Source: Bradyrhizobium zhanjiangense (GTDB lineage: Bacteria > Pseudomonadota > Alphaproteobacteria > Rhizobiales > Xanthobacteraceae). From it: DNA of 64,000 nucleotides. Below are positions 1-64,000 of the stretch, one piece after another. The position numbers and the translations under genes are program-made. Within the stretch, counting starts at the first letter, position 1, and each line of letters starts with the position of its first letter. The stretch lies in NCBI RefSeq assembly GCF_004114935.1, contig NZ_CP022221.1, positions 248,001-312,000 on the forward strand, in the 5' to 3' direction. The notes beneath the pieces were generated by a model. The model had not been told where the DNA came from, searched no databases, and saw nothing but the letters and a program-made list of their open reading frames with translations.

Positions 1-1028
<1,028 letters not shown>

Positions 1029-1105
1029 GGCGTGTTCAGCAAAAGTGGAGACCGGTTTTGCGTAAAGAACACGCGACTTAGAAGGCGAAGGAGGATGTCG
1101 ACCGG

Positions 1106-1789
1106 ATGCTCGCCAGCACTGACAGCGAACTCGACCATGGGCCGCGGACCGAAAAGTCCGCGACCATGCGGATGTGCGCGGTCAGCCGCGAGGTCCGGCC
1201 GATCGACGAGCTGATCCGCTTCGTCGTATCGCCCCAAGGCGACATAGTTCCCGATCTCAAGCGCAAGCTGCCCGGACGTGGCATGTGGATCACCGCCTCA
1301 CGGCAGGTGGTTGCGGAAGCCGTGCGGCGTCACCAATTTAGCAAGGCCTTCAAGCGCGACCTGCGCACCCCCCAGACGCTTCCCGCCGACATCGAGACGC
1401 TTCTGGTTCGGAGCGTGACGGAAGCCCTTGGGATCGCCGCCAAGGCGGGCCAGGTCGTGGCTGGCTTCGGCAAGGTCGAGAACGCCCTTCGGGAAGGCAC
1501 GGTCGAGGTCCTGATCCATGCCAGCGACGGGGCCGCGGACGGAATCCGCAAATTGGACATGCTGGCGCGTCAAAATGCCGGAAATCGCGGCGCCACGCCG
1601 CCGATTCCCGTCATCACCGCGCTGAAATCGATAGAATTGGATTTGGCACTGACCCGGTCAAATGTGATACATGCTGCGCTGCTCGCGGGCCCGGCGAGCA
1701 GGTCATTCCTGTCACGTAGCCAGATGCTGGTCCGATACCGGATGGCGGACGATGACAAGACGGCCGAAAAGCACGGCCAGGATTTCTGA
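1106..1789 (+). CDS. ylxR: YlxR-family RNA-binding protein with C-terminal L7Ae-like domain (DUF448)
   Basis: This 227-residue protein has two parts. Residues ~20-85 form the YlxR domain, with MRMCAVSREVRP at its start and GRGMW in its middle. Residues ~105-195 resemble the L7Ae/L30e fold (ALGIAAKAGQVVAGFGKVENAL). Both folds bind RNA, and the gene lies between nusA and infB as in most bacteria. YlxR has been described as a nucleoid- or RNA-associated regulator, but its role in alphaproteobacteria is unclear. The start at 1106 has AAGGAGG about 11 nt upstream. The two-domain form is common in alphaproteobacteria, while Firmicutes carry the two domains as separate genes. Confidence 0.88.
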   Translation: MLASTDSELDHGPRTEKSATMRMCAVSREVRPIDELIRFVVSPQGDIVPDLKRKLPGRGMWITASRQVVAEAVRRHQFSKAFKRDLRTPQTLPADIETLLVRSVTEALGIAAKAGQVVAGFGKVENALREGTVEVLIHASDGAADGIRKLDMLARQNAGNRGATPPIPVITALKSIELDLALTRSNVIHAALLAGPASRSFLSRSQMLVRYRMADDDKTAEKHGQDF

Positions 1790-1859
1790 GAGACAACGAC
1801 GAACCGATACGACGGTGCGGCAACGCACAACGACAACAGATCAGGATTAGGACTGCTGA

Positions 1860-4568
1860 ATGGTTGATACCAAGACCCCTGGCGACAAGAAGCTGAGCGT
1901 TCCGAGCAAGACGCTATCGCTCAAGCCGCGCGTCGAAACGGGCACCGTGCGCCAGAGCTTCAGCCATGGCCGCAGCAAGCAGGTCGTGGTCGAGAAGCGC
2001 GGCAAGCGCCGCATTGGCGACGGCCCCGAGCCGCACGCGCCCGAGGTGACGGCGAAGCCGGCACCGGCCGCGCCCGCGCCGTCGCGCCCGGCGCCACCGC
2101 CCGCCTCGCCGCGCAACGCCGGTTCCGGCGTGGTGCTGCGTACCCTGACCGAGGACGAACGTTCCGCCCGTGCCAGCGCGCTGGCCGATGCCAAGCTGCG
2201 CGAGGTCGAGGAACGCCGCCAGGCCGAGGAAGAGGCCCAGCGCCGCGCGGTCCGCGAGGCCGCTGAACGCGCCGAGCGCGAAGCCGCCGAGGCCCGCCGC
2301 AAGGCCGAGGACGAGCGTCATCGCCACGAGGACGAAGCCAAGCGGAAGGCCGAGACCGAGGCCAAGAAGCGTTTCGGCGAAGGCGAGCAGCCTTCTGCCG
2401 CACGTCCCGCAATGGCAGCTCCGACCGCTCCTGCGCCGCGACACGGCGCCCCCGCGGCGCGGCCCGGCACCCCCACGACGGCACGTCCGGGAACAACGAC
2501 GGCGCGGCCTGCAACCACGACCGCGCAGCGTCCGGGTGGACCGGCTGGCCGCGGCCCCGCAGTTGCCGCCGAGCCCGACGAGGAGGAGGCTCCGCGCCAG
2601 ATCCGTCGCGGTCCCGGCGGCGCCATGCGTCCCGCGGCGGCCCCCAAGACCACGCACAAGCCCGGCCCGCAGAAGGAACGCGGTCGCCTCACCGTCGTCA
2701 CCGCGCTCAACGCCGATGACGTGCGCGAGCGCTCGATCGCCTCGTTCCGCCGCCGCACCCAGCGCCTCAAGGGCCATGCCTCGAACGAGCCCAAGGAAAA
2801 GCTCGTCCGCGAGGTGACGATCCCGGAAGCGATCACCATCCAGGAACTCGCCAACCGCATGTCCGAGCGCGCGGTCGACGTCATCCGCATGCTGATGAAG
2901 CAGGGCGCGATGCACAAGATCACCGACGTGATCGACGCCGACACCGCGCAGCTGATCGCCGAAGAGCTCGGCCACACCGTCAAGCGCGTCGCCGCCTCGG
3001 ACGTCGAAGAAGGCCTGTTCGACCAGGTCGACGATTCCACCGATACCGAGACGCGTTCGCCAGTCGTGACCGTGATGGGCCACGTCGACCACGGCAAGAC
3101 TTCGCTGCTCGACGCGCTACGCCATGCCAACGTGGTCTCCGGCGAAGCCGGCGGCATCACCCAGCATATCGGCGCCTATCAGGTGCTGTCGCCCGAGAGC
3201 GGCAAGAAGATCACCTTCATCGACACGCCCGGCCACGCCGCGTTCACCGCGATGCGCGCCCGCGGCGCCAAGGTCACCGACATCGTCGTGCTGGTGGTCG
3301 CGGCCGATGACGGCGTGATGCCGCAGACGGTCGAAGCCATCAATCACGCCAAGGCGGCAGGCGTGCCGATCATCGTTGCCATTAACAAGATCGACAAGCC
3401 CGACGCCAAGCCCGAGCGCGTCCGCACCGAGCTGCTCCAGCACGAGGTACAGGTCGAATCCTTCGGCGGCGAAGTCGTCGACGTCGAAGTGTCCGCCAAG
3501 AACAAGACCAATCTCGACAAGCTGCTCGAGATGATCGCGCTGCAGGCCGAAATCCTCGACCTGAAGACCAATTCGGAGCGTCCGGCCGAAGGCACCGTGA
3601 TCGAGGCCAAGCTCGATCGCGGCCGTGGTCCGGTCGCGACCGTGCTGGTCCAGCGCGGCACGCTCCGTGTCGGCGACATCATCGTCGCCGGGGCCGAGAT
3701 GGGCCGCGTCCGCGCGCTGATCTCCGATCAGGGCGAGACGGTGCAGGAGGCCGGTCCCTCGGTGCCGGTCGAGGTGCTCGGCTTCAACGGTCCGCCGGAG
3801 GCCGGCGATCGTCTCGCCGTGGTCGAGAACGAAGCCCGCGCCCGCCAGGTCACCAGCTATCGCGCGCACCAGAAGCGCGAGAACGCGGCGGCCTCGATCT
3901 CCGGCATGCGTGGCTCGCTCGAGCAGATGATGTCGCAATTGAAGACGGCGGGCCGCAAGGAATTCCCGCTGATCGTCAAGGCCGACGTGCAGGGCTCGCT
4001 GGAAGCGATCCTCGGCTCGCTGGAGAAGCTCGGTACCGACGAAGTCGCCGCCCGCATCCTGCATGCCGGCGTCGGCGGCATCTCGGAATCAGACGTGACG
4101 CTCGCGGAAGGCTTCAACGCCGCGATCATCGGCTTCTCGGTCCGAGCCAACAAGGAGGCCGCCGCGGCCGCCAAGCGCAACGGCATCGAGATCCGCTACT
4201 ACAACATCATCTACGACCTCGTGGACGACGTGAAGAAGGCGATGAGCGGCCTGCTCGCGCCGACCTTGCGCGAAACCATGCTGGGCAATGCCGAGATCCT
4301 GGAGATCTTCAACATCTCCAAGGTCGGCAAGGTCGCCGGCTGCCGCGTCACCGACGGCACCGTGGAACGCGGCGCCAATGTGCGCCTGATCCGCGACAAC
4401 GTCGTCGTGCACGAAGGCAAGCTGTCGACGCTCAAGCGCTTCAAGGACGAAGTGAAGGAAGTCCAGTCCGGCCAGGAATGCGGCATGGCCTTCGAGAACT
4501 ATCACGACATGCGTGCCGGTGACGTCATCGAGTGTTATCGCGTGGAGACGATCCAGCGCTCCCTGTAA
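1860..4568 (+). CDS. infB: Translation initiation factor IF-2
   Basis: IF-2 is the GTPase that brings fMet-tRNA to the 30S subunit and promotes subunit joining. At 902 residues it has a long, charged, low-complexity N-terminal region: an Ala/Glu/Arg coiled coil at ~95-180 and Pro/Ala/Thr-rich sequence at ~180-275. The IF2_N domain follows at ~320-370. The G domain shows GHVDHGKT (407-414), DTPGH (455-459) and NKID (509-512), followed by domains II, III and IV. The start at 1860 is preceded by AGGATTAGGA. A gap of 154 bp separates it from rbfA. The length is normal for rhizobia. Confidence 0.98.
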
Positions 4569-4622
4569 GTCCAAATCTTACCGAAGCGTTCGGATCTTTT
4601 TGAACTGAAATTGCGAGAGTGC

Positions 4623-4703
4623 GATGGCCGGATTTTTCCGGCCATCCACCTCTCTTCGTTTCAACAGGACAAATGACAATGCCCGTGTCCCAAACACGGG
4701 CAT
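4623..4703 (+). promoter_or_regulatory. Two strong hairpins in the infB-rbfA intercistronic gap
   Basis: There are two perfect 10-bp stems. The first has arms 4623-4632 and 4637-4646 with a TTTT loop. The second has arms 4679-4688 and 4694-4703 with a 5-nt loop. Neither is followed by a T run, so simple intrinsic termination is unlikely. They may be RNA-processing or stability elements. The second is built like the short genomic palindromes seen elsewhere in this window and may be a repeat insertion. Confidence 0.5.
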
Positions 4704-4722
4704 GACGAGGTGATTTTCGAGA

Positions 4723-5154
4723 ATGCCCCGCCATCATCAAAAGAAGAGTTCCGCAGCCGGAGGCTCGCAACGTCAGTTGCGCGTCGGCGAGCAGGTTCGC
4801 CATGCGATGGCCGAGATTCTGGCGCAAGGCAACGTGCATGATGCGGATCTCGAAGGTCACATCATCACCGTGCCGGAGGTGCGGATGTCGCCGGACCTGA
4901 AGCTCGCGACAATCTACGTGATGCCGCTCGGTGGCCGCGACACCGAGATCGTCATCGCTGCGCTCGAGCGCAACAAGAAATTCCTGCGCGGCGAAGTCGC
5001 GCGGCGCGTTAACCTGAAATTTGCACCTGACATTCGCTTCCGCGTCGACGAACGATTCGACGAGGCGGAACGGATCGAGAAGCTTTTGCGAACACCTGCG
5101 GTGCAGAAGGACTTGGAACAGGATCCGGATTCGGATCGGGAAGAAGAACGATGA
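4723..5154 (+). CDS. rbfA: 30S ribosome-binding factor RbfA
   Basis: RbfA is a small KH-type protein that binds immature 30S subunits and helps 16S rRNA 5'-end maturation and cold adaptation. This 143-residue protein matches the family along its length ([14 protein letters not shown] near 20, [12 protein letters not shown] near 60, [17 protein letters not shown] near 105). The N-terminus is short and basic. GAGGTGA lies upstream of the start. Its stop overlaps the start of truB in an ATGA arrangement, suggesting coupled translation. Confidence 0.96.
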
Positions 5155-6272
5155 CGATGGACCCGGCTCACGACACGATCAGCGGCGAACAGGGCGATCA
5201 ACGCGACGTGCAGACAAATAATTTTGCCGATCTGGGCAGCAATTCTCAATCGTACCAGGAGCCGCGCCGCGTCAACAACGATCCGCGCGCCAAGCAGCAG
5301 CAGAAGGGCAACCAGCCGCGCCGCGACCGGCGCGACGTCCACGGCTGGGTCGTGCTCGACAAGCCGATCGGCATGACCTCGACCCAGGCCGTCGCCGTGC
5401 TCAAGCGCCTGTTCAACGCCAAGCGCGCGGGACATGCCGGCACGCTCGATCCGCTCGCCTCGGGCGGCCTGCCGATCGCACTCGGGGAGGCCACCAAGAC
5501 CGTTCCCTTCGTGATGGACGGCCGCAAGCGCTACCAGTTCACCGTATGCTGGGGCGAGGAACGCGACACCGACGATATCGAGGGTCGGGTCACCGCGACC
5601 TCCGACCAGCGCCCGACCCAGGAGGCCATCCTGGCCCTGTTGCCCCGCTTCACCGGGGTAATCGAGCAGATTCCGCCGCGCTATTCCGCGATCAAGGTCC
5701 AGGGCGAGCGCGCCTATGATCTCGCCCGCGACGGCGAGGTCGTGGAGCTGGCGCCCCGCCCCGTCGAGATTCACCATTTAACCCTTGTGGATCAACCGGA
5801 TAACGACCGGGCCGTGTTCGAGGCCGAGTGCGGCAAGGGCACCTATGTCCGGGCGCTGGCCCGCGATATGGGCCGGATTCTCGGCACTTATGGCCATATC
5901 TGCGCGCTGCGGCGGACCCTGGTCGGCCCATTTGGCGAAAACGACATGATTCCGCTGGATCAGCTGGAGGCTTTGTGCGATAGAGCCGCGTCCGGCGAGG
6001 GCAGCCTCGCCGACGCGCTTTTGCCCGTTGAGACCGCGCTGGACGACATCCCGGCACTGGCCGTCACTCGGGCTGATGCGGCAAGGCTCCATCGGGGCCA
6101 GGCCGTTTTGTTGCGCGGACGGGATGCGCCCACTTGTAGCGGCACAGTCTATGTCACGGTGGCAGGCCGTCTTTTGGCGCTTGCTGAAGTTGGCAATGGC
6201 GAAATCATCCCCAAGCGTGTGTTCAACCTGACCGGCCTGACTGCCAGCCCCGGTCGCAACGAGAGAAATTGA
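5151..6272 (+). CDS. truB: tRNA pseudouridine(55) synthase TruB
   Basis: TruB converts U55 of the T-loop to pseudouridine in almost all tRNAs. The 373-residue product has the catalytic motif GHAGTLDP, with nucleophile Asp100, and the KPIGMTS motif at ~71-77. The first ~60 residues are a Gln/Arg/Asn-rich, probably disordered extension not found in the ~314-residue E. coli protein. A later start is not obvious because no other Met or good ribosome site lies before residue 75. It overlaps rbfA by 4 bp and ends 2 bp before rpsO. Confidence 0.95.
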
Positions 6273-6274
6273 CG

Positions 6275-6544
6275 ATGTCGATTGCCGCAGAACGCAAAGC
6301 GGAAGTCATCAAGACCAATGCCACCAAGGCCGGCGACACCGGCTCGCCCGAGGTTCAGGTCGCGATCCTGTCGGAACGCATCAACAACCTCACCAACCAT
6401 TTCAAGACCCACGTGAAGGACAACCATTCGCGTCGCGGCCTCTTGAAGCTGGTCTCGACCCGCCGCTCGCTCCTCGACTACCTCAAGAAGAAGGACGAGG
6501 CGCGGTACAAGGCGCTGCTCGAGAAGCACAACATTCGTCGTTAA
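6275..6544 (+). CDS. rpsO: 30S ribosomal protein S15
   Basis: S15 is a primary 16S rRNA-binding protein of the 30S platform and forms an intersubunit bridge. The 89-residue product is full length (MSIAAERK to HNIRR) and contains the signature [16 protein letters not shown] and [16 protein letters not shown]. The ATG at 6275 was chosen over an in-frame TTG two codons earlier because it gives the conserved N-terminus and has GAGAG upstream. It lies 2 bp after truB and is followed by an intrinsic terminator. Confidence 0.98.
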
Positions 6545-6553
6545 GAGTTCCTG

Positions 6554-6576
6554 CGCGCGCCACTGGCGCGCGTTTT
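6554..6576 (+). terminator. Intrinsic terminator after rpsO
   Basis: A perfect 8-bp GC stem (CGCGCGCC at 6554-6561, GGCGCGCG at 6565-6572) has a 3-nt loop and is followed at once by TTTT. It lies 10 nt after the rpsO stop and separates the nusA-rpsO operon from pnp. Confidence 0.8.
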
Positions 6577-6923
6577 CGCGCGTGGTTTCGAACGAAAGCG
6601 CTTCCTTAAAGGTTTTTGATCGAGGCTGCGTGCGCGTCGGATGCGAGCCGTTGACGGCGAACATTCGGGGCATGATGAGCGAAGACCAAGGTTCGGTGTT
6701 CGCGTTCGTGCCGACTGACAGTCCAGCAGCAATCCGGCGGCTGGGCACAACGGGCAAGGCGCCCGTATGACCCGAAAGGATGGACGCCATCCGACATCCA
6801 AAAACCATGGCAGGATCGCAGGACGCTGATCACCCGCTCCGATCAGCGCCTCGCAATCTTGCGCATGGTTTTTGTTTTTCGAAGCGTGTCCCTTCTTTCG
6901 AGAACCCATGAAAGAAGACCTCT
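6577..6923 (+). promoter_or_regulatory. Long untranslated stretch before pnp (promoter and probable leader)
   Basis: About 350 bp lie between the rpsO terminator and pnp. I see no convincing gene: the short reading frames here lack ribosome sites and family features. In other bacteria pnp has its own promoter downstream of rpsO and a structured leader used for PNPase autocontrol after RNase III cutting. The position fits such a leader, but I cannot name a specific structure. Confidence 0.4.
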
Positions 6924-9086
<2,163 letters not shown>

Positions 9087-9112
9087 GTTCTCGCGACACG
9101 GTCAAAAACACG

Positions 9113-9139
9113 AAGGGCGGCCGAAAGGCCGCCCTTTTT
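9113..9139 (+). terminator. Intrinsic terminator after pnp
   Basis: A 10-bp perfect stem (AAGGGCGGCC at 9113-9122, GGCCGCCCTT at 9127-9136) closed by a GAAA tetraloop and ending in a T run. It lies 26 nt after the pnp stop. Confidence 0.9.
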
Positions 9140-9170
9140 GTTTGTGGCTTGTCCCGTGCAAAGTGCGCCC

Positions 9171-9285
9171 CCTCTCCCGCTTGCGGGAGAGGCGTAGGCG
9201 GCCTATGGCCGCCGTTCTTAGATGAAGAACGCCGATGCAAGGCATCGGCTACCTTCGGCGCGACCTCTCCCGCAAGCGGGAGAGG
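9171..9285. repeat. Palindromic repeat pair (CCTCTCCCGC type)
   Basis: Two short palindromes, 9171-9192 (centre TT) and 9264-9285 (centre AA), consist of CCTCTCCCGC facing GCGGGAGAGG. They flank a ~70-bp spacer with further small hairpins. The same unit recurs near 30.04 and 60.06 kb. The element sits between the convergent pnp and katG genes and may also end katG transcripts. Confidence 0.75.
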
Positions 9286-9294
9286 TGCAAGACC

Positions 9295-11573
<2,279 letters not shown>

Positions 11574-12500
11574 ATGATAAACCTGACGCTGCGGCAGCTC
11601 CGCTATTTCGATGCACTGGCGCGCCACGGCCATTTCGGCCGCGCGGCCGAGGCCTGCTCGATCTCGCAGCCGGCCTTGTCGATGCAGATCAAGGAGTTGG
11701 AAGAGACCCTTGGCGGCCTGCTGCTGGAGCGCAGCGCGCGGCAGGTCGCGCTGACCCGGTTCGGCGAGGAGCTCGCGCAACGCGTCCGCGACATTTTGCG
11801 CTCGGTCGATGAGCTCGGCGATTTCGCCCGGGCATCACGGGACCGCTTCGCCGGCCGCCTGCGCATTGGCATGATCCCGACCATCGCGCCCTATCTCTTG
11901 CCCAAGATCACCAAGAACCTGACGCGCATGCATCCGGAGCTCGATATCCGCGTGCGCGAGACCATGACGCCGCGACTGATCCAGGAGCTGGTCGAGGGCC
12001 GGCTCGACACCGCCATCGTCGCGCTGCCGGTGTCCGAGCCTTCGCTCACCGAGGTCGCGCTGTTCGACGAGAAATTCCTGCTGGTGCGTCCGGGCGCGGA
12101 CGAGGGCACTCCGGTGCCGTCGCGCGAGATGATGCGCGAGATGCGGCTGTTGCTGCTCGAGGAGGGGCACTGCTTCCGCGATCAGGCGCTGTCCTTCTGC
12201 AACATGCAATCGGCGCCGCCGCGCGAGATGCTGGATGCGAATTCCCTCTCGACGCTGGTCCAGATGGTCAGTGCCGGCATCGGCGTCACTTTGATCCCGG
12301 AGATGGCGGTGCCGGTGGAGACGCGATCGGCCTCGGTCTCGCTGGCGCGCTTCCGTGACCCCCAACCCTCGCGCACCATCGGCATGGTCTGGCGCAAGAC
12401 CAATCCGCTGGCGCGACAGCTGCTGCAGATCTCCGAGGTGGTGTGCCTGTCGGCCGGCAAGGCGCGCCCGCGTCCGGCCGCGCGCAGTCAGCGGGCTTGA
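11574..12500 (+). CDS. oxyR: Hydrogen peroxide-sensing LysR-type regulator OxyR
   Basis: OxyR senses peroxide through a reversible disulfide and activates katG and other defence genes. The 308-residue protein has the LysR winged-helix at residues 1-60 (TLRQLRYFDALARHGHFGRAAEACSISQPALS). The effector domain carries the redox pair Cys200 and Cys209 in EEGHCFRDQALSFC, with the same 9-residue spacing as E. coli Cys199/Cys208. It is divergent from katG, which supports the OxyR call over other LysR members. A basic Arg/Ala-rich tail ends the protein. Confidence 0.93.
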   Translation: MINLTLRQLRYFDALARHGHFGRAAEACSISQPALSMQIKELEETLGGLLLERSARQVALTRFGEELAQRVRDILRSVDELGDFARASRDRFAGRLRIGMIPTIAPYLLPKITKNLTRMHPELDIRVRETMTPRLIQELVEGRLDTAIVALPVSEPSLTEVALFDEKFLLVRPGADEGTPVPSREMMREMRLLLLEEGHCFRDQALSFCNMQSAPPREMLDANSLSTLVQMVSAGIGVTLIPEMAVPVETRSASVSLARFRDPQPSRTIGMVWRKTNPLARQLLQISEVVCLSAGKARPRPAARSQRA

Positions 12501-12507
12501 GCGCCGG

Positions 12508-12957
12508 ATGTCGCATCCGATCATCCGCCCAGCGCGCGCCGACGAACATGACGAGGTCGGCCGCGTCTGGATGGAGAGCTGGGTCTCGACCGGCCTCGCT
12601 GAGGCCAGCGACTTCCTGCTGGCCAACCTGCGTGCGCGCATCCGGCGCGAGATCGAGAACGGCTGGAGCCTGTTCGTCGCCGACGACAACGGCACGATCG
12701 CCGCGATGCTGGCGCTGCATCTGCCCAAGCGCTATCTCGACATGCTTTTCGTCGCGCCCGCCTATCAGAGCCAATCGCTCGGCCGGCAATTGCTCGCCTT
12801 CACGCGCACGCAACTGCCGGATGAGATGTACCTGCGCTGCGTGCGCGAGAACGAGAAGGCCTGGCGCTGGTACGAGCGCGAGGGCTTCGTATTCGAGAAG
12901 GAAGAGATCGAGCCGTCGAACGGGTTCGTGATGAAGTATTATCGGTGGAAGCGGTAG
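12508..12957 (+). CDS. GNAT-family N-acetyltransferase
   Basis: The 149-residue product has the GNAT layout: an N-terminal strand (IIRPARADEHDEVGRVW), a central beta strand and the acetyl-CoA loop V-A-P-A-Y-Q-S-Q-S-L-G-R-Q-L (~82-95), in which Q/S/L-G replaces the usual R/Q-x-x-G-x-G/A. It ends with NEKAWRWYEREGF, typical of motif B. The substrate is unknown. The ATG at 12508 is 8 bp after the oxyR stop; reading further upstream would run inside oxyR. It may be co-transcribed with oxyR. Confidence 0.8.
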   Translation: MSHPIIRPARADEHDEVGRVWMESWVSTGLAEASDFLLANLRARIRREIENGWSLFVADDNGTIAAMLALHLPKRYLDMLFVAPAYQSQSLGRQLLAFTRTQLPDEMYLRCVRENEKAWRWYEREGFVFEKEEIEPSNGFVMKYYRWKR

Positions 12958-13065
12958 CGACCGACGGGATAGACGACGTTTGCCGGGTGCAGCTTGCGGT
13001 TGTCACACTCCCACCCTAGTGTGGTGTGTCCGACGCCCCCTTGCCTCTGATCCCGCTTGGAATTC

Positions 13066-13902
13066 ATGTTTCGATTTGCTGCTTCGGTGCTCGTCCTGCT
13101 GTCCTTTCTGGCTCCGGCAGCCGCGCAAACCCCTCCTGCGACCGCAACTCCCTCCGCCCAGACCGCGCCCCAGGCAAAGCCGGCTGCCAAGAAGGCAACG
13201 GCGAAGCCGAAGGCTCCGGCTAAACCCACCGAGCAGACGACTGCCGGTCCTTGCGGCGTCGGCGTGATCGCGGCGACGCAGGACCCATTCGTCGTCGAGA
13301 AGATCGGCCTAACGGTGTTCGGCAACGAGTATGCGGAAGTGCCGGTTTCCTGGGGCCTTGACGACCTTGTCTTCGCACGTGTGCGTGCGGCGGCGGGCGC
13401 CACGCCGCTCAGGCGAATTGCCTACGCCAAAGGCGCGTTCGACGCCTATTATCATCCGAAGCCCAGTCTGTTTCGCAACGAGCGCGAAGAGCTGTCGAAC
13501 CTGATCCGTCAGATCGCGGGCAATGCCGGCTGCGAACGATATGTCGTCGTCACGCGCGGCGAGGGGATGCTGCCGGGGACCAATCAGCCGCTCCGGGGAC
13601 TCGGTATTCTCAATCGTGGCGCAGGTATCATCAGCTATTCGTTTCTGTACGCTTATATCGGCGTGACCGTGTTCGACGGCCAGACCTTTGAAATCAAGAA
13701 GGGGCCTGGCGTGACGCTGGAAGGCGTCATGAAGCATATGGCTGACAGTTTCGTGCAGGACGAACGTCTTCGCAAAGTAGACAACTCCCTGTTTCCGGTC
13801 ACGGCGGCCGACTCCGCCGGCAACACGACCCTGCGTGACAACGTGCGCGATTTCCTGACGGAGCGGCTAGACAAGATCTTACCGCCCTATTTCGCGCAGT
13901 GA
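13066..13902 (+). CDS. Exported protein of unknown function
   Basis: The 278-residue product begins with a clear Sec signal peptide (FAASVLVLLSFLAPAAAQ) and then a Pro/Ala/Lys-rich linker to residue ~60. A globular part follows with two Cys residues (PCGVG, and AGCERY near residue ~160). I do not recognise the family. The ATG at 13066 was chosen over an in-frame TTG three codons earlier. The C-terminal ~85 residues are repeated in a degraded copy immediately downstream, so the locus has undergone a partial duplication. Periplasmic location is inferred from the signal. Confidence 0.65.
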   Translation: MFRFAASVLVLLSFLAPAAAQTPPATATPSAQTAPQAKPAAKKATAKPKAPAKPTEQTTAGPCGVGVIAATQDPFVVEKIGLTVFGNEYAEVPVSWGLDDLVFARVRAAAGATPLRRIAYAKGAFDAYYHPKPSLFRNEREELSNLIRQIAGNAGCERYVVVTRGEGMLPGTNQPLRGLGILNRGAGIISYSFLYAYIGVTVFDGQTFEIKKGPGVTLEGVMKHMADSFVQDERLRKVDNSLFPVTAADSAGNTTLRDNVRDFLTERLDKILPPYFAQ

Positions 13903-13921
13903 GACGCGGTGGGGTATAAGG

Positions 13922-14237
13922 ATGAACGTTCTCGCCGCTGTCGCGATGGTCTCATATGCACTGTTATCGCCAAGCGGCGGTCTATGACGATCAGACCTTG
14001 GAGTTGACGAAGGAGGCGCCTGCCTTGATGACGGATGACACCTATATCGAGCGCATGACGCACAATTTTCTCGGCGGCCCCTCAACCCAGCTGGATCGCG
14101 CGATGTTTCCCGAAAAGCCTGCGGACGTGGTCAACAATCCGGTGCTCCGCGAGGGCGTGCGCACGCTGCTGACGAAAAGCCTCGACGAGACATTGCCATC
14201 CTTGTTGCAACAACCGGCGCAGACTCCGTCACGCTGA
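13922..14237 (+). pseudogene. Degraded partial tandem copy of the upstream exported protein
   Basis: From 13956 a 93-residue frame reads AAVYDDQTLELTKEAP...DETLPSLLQQ. It aligns with the C-terminal third of the preceding gene (GVTVFDGQTFEIKKGP...DKILPPYF). Just upstream, a different frame starting at 13922 reads AVAMVSYALL, matching that gene's GIISYSFLY, and then stops. The match therefore crosses frames near 13965, as expected after a 1-nt shift, and the N-terminal two thirds are absent. I call it a remnant; a short expressed protein from 13956 cannot be excluded. Confidence 0.65.
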
Positions 14238-14380
14238 TTGAAGGGGTCCGCCGACTTCGCGTTGACCAAGATGTGGCGACCGGGCGCCGCATCCGCCTAG
14301 GCGTAGTGCGTTGCGAATGCGTAGCAAACGCGTCATGAATTGCGCGCCGTTCGCCTCTCGCCGATGGAAGGTTCCTCGCC

Positions 14381-14977
14381 ATGATCAAGCTCTATTGGTC
14401 GCCCCGCTCGCGCTCGTTCACGACGCTCTGGCTGATGGAAGAGAGCGGCCTCGCCTATGAACGCGTGCTGACCGACATCTCGACCGGCGCGCAGAAGACG
14501 CCGGACTATTTGAAGATCAACCCGATGGGCAAGGTGCCGGCGCTGACCGACGGCGACGCCGCGCTCGGCGAGGCCGCTGCGATCTGCGCCTACATTGGCG
14601 ATCGCTATCCCGAGACCAAGCTCGCGCCCGCTGTGACCGATCCGCGCCGCGCGCGCTATCTGCAATGGCTGTTCTTCTCGCCGGGCTGCATCGAGCCCGC
14701 CATCATCCAGATCTACACCAAGATCGAGATCCCGACCTCGACCGCGGCCTGGGGCAGCGCGACACAGGTCTTCGACGTGCTGGAAGCCTCGCTCGAGAAG
14801 GGGCCGTGGATTCTCGGCGAGGAATTTTCTGCCGCCGACATCACCATCGGCTCCGACCTGAATTTCGCGGTGCGGCTGTTCAAGATGGTGCCGTCGCGCC
14901 CGGCGTTCGACGCCTATCTCGCGCGCTGCATGGCGCGGCCGGCATTGCAGCGCGCCGAGAAGATCGCGGCGGGGTAA
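14381..14977 (+). CDS. Glutathione S-transferase family protein
   Basis: The 198-residue protein has an N-terminal thioredoxin-fold GST domain (MIKLYWSPRSRSFTTLWLMEESGLAYERV), the cis-Pro turn NPMGKVPAL at ~50-58 and an EAAAIC motif for glutathione binding. An all-helical C-terminal domain contains the ADITIGSDL N-capping box. It probably conjugates or reduces small molecules with glutathione in the cytosol, but the substrate is unknown. A GC-rich gap and a repeat flank it, so it appears monocistronic. Confidence 0.88.
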   Translation: MIKLYWSPRSRSFTTLWLMEESGLAYERVLTDISTGAQKTPDYLKINPMGKVPALTDGDAALGEAAAICAYIGDRYPETKLAPAVTDPRRARYLQWLFFSPGCIEPAIIQIYTKIEIPTSTAAWGSATQVFDVLEASLEKGPWILGEEFSAADITIGSDLNFAVRLFKMVPSRPAFDAYLARCMARPALQRAEKIAAG

Positions 14978-14987
14978 ACGAGCTCTC

Positions 14988-15078
14988 GTAGGGTGGGCAA
15001 GCGTAAGCGTGCCTACCATCTGTCCCGAATTGTCGAGAGATGGTGGACACGTCGCTTGCGCTCCTTTGCCCACCCTAC
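14988..15078. repeat. Inverted-repeat element (GTAGGGTGGGCAAGC type)
   Basis: The arms GTAGGGTGGGCAAGCG at the left end and the inverse at the right end (TTGCCCACCCTAC, ending 15078) bracket a ~55-bp core. A second copy lies at 35689-35782. It lies between the convergent GST and fabI genes. Confidence 0.75.
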
Positions 15079-15088
15079 AGAATCTCAG

Positions 15089-15886
15089 CTACTCCGTCTT
15101 CAAATCGTCAGGCCTCGGCATCAAGATGATGTTGTAGCCGGAATCGACGTAGTGGATCTCGCCGGTCACGCCGCCGGAGAGATCCGACAACAGATACAGC
15201 GCCGAGCCGCCGAGCTCGTCGAGCGTGACGCCGCGGCGCAGCGGCGCATGCTTCTGTTGGAATGCGAACATCGCCCGCGCCTCGCCGATGCCGGAGCCGG
15301 CGAGCGTGCGGATGGGGCCTGCGGAGATCGCGTTGACGCGGATGCCGCGCGGCCCGAAATCCGCGGCGAGATAGCGGACTGAGGCTTCCAGCGCCGCCTT
15401 GGCCACGCCCATCACGTTGTAATTCGGCATCGCGCGCTCCGAAGCGCCGAAGGTCAGCGTGATCATGCTGCCGCCCTCGGTCATCAGCTCGGCGGCGCGT
15501 TTTGCGACCTCCGTGAAGGAGAAGCAGGAGATCACCATGGTGCGCGAGAAATTCTCGCGGCTGGTGTCCGCATAGCGGCCCTTCAGCTCGTTCTTGTCGG
15601 CGAAGCCGATCGCGTGGATCACGAAATCGAGCTGGCCCCACTTGTCGCGAAGCGCAGCGAAAGTCGCATCGACGCTGGCGATGTCCTCGACGTCGCACGG
15701 CAGCACCAGATCGACGCCGAGCTGCTCCGCCAGCGGCTTGACGCGCTTGCCCAGGGCCTCGCCCTGGAAGGTGAAGGCGAGCTCGGCGCCATGGGCATGC
15801 AATGTCTTCGCCATGCCCCAGGCGATCGAATGATCATTGGCGATGCCCATGATCAGACCGCGCTTGCCTTTCATCAAACCTTCCAT
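15089..15886 (-). CDS. fabI: Enoyl-[acyl-carrier-protein] reductase (NADH) FabI
   Basis: FabI performs the last step of each fatty acid elongation cycle, reducing trans-2-enoyl-ACP. The 265-residue SDR-type protein starts with KGKRGLIMGIANDHSIAWG, the FabI form of the nucleotide loop. The active site has Y-x6-K (YNVMGVAK), followed by PIRTLAGSGI. The ATG at 15886 (MEGLMKGK) was chosen because the frame upstream runs into a palindromic repeat whose translation is not FabI-like. It lies downstream of fabA and fabB on the same strand. Confidence 0.95.
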   Translation of the reverse strand: MEGLMKGKRGLIMGIANDHSIAWGMAKTLHAHGAELAFTFQGEALGKRVKPLAEQLGVDLVLPCDVEDIASVDATFAALRDKWGQLDFVIHAIGFADKNELKGRYADTSRENFSRTMVISCFSFTEVAKRAAELMTEGGSMITLTFGASERAMPNYNVMGVAKAALEASVRYLAADFGPRGIRVNAISAGPIRTLAGSGIGEARAMFAFQQKHAPLRRGVTLDELGGSALYLLSDLSGGVTGEIHYVDSGYNIILMPRPDDLKTE

Positions 15887-15908
15887 CTCACGATCACCTT
15901 CCGCTTTC

Positions 15909-15993
15909 GTCATGCCCGGGCTTGTCCCGGGCATCCACGCCCTTCGAAACCTGAGGCCAAGACGTGGATGGCCGGGACAAGCCCGGCCATGAC
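15909..15993. repeat. Inverted-repeat element (GTCATGCCCGGGCTTGTCCCGGGC type)
   Basis: Two arms, 15909-15942 and 15961-15993, are near-perfect inverse copies rich in CCCGGG/CCCGGC, separated by a short core. The element lies between fabB and fabI on the coding strand and could form a long hairpin in the shared transcript. Similar palindromes are common in Bradyrhizobium intergenic DNA. Confidence 0.7.
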
Positions 15994-16023
15994 GAGAAAA
16001 TCAACGGTGCGCCAACAACGCCG

Positions 16024-17247
16024 TCACGCATCCAGCCGGCTGAACACGAGCGTGGCGTTGGTGCCGCCGAAGCCGAAGGAGTTCGACAGCACGGTGCCGA
16101 TCTTGACGTTGTCGATGCGCTTGCGCACGATCGGCATGTCCGCGAACACGGGATCGAGCTCCTGGATGTGCGCGCTCTCGCAGATGAAGCCGTTGTTCAT
16201 CATCAGCAGCGAATAGATCGCTTCCTGCACGCCGGTGGCACCCAGCGAGTGGCCGGTCAGCGCCTTGGTCGCCGAGATCGGCGGGCACTTCTCGCCGACG
16301 CCGAAAACTCTGCGGATTGCATCGATCTCCGGCGGATCGCCGGCGGGCGTCGAGGTCGCGTGCGGATTGATGTAGTCGACCTTGGTCTTCACCGTCGACA
16401 TCGCCATGCGCATGCAGCGCTCGGCGCCTTCGCCTGACGGTGCGACCATGTCGTAACCGTCCGAGGTCGCGCCATAACCGACGATCTCGCCATAGATGCG
16501 CGCGCCGCGCGCCTTGGCATGCTCGAGCTCTTCCAGCACCAGCACGCCGGCGCCGCCGGCGATGACGAAGCCGTCGCGATTGACGTCGTAGGGACGCGAG
16601 GCCGTGGCGGGCGTGTCGTTGTATTTCGAGGACATCGCGCCCATGGCGTCGAACAGGACCGACAGAGACCAGTCCAGCTCTTCGCAGCCGCCGGCGAAGA
16701 TGACGTCCTGCTTGCCGATCTGGATCGTCTCATAGGCGTTGCCGACGCAATGGTTCGACGTCGCGCAGGCCGAGGAGATCGAATAGTTCACGCCCTTGAT
16801 CTTGAACCAGGTCGCAAGCGTCGCGGAGGCCGTGGATGACATCGCCTTCGGCACGGCAAACGGTCCGACGCGCTTCGGTCCCTTGCTGCGGGTGATGTCG
16901 GCGGATTCGACGATGGTGCGCGCCGAGGGGCCGCCGGAGCCCATGATGATGCCGGTGCGGATGTTGGAGACTTGGTCGGGCGACAGACCGGAATCCTGGA
17001 TCGCCTGCTCCATCGCGACGTGATTCCACGCCGCGCCCTGACCGAGGAAACGCATGGCGCGACGGTCGACCACCGTCGCAGGATCGAGCGTCGGCTCGCC
17101 TTGCACCTGCGAACGGAAGCCGAGCTCGGCATATTTCTCAGCCCGCGAAATGCCCGACTTCGCCTCGTGCAGGCTCGCAAGCACTTCCTGGGTGTTGTTT
17201 CCGATCGACGAGACAATGCCCATCCCGGTGACCACAACCCGCCTCAT
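16024..17247 (-). CDS. fabB: 3-oxoacyl-[acyl-carrier-protein] synthase I FabB
   Basis: FabB condenses malonyl-ACP with acyl-ACP and elongates the cis-3-decenoyl product of FabA, so it is needed for unsaturated fatty acids. The 407-residue product has the catalytic Cys in [12 protein letters not shown], the two His residues in [11 protein letters not shown] and [13 protein letters not shown], and the usual thiolase fold. The FabB rather than FabF assignment rests on its place directly after fabA (40 bp gap) and its N-terminus [16 protein letters not shown]. Transcription is from fabA. Confidence 0.94.
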
Positions 17248-17286
17248 GACAGCCTCGCCTAAATCGTTGCCTTCTTGGTGATGCGC

Positions 17287-17808
17287 TCAGCCCAGGCTCG
17301 TGCCCTGCTTGAACAGGCCGACCTTCAGGTCCTTGGCGCGATAAATAATCTGGTCATCGACCGAAAGCCACCCGTCGGCGATACCGAGCACGAGCTTTGA
17401 ACGCATCACGCGTTTGATATCGACGTTGTACACAACCTTGCGGGCCTCGGGCAGCACCTGGCCGCCGAACTTCAACTCGCTGAGGCCGAGCGCGCGGCCG
17501 CGACCTTCGCCGCCGATCCAGCCGAGATAGAAGCCGACCATCTGCCACAGCGCATCGAGGCCGAGGCAGCCGGGCATCACCGGATCGTTCTTGAAGTGGC
17601 AGCCGAAGAACCAGAGGTCGGGCTTCACATCGAGCTCGGCGCGCACCAGGCCCTTGCCGAACTCCCCGCCATTGTCGCTAATTTCCGTGATGCGGTCGAA
17701 CATGAGCATCGGCGGCAGCGGCAACTGGGCATTGCCCGGGCCGAACATCTCGCCGCGGGCACACGCCAGCAGATCTTCGTATTCGTAACCGTTGCGCCTG
17801 TTCAGCAT
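17287..17808 (-). CDS. fabA: 3-hydroxydecanoyl-[acyl-carrier-protein] dehydratase/isomerase FabA
   Basis: FabA dehydrates 3-hydroxydecanoyl-ACP and isomerises the product to cis-3-decenoyl-ACP, opening the anaerobic route to unsaturated fatty acids. The 173-residue hot-dog protein carries the active-site segment [22 protein letters not shown], with the catalytic His and Asp, near residues 70-90. Its length equals that of the E. coli enzyme. It is the first gene of fabA-fabB-fabI and is divergent from irr, an arrangement I recall from Bradyrhizobium and Rhodopseudomonas. Confidence 0.96.
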
Positions 17809-18159
17809 GCACGAGCCTCTATTCTAATCCCGATTGAGCGACGTTTTTTGGCGAAAATGGGCCCCGTCTCGGTCGGAGAGCAACGCCAATTGCCATCGTC
17901 AGGCGCACCTCCCGCAAGCCCCGATGGACTGCGGACGGGCCGCCATGCCTGGCTGCGCCAAAATCGGCTAAGCGGAACCGCGCGCTCTCTAACACAGGCA
18001 TTTCGGGTCGCAAAGCGCGTCCATGAAGGTAAAATGACCGCTCCCCTCGCCCGGTTCCAAGTCTGATTAGAACCTCTCTAGTTGCGAGAAACTTGCATCT
18101 GCATCTTTCTGTTCTTATATTGCAGGGAGATATTGTTCACGCGTGCCCGAAATCTGGAA
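17809..18159. promoter_or_regulatory. fabA-irr divergent intergenic region
   Basis: This 351-bp region has no supported gene. It must contain the fabA promoter (left, minus strand) and the irr promoter (right). The sequence becomes AT-richer from about 18060. There a TTAGAAcctcTCTAG-like segment is followed by three TGCATC-like hexamers, described separately. Nothing else stands out. Confidence 0.6.
18082..18104 (+). promoter_or_regulatory. Probable Fur-binding direct repeats upstream of irr
   Basis: TGCGAG (18082-18087), TGCATC (18093-18098) and TGCATC (18099-18104) form three imperfect direct hexamer repeats about 55-78 nt before the irr start. Bradyrhizobium japonicum Fur is known to bind the irr promoter at an unusual site of this type that does not resemble the classical Fur box. 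The match is from memory of that site. Confidence 0.6.
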
Positions 18160-18651
18160 ATGAGCGAGAATACCGCGCCCCATCACGACGACGACGTCCA
18201 TTCCGCGGCCCTCTTGTCCGGCCGCCAGCCGGCCCTGACCGGCTGCCCGTGGCACGACGTCAACGAAATGCTCCAGTCCGCGGGGCTCCGCCCGACGCGC
18301 CAGCGCATGGCGCTCGGCTGGCTCTTGTTCGGCAAGGGTGCGCGCCACCTCACGGCTGAAATGCTCTATGAGGAAGCGACCCTGGCCAAGGTTCCGGTGT
18401 CGCTGGCGACCGTCTACAACACGCTGAACCAGCTCACCGATGCCGGCCTGCTGCGCCAGGTCAGCGTCGACGGCACCAAGACCTATTTCGACACCAACGT
18501 CACCACCCACCACCACTACTACCTCGAGAACAGCCATGAGCTGGTCGATATCGAGGATCCGCATCTGGCGCTGTCCAAGATGCCTGAGGTGCCCGAGGGG
18601 TACGAGATCTCGCGGATCGACATGGTCGTGCGCCTGCGCAAGAAGCGCTGA
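18160..18651 (+). CDS. irr: Iron response regulator Irr (Fur family, heme-responsive)
   Basis: Irr is the iron-status regulator of rhizobia. It represses or activates heme and iron genes and is degraded on binding heme. Starting at 18160 gives 163 residues, the length I recall for B. japonicum Irr. The heme regulatory motif GCPWHD places Cys29, and the second heme site HHH is at 117-119. The Fur-type winged helix covers ~40-100 (LRPTRQRMALGWLL, SLATVYNTLNQL). A longer frame begins at 18082 but includes the promoter repeats and is rejected. The gene ends at a 46-nt palindrome. Confidence 0.96.
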   Translation: MSENTAPHHDDDVHSAALLSGRQPALTGCPWHDVNEMLQSAGLRPTRQRMALGWLLFGKGARHLTAEMLYEEATLAKVPVSLATVYNTLNQLTDAGLLRQVSVDGTKTYFDTNVTTHHHYYLENSHELVDIEDPHLALSKMPEVPEGYEISRIDMVVRLRKKR

Positions 18652-18665
18652 GCCTCACTCTCCCG

Positions 18666-18711
18666 CGTCGTCCCGGCCTAGCGCGCAATTGCGCGCTAGG
18701 CCGGGACGACG
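18666..18711. terminator. 46-nt perfect palindrome between convergent irr and SH3 genes
   Basis: The sequence is self-complementary over all 46 bases, centred between 18688 and 18689 (GCGCAATTGCGC). It lies 14 nt after irr and 8 nt after the end of the convergent SH3 gene. It can form a 20-bp-plus stem in both transcripts, so it probably acts as a bidirectional terminator, although no T run follows. Its outer part (GTCCCGGCC) resembles the dispersed palindromes of this genome. Confidence 0.65.
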
Positions 18712-18719
18712 GCAAGACG

Positions 18720-19253
18720 TCAGTTTACCTGCTCGTCCGAGTAGACGCCCCAGAGGCGCTCCTGCTGGATCCAGCCGTCAAAACCGTTGCCGGTGACGTG
18801 GCACCAGTTTGCGGTGCACTTCCTCACCTGCGTGACGACGCCGACCTGGAGCTTGGCTGCAACCGCGCTGTCGGGATCGGGACGGTCGTAGATCGGCGCG
18901 AGGTCGTCCTTGTTCTTCATGGTGACGACCGCGGTGCGGCGACCCGACAGCAGCGAATGATAAACCCAGCCCTCGGCGCCTTCGGAATCGCGCACCCGGC
19001 GCCAGTTCTCGAATTCAGCGGTGATTTCGACCGGCAGGCCGGCGCGGGTATAGACCCATGCCACGTCATGGTCCTTGGTCGGGCCGGCGCGAACGTTGAC
19101 GTGATCCGACTTGAGGCTGACATAGCGCGGCACCGGCAGCCCGCTGGCGGTCTGGGGGGTGTTGTTGTCCTTCGCTGAATGCGAGGGGCTGACCGAGGCG
19201 CTCAACCAGGTACAAACGAGCGCCATCACCGAACAAAAACGCCCCAACGCCAT
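18720..19253 (-). CDS. Exported SH3-domain protein (DUF1058-like)
   Basis: The 177-residue protein has a signal peptide (LGRFCSVMALVCTWLSASVSPSHSA) and then a bacterial SH3 domain (SLKSDHVNVRAGPTKDHDVAWVYTRAGLPVEI, ~46-105). A second SH3-like part follows (LAPIYDRPDPDSAVAAKLQVGVVTQV...WCHV...DGWIQQERLWGVY). Such proteins probably bind the cell wall in the periplasm. AGGAGAC lies 8 nt before the ATG at 19253; a TTG one codon upstream is less likely. It is convergent with irr; this position downstream of irr is inferred to be conserved among relatives. Confidence 0.82.
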   Translation of the reverse strand: MALGRFCSVMALVCTWLSASVSPSHSAKDNNTPQTASGLPVPRYVSLKSDHVNVRAGPTKDHDVAWVYTRAGLPVEITAEFENWRRVRDSEGAEGWVYHSLLSGRRTAVVTMKNKDDLAPIYDRPDPDSAVAAKLQVGVVTQVRKCTANWCHVTGNGFDGWIQQERLWGVYSDEQVN

Positions 19254-19586
19254 CAAACCCGTCTCCTGTCGAAGACCCGCCCGAGCCGGGTCCTCACCCC
19301 AAAATCCAAAATCCTGCCGCGCCTGTCCCGCCCCACGCGGGTGTTCCCCAAAGCCAGGTCCTCAAGCCCTAACCCGTGGTTCTTGTCTTGGCCCGGTCTT
19401 CTGCTAGAGAGGACGGACGCTTGAACAACCAGTTTGCCCCGATTTTCCGGCCGGAAATATCGGGAGAGCTTGAAGGAAACGCCGGGGACGACACGGCAAG
19501 GGCAGTGTCGAACAACCGGGTTAATGAGGCCTCAACGGCCGGCCTTTGGTGACAGAGGCGGCCTGCGGCACCTCATGAGGCAGGAC
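19254..19586. other. 333-bp intergenic stretch, no gene seen
   Basis: This lies between the divergent SH3 gene and the dehydrogenase gene. It has a short GC hairpin (CCCGCCCGAGCCGGGT near 19276) but no supported coding sequence. The frame that could extend the dehydrogenase upstream to 19434 is compositionally unlike the family and lacks a ribosome site. Confidence 0.5.
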
Positions 19587-20588
19587 ATGTCGGTGAAGAA
19601 AAAGCCCCTCGTCGTGGTGACGCGCAAGCTGCCGGATTCGATCGAGACGCGGATGCGCGAGCTGTTCGACGCGCGGATCAATCTCGACGACACGCCGATG
19701 TCGGCCGAGCAGATCGCGGAAGCCGCGCGCACCGCCGACGTGCTGGTTCCGACCGTGACCGACCAGATCAGTGCCGATGTCGTCAATCAGCCCGACTGCA
19801 AGCTTCGCCTGATCGCCAATTTCGGCAACGGCGTCGACAATATCGACGTCGAGGCCGCGCACGCCCGCGGCATCACCGTCACCAACACGCCAAAAGTTCT
19901 GACCGAAGACACCGCCGACATGACCATGGCGCTGATCCTCGCGGTGCCGCGCCGAATGATCGAAGGCGCCTCGATCCTGACCGAAGGAAAACCCTGGCCG
20001 GGCTGGTCGCCGACCTGGATGCTCGGCCATCGAATCGGCGGCAAACGGCTCGGCATCATCGGCATGGGCCGCATCGGCCAGGCCGTGGCGCGCCGCGCCC
20101 GCGCCTTCGGCCTGCAGATCCACTATCACAACCGCCGCCCCGTCGCGCCGAAGATCGCCGAAGAGCTGGGTGCGACCTATTGGGAAAGCCTCGACCAGAT
20201 GCTGGCGCGGATGGACATCATCTCGGTGAACTGTCCGCACACGCCGGCGACCTATCATTTGCTCTCGGCGCGGCGGCTGAAGCTGATCCGGAAAGACGCC
20301 TACATCGTCAACACCGCGCGCGGCGAGGTCACCGACGAGGACACGCTGATCAAGCTGATCGAAGGCGGCGAGATCGGCGGCGCCGGCCTCGACGTCTACG
20401 AGCACGAGCCCGCGGTCAACCCGAAGCTGGTGCGGCTTGCCAAGGCCGGCAAGGTGACGCTGCTGCCGCATATGGGCTCGGCCACGATCGAGGGCCGCGT
20501 CGAGATGGGCGAGAAAGTGATCATCAACATCCGCACCTTCCTCGATGCCCACAAGCCGCCGGATCGCGTGCTGCCGAGCATGCTGTGA
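19587..20588 (+). CDS. D-isomer 2-hydroxyacid dehydrogenase (glyoxylate/hydroxypyruvate reductase type)
   Basis: The 333-residue NAD(P)-dependent enzyme has a split catalytic domain and a central Rossmann domain with GMGRIGQAVARRARAFG (~155-170) and NRRP after beta-2. The catalytic Arg lies in NTARGEVTDEDTL, Glu near the VYEHEP turn, and His in LLPHMGSAT. The substrate cannot be read from sequence; glyoxylate or hydroxypyruvate is usual for this subgroup. The start MSVKKKPLVVVTRKL at 19587 has GAGGCAGGA just upstream; MRQD at 19575 is an alternative. Confidence 0.88.
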   Translation: MSVKKKPLVVVTRKLPDSIETRMRELFDARINLDDTPMSAEQIAEAARTADVLVPTVTDQISADVVNQPDCKLRLIANFGNGVDNIDVEAAHARGITVTNTPKVLTEDTADMTMALILAVPRRMIEGASILTEGKPWPGWSPTWMLGHRIGGKRLGIIGMGRIGQAVARRARAFGLQIHYHNRRPVAPKIAEELGATYWESLDQMLARMDIISVNCPHTPATYHLLSARRLKLIRKDAYIVNTARGEVTDEDTLIKLIEGGEIGGAGLDVYEHEPAVNPKLVRLAKAGKVTLLPHMGSATIEGRVEMGEKVIINIRTFLDAHKPPDRVLPSML

Positions 20589-20592
20589 GGGC

Positions 20593-20922
20593 TCAGCGCC
20601 GGGCCTGGCTTCCTGGCCCCGCGATTTCAAGACTAGCTGCGACGTCCTCACCAGTACGGACAAGCCGACGCATTCGCGTCTCCTCCATCGCTGACGAAAG
20701 ATCGCGGATCAGCTCCATAAGCTCCGGTTCGAGGTGCGTCGTATTCACGACCTTGATGACGTAGGGGGGCTTGAGGGCGTTCATTCCGCCCCCGAAAATT
20801 GAATCCAAAAAGGCAGCCACCACATCACCATGCCACTCCGGCGCCCCTATTGCTGCCTTGAGAGCTGATCGAAAATCCTGAGCAGTTGTCCAACTACCGG
20901 CATCGAGTTCTACGGTCTGCAT
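20593..20922 (-). CDS. Barstar-like small protein
   Basis: The 109-residue protein starts VELDAGSWTTAQDFRSALKAAIGAPEWHGDVVAAFLDSI, which follows the barstar (RNase inhibitor) pattern: a strand, an edf-x-x-al helix, a 'lgaP.whG' loop where barstar contacts its nuclease, then a helix and the strand PPYVIKVVN. No secreted RNase gene is adjacent, so it may be an orphan immunity protein or a non-immunity member of the fold. It is convergent with the dehydrogenase, 4 bp away. The family call is from pattern only. Confidence 0.55.
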   Translation of the reverse strand: MQTVELDAGSWTTAQDFRSALKAAIGAPEWHGDVVAAFLDSIFGGGMNALKPPYVIKVVNTTHLEPELMELIRDLSSAMEETRMRRLVRTGEDVAASLEIAGPGSQARR

Positions 20923-20959
20923 ATCGTTTTGCTGCCGTCCGTATTTGGGCCTGATGTTC

Positions 20960-21763
20960 CTATTTGCGATGGATGCTCAAATCCTCGAACACAGGCCCGT
21001 CGCCATTGAGCGGATTGGCTGGATCGCGCGCATAGCGCAGCGTCTCGAAGCGCATCGCACGCGCATCGATCATCAGGAGGCGGCCGACGAGGCCGTCGCC
21101 GAAGCCGACGATCTCGCGGATCGCCTCCAGCGCCATCATCGAGCCGAGCACGCCCGCCAATGCGCCCATGACGCCGGCTTCCGCACAGGCCGGCACGGTG
21201 CCGGGCGGCGGCGCTTCGGGAAACAAACAGCGGTAGGTCGGGTTGAACTCGCCCTGCTCGTTCGTCTCGTGGGCACGGATGGTGGTGAGCGAGCCATCGA
21301 AGGTGCCGATCGCCGCGGTGATCAGCGGCCGCTTGGCGAAGAAGCAGGCGTCGGAAACGAGGTAGCGCGTCGAGAAATTGTCGGAGCCGTCGAGCACGAG
21401 GTCGTAGTCGCCGATCAGGCTGAGCGCATTGTCGGCGTTGAGCCAGGTGGCGTGGCCGACGAAACGGACATGCGGATTGAGCGCCGCAATCCGCTCGGCG
21501 GCGCTTTCGACCTTGTGCCGGCCGATATCGGGCGTCGTATGGATCACCTGGCGCTGCAGGTTGGACAGCGACACCACGTCGTCATCGACCACGCCGAGCG
21601 TGCCGACGCCGGCGGCGGCCAGATACATCAAAGCGGGCGCGCCGAGTCCGCCGGCACCGATCACCAGCACGGAGGCCCGCTTCAGCGCAGCCTGGCCGGG
21701 ACCGCCGACATCGCGCAGCACGATATGGCGGGCATAGCGTTCAAGTTCGTCCGGGCTCAGCAT
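20960..21763 (-). CDS. moeB: MoeB/ThiF-family adenylyltransferase (sulfur-carrier protein activating)
   Basis: These E1-like enzymes adenylate the C-terminal Gly-Gly of MoaD or ThiS so that sulfur can be loaded for molybdopterin or thiamine synthesis. The 267-residue product has the nucleotide loop VIGAGGLGAPALMYLAAAG, DDDVVSLSNLQRQVIH, the Mg-binding DGSDNFSTRYLV and the PACAEAGVMGALAGVLG segment. The zinc-binding CxxC pairs of E. coli MoeB are incomplete: TYRC replaces CxxC and there is no C-terminal pair. No MoaD or ThiS gene is next to it, so the partner is unknown. Confidence 0.83.
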   Translation of the reverse strand: MLSPDELERYARHIVLRDVGGPGQAALKRASVLVIGAGGLGAPALMYLAAAGVGTLGVVDDDVVSLSNLQRQVIHTTPDIGRHKVESAAERIAALNPHVRFVGHATWLNADNALSLIGDYDLVLDGSDNFSTRYLVSDACFFAKRPLITAAIGTFDGSLTTIRAHETNEQGEFNPTYRCLFPEAPPPGTVPACAEAGVMGALAGVLGSMMALEAIREIVGFGDGLVGRLLMIDARAMRFETLRYARDPANPLNGDGPVFEDLSIHRK

Positions 21764-21782
21764 CGTTCTTCGTTCCTCTCAC

Positions 21783-21891
21783 CCCTCATCGTGAGGAGGC
21801 GCAAAGCGCCGTCTCGAACCATGAAAGGCCCCGATCTCGCCCGTGGCCATCCTTCGAGACGCGGCCTTAAGGCCGCTCCTCAGGATGAGGA
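21783..21891. repeat. Inverted-repeat element (CCTCATCGTGAGGAGGCGC type)
   Basis: The left part CTCATCGTGAGGAGGCGCAAAGCGCCGTCTCGAA and the right part TTCGAGACGCGGCCTTAAGGCCGCTCCTCAGGATGAG are inverse versions of each other with internal small hairpins (GGCGC/GCGCC, GCGGCC/GGCCGC). The element lies between the divergent moeB and the pseudo-protease gene. The form is typical of dispersed Bradyrhizobium repeats. Confidence 0.65.
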
Positions 21892-21951
21892 CTTGGGTTC
21901 GTGGCCTCTATCGCCACCTGAACCACCCCATCATTGGTCGCGACCAAGGAG

Positions 21952-23355
21952 ATGTGCTTCAATGACATGGCGTTCAATGGGCTGGCTGGATTTGTCATGA
22001 GATCGATGCTTGCGGCAACACTGATGTTTGCGGCTGCCACAGGCGCGAACGCCCAGATGACGGCGCCACAGGTCCCCGGCACCAAGCCGAAGACGGTGCA
22101 GACCGTGCCGATCCAGCCTCCGGCGATGCAGACGCCGTCGGCCACAGCGGATGCCATGGCAAGAGCTGAGCGGCTGGCGCTCCAGTCCGACCTCGCCTGG
22201 GTCGGCCAGTATAACGGCGCCATCACCGGCGACGTCAGCGAGCGCATGGTCAACGCCATCAAGGAGTACCAGAAGGCCAAGGGCGGCAAGCCGACCGGCG
22301 TGCTCAATCCGCAGGAGCGCGCCGCGCTTGCCGAGACGGCACGAAAGAAACAGGAGAGCGTCGGCTGGAAGATCGTGACGGAGCCGACCAGCGGCGCCCG
22401 GCTCGGCATCCCCGGCAAGCTGGTGCCGCAGCAAGCGAGCGACGCCAATGGCTCGAAATGGACTTCGCCGACCGGCACGGTTCAGGTGCTGCTCAGCCGC
22501 CGCAAAGAGGCGAACCCGACCTCGGCAAAACTCGCCGACCTGGAGAAGGAGCCGTCCGGGCGCAAGGTCGATTACACCGTGGTGAAGCCCGACTTCTTCG
22601 TGCTGTCGGGATTGCAGGGCCTTAAGAAGTTTTATGTCCGCGGCACCTTCAAAGGCGACGAGGTCCGCACCATGACGATCCTCTACGACCAGGCGACTGA
22701 GAACACGGTCGAGCCGGTCGTGATCGCGATGTCGAGCGCGTTCAATGCGTTTCCGTCGGGACCGCAAGCCGGGCCGCCGCCGCGCAAGACCGTCGAATAC
22801 GGCACCGGCATCGTCGTCAGCGACGATGGTGCGATCGTCACCGACCGCCTCGTCACCGATGGCTGTCTCGCGATCACGATCGCCGGCTATGGCAGTGCCG
22901 ACCGTCTCGCCGAGGACAAGGAGCACGATCTCGCGCTCCTGCACATCTACGGCGCACGCGGCCTGAAGCCGCTCAGCCTCATCGGCGGTGCGGCAAAGAC
23001 GAGTGTCGATGTCATCGGTATCGCCGATCCGCAGAGCCAGGGGGGCGCGGCCGGCGTGTCGAGCCTCAAGGCTGCGCTGGCGCCGGTCGCATCAAGCAGT
23101 TCCGCACTGTCGCCTCCGCCGGCGGTCGGCTTCTCCGGCAGCCCGACCATCGATGCCGACGGCAAGTTCGCGGGCGTCGCGCTGCTGAAGCCGGCAATGG
23201 TCGCGGGACCTGCGACGTCGGTGCCGGCGTCGCAGGCGGTGATGGTCGCCGCGGAGACGGTGCGCGGATTCCTGAAAGCGAATGGCGTCACGGCGAATGG
23301 CACGTCGACGGACGCAAGAGCGGCCGTCATACGCGTGATCTGCGTGCGGAAGTAA
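21952..23355 (+). CDS. Exported peptidoglycan-binding-like/trypsin-like protein lacking the catalytic His
   Basis: The ~467-residue protein has an export signal (MRSMLAATLMFAAATGANAQ). A peptidoglycan-binding-like repeat follows (LQSDLAWVGQYNGAITGDVSERMVNAIKEYQ, ~50-110), then a middle domain, then a Deg/trypsin-like domain from ~285. That domain keeps the Asp (EHDLALLHIYG) and a Ser loop (GFSGSPTIDADGKFAGVAL). Where a T-N-x-H-V motif should hold the catalytic His it reads VTDRLVTDG, so it is probably not a protease. The start is uncertain: 21952 has AAGGAG almost touching it, and 21967 and 21997 are alternatives. Confidence 0.65.
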   Translation: MCFNDMAFNGLAGFVMRSMLAATLMFAAATGANAQMTAPQVPGTKPKTVQTVPIQPPAMQTPSATADAMARAERLALQSDLAWVGQYNGAITGDVSERMVNAIKEYQKAKGGKPTGVLNPQERAALAETARKKQESVGWKIVTEPTSGARLGIPGKLVPQQASDANGSKWTSPTGTVQVLLSRRKEANPTSAKLADLEKEPSGRKVDYTVVKPDFFVLSGLQGLKKFYVRGTFKGDEVRTMTILYDQATENTVEPVVIAMSSAFNAFPSGPQAGPPPRKTVEYGTGIVVSDDGAIVTDRLVTDGCLAITIAGYGSADRLAEDKEHDLALLHIYGARGLKPLSLIGGAAKTSVDVIGIADPQSQGGAAGVSSLKAALAPVASSSSALSPPPAVGFSGSPTIDADGKFAGVALLKPAMVAGPATSVPASQAVMVAAETVRGFLKANGVTANGTSTDARAAVIRVICVRK

Positions 23356-23732
23356 ACCAGCCGAGAGAATGATCCGCTCGTGTCCCGGACGCGGTGCGGC
23401 ACGTAGTGCTGCGCCGCTGAGCCCGGACCCATGCTACCTCAAATTCCGTGGAGGTGATTTTTCTGGGCTCCGGCTCAGCAGCGCACCGCTTTCCGCTGCG
23501 CTTTGTCCGGGGCACCGCCGTGAGCACTATCTTACGTACGACTACGGGTCCGGTAATGGTACGGATTCGCTGGTATTCGCTATTCCGCCATCATCGTTGC
23601 CGTTGATTCGGACCTCCGCGATCCCCTTTGGATCGGGCCGGCACGTCCTGAGCGAGAAGAGCTCAGCATCGAGATCGATGCACGTTCGCGTGGCGTATTC
23701 CTGACCCAAGCATTCCAAAGGATTGATCTTCA
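23356..23732. repeat. Intergenic region with a large imperfect inverted repeat
   Basis: The region is 377 bp and contains no supported gene. From 23380 to 23515 an imperfect inverted repeat pairs GTGTCCCGGACGCGG...GCTGCGCCGCTGAGCCCGGACC with GGCTCCGGCTCAGCAGCGCACCGC...GTCCGGGGCAC. It could fold into a long cruciform or hairpin. The rest (23516-23732) is AT-richer and should contain the promoter of the ParA gene. Confidence 0.55.
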
Positions 23733-24476
23733 ATGCACACGATCGTACTGGCCACCCAAAAGGGTGGCAGCGGCAAGAGCACGCTTGCCATCGGCCTCGC
23801 GCTCGCAGCTCAGCAGGCCGGCTTCACCGTCCGCCTGATCGAGACCGACCCGCAGGGCACCCTGTCCAACTGGCAGCGCCGCCGCACCACGGATGATCTC
23901 GTCGTCGAGCCGATCTATCACGCCGCCGACATCGCGCCGCGCCTGAAAATGCTGGCCGACAGCGGCCTCCAGCTCGCGATCGTCGACACCGCGGCCGGCC
24001 TTAGCGCCGCCACCACCGCCGCGATCCGCCATTCCGATCTCTGCCTGATCCCGGCCCGCCCGAGCGTCGCCGACATCGAGGCGACCGCTTCGACGCTCAG
24101 CGTCGCGCGCGCCTGGAAGCGGCACTTTGCCTTCGTGCTGAACCAGACGCCGATCCGCGGCCAGCGCATCGACAATGCCGCCAACACCCTCGCCGAGGAA
24201 GCCGCGCTCGATCTTGCCGAGATGCTCGCGCGTCCGCTGATCGTGATGCGCAACGATCACCAGGACTCACTCGCGAACGGTCTCGCGGTCAGCGAATTCG
24301 CGCCGAACGGCAAATCGGCAGACGAGATCCGCGGCCTCTGGCAGTGGATCGAGACCCGGCTCGAACTCTCCACCACGACCCATCTGCTGGCCAGCCAGAT
24401 GATGTCGGCTGCGGACGGCATGCTGCATGTCAGCGCCGAGCTTTCGGCGGACGAGACCAAGATACTGGCGTCCTGA
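23733..24476 (+). CDS. Orphan ParA-family ATPase
   Basis: The 247-residue protein has a deviant Walker A box (QKGGSGKST, residues ~9-17) with the signature Lys of the ParA/MinD group, switch I ETDPQGTLSNW and Walker B-like LQLAIVDTAAG. ParA-like ATPases position plasmids, chromosomes or protein clusters. No ParB or centromere-like repeat is next to it and the neighbours are repeats, so it is not the chromosomal parAB pair. The cargo is unknown. It ends at a strong terminator. Confidence 0.82.
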   Translation: MHTIVLATQKGGSGKSTLAIGLALAAQQAGFTVRLIETDPQGTLSNWQRRRTTDDLVVEPIYHAADIAPRLKMLADSGLQLAIVDTAAGLSAATTAAIRHSDLCLIPARPSVADIEATASTLSVARAWKRHFAFVLNQTPIRGQRIDNAANTLAEEAALDLAEMLARPLIVMRNDHQDSLANGLAVSEFAPNGKSADEIRGLWQWIETRLELSTTTHLLASQMMSAADGMLHVSAELSADETKILAS

Positions 24477-24530
24477 GCGGGGCGATCGCTCGGACGGCAG
24501 CGGGCTCTTCACTATCCGGTTGAAGAGCCC

Positions 24531-24584
24531 AAGCGATGAAGCAACCCGGCCACCAGCCCGGCCGGGTTGCTTCGCTTCTTTTTT
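24531..24584 (+). terminator. Intrinsic terminator after the ParA gene
   Basis: GAAGCAACCCGGC (24538-24550) pairs perfectly with GCCGGGTTGCTTC (24561-24573). The stem extends through AAGC/GCTT and is followed by CTTTTTT-like sequence to 24584. It lies 55 nt after the stop. Confidence 0.8.
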
Positions 24585-24605
24585 GGGGGACAGGCTCGAC
24601 CTACC

Positions 24606-24692
24606 CGTCATTGCGAGCGAAGCGAAGCAATCCAGAGTACCTCCGCGGTGACAGTCTGGATTGCTTCGTCGCAAGAGCTCCTCGCAATGACG
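24606..24692. repeat. Inverted-repeat element (CGTCATTGCGAGCGAAGCGAAGCAATCC type)
   Basis: Left arm CGTCATTGCGAGCGAAGCGA-AGCAATCCAGA and right arm TCTGGATTGCTTCGTCGC...CTCGCAATGACG are near-perfect inverse copies around a ~17-bp core. It lies between the convergent ParA gene and mutM. Elements starting with this sequence are widespread in several bacterial groups, which is established knowledge; their function is not known. Confidence 0.7.
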
Positions 24693-24751
24693 GTTGCGGT
24701 AGGCATATCGGCTAGCAGAAACTCACCTTCTGTCGGCCGCTCGCCTGATCC

Positions 24752-25657
24752 TCACTTCTGACATTTCGGACACCAGAAGGTCGACCGACCACTCTGCGTA
24801 AACCGCTTGATGGTGCCGCCGCAGCGCGGCGTCGTGCATTTCTCACCCTCGCGGTCATAAACCCTAAACGAATGCTGGAAATAGCCGAGCTCGCCCGAGG
24901 TCTGGCGGTGATCGCGCAAGCTGGAGCCGCCGGCCTTGATGGCATCGTTCAGCACGGTGTGGATCGCGCCGACCAATCGCTTGGCGTGGTCCGTCGGCTC
25001 GCCGCCGGCAACGCCCTTGCGTTGTCCGGCCTTGGTCGACAACGTCGCGGCGATCCGGCGCGGCGACAGATGCGAGCGGTGCAGCGCCTCGCAGACATAG
25101 ATGTTGCCGAGCCCCGCCACCACGCGCTGGTCGAGCAGCGCCGCCTTCAGGCTGGTGGTCTTGCCGGCACAGGACCGCGCCAGCATCGCGGCGTCGAACT
25201 CGTTGCCGAGCGGCTCGGGACCGAGCCCGCGCAGCAGCGGCTCTTCATCAAGCGCAGCGCGTGCAATCACTTTCATGTATCCGAAGCGGCGCGGGTCGTT
25301 GAAGACGATGTCGGCGCCCGAGGACATCCGAAACAGCACGTGGTCATGCGCTGAGTCCTTGCCGCGGGGATAGTGAAACGCGCCGGGCGCGGCATCGTTG
25401 TCCGGCTTGATGACGCGGAACGAACCCGACATGCCCAGATGCATCAGGAGCACGTCGCCGGAGGCGAGATCGGCCATGAGATATTTTGCGCGGCGGCCGA
25501 GCCCGGTGACGACCTGCCCCTTGAGCCGCGCCACGAAGTCCGGCTGGAACGGAAAGCGCAAATCCGGCCGCCGGGCCTCGGCGTTGAGGATTTTCGCGCC
25601 CTCCATGACGGGCTGAAGGCCGCGGCGGACGGTCTCGACTTCGGGCAATTCAGGCAT
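24752..25657 (-). CDS. mutM: Formamidopyrimidine-DNA glycosylase MutM (Fpg)
   Basis: MutM removes 8-oxoguanine and formamidopyrimidines and cuts the abasic site by beta/delta elimination. The product has the catalytic N-terminus [14 protein letters not shown] (Pro1, Glu2), the helix-two-turn-helix ([18 protein letters not shown]) and the C-terminal zinc finger with four Cys (CTTPRC...FWCPKCQ). At 301 residues it is longer than the 269 of E. coli, with extra sequence near residues 95-105 and 215-225. It is divergent from ubiE. Confidence 0.97.
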
Positions 25658-25738
25658 GGTCGGGCATTCACCTTATGAGGGCGGTGTGATAGCGCCATTG
25701 CGGCGGGCGCGCTATGGTCCGCCTCGTGGAGTAGAGTA

Positions 25739-26500
25739 ATGGATCGGCCGGGCGAAACCACGCATTTTGGCTTCAGGGACGTCCCCTTAGGGGACAAGCA
25801 GACGCTGGTGAACGATGTGTTTCACAGCGTGGCCTCGCGCTATGATTTGATGAACGACCTGATGTCCGGTGGCCTGCACCGGGTCTGGAAGGACATCATG
25901 ATCAACGCGCTCGACCCGCCGAGGAACGACCGGCCGTTTGCGCTGCTCGACGTCGCCGGCGGCACCGGTGACATCTCGTTCCGCGCCGCCAAGGCGGCAG
26001 GCTCCGGCTTCCATGCCACCGTCTGCGACATCAACACCGACATGCTCGCCGTGGGCCGCGAGCGCGCCATGAAGCGGCATTTCGAGACCCGGGTTGATTT
26101 CGTCGAGGGCAATGCCGAAGCGCTCGCCTTCGCCGATCGCAGCTTCGATGCCTATACGATTGCTTTCGGCATTCGCAACGTGCCGCAGATCGACCTTGCG
26201 CTCCGCGAGGCCTATCGTGTGCTCAAGCCCGGCAGCCGTTTCCTATGCCTGGAATTCTCGACCGTCGAGATGCCTGGCCTCGATCGCCTCTATGACTTGT
26301 TCTCGTTCAAGGTGATCCCGCCGCTTGGCCGCATGGTCACGGGCGACGCCGAGTCCTACCAGTACCTGGTCGAGTCGATCCGCAAGTTTCCAAAGCCAGG
26401 CGTCTTCGCCGACATGATTCGCGACGCCGGCTTTTCCCGCGTCAGCTGGCAGACGCTCAGCGGCGGCATCGTCGCACTGCATTCAGGCTGGCGTTTGTGA
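25739..26500 (+). CDS. ubiE: Demethylmenaquinone/2-methoxy-6-polyprenyl-1,4-benzoquinol methylase UbiE
   Basis: UbiE is the SAM-dependent C-methyltransferase of ubiquinone synthesis (and menaquinone where made). The 253-residue product has the UbiE/COQ5 signatures [18 protein letters not shown] and the SAM loop [13 protein letters not shown], then [20 protein letters not shown] near residue 145 and a typical [12 protein letters not shown] end. Its stop overlaps the GTG start of ubiB by 4 bp, so the two quinone genes are translationally coupled. Confidence 0.96.
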
Positions 26501-28071
26501 TCTCTGCCATTAGCCACATTGCGCGCCTGACCCGCGCCGCGTTCGTGTTCGCGCGCGAAGGCGTGTTCGGCTCGGTCGATCGGAGCCTGGTGCCGCCGCC
26601 GGGACAGCTCGCGCTGAAGCTGGCGCGGCTCGTCGAGCGGCGCGGCGTCAAGCACGGTCCGCGGATATCGCGCGCCCTCACCCGAATGGGCCCGGCCTAT
26701 CTCAAGCTCGGGCAGTTCCTGGCAACACGCCCCGACGTCGTCGGCGTCATCATGGCGCGCGACCTCGAAAGCCTCCAAGACCGCCTGCCGCCATTTTCGC
26801 AAGCCGAAGCGGAGGCGGCGATCACGTCGTCGCTGGAACGGCCGCTAACGGATGTGTTTGCGAGCTTCGGCCCACCGGTCGCCGCCGCCTCGATCGCGCA
26901 GGTGCATCGCGGCGAAGTCCTGCGCGACGGCGTCCGCAAGCCGGTCGCGATCAAGGTGCTCCGGCCCAACGTCGCCGCACGTTTCCGCCGCGACCTCTCC
27001 GACTTCTTCTTCGTCGCGCACAAGGCCGAAGCCTATTCTTCCGAGGCACGGCGCCTGCGCCTCATCGAAGTCATCAACACCATGTCGCGCTCGGTCGCGA
27101 TGGAGATGGATCTGCGGCTGGAGGCCGCGGCGCTGTCGGAGATGGCGGAGAACACGCGCGACGACCCTGATTTCCGCGTGCCGATCGTCGACTGGGATCG
27201 CACCACGCACAACGTGCTGACGATGGAGTGGATCGACGGCATCGCGCTGAACGATCACAAGCGCCTTGCAGAGGCGCAGGTCGACCTGCCCGATCTCGGC
27301 CGCAAGGTGATCCAGAGCTTCTTGCGGCACGCGCTGCGCGACGGCTTCTTCCACGCCGACATGCATCCGGGCAACCTGTTCCTGGATGATACCGGCCGTC
27401 TCGTCGCGGTCGATTTCGGCATCATGGGCCGGCTCGGGATGAAGGAGCGGCGCTTCCTCGCCGAGATCCTGCTCGGCTTCATCACCCGCGACTACCGCCG
27501 CGTCGCCGAGGTGCATTTCGAGGCGGGCTATGTGCCCGCGCATCATTCGGTCGAGAATTTCGCGCAAGCGATCCGCGCCATCGGCGAGCCGATCCACAAC
27601 CGCACCGCCGAGGAGATCTCGATGGCGCGGCTGTTGACGCTGCTGCTCGAGGTCACCGGCCTGTTCGACATGAGGACGCGGCCCGAGCTGATCCTGCTGC
27701 AAAAGACTATGGTCGTGGTCGAGGGCGTGGCGCGCGGCTTCGATCCCAAGCTCGACATCTGGAAGGTCGCGGACCCCGTGGTGCGAGAATGGATCGAGCG
27801 CAATCTCGGGCCGATCGGCCGGGTCCAGGGCGCGCTGGCGGGGACCGGAGACATCGCGCGCGTGCTGATGCGCCTGCCGGAGATCGCCGAGCGGTCGGTG
27901 AAGGTGCTGGAGCAGCTCGAGACCATGACGCGGGAGGGCATAGGGCTGTCGCCGGAGAGCATCGCCGCGATGGGCCGCAGCGAGAGCCGCAAGAACCGCG
28001 GGCGCACCGTGGCGCTCTGGATCATCGCCGCGACCTTCATCGGCATCCTGATCGCCATCCGGAATCTGTGA
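26497..28071 (+). CDS. ubiB: Ubiquinone biosynthesis accessory kinase-like protein UbiB
   Basis: UbiB is a membrane-anchored atypical kinase/ATPase needed for ubiquinone synthesis. The 524-residue protein shows [11 protein letters not shown] (the KxGQ motif), the Ala-rich loop [22 protein letters not shown] and VDFGIMG. A C-terminal transmembrane helix ([17 protein letters not shown]) is visible. It starts at GTG 26497 inside the ubiE stop. Its stop codon (28069-28071) lies inside the palindrome that precedes coaBC. Confidence 0.94.
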
Positions 28072-28087
28072 TTGCACTGCAATCACA
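28067..28087. promoter_or_regulatory. Perfect 21-nt palindrome, candidate operator for the RHH domain of CoaBC
   Basis: TGTGATTGCA and TGCAATCACA flank a central C (28077). The site overlaps the ubiB stop and ends 40 nt before the coaBC ATG and about 30 nt before its ribosome site. Ribbon-helix-helix proteins such as FitA bind palindromes upstream of their own genes. Unlike the other palindromes in this window it has no second copy that I can see and is relatively AT-rich. The operator role is inference. Confidence 0.55.
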
Positions 28088-28127
28088 CGGATGATAGCAT
28101 CGCGATCATTCCGTGCTGGAGGGCGTC

Positions 28128-29579
28128 ATGGCAAGCCTGACCATCCGCAAGCTCGACGACGCCGTCAAAACCTATCTGCGGCTGCGCTCGGCCAAGAACC
28201 GCAGGTCGGTCGAGGAAGAGGTCCGGGTCATCCTGCGGGAGCTCATCGAGGGCCGCGAGGAGCCCCTGACGCCGTTTGCGGTGCCGCCTGCGGCAGCCTC
28301 AGCCCCGATACCCCAACGTATCAGCGCCGCTCCCGAGGCCAGCGTCACCCTGATCATCGGCGGCGGCATTGCGGCCTACAAATCGCTCGACCTGATCCGA
28401 AGGCTCAAGGAACGGCGCGTCGAGGTCCGCTGCGTGTTGACCAAGGCAGCGCAGCAATTCGTCACGCCGCTGGCGGTGAGCGCGCTGTCGCATGAGCGCG
28501 TCTACACCGACCTGTTCGACCCCCAGAGCGAGTTCGACGCCGGCCACATTCGCCTCGCGCGCGACTGCGACCTGATCGTGGTGGCGCCGGCGACCGCCGA
28601 CCTCCTGGCCAAGATGGCGAACGGCCATGCCGACGATCTCGCCAGCGCCATCCTGCTCGCGACCAATCGCAAGGTGCTGCTGGCGCCTGCGATGAACCCG
28701 CTAATGTGGAACAACGCGGCGACGCGCCGCAACGTCGCGCAGCTCCAGCGCGACGGCGCGGTGCTGATCGGCCCAAATTCCGGCGAGATGGCCGAGGCCG
28801 GGGAGGCCGGAACCGGCCGCATGTCGGAGGCGATCGAGATCGCCAATGCCGCCGAGCGGCTGCTGCGGCCGCCGGTGCCGCGCCCACTCGCCGGCAAGCG
28901 CGTGCTGATCACCGCAGGACCCACGCACGAGCCGATCGATCCGGTGCGCTACATCGCCAACCGCTCTTCCGGCAAGCAGGGCTTTGCCATTGCCGCCGCC
29001 GCCCAGGCCGCCGGCGCCGAGGTGATTTTGGTGAGCGGCCCGGTCGATCTCAGCGATCCCCAGGGCGTGACGGTGAAGCATGTCGAATCGGCACGGCAGA
29101 TGCTGGAGCAGGTACAGGCCGCGCTCCCCGCCGACATTGCGATCTTCGCCGCCGCCGTCGCCGACTGGCGCGTCGCCAACGAGGGCGAGCAGAAGCTGAA
29201 GAAGACGTCGGCCGGCATGCCACCGCTTCAGCTGGTCGAAAACCCCGACATCCTCGCCACCATCTCCAAGCTGACCGACAAGCGCCCGCCGCTGGTGATC
29301 GGCTTCGCCGCCGAGACCGAACACCTCATCGACAACGCCAAATCAAAACTCGCGCGCAAGGGCTGCGACTGGATCGTCGCCAACGACGTCTCGCCGGCCA
29401 CCGGCGTGATGGGCGGCGACCGCAACACTGTGCACCTGATCAGTCGCAAGAATGGTGAGAAGAATGGCGAGATCGCAGTTGATTCCTGGCCGGTGATGAC
29501 CAAGGAACAGGTCGCCATCGAACTGGTCGCGCATGTCGCGAGGAGCGTGGCCGACAAATCCCGGGAGCCGGCATCTTGA
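28128..29579 (+). CDS. coaBC: CoaBC (phosphopantothenoylcysteine synthetase/decarboxylase) with N-terminal FitA-like ribbon-helix-helix domain
   Basis: CoaBC joins cysteine to 4'-phosphopantothenate and decarboxylates the product to phosphopantetheine for coenzyme A. Of 483 residues, 1-40 are not Coa[22 protein letters not shown] then [14 protein letters not shown] matches the FitA antitoxin ribbon-helix-helix domain. A Pro/Ala linker runs to ~72. The flavoprotein CoaC domain (73-250) has GGGIAAYKS, active-site His140 and PAMNPLMW (Asn190). The CoaB domain (~255-470) has [25 protein letters not shown]. Ala224 stands where E. coli has catalytic Cys158. The ATG has GGAGG 5 nt upstream. It overlaps dut. 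Confidence 0.92.
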
Positions 29580-30034
29580 GCACCAAAGTCACGGTCGAAC
29601 TGCAACGCCTCGCCCATGCCGAAGGCCTGCCGCTGCCTACCTATCAGACCGCCGAGGCCGCCGGCCTCGATCTGATGGCTGCGGTTCCGGACAGCGAGCC
29701 GTTGACGCTCGCGCCCGGCCACTACGCGCTGGTGCCGACGGGCCTCGCAATCGCCTTGCCGCCGGGCCACGAGGCCCAGGTGCGGCCGCGCTCGGGGCTT
29801 GCCGCCAAGCACGGCGTCACCGTGCTGAACTCGCCGGGCACGATCGACGCGGACTACCGCGGCGAGATCAAGGTGATCCTGATCAACCACGGCCAAGCCC
29901 CCTTCGTGATCAAGCGCGGCGAGCGCATCGCGCAGATGGTGATCGCGCCCGTGGTGCAGGCCGCGCTGGTTCCCGTGGCCACCTTGTCGACAACCGATCG
30001 AGGCGCCGGCGGTTTTGGTTCCACCGGCCGCTAG
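29576..30034 (+). CDS. dut: dUTP diphosphatase
   Basis: Dut hydrolyses dUTP to dUMP, keeping uracil out of DNA and supplying dTMP synthesis. The 152-residue trimeric-type enzyme contains the five motifs, including [35 protein letters not shown] and the C-terminal [11 protein letters not shown] that closes the site. It starts at TTG 29576, overlapping the coaBC stop (TTGA), with GGGAG upstream; no ATG lies in a suitable place. The coaBC-dut pairing is conserved in many bacteria. Confidence 0.95.
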
Positions 30035-30041
30035 TTCTTCA

Positions 30042-30158
30042 CCTCTCCCGCTTGCGGGAGAGGTCGGCACGGAGTGCCGGGTGAGGGCTCTATCCTCTGG
30101 GGGAATGTCCCATTGTCGAGACACCCTCTCCCCAACCCTCCCCCGCAAGCGAGGGAGG
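30042..30158. repeat. Composite palindromic element, copy 1
   Basis: It begins with the CCTCTCCCGC-TT-GCGGGAGAGG palindrome. After TCGGCACGGAGTGCCGGGTGAGGGCTC and a core with GGGAATGTCCC, it ends with ACACCCTCTCCCCAACCCTC and a second palindrome, CCCCGCAAGCGAGGGAGG. The same order of parts, inverted, occurs at 59962-60077. It lies between dut and divL and may terminate dut transcripts. Confidence 0.75.
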
Positions 30159-30391
30159 GAGCGCACCTTCATCGAGGCAAGCACTCCGCATTGCCCCGCT
30201 AACGCGCGAGAGCTCCAGCCGAATCACCCGAAGAACTACGTGCGTTGGAGCATCGTGCCCGGCATTTTTGGGGGCCGCCATTGCGTTCACGATCTGGACT
30301 CTTACCGCCGGAGTCGCAGTGAGGGTATTGTCTTTTGATTCGCGCGCGACGGGGGTCGCCGCGCGCAAATCCGTGCGATCTTGGGGCAACT
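30159..30391 (+). promoter_or_regulatory. Intergenic stretch before divL
   Basis: About 230 bp of non-repeat sequence lie between the composite repeat and the chosen divL start. I see no convincing gene. A TTG at 30335 could extend divL by 19 residues, but that extension (Arg-rich) is unlike a membrane-protein N-terminus. The divL promoter should lie here. Confidence 0.4.
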
Positions 30392-32896
30392 ATGTCAGGC
30401 GTGATCGTGTCGATGCGTCGGACGCTGTTGTCGTGCACATCGTTGGCGCGCAACGGCTTGTTGGGGAGCGCTTTCGCGGCGCTGCTGCCGGCTGCGCCCG
30501 CTGAGGCCGCCGACCTCGTCGACACTCTCTCCATCATGCTGGATTTCAACCGGCAGGAACTCGCGGTGCTCGCCACCGCGCTGGCCTTGCTCGGCTTCTC
30601 GGTGGTGGCCGCGATCCTGTTGATGCGCACGCGCGTGCGCACGGCGGACAACGAGGCGCGGCTGCGCGCCCGGATCGGGGAACTGCAACTCCAGGCCGAC
30701 CGCTTCGGCGCGCTGCTGTTCGCCGAGCCGCAGGTTCTGATCTCCTGGCCGGCCGGCGACAATCGCGCGCAGATCTCCGGCGACATCTCGATGGTGCTGC
30801 CGCGCGATTCTTCGCCGCAGCGCGTGCTCGCATTCGGAACCTGGCTGCCGCCGGAACCGGCGCTGCAGATGGATCACGCCGTCGATGCGCTGCGCCAGCA
30901 CGGCGACGGGTTCCAACTGACGCTGACCACCGCGCATGGCCATACGCTGGAAGCCATCGGCCGCGCCATCGGCGGCCAGGCCATTGTCAGGATTCGCGAA
31001 CTCTCCGGGCTGCGGCGCGATCTGGCCGAGACCAATCTGCGTTACAAGGCGCTCTCCGACGAGACCGAGATGCTGCGCGGCTTCGCCGCCGCTTCTCCAT
31101 GGCCGATCTGGGCCAAGGGCGAGAACGGCGCACTGACCTACGCCAACCCCGCCTATGTCCGCGCGACCGAGGCGAACAGCGTCACCGATGCCCAGGAGCG
31201 CAAGCTCGAGCTGCTCGACAGCGCCGACCGCACCGCAATGGACCGGGGACTGAAGGACGCCGCCAACTTCAACTCACGGCTGCCGATCGTGATCGGCGGC
31301 GAGCGGCGCATGTATGACGTGCGCGCAGTCAATGTCGGCAGCGGCAGCGTCGGCATCGCCATCGACGCCAGCGAAGCGGATGCGCTGAGCTCGGCGCTCG
31401 TGCGCATGGCGGAGGCGCATCGCCGCACGCTCGACCAGCTCTCCTCGGGCGTGGCCGTGTTCGACGGTCAGCGGCGCCTTGCCTTCTACAACGATTCCTA
31501 CCGGCGCCTGTGGGACCTCGACCGCACCTTCCTCGACGCCAACCCTGATGATTCCAGCGTGCTCGACCAGCTCCGCGCCGCGCGCAAATTGCCGGAGCAG
31601 CCGGACTTCCGCGCCTGGAAGGCCAAGCTGCACGAGGCCTATCGCGCGGTCGAGACCGCCAAGGACACCTGGTTCCTGCCCGACGGCCGCGCCCTCTCGG
31701 TCGTCACCACGCCGAACCCGGAAGGCGGCGTCACCTATCTGTTCGACGACGTCACCGAGAGCCTCGACCTAGCCCGCCGCTTCGACGGCCTGATCCGCGT
31801 GCAGCGCGAGACGCTCGACAGCCTCGCCGAAGGCGTCGCGGTGTTCGGCAGCAACGGCAAGGCGCAGCTGTTCAACCCGGCCTTCGTGCGGATGTGGAAG
31901 CTGTCGAGCGATGCCATGCGCGGCGAGCCGCATATCCAGACGGTCGAAGGCTGGTGCCATCAGCTGTTCGACGACCCCGGCGTCTGGCGCCAGATCCGCG
32001 AAGCCATCACCTCGATCGAGAACCGCGCCGACATCCCGCTCAAGCTGGAACGCAAGGACGGCAGCGTGCTTCATGGCATGATCCGCCCGCTGCCTGACGG
32101 CGCGACCATGTTGACGTTCCAAGACATTACCGACACCGAGAATGTCGAGCGCGCGCTGCGCGAGCGCAACGAGGCGCTGGAGGCCGCCGACCAGATGAAG
32201 GTGGATTTCGTCCACCACGTCTCCTACGAGCTGCGCTCGCCGCTCACCACCATCATCGGCTTCGCGCATTTCCTCAGCGATCCCTCAACCGGGCCGCTGA
32301 CGCCGAAGCAGGCCGAATATCTCGACTACGTCACCAAATCGACCAACGCGCTGCTGGCGCTGACCAACAACATCCTCGATCTCGCCACCATCGACGCCGG
32401 CGCGATGAAGCTGGAACTCGGCCCGGTCGACGTCAGCAAGACCATCGAGCTCGCCGCCGAGGGCATCCAGGACCGCCTCGCCACCGACCGCATCCGCCTC
32501 AAGGTCGAGATCGCGCCCGACATCGGCAGCTTCATCGGCGACGAGAAGCGCGTGGTGCAGGTGCTCTATAACCTCCTCGCCAACGCCGTCGGGTTTTCTC
32601 CACAGGATTCCACCGTCGGCATCAGCGCACGCCGCACCGAACGCAGCGTGGTCTTCACCGTGACAGATTCCGGGCCTGGAATACCTGCCGACATGAAGGA
32701 CAAGGTGTTCAACTGGTTCGAAAGCCGCTCGCAGGGCTCGCGTCACCGCGGCGCCGGGCTCGGCCTGTCGCTGGTGCGCTCCTTCGTCGAGCTGCATGGC
32801 GGCAAGGTGCGGGTGGATTCGATCGTCGGCCGGGGCACGGTCGTGATCTGCGATTTCCCGACCGACCAGGCGGCGCATCGCGACGCCGCCGAATGA
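30392..32896 (+). CDS. divL: DivL-type PAS sensor kinase homolog with Tyr in the H-box
   Basis: The 834-residue protein has an N-terminal hydrophobic segment and a transmembrane helix (LAVLATALALLGFSVVAAILLM). Three or more PAS-like segments follow (~230-330, ~350-450, ~470-580), then a kinase core. The H-box reads HHVSYELRSPLTT: Tyr612 replaces the phospho-accepting His, the hallmark of Caulobacter DivL. The ATP site is intact (NLLANAV, DSGPGIP, GAGLGLSLV). DivL acts with DivK and CckA to control the CtrA cell-cycle pathway at the cell pole. Its stop overlaps the next gene (ATGA). The start is uncertain between 30392 and 30413. Confidence 0.88.
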   Translation: MSGVIVSMRRTLLSCTSLARNGLLGSAFAALLPAAPAEAADLVDTLSIMLDFNRQELAVLATALALLGFSVVAAILLMRTRVRTADNEARLRARIGELQLQADRFGALLFAEPQVLISWPAGDNRAQISGDISMVLPRDSSPQRVLAFGTWLPPEPALQMDHAVDALRQHGDGFQLTLTTAHGHTLEAIGRAIGGQAIVRIRELSGLRRDLAETNLRYKALSDETEMLRGFAAASPWPIWAKGENGALTYANPAYVRATEANSVTDAQERKLELLDSADRTAMDRGLKDAANFNSRLPIVIGGERRMYDVRAVNVGSGSVGIAIDASEADALSSALVRMAEAHRRTLDQLSSGVAVFDGQRRLAFYNDSYRRLWDLDRTFLDANPDDSSVLDQLRAARKLPEQPDFRAWKAKLHEAYRAVETAKDTWFLPDGRALSVVTTPNPEGGVTYLFDDVTESLDLARRFDGLIRVQRETLDSLAEGVAVFGSNGKAQLFNPAFVRMWKLSSDAMRGEPHIQTVEGWCHQLFDDPGVWRQIREAITSIENRADIPLKLERKDGSVLHGMIRPLPDGATMLTFQDITDTENVERALRERNEALEAADQMKVDFVHHVSYELRSPLTTIIGFAHFLSDPSTGPLTPKQAEYLDYVTKSTNALLALTNNILDLATIDAGAMKLELGPVDVSKTIELAAEGIQDRLATDRIRLKVEIAPDIGSFIGDEKRVVQVLYNLLANAVGFSPQDSTVGISARRTERSVVFTVTDSGPGIPADMKDKVFNWFESRSQGSRHRGAGLGLSLVRSFVELHGGKVRVDSIVGRGTVVICDFPTDQAAHRDAAE

Positions 32897-34413
32897 CCGA
32901 ACCAACCACATTCTCCGTCGCGCTCCACAACGAGACGGCCACTGCGCAATTGATGGCCGACCTCGCGCTGCTGGTCGGCCCGGGCGATGTCATCACGCTC
33001 ACCGGTGATCTCGGCGCCGGCAAGACCGCGGCCGCCCGCGCCATGATCCGCTATCTCGCCGGAGACGATGCGCTGGAAGTGCCGAGCCCGACCTTCACGC
33101 TGGTGCAGGGCTACGAGCTGCCGCCGTTTCCGGTGATGCATGCCGACCTCTACCGTGTCGAGGACGAGAGCGAGCTCGAGGAGATCGGACTGTCGCCGCT
33201 ACCGGACGCAACCCTGGTTCTGATCGAATGGCCAGAGCGTGCGCCGTCGGCGATGCCGGAAGATCGCATCGACATCGCGCTGACGCACCGGCCGGCGCTG
33301 GGCTCGAATGCACGCGCGGCCGACATCACCGGTTACGGCAAGGGTGCAGCGCAAGTCGCGCGGCTGAAGGCGCTGCGCGAATTCCTCGATGCATCCGGCT
33401 ATATCGACGCGACGCGACGGCGCATGAATGGCGACGCCTCGACGCGCTCCTATGCGCGGCTGCTGCGCGACGGCGAAATCGTCATCCTCATGAACTTTCC
33501 GCAGCGGCCCGACGGCGCGGCCCTCTATAACGGAAGATCCTACAGCGCTGCGGTGCATCTCGCCGAAAACGTCAAGCCGTTCGTCGCCATCGACGAAGGC
33601 CTGCGCGCACAGGGAATCTCCGCACCCGCGATCCATCACTCCGATCTCGATCATGGCTTCCTGATCACCGAAGACTTCGGCAGCGAAGGCGTGATCGAAG
33701 GCGATCCGCCGCGCCCGATCGCCGAACGTTATGAAGCTGCGACCGACGTGCTGGCCATGCTGCACAGCAGGACGTTGCCGGGGACGCTGCGGCTGGCGGA
33801 CCAGACCTACACCATTCCTGTCTTCGACATCGAGGCGATGCTGATCGAGATCGGGTTAATGCCGGAATGGTATCTGCCCGACCGCAACGCGCCGCTGAGC
33901 GACGAGAAGCGCGCGGAATTCTTCGCGATGTGGCGCGAGCTGCTGAAGAAACCGCTGGCGGCGCCAAGAACCTGGGTCATCCGCGACTATCACTCGCCGA
34001 ACCTGATCTGGCTCGGCAATCGCACCGGCATCGCGCGCGTCGGCGTGATCGACTTCCAGGACGCCGTGCTCGGTCCGCAATCCTACGACGTGGTGTCGCT
34101 GCTCCAGGACGCCCGCATCGACGTGCCGGAAAGCCTCGAGCTGACGCTGCTGTCGCGCTACATCAAGGCGCGCCGCGCGGCTGATGCGAGCTTCGATGCG
34201 GCCGGATTCGCCGAGCTCTACGTCATCATGTCCGCGCAGCGAAACACCCGCCTGCTCGGCACCTTCGCCCGGCTCAACCGCCGCGACGGCAAGCCGCATT
34301 ATCTGCGTCACCAGCCGCGGATCTGGACCTATCTCCAGCGCTCGCTCGCGCATCCCGCGCTCACCGATCTGCGCGAGTGGTATCTCGCCAACGTCCCGCC
34401 GCCGCAGCCCTAG
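32893..34413 (+). CDS. tsaE: TsaE-AmgK fusion: tRNA t6A ATPase subunit plus amino-sugar/aminoglycoside-type phosphotransferase
   Basis: The 506-residue protein joins two enzymes. Residues ~1-150 are TsaE, the P-loop ATPase (GDLGAGKT at ~40-47, PSPTFTLVQGY, HADLYR) that drives N6-threonylcarbamoyladenosine formation on tRNA A37. Residues ~160-506 are an APH/AmgK-like kinase (MNGDASTRSYARLL, WVIRDYHSPNLIWL with the catalytic Asp, VGVIDFQDAVLGPQSYDVVSLL). AmgK phosphorylates the anomeric carbon of N-acetylmuramate or GlcNAc for cell-wall recycling. The MurU-type gene two genes on supports that role. This fusion is known from other Rhizobiales. Confidence 0.92.
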   Translation: MTEPTTFSVALHNETATAQLMADLALLVGPGDVITLTGDLGAGKTAAARAMIRYLAGDDALEVPSPTFTLVQGYELPPFPVMHADLYRVEDESELEEIGLSPLPDATLVLIEWPERAPSAMPEDRIDIALTHRPALGSNARAADITGYGKGAAQVARLKALREFLDASGYIDATRRRMNGDASTRSYARLLRDGEIVILMNFPQRPDGAALYNGRSYSAAVHLAENVKPFVAIDEGLRAQGISAPAIHHSDLDHGFLITEDFGSEGVIEGDPPRPIAERYEAATDVLAMLHSRTLPGTLRLADQTYTIPVFDIEAMLIEIGLMPEWYLPDRNAPLSDEKRAEFFAMWRELLKKPLAAPRTWVIRDYHSPNLIWLGNRTGIARVGVIDFQDAVLGPQSYDVVSLLQDARIDVPESLELTLLSRYIKARRAADASFDAAGFAELYVIMSAQRNTRLLGTFARLNRRDGKPHYLRHQPRIWTYLQRSLAHPALTDLREWYLANVPPPQP

Positions 34414-34502
34414 TCCGGGGCCCGATTTACCGGCCGTTAGCCAAGATGTCGCTATTCTGGCGGCGAGGCAGCCGGATCGTCACGGGGCTGGAGCAGGGGC
34501 AG

Positions 34503-34820
34503 ATGGCGGCGAAAGCGGATCAACGCGGAAATAACCGGGTCGTTTTCGAGCGCGGGGTTCCGGCCCAGATGATGGGCATCGACGGCACCTGGCGGCGCGA
34601 CTGCACCATGGAGGACGTCTCCGAGACCGGCGCCAAGCTGACCATCGACGGCTCGGTTGAGGGCCTGCACCTGAAGGAATTTTTTCTGCTGCTGTCGTCC
34701 ACCGGACTTGCGTACCGGCGCTGCGAGCTGGCCTGGGTCAATGGCGATCAGATCGGCGTCAATTTCCTCAAGCTCGGCGACAAGAAGAAAAAGGCGCGCT
34801 CCACAGCCATCGGGGCGTAA
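34503..34820 (+). CDS. PilZ-domain protein
   Basis: The ~105-residue protein has the two PilZ marks for cyclic di-GMP binding: an Arg-rich start (QRGNNRVVFERG) and DVSETGAKL about 30 residues later, followed by beta-rich sequence (CELAWVNGDQIGVNFLKL). It is a single-domain PilZ adaptor of unknown target. The ATG at 34503 has GGAG 9 nt upstream; an ATG at 34446 would add 19 residues. It sits between the kinase and MurU genes, within a run whose first gene (divL) controls the cell cycle. Confidence 0.8.
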   Translation: MAAKADQRGNNRVVFERGVPAQMMGIDGTWRRDCTMEDVSETGAKLTIDGSVEGLHLKEFFLLLSSTGLAYRRCELAWVNGDQIGVNFLKLGDKKKKARSTAIGA

Positions 34821-34944
34821 CGGCAACACTCGTCGTATAACCGTCACGGCGGGCGATTAAGGCGGTTGGGATGCGGTGCGGCAGGCCGAGGCTCATGCTA
34901 GGATTGCCGCGAAAGCGAAATAAAGGGATTTGAGAAAGCGAAGA

Positions 34945-35667
34945 ATGTCCGTCAAACCGACCAAAGCCATGGTGCTTGCCGCAGGGTTCGGCCTGCGCAT
35001 GCGTCCGCTGACGGACAAGATGCCGAAGCCGATGGTGCCGGTGGCTGGCCAGCCACTGCTCGACCACGTGCTCGACAAGCTCGGCCAAGCCGGCGTGACC
35101 GAGGCGGTGGTCAACGTGCATTACCTGCCCGATCAAATCATCGATCACACCGCATCGCGCCAATCTCCGCGCGTGATCATCTCCGACGAACGCAATCAGG
35201 TGCTCGGCACCGGCGGCGGCGTGGTCAAGGCGCTGCCGCTGCTCGGCGATGCGCCGTTCTTCCACGTCAATTCCGACACGTTGTGGATCGACGGGGTGCG
35301 CTCCAACCTGACGCGGCTTGCGGAAAACTTCGACCCCGCGCGCATGGACATTCTGCTGCTGATGGCGCCGACCGCGACCAGCATCGGCTATAGCGGCCGT
35401 GGCGATTACGGCATGCTGCCCGACGGCGCCCTGCGCAAGCGCAAGGAGAAGGAGGTCGTTCCGTTCGTCTATGCCGGCGCGGCGATCATGTCGCCCGCGA
35501 TCTTTGCCGATGCGCCCAAGGGCGAATTCTCACTGACAAAAATGTTCGATCGCGCCAATGAGCAGGAGCGGCTGTTCGGCCTCCGCCTCGACGGCGTCTG
35601 GATGCATGTCGGCACGCCTGATGCCGTGCATGCGGCGGAAGAGGCGTTTCTGGAGAGCGTGGCGTAA
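34945..35667 (+). CDS. murU: Nucleotidyltransferase, probably N-acetylmuramate-1-phosphate uridylyltransferase MurU
   Basis: The 240-residue sugar-phosphate nucleotidyltransferase begins KAMVLAAGFGLRMRPLTDKMPKPMVPVAG, the NTP-binding signature, and has FFHVNSDTLW with the metal-binding Asp. MurU makes UDP-MurNAc from MurNAc-1-phosphate, bypassing fosfomycin-sensitive de novo synthesis. The assignment over mannose-1-phosphate guanylyltransferase rests on the AmgK-like kinase upstream and on length. The start at 34945 was preferred to a TTG five codons earlier. Confidence 0.82.
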   Translation: MSVKPTKAMVLAAGFGLRMRPLTDKMPKPMVPVAGQPLLDHVLDKLGQAGVTEAVVNVHYLPDQIIDHTASRQSPRVIISDERNQVLGTGGGVVKALPLLGDAPFFHVNSDTLWIDGVRSNLTRLAENFDPARMDILLLMAPTATSIGYSGRGDYGMLPDGALRKRKEKEVVPFVYAGAAIMSPAIFADAPKGEFSLTKMFDRANEQERLFGLRLDGVWMHVGTPDAVHAAEEAFLESVA

Positions 35668-35688
35668 AGGCGCCTCGAAGACGGTGCC

Positions 35689-35782
35689 GTAGGGTGGGCA
35701 AAGCAAAGCGTGCCCACCAATCAAGCCAAGACTCGAAGTTGGTATGGTGGGCACGGCGCAAGCGCGCCTTTGCCCACCCTAC
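35689..35782. repeat. Inverted-repeat element (GTAGGGTGGGCAAAGC type), second copy
   Basis: The arms GTAGGGTGGGCAAAGCAAAGCGTGCCCACC and the inverse GTGGGCACGGCGCAAGCGCGCCTTTGCCCACCCTAC surround a ~30-bp core. It matches the element at 14988-15078 at both ends but has a different core. It lies between murU and addB on the plus strand. Confidence 0.75.
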
Positions 35783-35888
35783 GACACCTGTTCCAGCATC
35801 GCGAACAGCGGGGAAGACCTCGCCCACACCCATGACCATTTGAGCTCGCCTCCCTATATTGGCGCCTGATTCCCGAATCAGGCAGCCC

Positions 35889-38800
35889 ATGCGCGTTTTC
35901 AGCGTTCCCATCTCAGTTCCGTTCCTACGCACGGTCGTCGCGGCCCTGCTCGACGGCCGGCTGGTCGATGGCTTCGAGGCGCGTAAGGAGCCGGCGCGGC
36001 TTGCCGATGCCACGCTGTATCTGCCGACCCGGCGCGCGATGCGCGTGGTGCGCGAGATCTTCCTCGACGAGATGAAGGCAGACGCGGTGGTGCTGCCGCG
36101 CATCGTCGCGCTCGGTGACATCGACGAGGACGAGCTCGCTTTCGCCGACGAGGGCGAGCAGCTTTCGGGTGCAACACCTCTGGACATTCCGCCGCGGCTG
36201 AGTGAGCTCGAACGGCGGCTGACGCTGGCGCAGCTCGTCGCCGCTTGGGCCAAGGGCCCGGTGCTGGCGCCGCTGGTGGTTGGCGGCCCAGCTTCGACAC
36301 TGGCGCTGGCCGGCGACCTTGCGCGCCTGATCGACGACATGGTGACGCGCGGCGTCGACTGGGGCGCGCTCGATGGTCTCGTGCCTGATAACCTCGACCG
36401 CTACTGGCAGCACTCGCTCGAATTTTTGCGCATCGCGCGCATTGCCTGGCCCAGCCATCTCGCCGAGGTCAAGCGGATCGAGCCGGCGGCGCGGCGCGAT
36501 CTCTTGATCGCGGCGGAAGCCAGGCGGTTGACCGCGCATCCGAGCGGGCCGGTGATCGCGGCCGGCTCAACCGGCTCGATGCCGGCCACCGCAAAATTCC
36601 TCCATGCGGTCGCATCGCTGCCGCATGGCGCCGTGGTGCTGCCGGGCCTCGACACCGATCTCGACGATGACGCCTGGCGCACCATCGGCGGGGTGCGCGA
36701 CGCGCACGGCAAATTCGCGGAGCATCCGGCCTCGAACCATCCGCAATATGCCATGCACGCGCTGTTGCAGCGTTTTGGCATCAAGCGCAGCGACGTCGAG
36801 ATTCTCCAGCCGCCGGCAGAAGGCGGCCGCGATCTGCTCGCGTCCGAATCGATGCGGCCCTCGGCCAAGACAGAAGTTTGGCATGACCGGCTGAAGCAGC
36901 CGGATGTCGCCGCAAAGATCGCCGGCGGCATGAAGAACCTGGCGGTCGTGGAAGCCCCCAACCCTGAAATGGAAGCGCTCGCTATCGCGATCGCGATGCG
37001 CGAGGCCCGGCATCTCGACAAATCGGCGGCGCTGGTGACGCCCGATCGCGCGCTGGCGCGGCGGGTGATGGCTGCGCTGGCGCGATGGGACCTCGCCTTC
37101 GACGATTCCGGCGGCGATGTGTTGATGGAAACATCCGCCGGCGTCTTTGCCCGCCTGGCGGCAGAGGCGGCGACCAAGGGCCTGGAGCCGCCGACGCTTT
37201 TGGCGATCCTGAAGCATCCGCTGTGCCGGCTCGGCCGCGCGCCCAGTGCGTGGAAGGCAGCGATCGAGGGCCTCGAACTCGCGGTCCTGCGCGGCACGCG
37301 TCCACCCGCGGGCACGGCCGGCCTCCTGCGCGAATTCAACCGCTTTCGCGACGAGCTGGCAAAGCTGCGGCGCAGCGAAGTCTCCGCGCTCCACAGGGCC
37401 GAGCCGCGCGCGCGGCTCAAGGCCGAGGATCTCGACCGCATCCAGGCGCTGATCGATGCCTTGCAAAAAGCATTGGCGCCGATCGAGAGCCTGGCCTCGT
37501 CAAAACCGTATGACTTCGCCGAGCTCGCGCACCGGCATCGCGAGATCATGATCGAGCTGTCGCGCGACGAGCAGGGCATTCCGCTCGCCTTCGAGGAGCG
37601 CGAAGGCCTCGCCCTCGCCGGCGCCTTCGACGACCTGCTGCGCGGCGGCACGACCAGCGGGCTGATGGTGCCGTTGTCTGACTATCCCGATGTCTTCCAG
37701 ACCGCGTTCGGCGATCGCGCCGTGCGGCGGCGCGACAGGCCGGGCGCCCGGCTGCAAATCTACGGCCCCCTGGAATCGCGCCTGATGCAGGCCGACCGCA
37801 TCATCATTGGCGGCCTGATCGAGGGGGTCTGGCCACCGGCACCTCGCATCGATCCCTGGCTCAGCCGGCCGATGCGGCACGAGCTCGGTCTCGATCTGCC
37901 GGAGCGCCGCATCGGCCTCTCCGCGCACGACTTTGCGCAATTGCTCGGCGGCGACGAGGTGATCCTCACCCATTCCGCCAAGGCCGGCGGCGCGCCGGCG
38001 GTGGCGTCGCGCTTCCTGCATCGGTTAGAGGCAGTGGCGGGCGACGAGCTCTGGAAGGCGGCAGTTCGCGCCGGCGAGAAATACGTGCAGTTCGCGGGCG
38101 CGCTGGACCAGCCCGACGAGGTCAGGCCGATCAAGCAGCCCGAGCCACGACCGCCGCGCGCGACGCGGCCGCTCAAGATGTCCGTCACCGCGATCGAGGA
38201 CTGGCTGCGCGATCCCTACACGATCTACGCAAAGCACATTTTGCGGCTGGATGCGCTTGACCCGGTCGACATGCCGCTCTCGGCCGCCGATCGCGGCTCG
38301 GCCATCCATGATGCGCTCGGAGAGTTCACGGAAACCTATGCGGCACGCCTGCCCGACGATCCCGCGCGCGTGCTGCGCGCGATCGGCGAGAAGCATTTTG
38401 CGCCGCTGATGGAGCGCCCCGAGGCACGGGCACTGTGGTGGCCGCGCTTCCAGCGCATCGCGCGCTGGTTCGGTGAATGGGAGACGGCGCGGCGCGATGC
38501 GATCGAGGCCATCACGGCGGAGACCCACGGCGAGATCTCGATCACGCTCGACACCACGCGTAGCTTCCGCCTCTCTGCGCGCGCGGACCGCATCGAGCGC
38601 CGCAAGGGCGGCTTCTATGCCATCCTCGACTACAAAACCGGGCAGCCGCCAAGCGACAAGCAGGTCCGCATGGGCCTGTCACCGCAGCTGACGCTGGAAG
38701 CCGCGATCCTGCGCGAAGGCGGCTTTCCCGACATCGACGCCGGTGCGTCGGTCAGCCAGCTCGTCTATGTCCGCCTGAGCGGCAACAATCCGGCCGGGGA

Positions 38801-39035
38801 AGAGCGCATCCTCCAGCTCAAGGTAAACAAAGGTGACGAGCCAATTCCGCCGGACACTGCCGCCGCCGACGCAAGAGCCAAATTGGAGGCGCTGATCCGC
38901 GCCTTCGAGGACGAGAATCAGCCGTACACCTCGCTAAACCTGCCGATGTGGGCGAACCGCTACGGCACCTATGACGATCTTGCCCGGATCAAGGAATGGT
39001 CTGCGGCCGGTGGATTGGGGATCGAGGAATGGTGA
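35889..39035 (+). CDS. addB: Double-strand break repair protein AddB (alphaproteobacterial type)
   Basis: AddB is the second subunit of the AddAB helicase-nuclease, which processes DNA double-strand ends for recombination in place of RecBCD. The 1048-residue protein has an inactivated UvrD-like helicase half. The C-terminal nuclease domain (~760-1040) shows SVTAIEDWLRDPYTIYAKHIL and FYAILDYKTGQPPS, the PD-(D/E)xK core. MRVFSVPISVPFLRTV at 35889 is the natural N-terminus; the frame upstream from a TTG at 35859 is not family-like. It overlaps addA by 7 bp. Confidence 0.94.
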   Translation: MRVFSVPISVPFLRTVVAALLDGRLVDGFEARKEPARLADATLYLPTRRAMRVVREIFLDEMKADAVVLPRIVALGDIDEDELAFADEGEQLSGATPLDIPPRLSELERRLTLAQLVAAWAKGPVLAPLVVGGPASTLALAGDLARLIDDMVTRGVDWGALDGLVPDNLDRYWQHSLEFLRIARIAWPSHLAEVKRIEPAARRDLLIAAEARRLTAHPSGPVIAAGSTGSMPATAKFLHAVASLPHGAVVLPGLDTDLDDDAWRTIGGVRDAHGKFAEHPASNHPQYAMHALLQRFGIKRSDVEILQPPAEGGRDLLASESMRPSAKTEVWHDRLKQPDVAAKIAGGMKNLAVVEAPNPEMEALAIAIAMREARHLDKSAALVTPDRALARRVMAALARWDLAFDDSGGDVLMETSAGVFARLAAEAATKGLEPPTLLAILKHPLCRLGRAPSAWKAAIEGLELAVLRGTRPPAGTAGLLREFNRFRDELAKLRRSEVSALHRAEPRARLKAEDLDRIQALIDALQKALAPIESLASSKPYDFAELAHRHREIMIELSRDEQGIPLAFEEREGLALAGAFDDLLRGGTTSGLMVPLSDYPDVFQTAFGDRAVRRRDRPGARLQIYGPLESRLMQADRIIIGGLIEGVWPPAPRIDPWLSRPMRHELGLDLPERRIGLSAHDFAQLLGGDEVILTHSAKAGGAPAVASRFLHRLEAVAGDELWKAAVRAGEKYVQFAGALDQPDEVRPIKQPEPRPPRATRPLKMSVTAIEDWLRDPYTIYAKHILRLDALDPVDMPLSAADRGSAIHDALGEFTETYAARLPDDPARVLRAIGEKHFAPLMERPEARALWWPRFQRIARWFGEWETARRDAIEAITAETHGEISITLDTTRSFRLSARADRIERRKGGFYAILDYKTGQPPSDKQVRMGLSPQLTLEAAILREGGFPDIDAGASVSQLVYVRLSGNNPAGEERILQLKVNKGDEPIPPDTAAADARAKLEALIRAFEDENQPYTSLNLPMWANRYGTYDDLARIKEWSAAGGLGIEEW

Positions 39036-42000
39036 AGGCGCCGCGCCCCATCCCCGACGAGGTGCGCGCGCGGCAGGCGCGCGCATCCGATCCGACCGCC
39101 TCCGCTTTCGTGTCGGCCAATGCCGGCTCGGGCAAGACGCATGTGCTGGTGCAGCGTGTCATCCGCCTTTTGTTGTCGGGCGTGCCGCCGGAAAAGATCC
39201 TCTGCATCACCTTCACCAAGGCCGCCGCCGCCAACATGGCCGAGCGCGTGTTCACCACGCTCGGTCATTGGGTGACGCTGGACGATGCCGGGCTCGACGC
39301 CGCCATTCGCGCCGTCGGCATTCCCTACCCCAGCCCAAAACTGCGGCGCGAGGCGCGAAAGCTGTTTGCTTGTGCGCTGGAAACGCCGGGTGGCTTGAAG
39401 GTGCAGACCATCCACGCGCTCTGCACCCGCCTGCTCCAGCAATTCCCGTTCGAGGCCAACGTGCCCGCGCGCTTTGCCGTGATCGACGAGCGCGACCAGA
39501 CCGACATGATGGAGCGCGCCAATCTGAAGGTGCTGCTCGACGCCGCACGTGATCCGGAGAGCGTCACAGGCCGCGCGCTGCTGACGGCGATGGCGAGCGC
39601 CGCCGACGTCAACTTCAAGGAGGTCGTGCGCGAGGCGTGCCTGAGTCGCGATCATTTCATGGCCTGGACCGATGAGGCCGGCAACGCCGAGGCAGCTGCT
39701 GCTCAGATGGCGGCGGTGCTGGGTGTCGACGCCGGCGACCGCATCGAGGACGTCGAGACGGAGATTCTCGACGGTCCGTTCCTGCCGCGGTCGCGCTGGG
39801 ACGAGATCGCCTTCGCGCTGGAGGACGGCAGCAAGTCCGACAACGACCAGGCCGGCCGGCTCCGCGAAGCAAAAGTCTTTTCCGGCAGTGCACAGGTCGA
39901 TGCCTATCTCTGCGTCTTCCTCACCGACGACAAGCTGCCGCGCAAGGCAGTGCTGACCAAGAAGTTTTGCGATCACAACCCGTCCGTCGCCCGCCTGTTC
40001 GAGGCCGAGGCGCAGCGGCTTGGTGGGATGATCGAGAAGCGTCGCGCTGTGACGGTTCGCGACCGCACTGCGGCCCTGCTGCACATCGCGACCGCTGCCG
40101 CCCAAAACTACCGCCGCGAGAAGCAGGAGCGCGGTCTGCTCGACTATGACGACCTCATCGACAGGACGCTGGCGATGCTGGACCGCGTCTCCTCGGGCTG
40201 GGTGCATTACAAGCTCGACCGCGGCGTCGATCACGTCCTGATCGACGAGGCCCAGGACACCAGCCCGCGGCAATGGGACATCGTCGCGCACATCATCTCC
40301 GAATTCACCGCAGGCGAAGGCGCGCGTGAGGGGCTGAACCGCACCGTCTTCGCGGTCGGCGACGAGAAGCAGTCGATCTTCTCGTTCCAGGGCGCAGCTC
40401 CCCATGAATTCGACGCCCGCCGGCGCGAGCTGCACCGCAAGTTCACCGCGGCCGGGCTGAAGTTCGATCCGGTCGCCTTCACCTATTCGTTCCGCTCGGG
40501 CGCCGCGATCCTGCACTCGGTCGACCACGTTTTCCGCGATCCCCAGATCTACAAGAGCATCCATTCGGTCGAGATCGGCCATCCCCTGCACAATGCGCTA
40601 GCCGATGCAGGCCCGAGCGTGATCGAGCTGTGGGACCTCGCGGAGGCCGACGAGCGACAGGACATTGAGGGCTGGCGCGCGCCGTTCGACGGCGTCGCCG
40701 TCACCAGCCCCGAGGTGAAGCTAGCGCGCCGCATCCAGGCCGAGATCAAGCGGCTGGTCGAAAGCGGCACGCTGACGGGACACGAAGGCGAACGGCGGCC
40801 GCTGCGCTATGGCGACATGCTGATCCTGGTGCGGCGGCGCGGTAATGCCTTTGACGCCGTGATCCAGGCGCTGAAGCACGCTGGCGTCCCGGTCGCCGGC
40901 GCCGACCGGCTCAAGCTGACCGAGCACATCGCCATCATCGACCTGATGAACCTTGCGGACGCGCTGCTGCTGCCGCAGGACGATCTCGCGCTCGCCGTGG
41001 CGCTGAAGAGCCCGCTGTTCGGGCTCGATGACGACGACCTGTTCCAGCTTGCCTGGGACCGCAAGGGATCGCTGCGCCGCGCGCTGGGCGAACATGCGGA
41101 CACAAGCGAGAAGTTCGCCACGGCATTGCGGCGCCTGGAAGCCTGCGAGATGCGCACGCGCGAGGAGACGCCGTTCGCGTTCTACGCCTGGCTGCTAGGG
41201 GGCGATGGCGGCCGCGCACGCATCCTGCGCCGTCTCGGGCACGAAGCCAACGACGCGCTCGACGAGTTCCTGGAGCTGGCACTGAACTATGAGCGCAAGG
41301 CGCCGGCCTCGCTGCAGGGCTTCATGGCCTGGCTGCGTTCGGCCGACACTGAGGTGAAGCGCGACATGGAGATCTCGCGCGACGAGGTGCGGGTGATGAC
41401 CGTGCACGGCGCCAAGGGTCTGGAGGCTTCCGTCGTATTCATGGTGGACACGACATCCTCGCCCGCGGATTCGCAGCGGCTGCGGCTAATTCACGTGCCG
41501 CGCGGCAATGGCGGCGAGGTGGTGGTCTGGGCCGGCCGTAAGGCCGACGATCCCAAGCCGGTCGCCGAGGCGCGCAAGGCCATGCTCGAGGAGACCGAGG
41601 ACGAATATCGCCGCCTGCTCTATGTCGCGATGACGCGCGCCGCCGACCGCCTGATCGTCGGCGGCTGCATGCCCGGCAATATGAGGACCGTCCGCAAGCT
41701 GAGCTGGTACGATCTGGTCGACACCGGCCTCGCCGGCTCGGGCCTGGACAAGCAGATCATCGAGACGCCGCTCGGCAAGGTGACACGATTCGCGCGGCCA
41801 GAGGATGTCGCGGCGCTAGGCACGCCGGCGACGTCCGTGGACCAGACAATCGTTTTGCCGGACTGGCTGCGAGCGCCGGCCCCGCGCGAGGTTATCGACG
41901 AGGATCCAGTGCGCCCCTCGGGCCAGTCGGCCGAAGAGGGCCGCCGCGTGCGCAGCGGCGAATCGGTGCAGTCGCGCGCGCTGGCGTTGCAACGCGGCAC

Positions 42001-42538
42001 GCTGGTGCACCGGCTGCTGCAATCCTTGCCCGACATCGCCGCCCAGCGCCGGCGCGAGGCCGCACGCGACTTCATGGCACGCAATGCCTCGGACTGGCCG
42101 GAGGCCGACCGCACCGCGCTGGCCGACAAGGTGCTCGCCTTGATCGCTGAGCCGCGCTTCGCCCCGGTCTTTGCCGCCGGCAGCCGGGCCGAGGTCGCCA
42201 TCGTCGGCAAATTGGAGCGGCCGGGGCGCACCCCGGCGCTGGTGTCGGGGCAGATCGACCGGCTGGTCGTTCGACCCGAGGAGGTCCTGATCGTCGATTT
42301 CAAGACCAACCAGGCGGCACCCAGAAACGCGGCCGAGGCACCCGCCGCCTATGTCCGGCAGCTCGCGCTGTACCGGGCGGTGCTATCGAGGCTTTATCCC
42401 CAAAGGCCTGTCAGGGCTGTCCTGCTCTGGACCGAGGCCCTTGAATATATGGAGATTTCGGCCCCCGCGCTGGACGCGGCGCTGGCATCCCTTCATCTCG
42501 GTGTGAGCGTCCTTGACCCAGCAAGGAGCCGTTCATAG
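39029..42538 (+). CDS. addA: Double-strand break repair helicase-nuclease AddA
   Basis: AddA is the active 3'-5' helicase and nuclease subunit. The 1169-residue protein has Walker A SANAGSGKTH (~29-38), CITFTKAAAANMAERV (motif Ia), LIDEAQDTSPRQWD (motif II), VGDEKQSIFSFQGA (III), MTVHGAKGLEASVVF (V) and LLYVAMTRAADRLIVGG (VI). The C-terminal RecB-type nuclease has VDFKTNQAAP. It starts inside the end of addB with GAGG just upstream. The pair replaces RecBCD in alphaproteobacteria. Confidence 0.96.
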   Translation: MVKAPRPIPDEVRARQARASDPTASAFVSANAGSGKTHVLVQRVIRLLLSGVPPEKILCITFTKAAAANMAERVFTTLGHWVTLDDAGLDAAIRAVGIPYPSPKLRREARKLFACALETPGGLKVQTIHALCTRLLQQFPFEANVPARFAVIDERDQTDMMERANLKVLLDAARDPESVTGRALLTAMASAADVNFKEVVREACLSRDHFMAWTDEAGNAEAAAAQMAAVLGVDAGDRIEDVETEILDGPFLPRSRWDEIAFALEDGSKSDNDQAGRLREAKVFSGSAQVDAYLCVFLTDDKLPRKAVLTKKFCDHNPSVARLFEAEAQRLGGMIEKRRAVTVRDRTAALLHIATAAAQNYRREKQERGLLDYDDLIDRTLAMLDRVSSGWVHYKLDRGVDHVLIDEAQDTSPRQWDIVAHIISEFTAGEGAREGLNRTVFAVGDEKQSIFSFQGAAPHEFDARRRELHRKFTAAGLKFDPVAFTYSFRSGAAILHSVDHVFRDPQIYKSIHSVEIGHPLHNALADAGPSVIELWDLAEADERQDIEGWRAPFDGVAVTSPEVKLARRIQAEIKRLVESGTLTGHEGERRPLRYGDMLILVRRRGNAFDAVIQALKHAGVPVAGADRLKLTEHIAIIDLMNLADALLLPQDDLALAVALKSPLFGLDDDDLFQLAWDRKGSLRRALGEHADTSEKFATALRRLEACEMRTREETPFAFYAWLLGGDGGRARILRRLGHEANDALDEFLELALNYERKAPASLQGFMAWLRSADTEVKRDMEISRDEVRVMTVHGAKGLEASVVFMVDTTSSPADSQRLRLIHVPRGNGGEVVVWAGRKADDPKPVAEARKAMLEETEDEYRRLLYVAMTRAADRLIVGGCMPGNMRTVRKLSWYDLVDTGLAGSGLDKQIIETPLGKVTRFARPEDVAALGTPATSVDQTIVLPDWLRAPAPREVIDEDPVRPSGQSAEEGRRVRSGESVQSRALALQRGTLVHRLLQSLPDIAAQRRREAARDFMARNASDWPEADRTALADKVLALIAEPRFAPVFAAGSRAEVAIVGKLERPGRTPALVSGQIDRLVVRPEEVLIVDFKTNQAAPRNAAEAPAAYVRQLALYRAVLSRLYPQRPVRAVLLWTEALEYMEISAPALDAALASLHLGVSVLDPARSRS

Positions 42539-42605
42539 GTTGACCCCATGATCCCGGGCGCGATTCCAGGTCGCGCCGATTCTTTCAACCGAGTGAGGTA
42601 CTCCA

Positions 42606-42926
42606 ATGGCCGTTAGCAAGGTTTCCGACGCCGATTTCGAAGCCGAAGTGCTCAAGGCGAACGGCCCCGTGGTCGTCGATTTCTGGGCCGAATGGTGCGG
42701 CCCCTGCCGCATGATCGCGCCCGCCCTCGACGAGATCGCCGGTGCGATGGGCGACAAGGTCAAGATCGTGAAGCTCAACGTCGACGAGAGCCCGAAGACC
42801 GCGTCCAAGTATGGCGTGATGTCGATCCCGACTCTGATGATCTTCAAGGGCGGCGAGATGGCCTCCCGCCAGGTTGGCGCGGCACCGAAGGCAAAGCTCC
42901 AGCAGTGGATCACCTCCGCGGTCTGA
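42606..42926 (+). CDS. trxA: Thioredoxin
   Basis: The 106-residue protein is a canonical thioredoxin with [14 protein letters not shown] (active-site WCGPC at ~30-34) and the cis-Pro loop [11 protein letters not shown]. It reduces cytosolic disulfides, supplying ribonucleotide reductase, peroxiredoxins and others. It lies 67 bp after addA, with a GAG-rich ribosome site, and ends in a terminator. Location next to addAB is usual in Rhizobiales. Confidence 0.97.
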
Positions 42927-42953
42927 TCCTTCTCGCGCAGGATTATTTTCGAG

Positions 42954-42979
42954 AACGGCCGGCGAAAGCCGGCCGTTTT
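42954..42979 (+). terminator. Intrinsic terminator after trxA
   Basis: AACGGCCGGC (42954-42963) and GCCGGCCGTT (42968-42977) form a perfect 10-bp stem with a GAAA loop ending in TTTT. It lies 27 nt after the trxA stop and closes the divL-trxA run. Confidence 0.88.
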
Positions 42980-43020
42980 GCGTTGGTGGGGCGTGTTCAG
43001 CGTAGGACGAGTCCCAGCCC

Positions 43021-44079
43021 TTGCCCGCCCCTCCCGCAAAGCGCGTGCGAAAATCGACCTCCCTCGTTGCGATGGAGGCGCGGTCGGTCGATGCGATCCC
43101 GCGCGGCAAGGAGTGGCAGTACGAGCCGAAATGGGACGGCTTTCGCTGCTTGCTGTCGCGCAACGGCAGCGACGTCGATCTCCGCTCGAAATCCGGCGAG
43201 GACCTCACGCGCTATTTCCCCGAGATCGTTGCCGCCGCGTTGAAGCTGAGGGCGGATCGTTTCACGCTCGACGGCGAGATCGTCGTGCCGCACGGCAAGG
43301 GTTTTTCGTTCGACGCATTGCTGCAACGAATCCATCCCGCGGCAAGCCGCGTGAAGAAGCTCTCGCAGGACACGCCGGCGCTCTACCTCGTATTCGATCT
43401 GCTCGCGGCGGCGAAAGACAAGCACCTCGCTGGAAAGTCGTTGATCGAACGACGGCCGGCGCTCGAAGCGTTCGCGAAAGCCAACCTCAAGGGCAGCGTC
43501 TTCCGTCTTTCACCGTCGACAACGAGCTACGCCACCGCCCAAAAATGGCTGGCGCAATCCGGCGGCGGTTCGGACGGTGTCATCGCCAAGCGCATCGACC
43601 TGCCCTACCAAGCCGGCACGCGCGACGGCATGCAGAAGATCAAGAAATTCCGCAGCGCCGATTGCGTCGTCGGCGGCTTCCGCTACGCCACCAACAAGAT
43701 CGCCGGCAGGAACGTGGTCGGCTCGCTGCTGCTCGGGCTCTATGACGACAAGGGTCTGCTGCACCACGTCGGCTTCACCTCGGCGATCAAGGCAGAGCAG
43801 AAGCCTGATCTGACCGATCGGCTCGAAGCATTGATTGGCGAGCCCGGCTTCACCGGCAACGCGCCGGGCGGGCCGAGCCGCTGGTCCACCGAGCGCTCCG
43901 CGAAATGGTGTCCACTCAAGCCGAAGCTGGTGATCGAGGTCTGCTACGACCATTTCAGCGGCGAGCGCTTTCGCCACGGCACCTCGATCCTGCGCTGGCG
44001 CCCCGACAAGGCGCCGCGGCAATGCACATTCGAGCAGCTGAAGCAGAAAGCGGCCGATCCGATGAAGTTGTTGAAGTGA
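43021..44079 (+). CDS. ATP-dependent DNA ligase (LigC/LigD-ligase type)
   Basis: The 352-residue product is a stand-alone ATP ligase. EPKWDGFR carries the AMP-accepting Lys (KxDG). Then follow LDGEIVV (motif III), LVFDLLA (IIIa), DGVIAKRIDLPY (IV), KIKKFRSADCVVGGF (V) and an OB-fold C-terminus. It lacks the polymerase and phosphoesterase parts of full LigD, and no Ku gene is adjacent. It may serve in back-up end joining or base-excision repair. The start is uncertain: TTG 43021, GTG 43045 and ATG 43072 are possible, and a stop at 43003 limits extension. Confidence 0.85.
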   Translation: MPAPPAKRVRKSTSLVAMEARSVDAIPRGKEWQYEPKWDGFRCLLSRNGSDVDLRSKSGEDLTRYFPEIVAAALKLRADRFTLDGEIVVPHGKGFSFDALLQRIHPAASRVKKLSQDTPALYLVFDLLAAAKDKHLAGKSLIERRPALEAFAKANLKGSVFRLSPSTTSYATAQKWLAQSGGGSDGVIAKRIDLPYQAGTRDGMQKIKKFRSADCVVGGFRYATNKIAGRNVVGSLLLGLYDDKGLLHHVGFTSAIKAEQKPDLTDRLEALIGEPGFTGNAPGGPSRWSTERSAKWCPLKPKLVIEVCYDHFSGERFRHGTSILRWRPDKAPRQCTFEQLKQKAADPMKLLK

Positions 44080-44086
44080 GCTAGCC

Positions 44087-44172
44087 GTAGCCCGGATGGA
44101 GCGCAGCGTAATCCGGGAATTGTGCCACAAGCGACGACGGCCCCGGATTACGCTGCGCTCCATCCGGGCTAC
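44087..44172. repeat. Inverted-repeat element (GTAGCCCGGATGGAGCGCAGCG type), copy 1
   Basis: Left arm 44087-44119 (GTAGCCCGGATGGAGCGCAG, then CGTAATCCGGG) and right arm 44141-44172 (CCCGGATTACGCTGCGCTCC, then ATCCGGGCTAC) are perfect inverse copies around a ~21-nt core. It lies between the convergent ligase and phosphoesterase genes. Confidence 0.85.
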
Positions 44173-44182
44173 AAGATCACAC

Positions 44183-44923
44183 CTACCCAATCCATCCCGT
44201 CGCCAGCGCGTTCGCCAGTTCAGGCTGCCCGTTTCGCCGCGCCAACGCCGCCATCGCTTCATAATCATACACGACGTGTCGGAACGTCGCCTGCCAAGCG
44301 CCATCAGCAAGTTCGAGAGTGGCATAACGCGCGTGCGGCGTGCCGGCTTCGACGACGTGCGGATACGGATGCTTGTCGCGGTAACCAGGGCTGCCGACAC
44401 TGCCGGGATTGACGATCAGCCGGCCGTCGCGCAGGCGCACAGCGCGGGCGAGATGGGTGTGGGCGCAGAGGATCAGCGACTGCGTGATGCCTTGTGCGAA
44501 TTGCTCGATGCGGTCCAGCGGCGACAGCGCAACCGTGCCGTCGGGATGCACGGTGTCGAGCCAATAGACTTCATCGCTATTGGGCGTCGCATGGCACAGG
44601 AAGACCTGGTCGCGAAACACACGCGTCATCGGCTGCGCGCGCAGCCAGTCGAGCTGCGCGGCATTGAGCTGCGCATGGGCGGGACGATACCACGAGCCCA
44701 TCTGTTCCGGAGCGCGGTCGAGCAGATAGCGGTCGTGATTGCCGAGCACGTGCACGGCGTCGAGCGTCATCAGGATCTCGATCGTCCTGCGCGCATCGAG
44801 CGGTCCGCTCAGCATGTCGCCGAGATTGACGATGTCGGCAATGCCTTGCGCGCGGATGTCGGCGAGCACGGCTTCGAGCGCGAGACAGTTTCCGTGGACG
44901 TCGGCAATCGCGGCAAAACGCAT
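44183..44923 (-). CDS. Calcineurin-like metallophosphoesterase
   Basis: The 246-residue protein has the five metallophosphoesterase motifs: IADVHGN (D-x-H), NLGDML (GD), LGNHDR (GNHD), a His in FLCHATP, and AHTHLA (GH-x-H type). It ends with IVNPGSVGSPGYRD, as in the YfcE/MJ0936 group of small phosphodiesterases. The physiological substrate is unknown. Repeat elements flank it on both sides, and folC lies upstream on the same strand. Confidence 0.88.
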   Translation of the reverse strand: MRFAAIADVHGNCLALEAVLADIRAQGIADIVNLGDMLSGPLDARRTIEILMTLDAVHVLGNHDRYLLDRAPEQMGSWYRPAHAQLNAAQLDWLRAQPMTRVFRDQVFLCHATPNSDEVYWLDTVHPDGTVALSPLDRIEQFAQGITQSLILCAHTHLARAVRLRDGRLIVNPGSVGSPGYRDKHPYPHVVEAGTPHARYATLELADGAWQATFRHVVYDYEAMAALARRNGQPELANALATGWIG

Positions 44924-44934
44924 CGTTCATCACC

Positions 44935-45019
44935 GTAGCCCGGATGGAGCGAAGCGAAATCCGGGGCCTTCATCGCTTGTGGCACGATCCCGGATTGCGC
45001 TGCGCTCCATCCGAGCTAC
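44935..45019. repeat. Inverted-repeat element (GTAGCCCGGATGGAGCGAAGCG type), copy 2
   Basis: This has the same build as the element at 44087-44172, only 760 bp away, with arms GTAGCCCGGATGGAGCGAAG... and ...TGCGCTCCATCCGAGCTAC around a different core. Two mismatches are visible in the right arm. It lies between folC and the phosphoesterase gene on the minus strand. Confidence 0.8.
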
Positions 45020-45025
45020 GCAAAC

Positions 45026-46369
45026 TCATGCAGGCGGCGTGCCGTTGATCGCCAGCACGTGGCCGGCCAGATACAGCGAGCCGGTGATCAGGATGCGCGG
45101 CGGCACCTCGTAGGCGAGCTTCGCCAAGGCGCGCAGCGCAGCTTCGATGCCGGGCGCGGGCTCGACGCGCATGCCGAGGCTGCGCGCGGCGTCCGCGAGG
45201 CGGTCGACCGGCATAGCGTTCTCGGTATCGGGGATCGGCACTGCGATGATGTGACGGGTGAGACCGGCGAAATTGGCGAGAAAGCCCTGAGCATCCTTGT
45301 TGGCCATCATGCCCGCGATGACGACCAGCGGCCGCGACACCCGCTCTTCGAGATCGCCGAGCGCAGCCGCCGCGACACGCCCGCCCTCGGCATTGTGCCC
45401 GCCATCGAGCCAGATGTCCGAGCCCTGCGGCCCCCAGGAGAGCAGCTCGCCCGAGGTGATGCGCTGCATTCGTGCCGGCCATTCCGCGCCGACGATGCCA
45501 GCCTCGAACGCCGCCTGGTTGACCTTGAACGCCGGGACGGCGCGCAGCGTCGCGATTGCAAGGCCGGCGTTGTCGAACTGATGACGGCCGAACAGGCGCG
45601 GCGCTGCAAGATCCATCAGGCCGCGCTCGTCGGAATAGACCAGACGTCCGCGCTCGACATTGACGTGCCAGCTTTCGTTCGCCGCAAACAGCGGTGCGCG
45701 CATGCGCCTCGCCTGTGCTTCGATCACGGCCATCACCTCGCCCGCCTGCTCAGCGCATATCACGGGCACGCCGCGCTTGATGATCGCGGCCTTCTCGCTG
45801 GCGATCGATGCCAGGGTCGACCCAAGGAAGTCCATGTGGTCCATGCTGACAGGCGTGATCACGCAGGCCGCCGGCACATCGATCACGTTGGTCGAATCGA
45901 GCCGGCCGCCGAGGCCGACTTCGAGCAGCACCACATCGGCCGGATGCTGTGCGAACAGATGCAAGGCCGCGGCGGTCTTCAGCTCGAAGACGGTCGCAGC
46001 CTCGCCGGCATTGACGCGCTCGACCTCTTCCAGCGCGGCGCGCAATTCATCGTCACTGACGAGCACGCCGCCACCGACGCGACCCAGCCGGAAGCATTCG
46101 TTGATGCGGACGAGATAGGGCGAGGTGTAGGCGTGCACGCGCAAGCCTGCGGCCTCCAGCGTCGCGCGCAGATAAGCGAGCGTCGAACCCTTGCCATTGG
46201 TGCCGGCGATGTGGATCACCGGCGGCAGCTTGCTTTCAGGGTGGCCGAGCCGCGCGAGCAGGCGGTGCATCCGCTCGAGCCCGAGATCGATGCGTTTCTG
46301 ATGCAGGGCCGACAGCCGCCCGATCAATTCGCCGAGCGGCGGCTTTGCGCTGTCAGGGGACGCGTTCAC
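45026..46369 (-). CDS. folC: Bifunctional folylpolyglutamate synthase/dihydrofolate synthase
   Basis: FolC adds glutamate to dihydropteroate and then further glutamates to folates. The 447-residue product is a Mur-ligase-fold enzyme with the P-loop [11 protein letters not shown] (~52-62), [28 protein letters not shown] (family signature), MDHMDFLG and [11 protein letters not shown]. It follows accD with a 4-bp ATGA overlap, the usual accD-folC order. Confidence 0.96.
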
Positions 46370-47307
46370 GCGTGGGGCGCGGCCGGCGCCGTTTCGGCGG
46401 CCGATACGATCTGCGCCGGGCTCGCAACCGGCTGCACCGGCTTCGATGCGCTTTCCAGCGCCGGCGCCTTGGTCAGCAGGCGGCAGAGTCGCGCCAGCGT
46501 CGGACGCAATTCGTGGCGATGCACGACCATGTCGACCATGCCGTGCTCCTTCAGATACTCGGCGCGCTGGAACCCCTCGGGGAGTTTTTCGCGGATGGTC
46601 TGCTCGATCACGCGTGCGCCGGCGAAGCCGATCAGGGCGCCGGGCTCGGCGATCTGCACGTCACCGAGCATGGCATAGGACGCGGTGACGCCGCCGGTGG
46701 TCGGATTGGTCAGCACGACGATATAGGGCAATTTTGCCTCGCGCAGCATCTGCACCGCAACGGTTGTGCGCGGCATCTGCATCAGCGACAAAATGCCTTC
46801 CTGCATCCGCGCGCCGCCGGATGCGGCGAACACGATGAACGGCACATTCTTCTCGACCGCAAGCTCGAGCCCGCGCACGATGGCCTCGCCTGCGGCCATG
46901 CCGAGCGAGCCGCCCATGAAATCGAAATCCTGCACGGCAACGACGACGGCGGAGCCTTCGAGCTTGCCGTAGCCGACCTTGATCGCGTCGTTGAGGTTGG
47001 TGCGCGCGCGCGCATCCTTGATGCGATCAACGTACTTCTTCTCATCGCGAAACTTGAGCGGATCGGGCGTGACCTCGGGCAGCGCCACATCGAACCAGGT
47101 CTCGTTGTCGAAGATCGACTTCAACCGGGCCACCGCGCCCATGCGCATGTGGTAGTTCGAGCCGGGGATGACGAACTGGTTGGCCTCGACGTCCTTGTAG
47201 AAGACGAGCTGTCCGGAATCCGGGCACTTGATCCACAGGTTCTCCGGCGTCTCCCGCCGCAGCATGTTGCGGATCTTCGGCCGAACCACATTGGTAAGCC
47301 AGTTCAT
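46366..47307 (-). CDS. accD: Acetyl-CoA carboxylase carboxyltransferase subunit beta
   Basis: AccD with AccA transfers the carboxyl group from biotin to acetyl-CoA, making malonyl-CoA. The 313-residue product starts [16 protein letters not shown] at 47307. The crotonase-like core is clear ([44 protein letters not shown]). The N-terminal zinc ribbon is degraded: only Cys28 of the four Cys remains, with Ser31, Ile47 and Ser50 at the other places. A Pro/Ala-rich tail ends the protein. It overlaps folC by 4 bp. Confidence 0.95.
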
Positions 47308-47419
47308 GGTTTGCTCCGATGTGCGAACCCGCCTCGCGGATCGCCTGAAGGGATATATGGCGGCCGGGCCGCTGCCCGGCAAGCCGCCGTGTCGCCCGCC
47401 CCAAGAGCGGAATTATGGC

Positions 47420-48252
47420 CTATTCCGCCGCCTGTTGCGCGCCCTTGACGCCCTGGGCCAGGGCCGCCGTCAATTCGGCGACGGCGTTGACGGTTTTGCC
47501 AGTCGCCCGCCCGTCCGCATCGAGGCTGTTCTTGAGCGCATCGACCAGCGCGGTGCCGACCACGGCACCATTGGCATGCGAGGCAATAGCGCGCGCAGCC
47601 TCCGGCGTGCGGATGCCAAAGCCGACGCAGACCGGCAGTTTTGTGTGCCGCTTGATGCGGGCAACTGCTTCGCTCACCGCCGAGGAGTCCGCGGCCGCCG
47701 CACCGGTGATGCCGGTAATCGAGACGTAATAGACGAAGCCCGAGGTGTTGGCGAGCACGGCCGGCAGACGCTTGTCATCGGTGGTCGGCGTCGCCAGACG
47801 GATGAAGTTGAGCCCGGCCTTCATCGCGGGCAGGCAGAGCTCGTCGTCCTCCTCCGGCGGCAGGTCGACGATGATGAGACCATCGACGCCGGCACTCTTG
47901 GCATCGGCCAGGAATTTATCGACGCCATAGATGTAGATCGGGTTGTAATAGCCCATCAGCACGATCGGCGTCGCGTTGTCGTCCTTGCGGAAGCCACGCA
48001 CCAGCTCGAGCGTCTTCTTCAGCGTCATGCCGGCCTTGAGCGCGCGGAGCCCGGCGGCCTGGATCGACGGACCATCGGCCATCGGATCGGTGAAAGGCAT
48101 GCCGATCTCGATCACGTCGGCGCCCGCCTTCGGCAGCGCCTTGATGATCTCGAGCGACGTCGCCGGATCGGGGTCGCCGGCCATCAGGAAGGTCACGAAG
48201 GCCGAGCGGCCCTGCTTTTTCAGCTCGGCAAAACGGGTATCGATGCGGGTGG

Positions 48253-48256
<4 letters not shown>
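47420..48256 (-). CDS. trpA: Tryptophan synthase alpha subunit
   Basis: TrpA splits indole-3-glycerol phosphate to indole and glyceraldehyde-3-phosphate. The 278-residue TIM barrel has catalytic Glu and Asp in [30 protein letters not shown], and the phosphate-binding [13 protein letters not shown]. Its start overlaps the trpB stop (ATGA), fitting the alpha2-beta2 complex with indole channelling. It is the last of trpF-trpB-trpA. Confidence 0.97.
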
Positions 48257-49466
<1,210 letters not shown>

Positions 49467-49470
<4 letters not shown>

Positions 49471-50138
49471 CGGACACTCAACTCTTGGCTTGTATCTTGG
49501 CTGGGGCGCGCGGCGCGAATGAAGGCCTTGATCATCTCGGGATCCTTGACGCCGGGGGCGCTCTCGATGCCGGAGGAGACGTCGACGCCGCTGGCGCCGG
49601 TGACGCGGAGGGCTTCGGCGACGTTGTCGGCGTGAAGCCCGCCCGAGACCATGTAGGGCAGGATCAGATCGAGATTTTCGAGCAGGTGCCAGTCGAACGG
49701 CGCGCCGAGACCGCCGGGGCGGGTTGCATCTTTCGGTGCCCGCGCATCGAACAGGATGCGGTCGGCGACTGCGGCGTAGCCGGGCAGCACGGCGAGATCG
49801 GCAGATGTGGCGACCGGCACCGCCTTCATCACGGGGCGGCCGAACCGCTGCTTGATGTCGCGCAGCCGCGCCACGCTCTCCTTGCCATGGAGCTGGAGAA
49901 TGTCCGGTGACAGCGCGTCCATGATATTGTCGAGCGTGGCGTCGTCGGCATCGACGGTCAGCGCGACCTTGAGCGCACGCCGCTTCACCTGGCGGCCGAG
50001 CTCGCGGCCCGCGTCCAACGACAGGTGCCGCGGCGACGGCGGAAAGAACACGAACCCCACCATGTCGGCACCCGCCTCGAGCGCCACCTCGAGCGTCTCG
50101 GGCGTAGACAGGCCGCAGATCTTGACGAGCAGGGACAT
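49467..50138 (-). CDS. trpF: Phosphoribosylanthranilate isomerase
   Basis: TrpF performs the Amadori rearrangement of phosphoribosylanthranilate. The 223-residue TIM barrel has the catalytic Cys in VKICGL, the Asp in FDARAPK, and [16 protein letters not shown] near the C-terminus for phosphate binding. It is the first gene of the trpFBA operon, whose genes overlap by 4 bp. The C-terminal ~15 residues vary and overlap trpB. Confidence 0.96.
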
Positions 50139-50204
50139 GGTCTCAAAGCGAATGGAGGCCGCGGGCCTGCGGCCGGAAAACAGGGCTTTCGGTTGCGGCC
50201 GCTT

Positions 50205-50597
50205 CTACAACGTCGCGCGCTGCTTGTCTCGCCCGATGGGCCCGTAAAGGCCGACCCCCGAGGCGACGGGGAGGCGCTGGGACTCGGGCTTTGCTGCGGC
50301 CATTTGGGCCCGCAGATCGGCCAATTCGCCCCTGGCAGCCCGTGCATCCGCATCATTCCGGCGCGCCGCGCGCCGCCAGTGCCGCTGGCCGAGCCAGACG
50401 GCGCAGCCACCTGCCAGCACGCCCAAGGCGGCGACCAGGATCAAAAGCAGGAACAGCGGCAAGGTGACCGACAGCGACGGGTCGGACGACAGGAAGGGAT
50501 CGAAGGAGACGGTGACGAAATGCCGGTTGGTTACGGCGAAGACCACCAGGAGCAGGCCCAGCGGAATCACGATCAGCGCGGTCAGGAACTTTCGCAT
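50205..50597 (-). CDS. LapA-domain (DUF1049) membrane protein
   Basis: The 130-residue protein has two transmembrane helices (MRKFLTALIVIPLGLLLVVFAV and LPLFLLLILVAALGVLAGGCAVW) joined by a short periplasmic loop. A cytosolic coiled coil follows (RHWRRAARRNDADARAARGELADLRAQM), the layout of LapA/YciS. LapA in E. coli works with LapB in controlling lipopolysaccharide synthesis, but no lapB is adjacent. ihfB lies upstream on the same strand, as it does in many proteobacteria. The start at 50597 was chosen over an extension to 50621. Confidence 0.83.
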   Translation of the reverse strand: MRKFLTALIVIPLGLLLVVFAVTNRHFVTVSFDPFLSSDPSLSVTLPLFLLLILVAALGVLAGGCAVWLGQRHWRRAARRNDADARAARGELADLRAQMAAAKPESQRLPVASGVGLYGPIGRDKQRATL

Positions 50598-50668
50598 CTC
50601 GCTTCGCTCGCCTTGAATCAAGCTTGCGGCCGCATCGTGCGCGACCGCAGGAAATCCTGACGCCGGCC

Positions 50669-50974
50669 TCAGTCTGCCGCGCCGGGATCCGGATGGTCGC
50701 GGTTCAACCGCTCGCGCATTTCCTTGCCGGTCTTGAAGAACGGAACGCTCTTCTGGTCGACCGGCACATGGGCGCCGGTGCGCGGATTGCGCCCGGCGCG
50801 TGCCGGGCGATGCTTGACCGAGAAGGCACCGAAGCCGCGCAGCTCGACGCGGTCACCGCGTGCGAGGGCCGCTACGATCTCTTCGAGAATCGCATTCACA
50901 ATGTTCTCGACATCCCGCTGGTACAGATGCGGGTTGTGCTCGGCGATACGCTGAACAAGTTCGGATTTGATCAT
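50669..50974 (-). CDS. ihfB: Integration host factor subunit beta
   Basis: The 101-residue DNA-bending protein starts [33 protein letters not shown]. The intercalating arm [31 protein letters not shown] contains the Pro at the arm tip. IHF (with IHF-alpha, not in this window) shapes promoters, replication origins and recombination sites. The N-terminus and KSVPFFK mark the beta subunit rather than HU. Confidence 0.95.
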
Positions 50975-51146
50975 CGAGAGATAGGATCCGGAAGCGTGCG
51001 GATGACCATTTCCGTGAAAATACCGTGATCTGTCAAGACGCTAAATCAAGGTTGAGCGTCGTGAAAATGCGTGACAAATGCCGAAAAAGCAGGCTGACCC
51101 GGCACTCGCCCCGCGGGAAAAACATCTGGGACTCGCCCAGTTCCCG

Positions 51147-52127
51147 TCAGTTTGACGCGGCCGGCTGCCACAAGGCCAGCATTCCATCCATTCCGAACCG
51201 ATCGACCGCCTGTGCGACGCCGGCCTGCCCGATTTGATGCGCAATCGAGCCTAAACCCAGCGCTTCCAGCGTTACGGCGGCGGCCGTCTTGAGGAACGGC
51301 AGATCGCCGAAGCGCGGCTGGAGCTTGTAATCGCGCACGCTGAGCCCCTTCTTGACGCCCTTCTGCTCGACCAGCCAGGTCACGGCCGTCTTCTCGTCGC
51401 CGATCTGATCGATCAGCTTGAGATCGATCGCCTGGCGGCCGGTGAAGACGCGGCCATCGGCAACTTTCTCGAGCTGCGTGTCATCCATGCCACGCCGCTC
51501 CTTCACTAATCCCCTGAACCAGGCGTAGGAGTCCTTCACCAGCGCATCGAGCGCGGCGCGGGCCTCGGGGCTGGTGGGCTCGAAACCGTTAGGCGCGGCC
51601 TTCAGCGGCGACGACTTCACCTCCTCGACCTTGACGCCGATGGTCTTCAAAAGCTCGGTGACGTTCGGATACTGGAACAGCACGCCGATCGAGCCGACCA
51701 GCGAGCTCTGCTGGCCGATGATGTGGTCGCTCGCAATCGCGGTGATGTAACCGCCGGAGGCGGCAAGGCCCTCGACCACGACGACGAGCGGCTTCTTCGC
51801 CTTCAACCGGGTGAGCGAATCGTAGAGCTGCTCGGAGCCGGCGGTGGTGCCGCCCGGCGAGTTGATGTGAACGATGACGGCCGCGGCCTGCGAATTCTCC
51901 AGCCGCTCCAGCGCCTGGGTGCGATCGGAATCGCTGCGGATCAGGCCCTCGATGTGGACGCGCGCGATCGACCCGGCAGATGCGAACGTGCCGCGCGCAC
52001 CTGGCGTCGCGATCAGCGCGAAGCTCGCGATCGCCGCGATCGCGATCAACGCGGCCATCACGCGCCAGAACGTCAGCTTGCGGCGGATCCTTCGGCGATC
52101 GACGATGATGTCCGAATCGAGCGACAT
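51147..52127 (-). CDS. sppA: Signal peptide peptidase SppA (S49 family)
   Basis: SppA is a membrane-bound protease that degrades cleaved signal peptides. The 326-residue short form has one N-terminal membrane anchor (FWRVMAALIAIAAIASFALIAT), INSPGGTTAGSEQLYDSL, and the catalytic Ser in AASGGYITAIASDHIIGQQSSLVGSIGV; the general-base Lys is expected in the VKSSPLKAAPN area of the homologs. GGAGATATTCCG precedes the ATG. It lies between rpsA and ihfB, a common order in alphaproteobacteria. Confidence 0.94.
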   Translation of the reverse strand: MSLDSDIIVDRRRIRRKLTFWRVMAALIAIAAIASFALIATPGARGTFASAGSIARVHIEGLIRSDSDRTQALERLENSQAAAVIVHINSPGGTTAGSEQLYDSLTRLKAKKPLVVVVEGLAASGGYITAIASDHIIGQQSSLVGSIGVLFQYPNVTELLKTIGVKVEEVKSSPLKAAPNGFEPTSPEARAALDALVKDSYAWFRGLVKERRGMDDTQLEKVADGRVFTGRQAIDLKLIDQIGDEKTAVTWLVEQKGVKKGLSVRDYKLQPRFGDLPFLKTAAAVTLEALGLGSIAHQIGQAGVAQAVDRFGMDGMLALWQPAASN

Positions 52128-52248
52128 CGGAATATCTCCAAATGAATGGCTAGACGCGTTGTGCCGTCACAGCGTGACTATCGGCTTATCTGGATACATC
52201 AATTGCGGCGCAATTTGAAGAAAACAAGGCTGTGACCGCGGTAGGTGC

Positions 52249-52335
52249 GTAGCCCGGATGGAGCGCAGCGAAATCCGGGACAGTCCGTCCGTGAGGCAAC
52301 GACCCCGGATTACGCTTGCGCTCCATCCGGGCTAC
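52249..52335. repeat. Inverted-repeat element (GTAGCCCGGATGGAGCGCAGCG type), copy 3
   Basis: Left arm GTAGCCCGGATGGAGCGCAG... and right arm ...GCTTGCGCTCCATCCGGGCTAC match the elements at 44087 and 44935. The core is again different and the right arm has a one-base insertion (ACGCTTGCG). It lies in the rpsA-sppA gap, just past the rpsA terminator. Confidence 0.8.
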
Positions 52336-52344
52336 AAGCGTAAC

Positions 52345-52373
52345 AAAAAGGCCCCGGCTCGCGCCGGGGCTTT
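52345..52373 (-). terminator. Intrinsic terminator after rpsA
   Basis: On the minus strand a GC stem (arms 52363-52370 and 52351-52358, GCCCCGGC/GCCGGGGC, 4-nt loop) is followed by CTTTTT (52350-52345). It lies 25 nt after the rpsA stop. Confidence 0.88.
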
Positions 52374-52398
52374 GATGTCAGCGAAACCTGCGTTTCGC

Positions 52399-54105
52399 TT
52401 ACTTGTTGTCGCGGTTCTTGAGCGCGGTGCCCAAGATGTCGCCGAGCGTCGCACCCGAATCGGAGGAGCCGTACTGCGCGATGGCCTCCTTCTCTTCGGC
52501 GACTTCGAGCGCCTTGATCGACACCTGGACCTTGCGGGCCTTCTTGTCGAACTGGATCACGCGGGCGTCGACCTTCTCGCCGACGGCAAAGCGTTCGGCA
52601 CGCTGGTCGTTGCGGTCACGGGCGAGTTCGGAGCGCTTGATGAAGGTCGAGAAGTCGGTACCGGCGATCTTCACCTCGATGCCGCTCTCCTTCACTTCGA
52701 GCACTTCGCAGGTCACGACCGCGCCCTTCTTGACATCGCCCGGCTCGGCGAAGGGGTCGCCTTCGAGCTGCTTGATGCCGAGCGAGATGCGCTCCTTCTC
52801 GACGTCCACATCGAGCACCACGGCCTTCACCATGTCGCCCTTCTTGTAGTTGTCGATCACCTGCTCGCCCGGAAGCTTCCAGTCGAGATCGGAGAGGTGG
52901 ACCATGCCGTCGACGTCGCCTTCGAGGCCCAGGAACAGACCGAACTCGGTCTTGTTCTTGACCTCGCCCTCGACCACCGAACCGGTCGGGTGACCTTCGA
53001 CGAAGACCTCCCAGGGGTTGCGCATGGTCTGCTTGAGGCCGAGCGAGATGCGGCGCTTGACGGAATCGACTTCCAGCACCTGCACATCGACTTCCTGCGA
53101 GGTCGAGACGATCTTGCCGGGGTGCATGTTCTTCTTGGTCCACGACATCTCGGAGACGTGGATCAGGCCTTCGATGCCCGGCTCGAGCTCGACGAACGCC
53201 CCGTAGTCGGTGATGTTGGTGACGCGGCCGGTGAAGCGGGCGCCCAGCGGGTACTTGGCTTCGATGCCCTGCCACGGATCGTCCAAGAGCTGCTTCATGC
53301 CCAGCGAGATGCGATGCGTCTCGTGGTTGATCTTGATGATCTTGACCTTCACGGTCTGACCGATCGAGAGCACCTCGGTCGGGTGGTTGACGCGGCGCCA
53401 GGCGATGTCGGTGACGTGCAGGAGGCCGTCGATACCGCCGAGATCAACGAACGCACCGTAATCGGTGATGTTCTTGACCACGCCGTCGATGACCTGACCC
53501 TCTTCGAGGTTCTGCACCAACTCCTGGCGCTGCTCGGCGCGGGTCTCTTCCAGCACCGTGCGGCGCGACACGACGATGTTGCCGCGGCGGCGGTCCATCT
53601 TGAGGATCTGGAACGGCTGCGAGTTGTTCATCAGCGGCGCGACGTCGCGGATCGGACGGATGTCGACCTGCGAGCGCGGCAGGAAGGCCACGGCACCGTC
53701 GAGGTCGACGGTGAAGCCGCCCTTGACCTGGTTGAAGATGACGCCGTTGACCTTCTCGTTGTTCTGGAACGCCTTCTCGAGCTTGCCCCAGCTCTCTTCG
53801 CGGCGCGCCTTGTCGCGCGACAACACGGCTTCGCCGAGGGCGTTCTCGATGCGATCGAGGAACACTTCCACCTCGTCGCCGACCTTGAGGTCGCTGTCAC
53901 GGCCGGGGCCGGAAAATTCGCGCAGGGCCACGCGGCCCTCGGTCTTCAGGCCGACGTCGATGACGGCCATGTCCTTTTCAATTGCAACCACCTTGCCCTT
54001 GACGACGGAGCTTTCCTGCAGGTTGCCACCTGCGAAGGACTCGTCGAGCATCGCGGCGAAATCGTCGCGCGAGGGGCTATAGGTATCAGCAGAAGTCGAA
54101 GCCAT
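52399..54105 (-). CDS. rpsA: 30S ribosomal protein S1
   Basis: S1 binds mRNA leaders and docks them on the 30S subunit. The 568-residue protein holds six S1 repeats. The first two are degenerate and bind the ribosome; the later ones carry the RNA-binding pattern (ITDYGAFVDLGGIDGLLHVTDIAW, ITDYGAFVELEPGIEGLIHVSEMSW, KTEFGLFLGLEGDVDGMVHLSDLDW). The start MASTSADTYS at 54105 has GGAG 8 nt upstream; longer frames to 54183 lack a ribosome site. cmk lies upstream on the same strand, the classic cmk-rpsA pair. Confidence 0.97.
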   Translation of the reverse strand: MASTSADTYSPSRDDFAAMLDESFAGGNLQESSVVKGKVVAIEKDMAVIDVGLKTEGRVALREFSGPGRDSDLKVGDEVEVFLDRIENALGEAVLSRDKARREESWGKLEKAFQNNEKVNGVIFNQVKGGFTVDLDGAVAFLPRSQVDIRPIRDVAPLMNNSQPFQILKMDRRRGNIVVSRRTVLEETRAEQRQELVQNLEEGQVIDGVVKNITDYGAFVDLGGIDGLLHVTDIAWRRVNHPTEVLSIGQTVKVKIIKINHETHRISLGMKQLLDDPWQGIEAKYPLGARFTGRVTNITDYGAFVELEPGIEGLIHVSEMSWTKKNMHPGKIVSTSQEVDVQVLEVDSVKRRISLGLKQTMRNPWEVFVEGHPTGSVVEGEVKNKTEFGLFLGLEGDVDGMVHLSDLDWKLPGEQVIDNYKKGDMVKAVVLDVDVEKERISLGIKQLEGDPFAEPGDVKKGAVVTCEVLEVKESGIEVKIAGTDFSTFIKRSELARDRNDQRAERFAVGEKVDARVIQFDKKARKVQVSIKALEVAEEKEAIAQYGSSDSGATLGDILGTALKNRDNK

Positions 54106-54369
54106 TTGTTCTCCAGTTGCGGATGTCTTGCCGGCCGTTGGGTTCATGGGCGCATCGCACACGCAGTGTCGGAAGGTCCGCAAGACCTTCGAGCGACCGC
54201 TCGCTGCTCCGGCTCGGCGCCGGAACTGCGGAAGCGGGCCGGCTGAGGCCCGCGCGTTCGATACGTGGAATCGTTGTCCGGGGCCTGGATCGCGCCGGTC
54301 CCATCAGGGACCGAAGGTTATCGACCTCAAAGAGCGGGAGCGGGCGCTTCCTCCAATGACGGCTGCGGC

Positions 54370-55008
54370 TTAACCCCGCGACCGGCCCGCTCGGACGGCC
54401 TCGATAATGTCGATGGCGGCCCGGACGCCGCCTTCTATATCCAGTTGGGAGTTATCAAGCAAGTGAGCATCCGGGGCCGGTTTTAAAGGCGCAATCAGCC
54501 GGTTCTTGTCGCGCTCGTCGCGCTGGACGATGTCGGCGAGCACGGCCGCCTCGTCCGCCTCCTCCCCCCGCGCCCTCGCCTCCATGGTCCGGCGATGGGC
54601 GCGGACCTTGGGATCGGCGACGACGAAAATCTTCACGTCGGCATGGGGGCAGATCACGGTTCCAATGTCCCGGCCATCGAGCACGGCCCCGGGCGGATCA
54701 GCGGCGAATTGCCGCTGGAAATTGACCAGGGCCTCGCGGACCCCAGGGATCGCCGAGACGATGGAGGCCCCCTCGCCGACCTTCTGGGTCTTCAGGGCGG
54801 GATTGCCGAACTTTTCGGGGTCGAGCTCCAGCGCCGCCGCGACCGCCGCGGCTTCATCGCGGAGATCGTGACCGGACTGCATCAGCTCGTAAGCCACCGC
54901 ACGATAGATTACGCCGGTATCGAGATGACGATAACCGTAATGGTGGGCGAGGCGCTTGCCGAGCGTCCCCTTGCCGGAGGCCGCGGGCCCGTCGATGGCG
55001 ATGATCAT
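54370..55008 (-). CDS. cmk: Cytidylate kinase
   Basis: Cmk phosphorylates CMP and dCMP. The 212-residue product starts [21 protein letters not shown] with the P-loop and has [35 protein letters not shown] and a lid with [11 protein letters not shown]. The start at 55008 overlaps the aroA stop (ATGA); the frame upstream lies within aroA. The aroA-cmk-rpsA order is conserved in proteobacteria. Confidence 0.97.
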
Positions 55009-56342
55009 GAAAACTCGGCCCCTAGCGAACGCATCATCGGAATGAAATCCGGAAAGCTGGTGGCGATGAAGGCAGTGTCGTCGACGCTCACCGGCTGATC
55101 GGACGCGCAACCCATCACCAGCGCGGACATCGCGATGCGATGATCCATATGGGTGGCAACAACGCCGCCGCCGGGCACATGACCGCGGCCTTCGACGATC
55201 AGATCGTCGCCGGAGACCTCGACCTTCACGCCGTTGACGCGGAGCATGGCAGCCGTGGCTTCCAGCCGATCGGATTCCTTGACGCGCAGCTCTTGCAGGC
55301 CGCGCATAATGGTAGTGCCTTCGGCGAAGGCGGCTGCGACCGCCAGCACCAGATATTCGTCGATCATCGACGGCGCGCGCTCCGGCGGCACCTCGACACC
55401 GCGCAGTTTCGAGGCGCGCACGCGCAATTGCGCCATCGGCTCGCCGGCATCGCGACGGATGTCGTTTTCCTCGATCGAGGCGCCCATTTCGCGGAGCGTG
55501 GTGAACAGGCCGATGCGCAGCGGATTGGTCATGACATCCGACAGGATGACGTCGGAGCCCTCGGCGATCAGCGCCGCAACGACCGGGAAAGCCGCCGAGG
55601 AGGGGTCGGCGGGCACGACGACGGTGGCACCGTGCAGCTCAGGCTGGCCTTGAAGCGTGATGCGGCGGCCGTGCTGGCCTTCCTGCACCGATGTGATGTC
55701 GGCACCGAAATGCTTCAGCATCAGCTCGGTGTGGTCGCGACTCGCCTCGGTCTCAATCACCGTGGTGGTGCCGGGCGCAGCCAGGCCCGCCATCAGCACG
55801 GCCGATTTGATCTGGGCCGAAGCGACCGGGGTCTTGTAGGTGATCGGCAGCGGATCGCGCGCGCCCTGGAGGGTCAGCGGCAGACGGCCGCCCTCGCCGC
55901 CTGATACGACCCTGGCGCCCATCTGTTCGAGCGGGTCGAGGATCCGGCGCATCGGGCGGCTGCGCAGCGAGGCGTCGCCGTCGAACACCGCCGAGATCGG
56001 GCACCCCGCAACGGCGCCCATGACCAGGCGGCAGCCGGTGCCGGAGTTGCCGAAATCCAGCGCCCCCTTGGGCTGGGCGAAGCCGCCGACACCGACGCCG
56101 TTCACCGTCCACGCGAAATCGCCGGTGCGCGCGACCCTGGCGCCCAGCGCCTGCATCGATTTGGCGGTGTTGAGGACGTCTTCGCCCTCGAGCAGCCCCG
56201 AAATCTTGGTCTCGCCGACCGCGAGCGCACCCAGGATCAGGGCACGGTGGGAGATCGACTTATCGCCGGGCACCCGTACTTTCCCGGTCAGGGGGCCGCT
56301 GGCGCGAGACTGGAGCGGCCTCGGTTGGTCGGAATGGGTCAA
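55005..56342 (-). CDS. aroA: 3-phosphoshikimate 1-carboxyvinyltransferase (EPSP synthase), class II
   Basis: AroA makes EPSP from shikimate-3-phosphate and PEP in aromatic amino acid synthesis. The 445-residue product is class II, like the Agrobacterium CP4 enzyme: [38 protein letters not shown] and [20 protein letters not shown]. The residue matching CP4 Ala100 is Gly101 ([10 protein letters not shown]), the form usually linked to glyphosate sensitivity. The start is TTG 56342 with AAGGA 8 nt upstream, giving [10 protein letters not shown]; an ATG at 56411 is an alternative. It overlaps cmk by 4 bp. Confidence 0.93.
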
Positions 56343-56498
56343 GATTGTGTCCTTGGATGCCTTGAAGGCTGGGCCGCAGGTACCACATGGTCCGCGCCCC
56401 GTCACGGGCATGTCGTTCTTCCGTAATGCGCTATTGACAGCGGGCCGCCAACTAGCCAAGTGAAACACCGCTTTTCAGACATTCCCAGGATTCCTGCC

Positions 56499-56906
56499 GT
56501 GGCCAAGTCCGAACTCGGAACCAAACGTATTTGCCCGACCACGGGCAAGAAATTCTATGACCTCAACAAGAATCCGGTGATCTCGCCTTATACCGGCGAG
56601 GTGGTGCCGATCGCCCCCATCGCTCCCGCACGTGCGTCCCGCGGCACTGAAGCCCGCAGCATGGCCCAGGACACCGCGCCGGAGCCGGCAGAGGCCGAGG
56701 AGTTGGTGTCGCTCGAGGAGGCCGATGCCGAGGAGAACACCGGCAAGGTCAAGGCCGTCGTGCCCGAATCGGAGGACGATATCGAGGTCGACGAGACCCT
56801 CGACGACGACGATGACGATGATTCGACCTTCATTGCCGACGAGGAAGAGGGCGATGAGGACGTGACCGACATCATTGGTGATGTCGGAGGTGATGAAGAG
56901 ACTTGA
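56499..56906 (+). CDS. FYDLN-domain acidic protein of unknown function (TIGR02300 type)
   Basis: The 135-residue protein starts AKSELGTKRICPTTGKKFYDLNKNPVISPYTG, a conserved alphaproteobacterial N-terminal domain reminiscent of a zinc-ribbon but with a single Cys. The rest is extremely acidic, including seven consecutive Asp near residue ~105. Its function is not known. GTG 56499 has AGGA 8 nt upstream; an ATG at 56460 would add 13 residues. It is divergent from aroA and is followed by tRNA-Ala. Confidence 0.85.
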   Translation: MAKSELGTKRICPTTGKKFYDLNKNPVISPYTGEVVPIAPIAPARASRGTEARSMAQDTAPEPAEAEELVSLEEADAEENTGKVKAVVPESEDDIEVDETLDDDDDDDSTFIADEEEGDEDVTDIIGDVGGDEET

Positions 56907-57001
56907 GATCAGCCCTGATCTGTGAAAAAGGGTGCACCGCGCGAGTCGCTAGGGCTCGCCGGTTGGGGTGATCCACCAGATTCACCCCGGTCTAAGGTTA
57001 A

Positions 57002-57076
<75 letters not shown>

Positions 57077-57077
<1 letters not shown>

Positions 57078-57149
57078 GCCTTCGCTCGCTTCGCGAGCTT
57101 CGGCTGGGCAAGCCTAGGGAAGTCCCTCGTAGCGAAGTGAGCGAAGGCT
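57077..57149. repeat. Inverted repeat attached to the tRNA-Ala 3' end
   Basis: AGCCTTCGCTCGCTTCG, starting on the final A of the tRNA CCA, is repeated inversely as CGAAGTGAGCGAAGGCT (57133-57149, 16 of 17 matching). It has inner hairpins (GCTCGCTTCGCGAGC). It may serve as terminator and 3'-processing substrate for the tRNA. Together with the gene remnant that follows, it may also mark an old insertion site. Confidence 0.65.
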
Positions 57150-57259
57150 GTCCCGCCATAGCCCGAAGGGCGGCGGCGGACTCTATCCGCGATCACCACC
57201 ACGGCAACATCCTAGGCATGTCTTGAAGCTGCTATCCTACCCTCCAGGGAGGAAGCGCG

Positions 57260-57495
57260 ATGAAGTACGTCTATATTCTCGAAAGTCTCGATTCCGAGCA
57301 CTTCTACGTCGGCATCACCGACGATCTACGGGCGCGTCTGGCAAAGCATAACGCCGGCGAGGTGCCTCACACGTCGAAATACGGGCTTGCCGAATACGAA
57401 CTTATTTCGCGTTCGATGACGCCGCACGCGCTGTCGCATTCGAACGATACTTGAAATCTGGCTCGGGGCGCGCGTTCGCGAAGAAGCACTTCTAG
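57260..57495 (+). pseudogene. Frameshifted GIY-YIG nuclease-domain gene (YhbQ/UPF0213-like)
   Basis: A strong site (AGGGAGGAAG) precedes ATG 57260. The first frame gives MKYVYILESLDSEHFYVGIT...TSKYG, the GIY-YIG N-terminal half, and then drifts to a stop at 57454. The rest continues in another frame as RIRTYFAFDDAARAVAFERYLKSG and then FAKKHF, ending TAG 57493-57495. A 1-nt deletion near 57384 (after KYG) explains the break. An intact gene would encode ~78 residues. The decay looks recent since both halves are otherwise well preserved. Confidence 0.8.
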
Positions 57496-57510
57496 TCGCT
57501 CTAACTGCCC

Positions 57511-57972
57511 CTACTCCCCGATCACCGCATTAAGCCTATCCCGCAGCGCGACGATCTCGTCCTTCATCGCGACCAGTTCCGGCACCGAGCAGTCCGACGC
57601 CGCCAGAATCGATTGCGGCACGCTGCGCGCCTTGTCTTTCAGCGCGTAGCCCTGCGGCGTCAGGGCGATCAGCACCTGACGCTCGTCCTCGCTCGAGCGG
57701 GTGCGTTTGACGAGTTGGGCGGCCTCGAGCCGCTTGAGCAGCGGTGTCAACGTGCCCGAATCCAGGAACAGCTTCTCGCCGATGTCCTTCACCGGCACGT
57801 CGTCGCGCTCCCACAGCACCAGCATCACCAGATATTGCGGATAGGTCAGGCCGAGCCGCTCGAGCAGCGGCTTGTAGACGCGGTTGAAGGCATGCGCGGC
57901 CGAATAGACCGCGAAGCAGATCTGGTTGTCGAGCCGCAGCGGCGCGTCCGCTGCCGATGGTTTCCGGGCCAT
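57511..57972 (-). CDS. ohrR: Organic hydroperoxide-sensing MarR-family repressor OhrR
   Basis: OhrR represses ohr and itself until its reactive Cys is oxidised by organic peroxides. The 153-residue protein has that Cys at position 19 in [24 protein letters not shown]. The winged helix is [41 protein letters not shown]. It is divergent from ohr, with two OhrR-type boxes between. The start at 57972 ([11 protein letters not shown]) is more typical than one four codons upstream. Confidence 0.94.
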
Positions 57973-58022
57973 GGCGAATCTCACGGGATTTGCCCCGCAT
58001 TGTGGGGCCGGGCGGCCGCATA

Positions 58023-58080
58023 TTCAATTGCGAACAATTAAATGTGAGGCACCACAAATTAGATTGCGCACAATCTAATT
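58023..58080. promoter_or_regulatory. Two OhrR operator boxes between ohrR and ohr
   Basis: Box 1 (58023-58042) has the core CAATTG-CGAA-CAATTA. Box 2 (58057-58080) has 10-bp perfect arms AATTAGATTG and CAATCTAATT around CGCA. Both fit the AT-rich inverted repeat with GC-containing centre known for OhrR operators. Box 1 is nearer ohrR and box 2 nearer ohr, so each promoter may have its own site. Confidence 0.75.
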
Positions 58081-58126
58081 GTCTGCGATACAGATCGCGC
58101 CCACCCGAACCCCCAGGGAGATGAAA

Positions 58127-58552
58127 ATGTCCGTGAACGTCCTCTACAAGACCAGTGCCAAGGCGACCGGCGGCCGCGACGGCCATGCCGCAACCCTCGA
58201 CGGCGCGCTCGACGTCAAGCTGACCACGCCGAAGGAGCTCGGCGGCGCCGGCGGCGCCGGCAACAATCCCGAGCAGCTGTTCGCGGCCGGCTATGCCGCC
58301 TGCTTCATCGGCGCGATGAAGTTCGTGGCTTCGCAGGGCGGCCCCAAGGTCCCCGCCGACGCCTCCGTCACCTCGACCGTCGGCATCGGCCCGCGCTCCG
58401 AGGGCGGCTTCGGTCTCGACATCGATCTGGCCGTCTCGCTGCCCGGCCTGGCCCGCGCCGAGGCCGAGGCGCTGGTCGAGAAGGCGCACCAGGTGTGCCC
58501 ATACTCCAACGCCACGCGCGGCAATGTCGACGTTCGCCTGACGGTCATCTGA
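58127..58552 (+). CDS. ohr: Organic hydroperoxide resistance protein Ohr
   Basis: Ohr is a thiol peroxidase that reduces organic and lipid hydroperoxides. The 141-residue OsmC-family protein has the two catalytic Cys: Cys59 in [14 protein letters not shown] and Cys124 in [13 protein letters not shown]. The start at 58127 has AGGGAG 6 nt upstream; a TTG at 58079 lies inside the operator and is rejected. It is divergent from ohrR. Confidence 0.96.
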
Positions 58553-58722
58553 CCGGAAGTGCGGATTGGCTGGCCCGAGATCCCCCTCGGGCCGGCCGCT
58601 TCCGTGGATTTCCCACTTCGCGGGATTGAGGCGTGCATACGGCCCTACGCGCGGGGCCATTGCTGGCCTGCACGAACCTCGCTAGGCCTGTGATCACACG
58701 TCGACACAGGGGAAGCGAAGGC

Positions 58723-59928
58723 ATGAGTTCTGAAGCCGCCACAGGTGCCATGAGTGGATTGCGCGTCATCGATCTCACGCGCGTGCTCGGCGGTCCCTAT
58801 TGCACCCAGATCCTCGCCGACCATGGCGCCGACGTCATCAAGGTCGAGCCGCCCGCGGGCGACGAGGTGCGCGAATGGGGCCCTCCCTTCCACGAGGAGG
58901 ACGCGGCCTATTTCGTCGGCATCAACCGCAACAAGCGCTCGATCGGCCTCGACCTCGCCTCCGAGGGCGGCCGTGCCGTGCTGCTGAAGATGCTGGAGAC
59001 GGCCGACGTCCTGATCGAGAATTTCAAGCCGGGCACCCTTGAGAAATGGGGCATCGGCAACGAAGTGCTGCGCGCAAAATTCCCGCGTCTCGTGCATTGC
59101 CGGATCTGCGGCTTCGGCGCCGACGGCCCGCGCGGCGGCAATCCCGGCTATGACGCCATCATCCAGGCCATGACCGGCATGATCGCCGCGACCGGCTCAC
59201 CGGAGAGCGGCCCAATGCGGATCGGCGTGCCGCTGGTCGACATCACCACCGGCCTTTATGCGGCGATCGGCATCCTGATGGCGCTGTCGGAGCGCCAGCG
59301 TTCGGGCCAGGGCCAGTTCCTGGAGACGACGCTGTACGAGACCGGCCTTGCCATCATGCATCCGCACACCGCGAATTATTTCATGCATGGCAAGCCGCCC
59401 TCGCTCACCGGCAACGAGCATCCCAACCTCGTGCCCTACGCGATCTTCCCGACGAAAACCGACAACATCTTCATCGGGGTCGGTAATGACGGCACCTTCC
59501 GCAAGCTCGCCAAGGAGATCGGCAAGCCCGAGCTTGGCACCGATCCGCGCTTTGCCCGCAACAAGGACCGCATCGCCAATCGCGAGGCGCTGCGCGCCGA
59601 GCTCGCCGCGGTATTCAGCCAGCACGAGGCCGAGCCGCTGTGCAATCGCCTGCTCGCGGCCGGCCTGCCGGCAGGCCCGGTGCAGAAAATCGACCAGGCG
59701 CTGACCAACCCGCACACGATCGCGCACGGCGATATCATCGAGAAGGACTGGTACAAGGGCGTGGCCTCGCCGATCCGGCTCGATCGCAGCAAGCCCAGCC
59801 TGCGCCGCCTGCCGCCGAAATTCAGCCAGCATTCGGCGGAGGTGCTGGGCGAGTTCGGCTACTCCAAGACGGAGATCGACGCGATGGTCGAAAAAGGCGT
59901 GGTCTGCGGCCCCGAGCGCAAGCGCTGA
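58723..59928 (+). CDS. CaiB/BaiF-family CoA-transferase (class III)
   Basis: The 401-residue protein is a class III CoA-transferase, a family that moves CoA between acids such as formate, oxalate, carnitine or succinate. It shows LRVIDLTRVLGGPYCTQILADHGADVIKVE, the catalytic Asp144 in GNPGYDAIIQAMTG, and PVQKIDQALTNPH near the C-terminus. The substrate cannot be read from sequence; no oxalate decarboxylase or carnitine gene is adjacent. GGGGAAGCGAAGG precedes the start at 58723; a frame reaching to 58633 has no ribosome site. Confidence 0.9.
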   Translation: MSSEAATGAMSGLRVIDLTRVLGGPYCTQILADHGADVIKVEPPAGDEVREWGPPFHEEDAAYFVGINRNKRSIGLDLASEGGRAVLLKMLETADVLIENFKPGTLEKWGIGNEVLRAKFPRLVHCRICGFGADGPRGGNPGYDAIIQAMTGMIAATGSPESGPMRIGVPLVDITTGLYAAIGILMALSERQRSGQGQFLETTLYETGLAIMHPHTANYFMHGKPPSLTGNEHPNLVPYAIFPTKTDNIFIGVGNDGTFRKLAKEIGKPELGTDPRFARNKDRIANREALRAELAAVFSQHEAEPLCNRLLAAGLPAGPVQKIDQALTNPHTIAHGDIIEKDWYKGVASPIRLDRSKPSLRRLPPKFSQHSAEVLGEFGYSKTEIDAMVEKGVVCGPERKR

Positions 59929-59961
59929 GATAAGAGAGATTGAGCGGCGGCGCCGGTCCGC

Positions 59962-60077
59962 TCCCTCCCCCGCTTGCGGGGGAGACTGGGGAGGGTGTCT
60001 CCAAAACGGGACAATCCCCAAGCGGAGAGAGCCCTCACCCGCGCCTTCGGCGCGACCTCTCCCGCAAGCGGGAGAGG
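59962..60077. repeat. Composite palindromic element, copy 2 (inverted relative to 30042)
   Basis: Read on the minus strand it has the same order as the 30042-30158 element: CCTCTCCCGC palindrome, GTGAGGGCTC, a GGGAATGTCCC-like core (here TGGGGATTGTCCC), AGACACCCTCCCCA, then the CCCCGCAAGCGGGGGAGGGA palindrome. It lies between the CoA-transferase gene and the ugp promoter. Confidence 0.75.
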
Positions 60078-60237
60078 TTTTCGAGTTTGCGGCCGCACGC
60101 ATTGCCACGAGCTACCAGCTCTGCTGATCGATCCGCTCGCCGCCAACCAAATGCTGCGGCGCGGTCGCACGCACGTCTTCGCCTATTTTCCGGCTTCCCT
60201 TTTCCAGCGCTTGCCGCTTTCGTTTCGGCCGCTTACA

Positions 60238-60259
60238 CAGTCATGTGAACGTCATATGG
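60238..60259 (+). promoter_or_regulatory. Pho box upstream of ugpB
   Basis: CAGTCAT (60238-60244) and ACGTCAT (60249-60255), separated by 4 bp, make two 11-bp PhoB half-sites of the CTGTCAT-N4 type, about 50-70 nt before the ugpB start. The ugp operon is a known PhoB target in enteric bacteria and rhizobia. This suggests induction by phosphate starvation. Confidence 0.65.
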
Positions 60260-60309
60260 CGCTGCTAGCGCAAGCGCCTCTTTATTGACGGGCAAGGGAG
60301 GTTTTCTTG

Positions 60310-61626
60310 ATGGCTCTTCGACATTTTGGTGCGGCTGCAGCTGTTGCAATCACGGTTGGCTTGTCGGCCTCGCCGGCCCTGGCCGTGACTGAAATCCAGT
60401 GGTGGCACGCGATGACCGGCGCCAACAACGACGTCATCGTCAAGCTCGCGAACGACTTCAACGCATCGCAGAGCGATTACAAGGTGATCCCGACCTACAA
60501 AGGCAATTACGCCGACACGATGAACGCCGGCATCGCCGCCTTCCGCGCCGGCAACGCCCCGCACATCATGCAAGTGTTCGAGGTCGGCACCGCGACCATG
60601 ATGGCCGCGACCGGCGCGGTGAAGCCGGTGTACAAGCTGATGGCCGAGACCGGCGAGAAATTCGATCCGAAGGCCTATCTGCCCGCGATCACCGGTTACT
60701 ACTCGACCTCGAAGGGCGAGATGCTGTCCTTCCCCTTCAACTCGTCGTCGACGGTGATGTGGGTCAATCTCGACGAACTGAAGAAGGCCAATGTCGAGAT
60801 CCCGAAGACCTGGCCGCAGGTGTTCGACGCCGCCAAGAAGCTGCACGACAACGGCCATCCGACCTGCGGCTTCTCAAACTCCTGGGTCACCTGGGTCAAT
60901 CTCGAGCAGCTCTCCGCCTGGCACAACGTGCCGCTGTCGACCAAGGCCAACGGCCTCGACGGTTTCGACACCGTGCTCGAGTTCAACAGCCCGGTCCAGG
61001 TCAAGCACCTCGAGAAGCTGGTCGAGCTCCAGAAGGACAAGACCTACGACTATGCCGGCCGCACCAACACCGGTGAAGGCCGCTTCACGTCAGGCGAATG
61101 CCCGCTCTATCTGACCTCCTCGGCATTCTTCGGCAACGTCAAGGCGCAGGCCAAGTTCAACTTCACCGCCGTCCCGATGCCCTACTATCCCGACGTGAAG
61201 GGCGCGCCGCAGAACTCGATCATCGGCGGTGCCTCGCTCTGGGTCATGGGCGGCAAGTCGGCCGACGATTATAAGGGTGTCGCGAAGTTCCTGAGCTTCC
61301 TCTCCGACACCGATCGCCAAGTCTACATCCACAAGGCCTCGGGCTATCTGCCGATCACCAAGGCGGCCTATGAGAAGGCCAAGGCGGAAGGCTTCTACAA
61401 GGATCAGCCCTATCTCGAGACCCCGCTGCTCGAGCTGACCAACAAGGAGCCGACCGAGAACTCCCGCGGCCTGCGCCTCGGCAACATGGTTCAGCTCCGT
61501 GACGTCTGGTCGGAAGAGATCGAGCAGGCGCTCGCCGGCAAGAAGACCGCCAAGCAGGCGCTGGATGCCGCCGTCGAGCGCGGCAACACGATGCTGCGCC
61601 AGTTCGAAAAGACCGCCGTCAAGTGA
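60310..61626 (+). CDS. ugpB: sn-Glycerol-3-phosphate ABC transporter substrate-binding protein UgpB
   Basis: UgpB is the periplasmic binding protein for glycerol-3-phosphate (and glycerophosphodiesters). The 438-residue product has a signal peptide (LRHFGAAAAVAITVGLSASPALA), then VTEIQWWHAMTGANNDVIVKLANDFN and SFPFNSSSTVMWVN, and GGASLWVMGGKSADDYKGVAKFLSFL near residue ~310. The length equals that of E. coli UgpB. AGGGAGG lies 8 nt before ATG 60310. It heads the ugpBAEC operon under a Pho box. Confidence 0.95.
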   Translation: MALRHFGAAAAVAITVGLSASPALAVTEIQWWHAMTGANNDVIVKLANDFNASQSDYKVIPTYKGNYADTMNAGIAAFRAGNAPHIMQVFEVGTATMMAATGAVKPVYKLMAETGEKFDPKAYLPAITGYYSTSKGEMLSFPFNSSSTVMWVNLDELKKANVEIPKTWPQVFDAAKKLHDNGHPTCGFSNSWVTWVNLEQLSAWHNVPLSTKANGLDGFDTVLEFNSPVQVKHLEKLVELQKDKTYDYAGRTNTGEGRFTSGECPLYLTSSAFFGNVKAQAKFNFTAVPMPYYPDVKGAPQNSIIGGASLWVMGGKSADDYKGVAKFLSFLSDTDRQVYIHKASGYLPITKAAYEKAKAEGFYKDQPYLETPLLELTNKEPTENSRGLRLGNMVQLRDVWSEEIEQALAGKKTAKQALDAAVERGNTMLRQFEKTAVK

Positions 61627-61633
61627 GGCGATC

Positions 61634-61663
61634 AGCGGCAGGCCGGTAACCCGGCCTGCCGCT
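61634..61663 (+). promoter_or_regulatory. Intercistronic hairpin between ugpB and ugpA
   Basis: AGCGGCAGGCCGG (61634-61646) and CCGGCCTGCCGCT (61651-61663) form a perfect 13-bp stem with a TAAC loop, 7 nt after the ugpB stop, and with no T run. Such hairpins after binding-protein genes protect the upstream mRNA segment and give more binding protein than permease; that role is inferred here. Confidence 0.65.
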
Positions 61664-61675
61664 CCTGCGGGCATC

Positions 61676-62557
61676 ATGCAAAAGCAAGCCATTTTCCAAT
61701 CGAAGCTATTGCCCTACGCGCTGGTTGCGCCGCAGCTCGCGATCGTCCTGATTTTCTTCTACTGGCCGGCCCTGCAGGCGGTGATCCAGTCCTACCTGCT
61801 CCAGGACGCCTTCGGTCTTTCGACCAGCTTCGTCTGGTTCGACAATTATCTCGAACTTCTGAAGGACCGCGCCTATTTCGAGGCGATCGTGCGGACCTTC
61901 TTCTTCTCGTTCGCCATCGCAGTCTCGTCGCTGTCGTTTGCGCTGCTGCTAGCGGTGATGGCGGACAAGCCGCTGCGCGGCTCGATGCTCTACCGCACGC
62001 TCTTGATCTGGCCCTATGCGGTGGCGCCGCCGGTCGTCGGCGTGCTCTGGATCTTCATGCTGCACCCCTCGCTGGGTGTGCTCTCGCGCTATGTGCGCGC
62101 CTTGGGGGTCGACTGGAATCCGCTGCTAGACGGCGACCAGGCCGCAACGCTGATCATCCTCGCCGCCGCCTGGAAGCAGATCTCCTACAACTTCCTGTTC
62201 TTCCTCGCCGGCCTTCAGAGCATCCCGAGAAGCGTGCTTGAGGCGGCCGCGATCGACGGCGCGCGCCCGATGCGCCGATTCTGGACCGTGACGTTCCCAC
62301 TGCTGTCGCCGACCATCTTCTTCCTGCTGGTCGTCAACATCGTCTACGCCTTCTTCGACACCTTCGGCATCATCGACACCATGACCCGCGGCGGTCCCGG
62401 CAAGTCGACGGAGACGCTGGTCTACAAGGTCTATTCCGACGGCCTGCTCGGCGGCAATCTCGGCAGCTCCGCGGCGCAATCGGTGATCCTGATGATCATG
62501 GTGATCGTGCTGACCGGAATCCAGTTCCGCTTCGTCGAACGCAAGGTGACCTACTGA
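61676..62557 (+). CDS. ugpA: sn-Glycerol-3-phosphate ABC transporter permease UgpA
   Basis: The 293-residue inner-membrane permease has six transmembrane helices (the first at LLPYALVAPQLAIVLIFFYWPALQAV) and the EAA loop EAAAIDGARPMRRFWTVTFPLLSP that contacts the ATPase. The start at 61676 (MQKQAIFQSKLLPYALVAPQ) fits E. coli UgpA; earlier in-frame sequence lies inside ugpB. Its stop overlaps the ugpE start (TGATG). Confidence 0.95.
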   Translation: MQKQAIFQSKLLPYALVAPQLAIVLIFFYWPALQAVIQSYLLQDAFGLSTSFVWFDNYLELLKDRAYFEAIVRTFFFSFAIAVSSLSFALLLAVMADKPLRGSMLYRTLLIWPYAVAPPVVGVLWIFMLHPSLGVLSRYVRALGVDWNPLLDGDQAATLIILAAAWKQISYNFLFFLAGLQSIPRSVLEAAAIDGARPMRRFWTVTFPLLSPTIFFLLVVNIVYAFFDTFGIIDTMTRGGPGKSTETLVYKVYSDGLLGGNLGSSAAQSVILMIMVIVLTGIQFRFVERKVTY

Positions 62558-63405
62558 TGGTCGAGCAAGAGGGCATCAGGCGCTACGTCGCTCATATCAT
62601 CCTCTGGATCGGGATCGCGATCGTCGCGTTCCCCGTCTACATCGCGATCGTCGCCTCGACCCAGGACAACGCCCTGATAGCGAACGGACAGATGTCGCTG
62701 CTGCCCGGCGGCCATTTCTTCCAGACTTACTACCAGACCATCTTCGTCGGCACGAGCGGCTCGACCCGCGAGCCAGTCGGCAACATGATGCTGAACTCGC
62801 TGGTGATGGCGCTCTTGATCGCGGTCGGCAAGATCGCGATCTCGATCATCTCAGCCTATGCGATCGTCTATTTCCGCTTTCCGTTCCGGATGCCGATCTT
62901 CTGGCTCATCTTCATCACCCTGATGCTGCCGGTCGAGGTGCGCATCTATCCGACCTACAAGATCGTCGCCGATCTGCACATGCTCGACAGCTATGCCGGC
63001 CTGTCGCTGCCGCTGATCGCGTCGGCCACCGCAACGCTGCTGTTCCGCCAGTTCTTCATGACGGTGCCGGACGAACTTTTGGAAGCCTCGCGCATCGACG
63101 GCGCCGGCCCCTTGCGCTTCTTCTGGGATACGCTGCTGCCGCTGTCGCGCACCAACATGGCGGCGCTGTTCGTGATCCTGTTCATCCTCGGCTGGAATCA
63201 ATATCTCTGGCCACTGCTGATCACCACCCGCGACGACATGCAGACGATCCAGATCGGCATCCGCAAGATGATCACCACCAGCGACGCACTCACCGAATGG
63301 CCGATCGTGATGGCAACCGCCGTGCTGGCCATGCTGCCGCCGGTGTTCGTCGTTGTCGCCATGCAGAAGCTGTTCGTGCGCGGACTGGTCGAGACGGAAA
63401 AGTAG
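62557..63405 (+). CDS. ugpE: sn-Glycerol-3-phosphate ABC transporter permease UgpE
   Basis: The 282-residue second permease has six predicted membrane helices (HIILWIGIAIVAFPVYIAIVAS first) and the EAA loop LLEASRIDGAGPLRFFWDTLLPLS. It pairs with UgpA to form the channel. It overlaps ugpA by 1 bp and is followed 20 bp later by ugpC. Length is as in E. coli. Confidence 0.95.
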   Translation: MVEQEGIRRYVAHIILWIGIAIVAFPVYIAIVASTQDNALIANGQMSLLPGGHFFQTYYQTIFVGTSGSTREPVGNMMLNSLVMALLIAVGKIAISIISAYAIVYFRFPFRMPIFWLIFITLMLPVEVRIYPTYKIVADLHMLDSYAGLSLPLIASATATLLFRQFFMTVPDELLEASRIDGAGPLRFFWDTLLPLSRTNMAALFVILFILGWNQYLWPLLITTRDDMQTIQIGIRKMITTSDALTEWPIVMATAVLAMLPPVFVVVAMQKLFVRGLVETEK

Positions 63406-63425
63406 GTTCTTGGAAATGAGTTTTC

Positions 63426-64000
63426 ATGGCTAACGTCACCCTGCGCAGCGTCCGCAAGACCTATCCCGGCGGCTTCGAAGCCATCAAGGGCGTCGACGTC
63501 GATGTCGGCGACGGCCAGTTCTGCGTACTGGTCGGCCCCTCGGGCTGCGGCAAGTCCACATTGCTGCGCATGGTCGCGGGGCTGGAGACCGTCACCGGCG
63601 GCGAGATCGACATCGGCGGCCGCGTCGTCAACCAGATCGAGCCGGCCGATCGCGACATCGCGATGGTGTTCCAGAACTACGCGCTCTATCCGCATATGAG
63701 CGTCTACAACAACATGGCCTACGGCCTGCGCAACCGCGGCATGGCGGAAGCCGAGATCAAGACCCGCGTCGAGGAAGCCGCGCGCGTGCTCGAGCTCTCC
63801 GCCATGCTCGAGCGCAAGCCGCGCCAGCTCTCCGGCGGCCAGCGCCAGCGCGTCGCCATGGGCCGCGCCATCGTGCGCCAGCCAAAAGTGTTCCTGTTCG
63901 ACGAGCCGCTGTCCAATCTCGACGCCAAGCTGCGCATCGCGATGCGGGTCGAGATCCGCAAATTGCAGCGCCGCCTCAACACCACGTCGATCTACGTCAC
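63426..64000 (+). CDS. ugpC: sn-Glycerol-3-phosphate ABC transporter ATP-binding protein UgpC, 3' end missing
   Basis: About 191 of some 360 residues are visible. They include Walker [10 protein letters not shown], the Q-loop [13 protein letters not shown], the signature [14 protein letters not shown] and Walker [17 protein letters not shown]. It is a CUT1-type sugar/polyol ATPase and, by position, energises UgpAE. The regulatory C-terminal domain lies beyond the window, so the UgpC name relies on operon context. A related MalK/SmoK-type ATPase could look the same. Confidence 0.92.

Follow-up and report, generated by a model that had tools for sequence, protein, structure and literature searches.

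A FitA-like ribbon-helix-helix domain fused to CoaBC in Bradyrhizobium zhanjiangense and a predicted operator upstream of its own gene

CoaBC acts in CoA biosynthesis and is presumably an essential enzyme, and its gene in Bradyrhizobium zhanjiangense raises the question of why such an enzyme should begin with the DNA-binding domain of an antitoxin. This gene (coaBC, 28128-29579, + strand, 483 aa from ATG) lies within a 64,000-nucleotide stretch of the genome (the window), to which positions refer unless stated otherwise. The original prediction held that the enzyme had become its own repressor, and this idea gains strong support from the comparison of related genomes, in which a predicted operator co-occurs with the ribbon-helix-helix (RHH) domain and is nearly confined to coaBC within the genus. 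We consider it very probable that CoaBC is its own regulator, in which an RHH domain derived from a fitAB module would bind two palindromes and most likely represses coaBC-dut. Autogenous repressor enzymes are already known as a kind; what is new here is the antitoxin-derived domain on CoaBC, and no description of an RHH-CoaBC fusion was found in the literature searched, which lay mostly outside subscription journals. In a natural lineage CoaBC seems to have been connected to its own promoter, and the parts, the predicted operator and the candidate ancestors (fitA-fitB-coaBC) all exist in sequenced genomes, so that the conversion of an antitoxin into a housekeeping regulator may be traced here.

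The presence of the domain is readily established. Pfam model PF22513 (FitA-like_RHH) matches residues 2-38 with an E value of 9.6e-14 when the whole protein is scanned, and residues 1-74 alone give 3.8e-15 (56 bits against a curated cut-off of 27), so that this HMMER check bears out the FitA-type RHH predicted for the CoaBC N-terminus. The RHH segment comprises residues 1-41 (28128-28250, + strand) and is followed by a variable linker rich in Ala, Pro and Ser (residues 43-72; 28254-28343, + strand), recognized by its low pLDDT, its dN/dS and its composition (A 20%, P 15% and S 11% across 61 fused loci). After it, the flavoprotein domain CoaC (residues 73-235; 28344-28832, + strand; PF02441, E 4.8e-30) and the CoaB (DFP) domain (residues 254-438; 28887-29441, + strand; PF04127, E 1.2e-71) complete the protein. 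The TIGR00521 CoaBC model scores 390.8 bits over residues 73-470 (cut-off 219.7), and because this match starts at residue 73, where an ordinary CoaBC had been proposed to begin, residues 1-72 are an addition to the ordinary enzyme. The whole genome holds a single CoaBC match and a single PF22513 match, and both are this fused protein.

The added segment was also compared with known structures. A single-sequence phmmer search of the PDB gave FitA (2h1o) weakly (E 0.14), and a profile of 30 fused N-termini gave FitA structures 2h1o and 2bsq at 7e-9 and 8e-9, with Mnt next at 0.011. The strand arginine Arg7, which we take to be one of the residues that contact DNA in FitA, shows no variation across all 30 aligned fused domains. 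In the protein model the RHH helices span residues 11-24 and 28-40 (or 28-42), and the strand, which in RHH folds requires a dimer, is unassigned in this monomer; residues 43-67 are disordered (pLDDT below 50), and CoaC and CoaB are folded with confidence. Foldseek with the 46-residue RHH model returned no match at E <=0.001; its leading entries were antitoxin CopASO, SvtR, Arc and CopG, the PutA RHH came at rank 30, and FitA was not among the best 50 listed. The first structural match of the full model is CoaBC of Mycobacterium smegmatis (6tgv_A, E 3.6e-34). Both catalytic domains are common to this CoaBC/Dfp (6TGV) and to RHH-CoaBC; unlike the former, RHH-CoaBC has 72 extra N-terminal residues with the RHH and a predicted site before its own gene.

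Whether the segment is translated can be judged from its start and from the selection upon it. A Shine-Dalgarno-like GGAGG (28118-28122, + strand) stands 5 nt before the coaBC ATG, and a motif of this kind precedes coaBC in 33 of 53 loci examined; an in-frame GTG lies five codons 5' of the ATG, and a start there would still cover the RHH segment. Across 14 close Bradyrhizobium loci, mean identity is 94.5% for the RHH, 71.7% for the linker and 94.2% for CoaC, and the corresponding dN/dS values are 0.139, 0.363 and 0.075, the RHH value being less certain in this set because synonymous divergence is low (0.20 vs 0.32-0.34 elsewhere). The same order of segments gives 0.146, 0.571 and 0.132 in 13 wider Bradyrhizobium loci and 0.030, 0.415 and 0.060 in six Mesorhizobium loci. 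Purifying selection acts on the RHH, and much less on the linker. The original prediction had named a start beyond residue 60, which would leave the segment unmade, as the finding that would count against it; such a start is unsupported, and a mis-called ATG is rejected on the conservation of the RHH and its dN/dS of 0.03-0.15, together with the GGAGG.

Within a single order the extension is widespread. Among coaBC loci fetched from 80 relatives for a survey of N-termini, it was present in Bradyrhizobium, Nitrobacter, Afipia, Rhodopseudomonas and Pseudolabrys, and also in Phyllobacterium, Mesorhizobium, Zhengella and Nitratireductor; it was absent among the surveyed Microvirga, Ensifer, Methylobacterium, Bosea, Parvibaculum, Roseibium and others. 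When residues 1-75 were searched against proteins, 1696 matched at E <=0.001, and the best 120 of these 1696 all combine PF22513 with the flavoprotein domain. For 297 genomes of the order, the matches listed include at least 18 whose alignment begins at residue 1 or 2, and 11 of the 11 listed from the genus itself belong to these. The class-wide search matched 231 of 289 genomes, and among the matches listed the source genome alone aligns from residue 1. Automated annotation already recognizes parts of the fusion, one relative being labelled 'plasmid stability protein/3-polyprenyl-4-hydroxybenzoate decarboxylase'. A survey of 176 loci (the window plus sets of 80 and 95, partly overlapping) comprised 62 fused loci, nine with a FitB-like PIN gene before coaBC, three fused to a helix-turn-helix (HTH) domain, one with higBA and 101 with none of these, the last figure including an HTH fusion (L133) and an extension without assignment (L148). 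On a tree of 115 CoaBC cores the fused state changes at least six times, with four changes forced by well-supported branches and with gain and loss indistinguishable.

The upstream palindrome mentioned in the original prediction is indeed present, as TGATTGCACTGCAATCA (predicted operator 1, 28069-28085) and TGATAGCATCGCGATCA (predicted operator 2, 28092-28108). The general form is TGATNGCA-n-TGCNATCA, searched as TGATNGCANTGCNATCA, and the half-site TGATAGCA is what we take to be FitA's own site; a literature search for this half-site as a FitA site found nothing. Predicted operator 1 overlaps the ubiB stop, with its far end 59 nt from the coaBC ATG; predicted operator 2 has one mismatch, is centred 23 bp from the first and is conserved among the majority of close Bradyrhizobium loci compared. 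In the 9.34 Mb source genome the exact pattern occurs in one place, before coaBC, and a search at one mismatch added operator 2 and four other places (L085-L088), the backwards-pattern control giving none. Of these four candidates for a wider regulon, three lie inside long open frames, and the remaining one (L086, C1:6661842-6661858 of the genome) is close to where a long frame begins on the opposite strand and is possibly a weak second operator target. In the genus, the exact palindrome was found in 20 of 40 genomes at 21 places and the exact 17-mer is absent from the other 20; the backwards pattern was found in none of the 40. Twenty of the 21 sites (19 fetched plus our own) lie no more than about 62 nt 5' of a fused coaBC ATG; the computed distances are 36-60 nt, those for reverse-oriented loci being counted to the near edge of the site and corresponding to about 57-62 nt at its far edge. 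The 21st (G614, L227) is not at coaBC and overlaps the stop of a 293-aa frame.

Beyond exact matches, the best 17-mer in the 110 nt upstream of 61 fused loci had no mismatch in 33, one in 14, two in five, three in five, four in three and seven in one. Dinucleotide shuffles of the upstream DNA produced two mismatches in 0.33% and three in 2.3% of cases and never one or fewer; none of 100 unfused loci had an upstream 17-mer with three mismatches or fewer, all having at least four. Neighbouring half-sites mostly form inverted pairs with a spacing of 9 bp (33 cases), and in 12 cases another pair follows at 14 bp. One fused locus (L026) has nothing like the operator near its ATG. Another (L094) is a variant FitA-CoaBC fusion that begins MGTITVRN; its RHH is followed by a longer stretch resembling an antitoxin, and its site is altered, reading TGACGGCATTGCTGTCA.

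The association between domain and site can be counted across loci. Of the 53 fused loci in the first set, the window among them, 50 had a half-site within 110 nt, and none of its 27 unfused loci had one within 200 nt. When the survey was widened, a half-site lay within 420 nt of the CoaC core in 58 of 62 fused loci and in four of 101 unfused ones, the four being L030, an out-of-frame fusion, and L109, L171 and L185, which have one half-site each and are outside the tree. In L030, an Afipia metagenome-assembled genome, a 53-aa RHH frame runs from ATG and ends before CoaBC in a different frame, a break that is either an assembly error or real. Among 112 tree loci, 62 have both RHH and half-site, five have the RHH without an exact half-site (L022, L025, L090, L094, L098), none has the site alone and 45 have neither. 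This count excludes two pairs with a PIN gene and no detected RHH (L132/L210 and L150/L211, of which L150 has an exact site); L038, whose contig begins inside the domain, was left out of operator counts, and L039, L103 and L206, in which the core motif was not found, were left out of the tree. The loci are not all independent because the genome sets overlap (L067 and L121 look alike). A tree-aware comparison gave five supported pairs, of which a mean of 4.5 agree and none oppose, with p 0.0625, the floor for five pairs, so that this test was unable to reach 0.05. Few independent origins and a test at its floor are what might be said for the idea that the site belongs to some other regulator and that its co-occurrence with the RHH was inherited by chance; we regard this as highly improbable, since the same site stands before standalone fitA genes in distant families and the fused CoaBC is the sole PF22513 protein of its own genome.

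Which genes the predicted operators would serve follows from their position. The 5' neighbour is ubiB (26497-28071, + strand; PF03109, E 8.6e-77), which precedes the fused coaBC in 59 of 62 fused loci, and the start of dut (29576-30034, + strand; PF00692, E 4.6e-36) overlaps the coaBC stop, so that dut is expected to be under the same regulation. Control of ubiE-ubiB, also suggested originally, was abandoned: the exact and the one-mismatch site are at the ubiB end and no site at one mismatch or fewer is found upstream of ubiE, which points to coaBC-dut as the genes served. By Pfam, no PIN gene adjoins coaBC, the neighbours being ubiB and dut, and the genome's five PIN matches all lie away from it (the nearest about 412 kb off), in agreement with the earlier statement that no PIN toxin is adjacent. 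By eye, a large frame resembling a PAS-type sensor kinase lies 3' of dut at 30335-32896, and a single frame at 32893-34413 resembles TsaE fused to a phosphotransferase.

The direction of the regulation is a separate matter. A consensus promoter scan gave no + strand promoter at the operator site, and TTGCAC-17-TAGCAT can be picked by eye as a weak -35/-10, so that we only infer an overlap with, or occlusion of, a promoter. This negative scan, and the half-site TGCAATCA that in Mesorhizobium sits directly against the ATG start codon, would also suit an RHH that binds its sites and activates transcription or tunes translation. We think this improbable, given that the characterized FitAB/VapBC systems and PutA are autorepressors (PMC3920265, PMC3384007, PMC5293562).

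The likely source of the domain is preserved in other genomes at the same place. Seven of the nine PIN loci carry both fitA and fitB between ubiB and an unfused coaBC, the fitB stop meeting the coaBC start in several of the seven, and Pfam confirmed FitA and PIN in both pairs tested (L177 and L090). Before these standalone fitA genes, the best match in a 130-nt stretch that opens shortly ahead of the ubiB stop is exact in L177, has one mismatch in L123 and L134 and two in L090 and L145, and is weaker in L129 (three) and L098 (four). The site before standalone fitA and that before the fusions is shared across distant families. Two exact palindromes followed by just the C-terminal part of a PIN gene precede coaBC in L150/L211, apparently a decayed fitAB module. 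In the tree of CoaBC cores, fused, fitAB and empty loci are intermixed in a clade of genus g61 and Mesorhizobium, and L078 and L089, unfused loci of the genus-g61 clade without fitAB, have no site at four mismatches or fewer. The site accompanies FitA, free or fused, and the fusion has the look of a module from which the toxin disappeared.

The fate of the toxin-binding tail is consistent with such a loss. A P[LHF]GG motif of this tail is seen by eye in most standalone FitAs at these loci and is absent from all 61 of 61 fused extensions. The best reading, from comparison of loci, is that the fused RHH represents a domesticated antitoxin: a FitAB-type toxin-antitoxin module would once have sat between ubiB and coaBC, loss of the toxin and of the antitoxin's toxin-binding tail would have followed, and the DNA-binding part would have been joined in frame to CoaBC, the fusion thus probably arising from fitAB and not the reverse. 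The five PIN-family matches elsewhere in the genome could be taken to mean that the fused RHH still serves as antitoxin to an unlinked PIN toxin, a reading that the missing tail, the variable linker and the lack of a PIN gene nearby make very hard to sustain.

Known systems suggest how a domesticated FitA domain on CoaBC might work. FitA binds DNA through its RHH, aided by the toxin, which bridges FitA dimers (PMC3920265, PMC3384007), and mycobacterial CoaBC forms a dodecamer that CoA and CoA thioesters inhibit (PMC7794376). RHH dimers held by the CoaBC oligomer would bind the paired TGATNGCA/TGCNATCA palindromes before coaBC, with the oligomer bridging them as the toxin does in FitAB, and the bound RHH would repress coaBC-dut, so that the level of CoaBC would limit its own synthesis. 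Because RHH domains dimerize and CoaBC is itself dodecameric (PMC7794376), the RHH might instead merely tether or cluster CoaBC, on DNA or through extra dimerization, and have no part in regulation; a site near-exclusive to the region upstream of coaBC that tracks the RHH over 112 loci makes this quite unlikely.

The nearest parallel for an autoregulating enzyme is PutA (trifunctional proline utilization A), a flavoenzyme with an N-terminal RHH that is the autogenous repressor of its own operon (PMC5293562). Like PutA, RHH-CoaBC joins enzyme and N-terminal RHH in one chain, here with an operator predicted upstream of its own gene; it differs in enzyme and pathway, in having a FitA-like RHH of PF22513, in its operator and in an antitoxin origin traceable at the same locus. 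With FitAB/VapBC it shares a FitA-type RHH and a palindromic operator upstream, and fitA-fitB occur at the same ubiB-coaBC junction; unlike those systems it has no toxin gene and no recognizable toxin-binding tail, and its RHH is fused to a metabolic enzyme.

Other DNA-binding domains have also been joined to CoaBC in the Hyphomicrobiales. HTH_3 (PF01381) is fused in frame before CoaC in L076 (E 1.6e-8), L143 (2e-9) and L164 (1.2e-9), and likewise in L133 (E 7.8e-7), where a perfect 11-bp inverted repeat, reached in none of 2000 shuffles, ends just before the ATG. Protein searches with L076 and with L225, the full-length gene of L133, found three and 11 proteins respectively, all with PF01381 and both CoaBC domains. 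As in RHH-CoaBC the DNA-binding domain is at the same end of CoaBC, and unlike RHH-CoaBC these proteins have an unrelated DNA-binding fold and another palindrome; such separate fusions hint at repeated emergence of this arrangement. More tentatively, and as a possibility that we would not favour at present, CoaBC may be a transcription switch of the CoA pathway, akin to the flux sensor also named in the original prediction, in which CoA thioesters, CTP, phosphopantothenate or FMN state would set RHH occupancy of both operators, the enzyme itself would thereby sense the demand on its pathway, the oligomer would be a bridging co-repressor in place of the toxin, and the ubiB-coaBC junction would recurrently capture RHH and, separately, HTH domains.

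Two further loci carry additions of other kinds before CoaC. An extension of about 70 aa in L148/L226 has no Pfam match and by eye looks helical and HTH-like. In L103, two genes lie between ubiB and coaBC, in the region about 680 to 36 nt ahead of the CoaC core: one for a HigB-like toxin (PF05015) and one that is HigA-like, the latter sharing the CoaBC reading frame and separated from it by a single stop codon.
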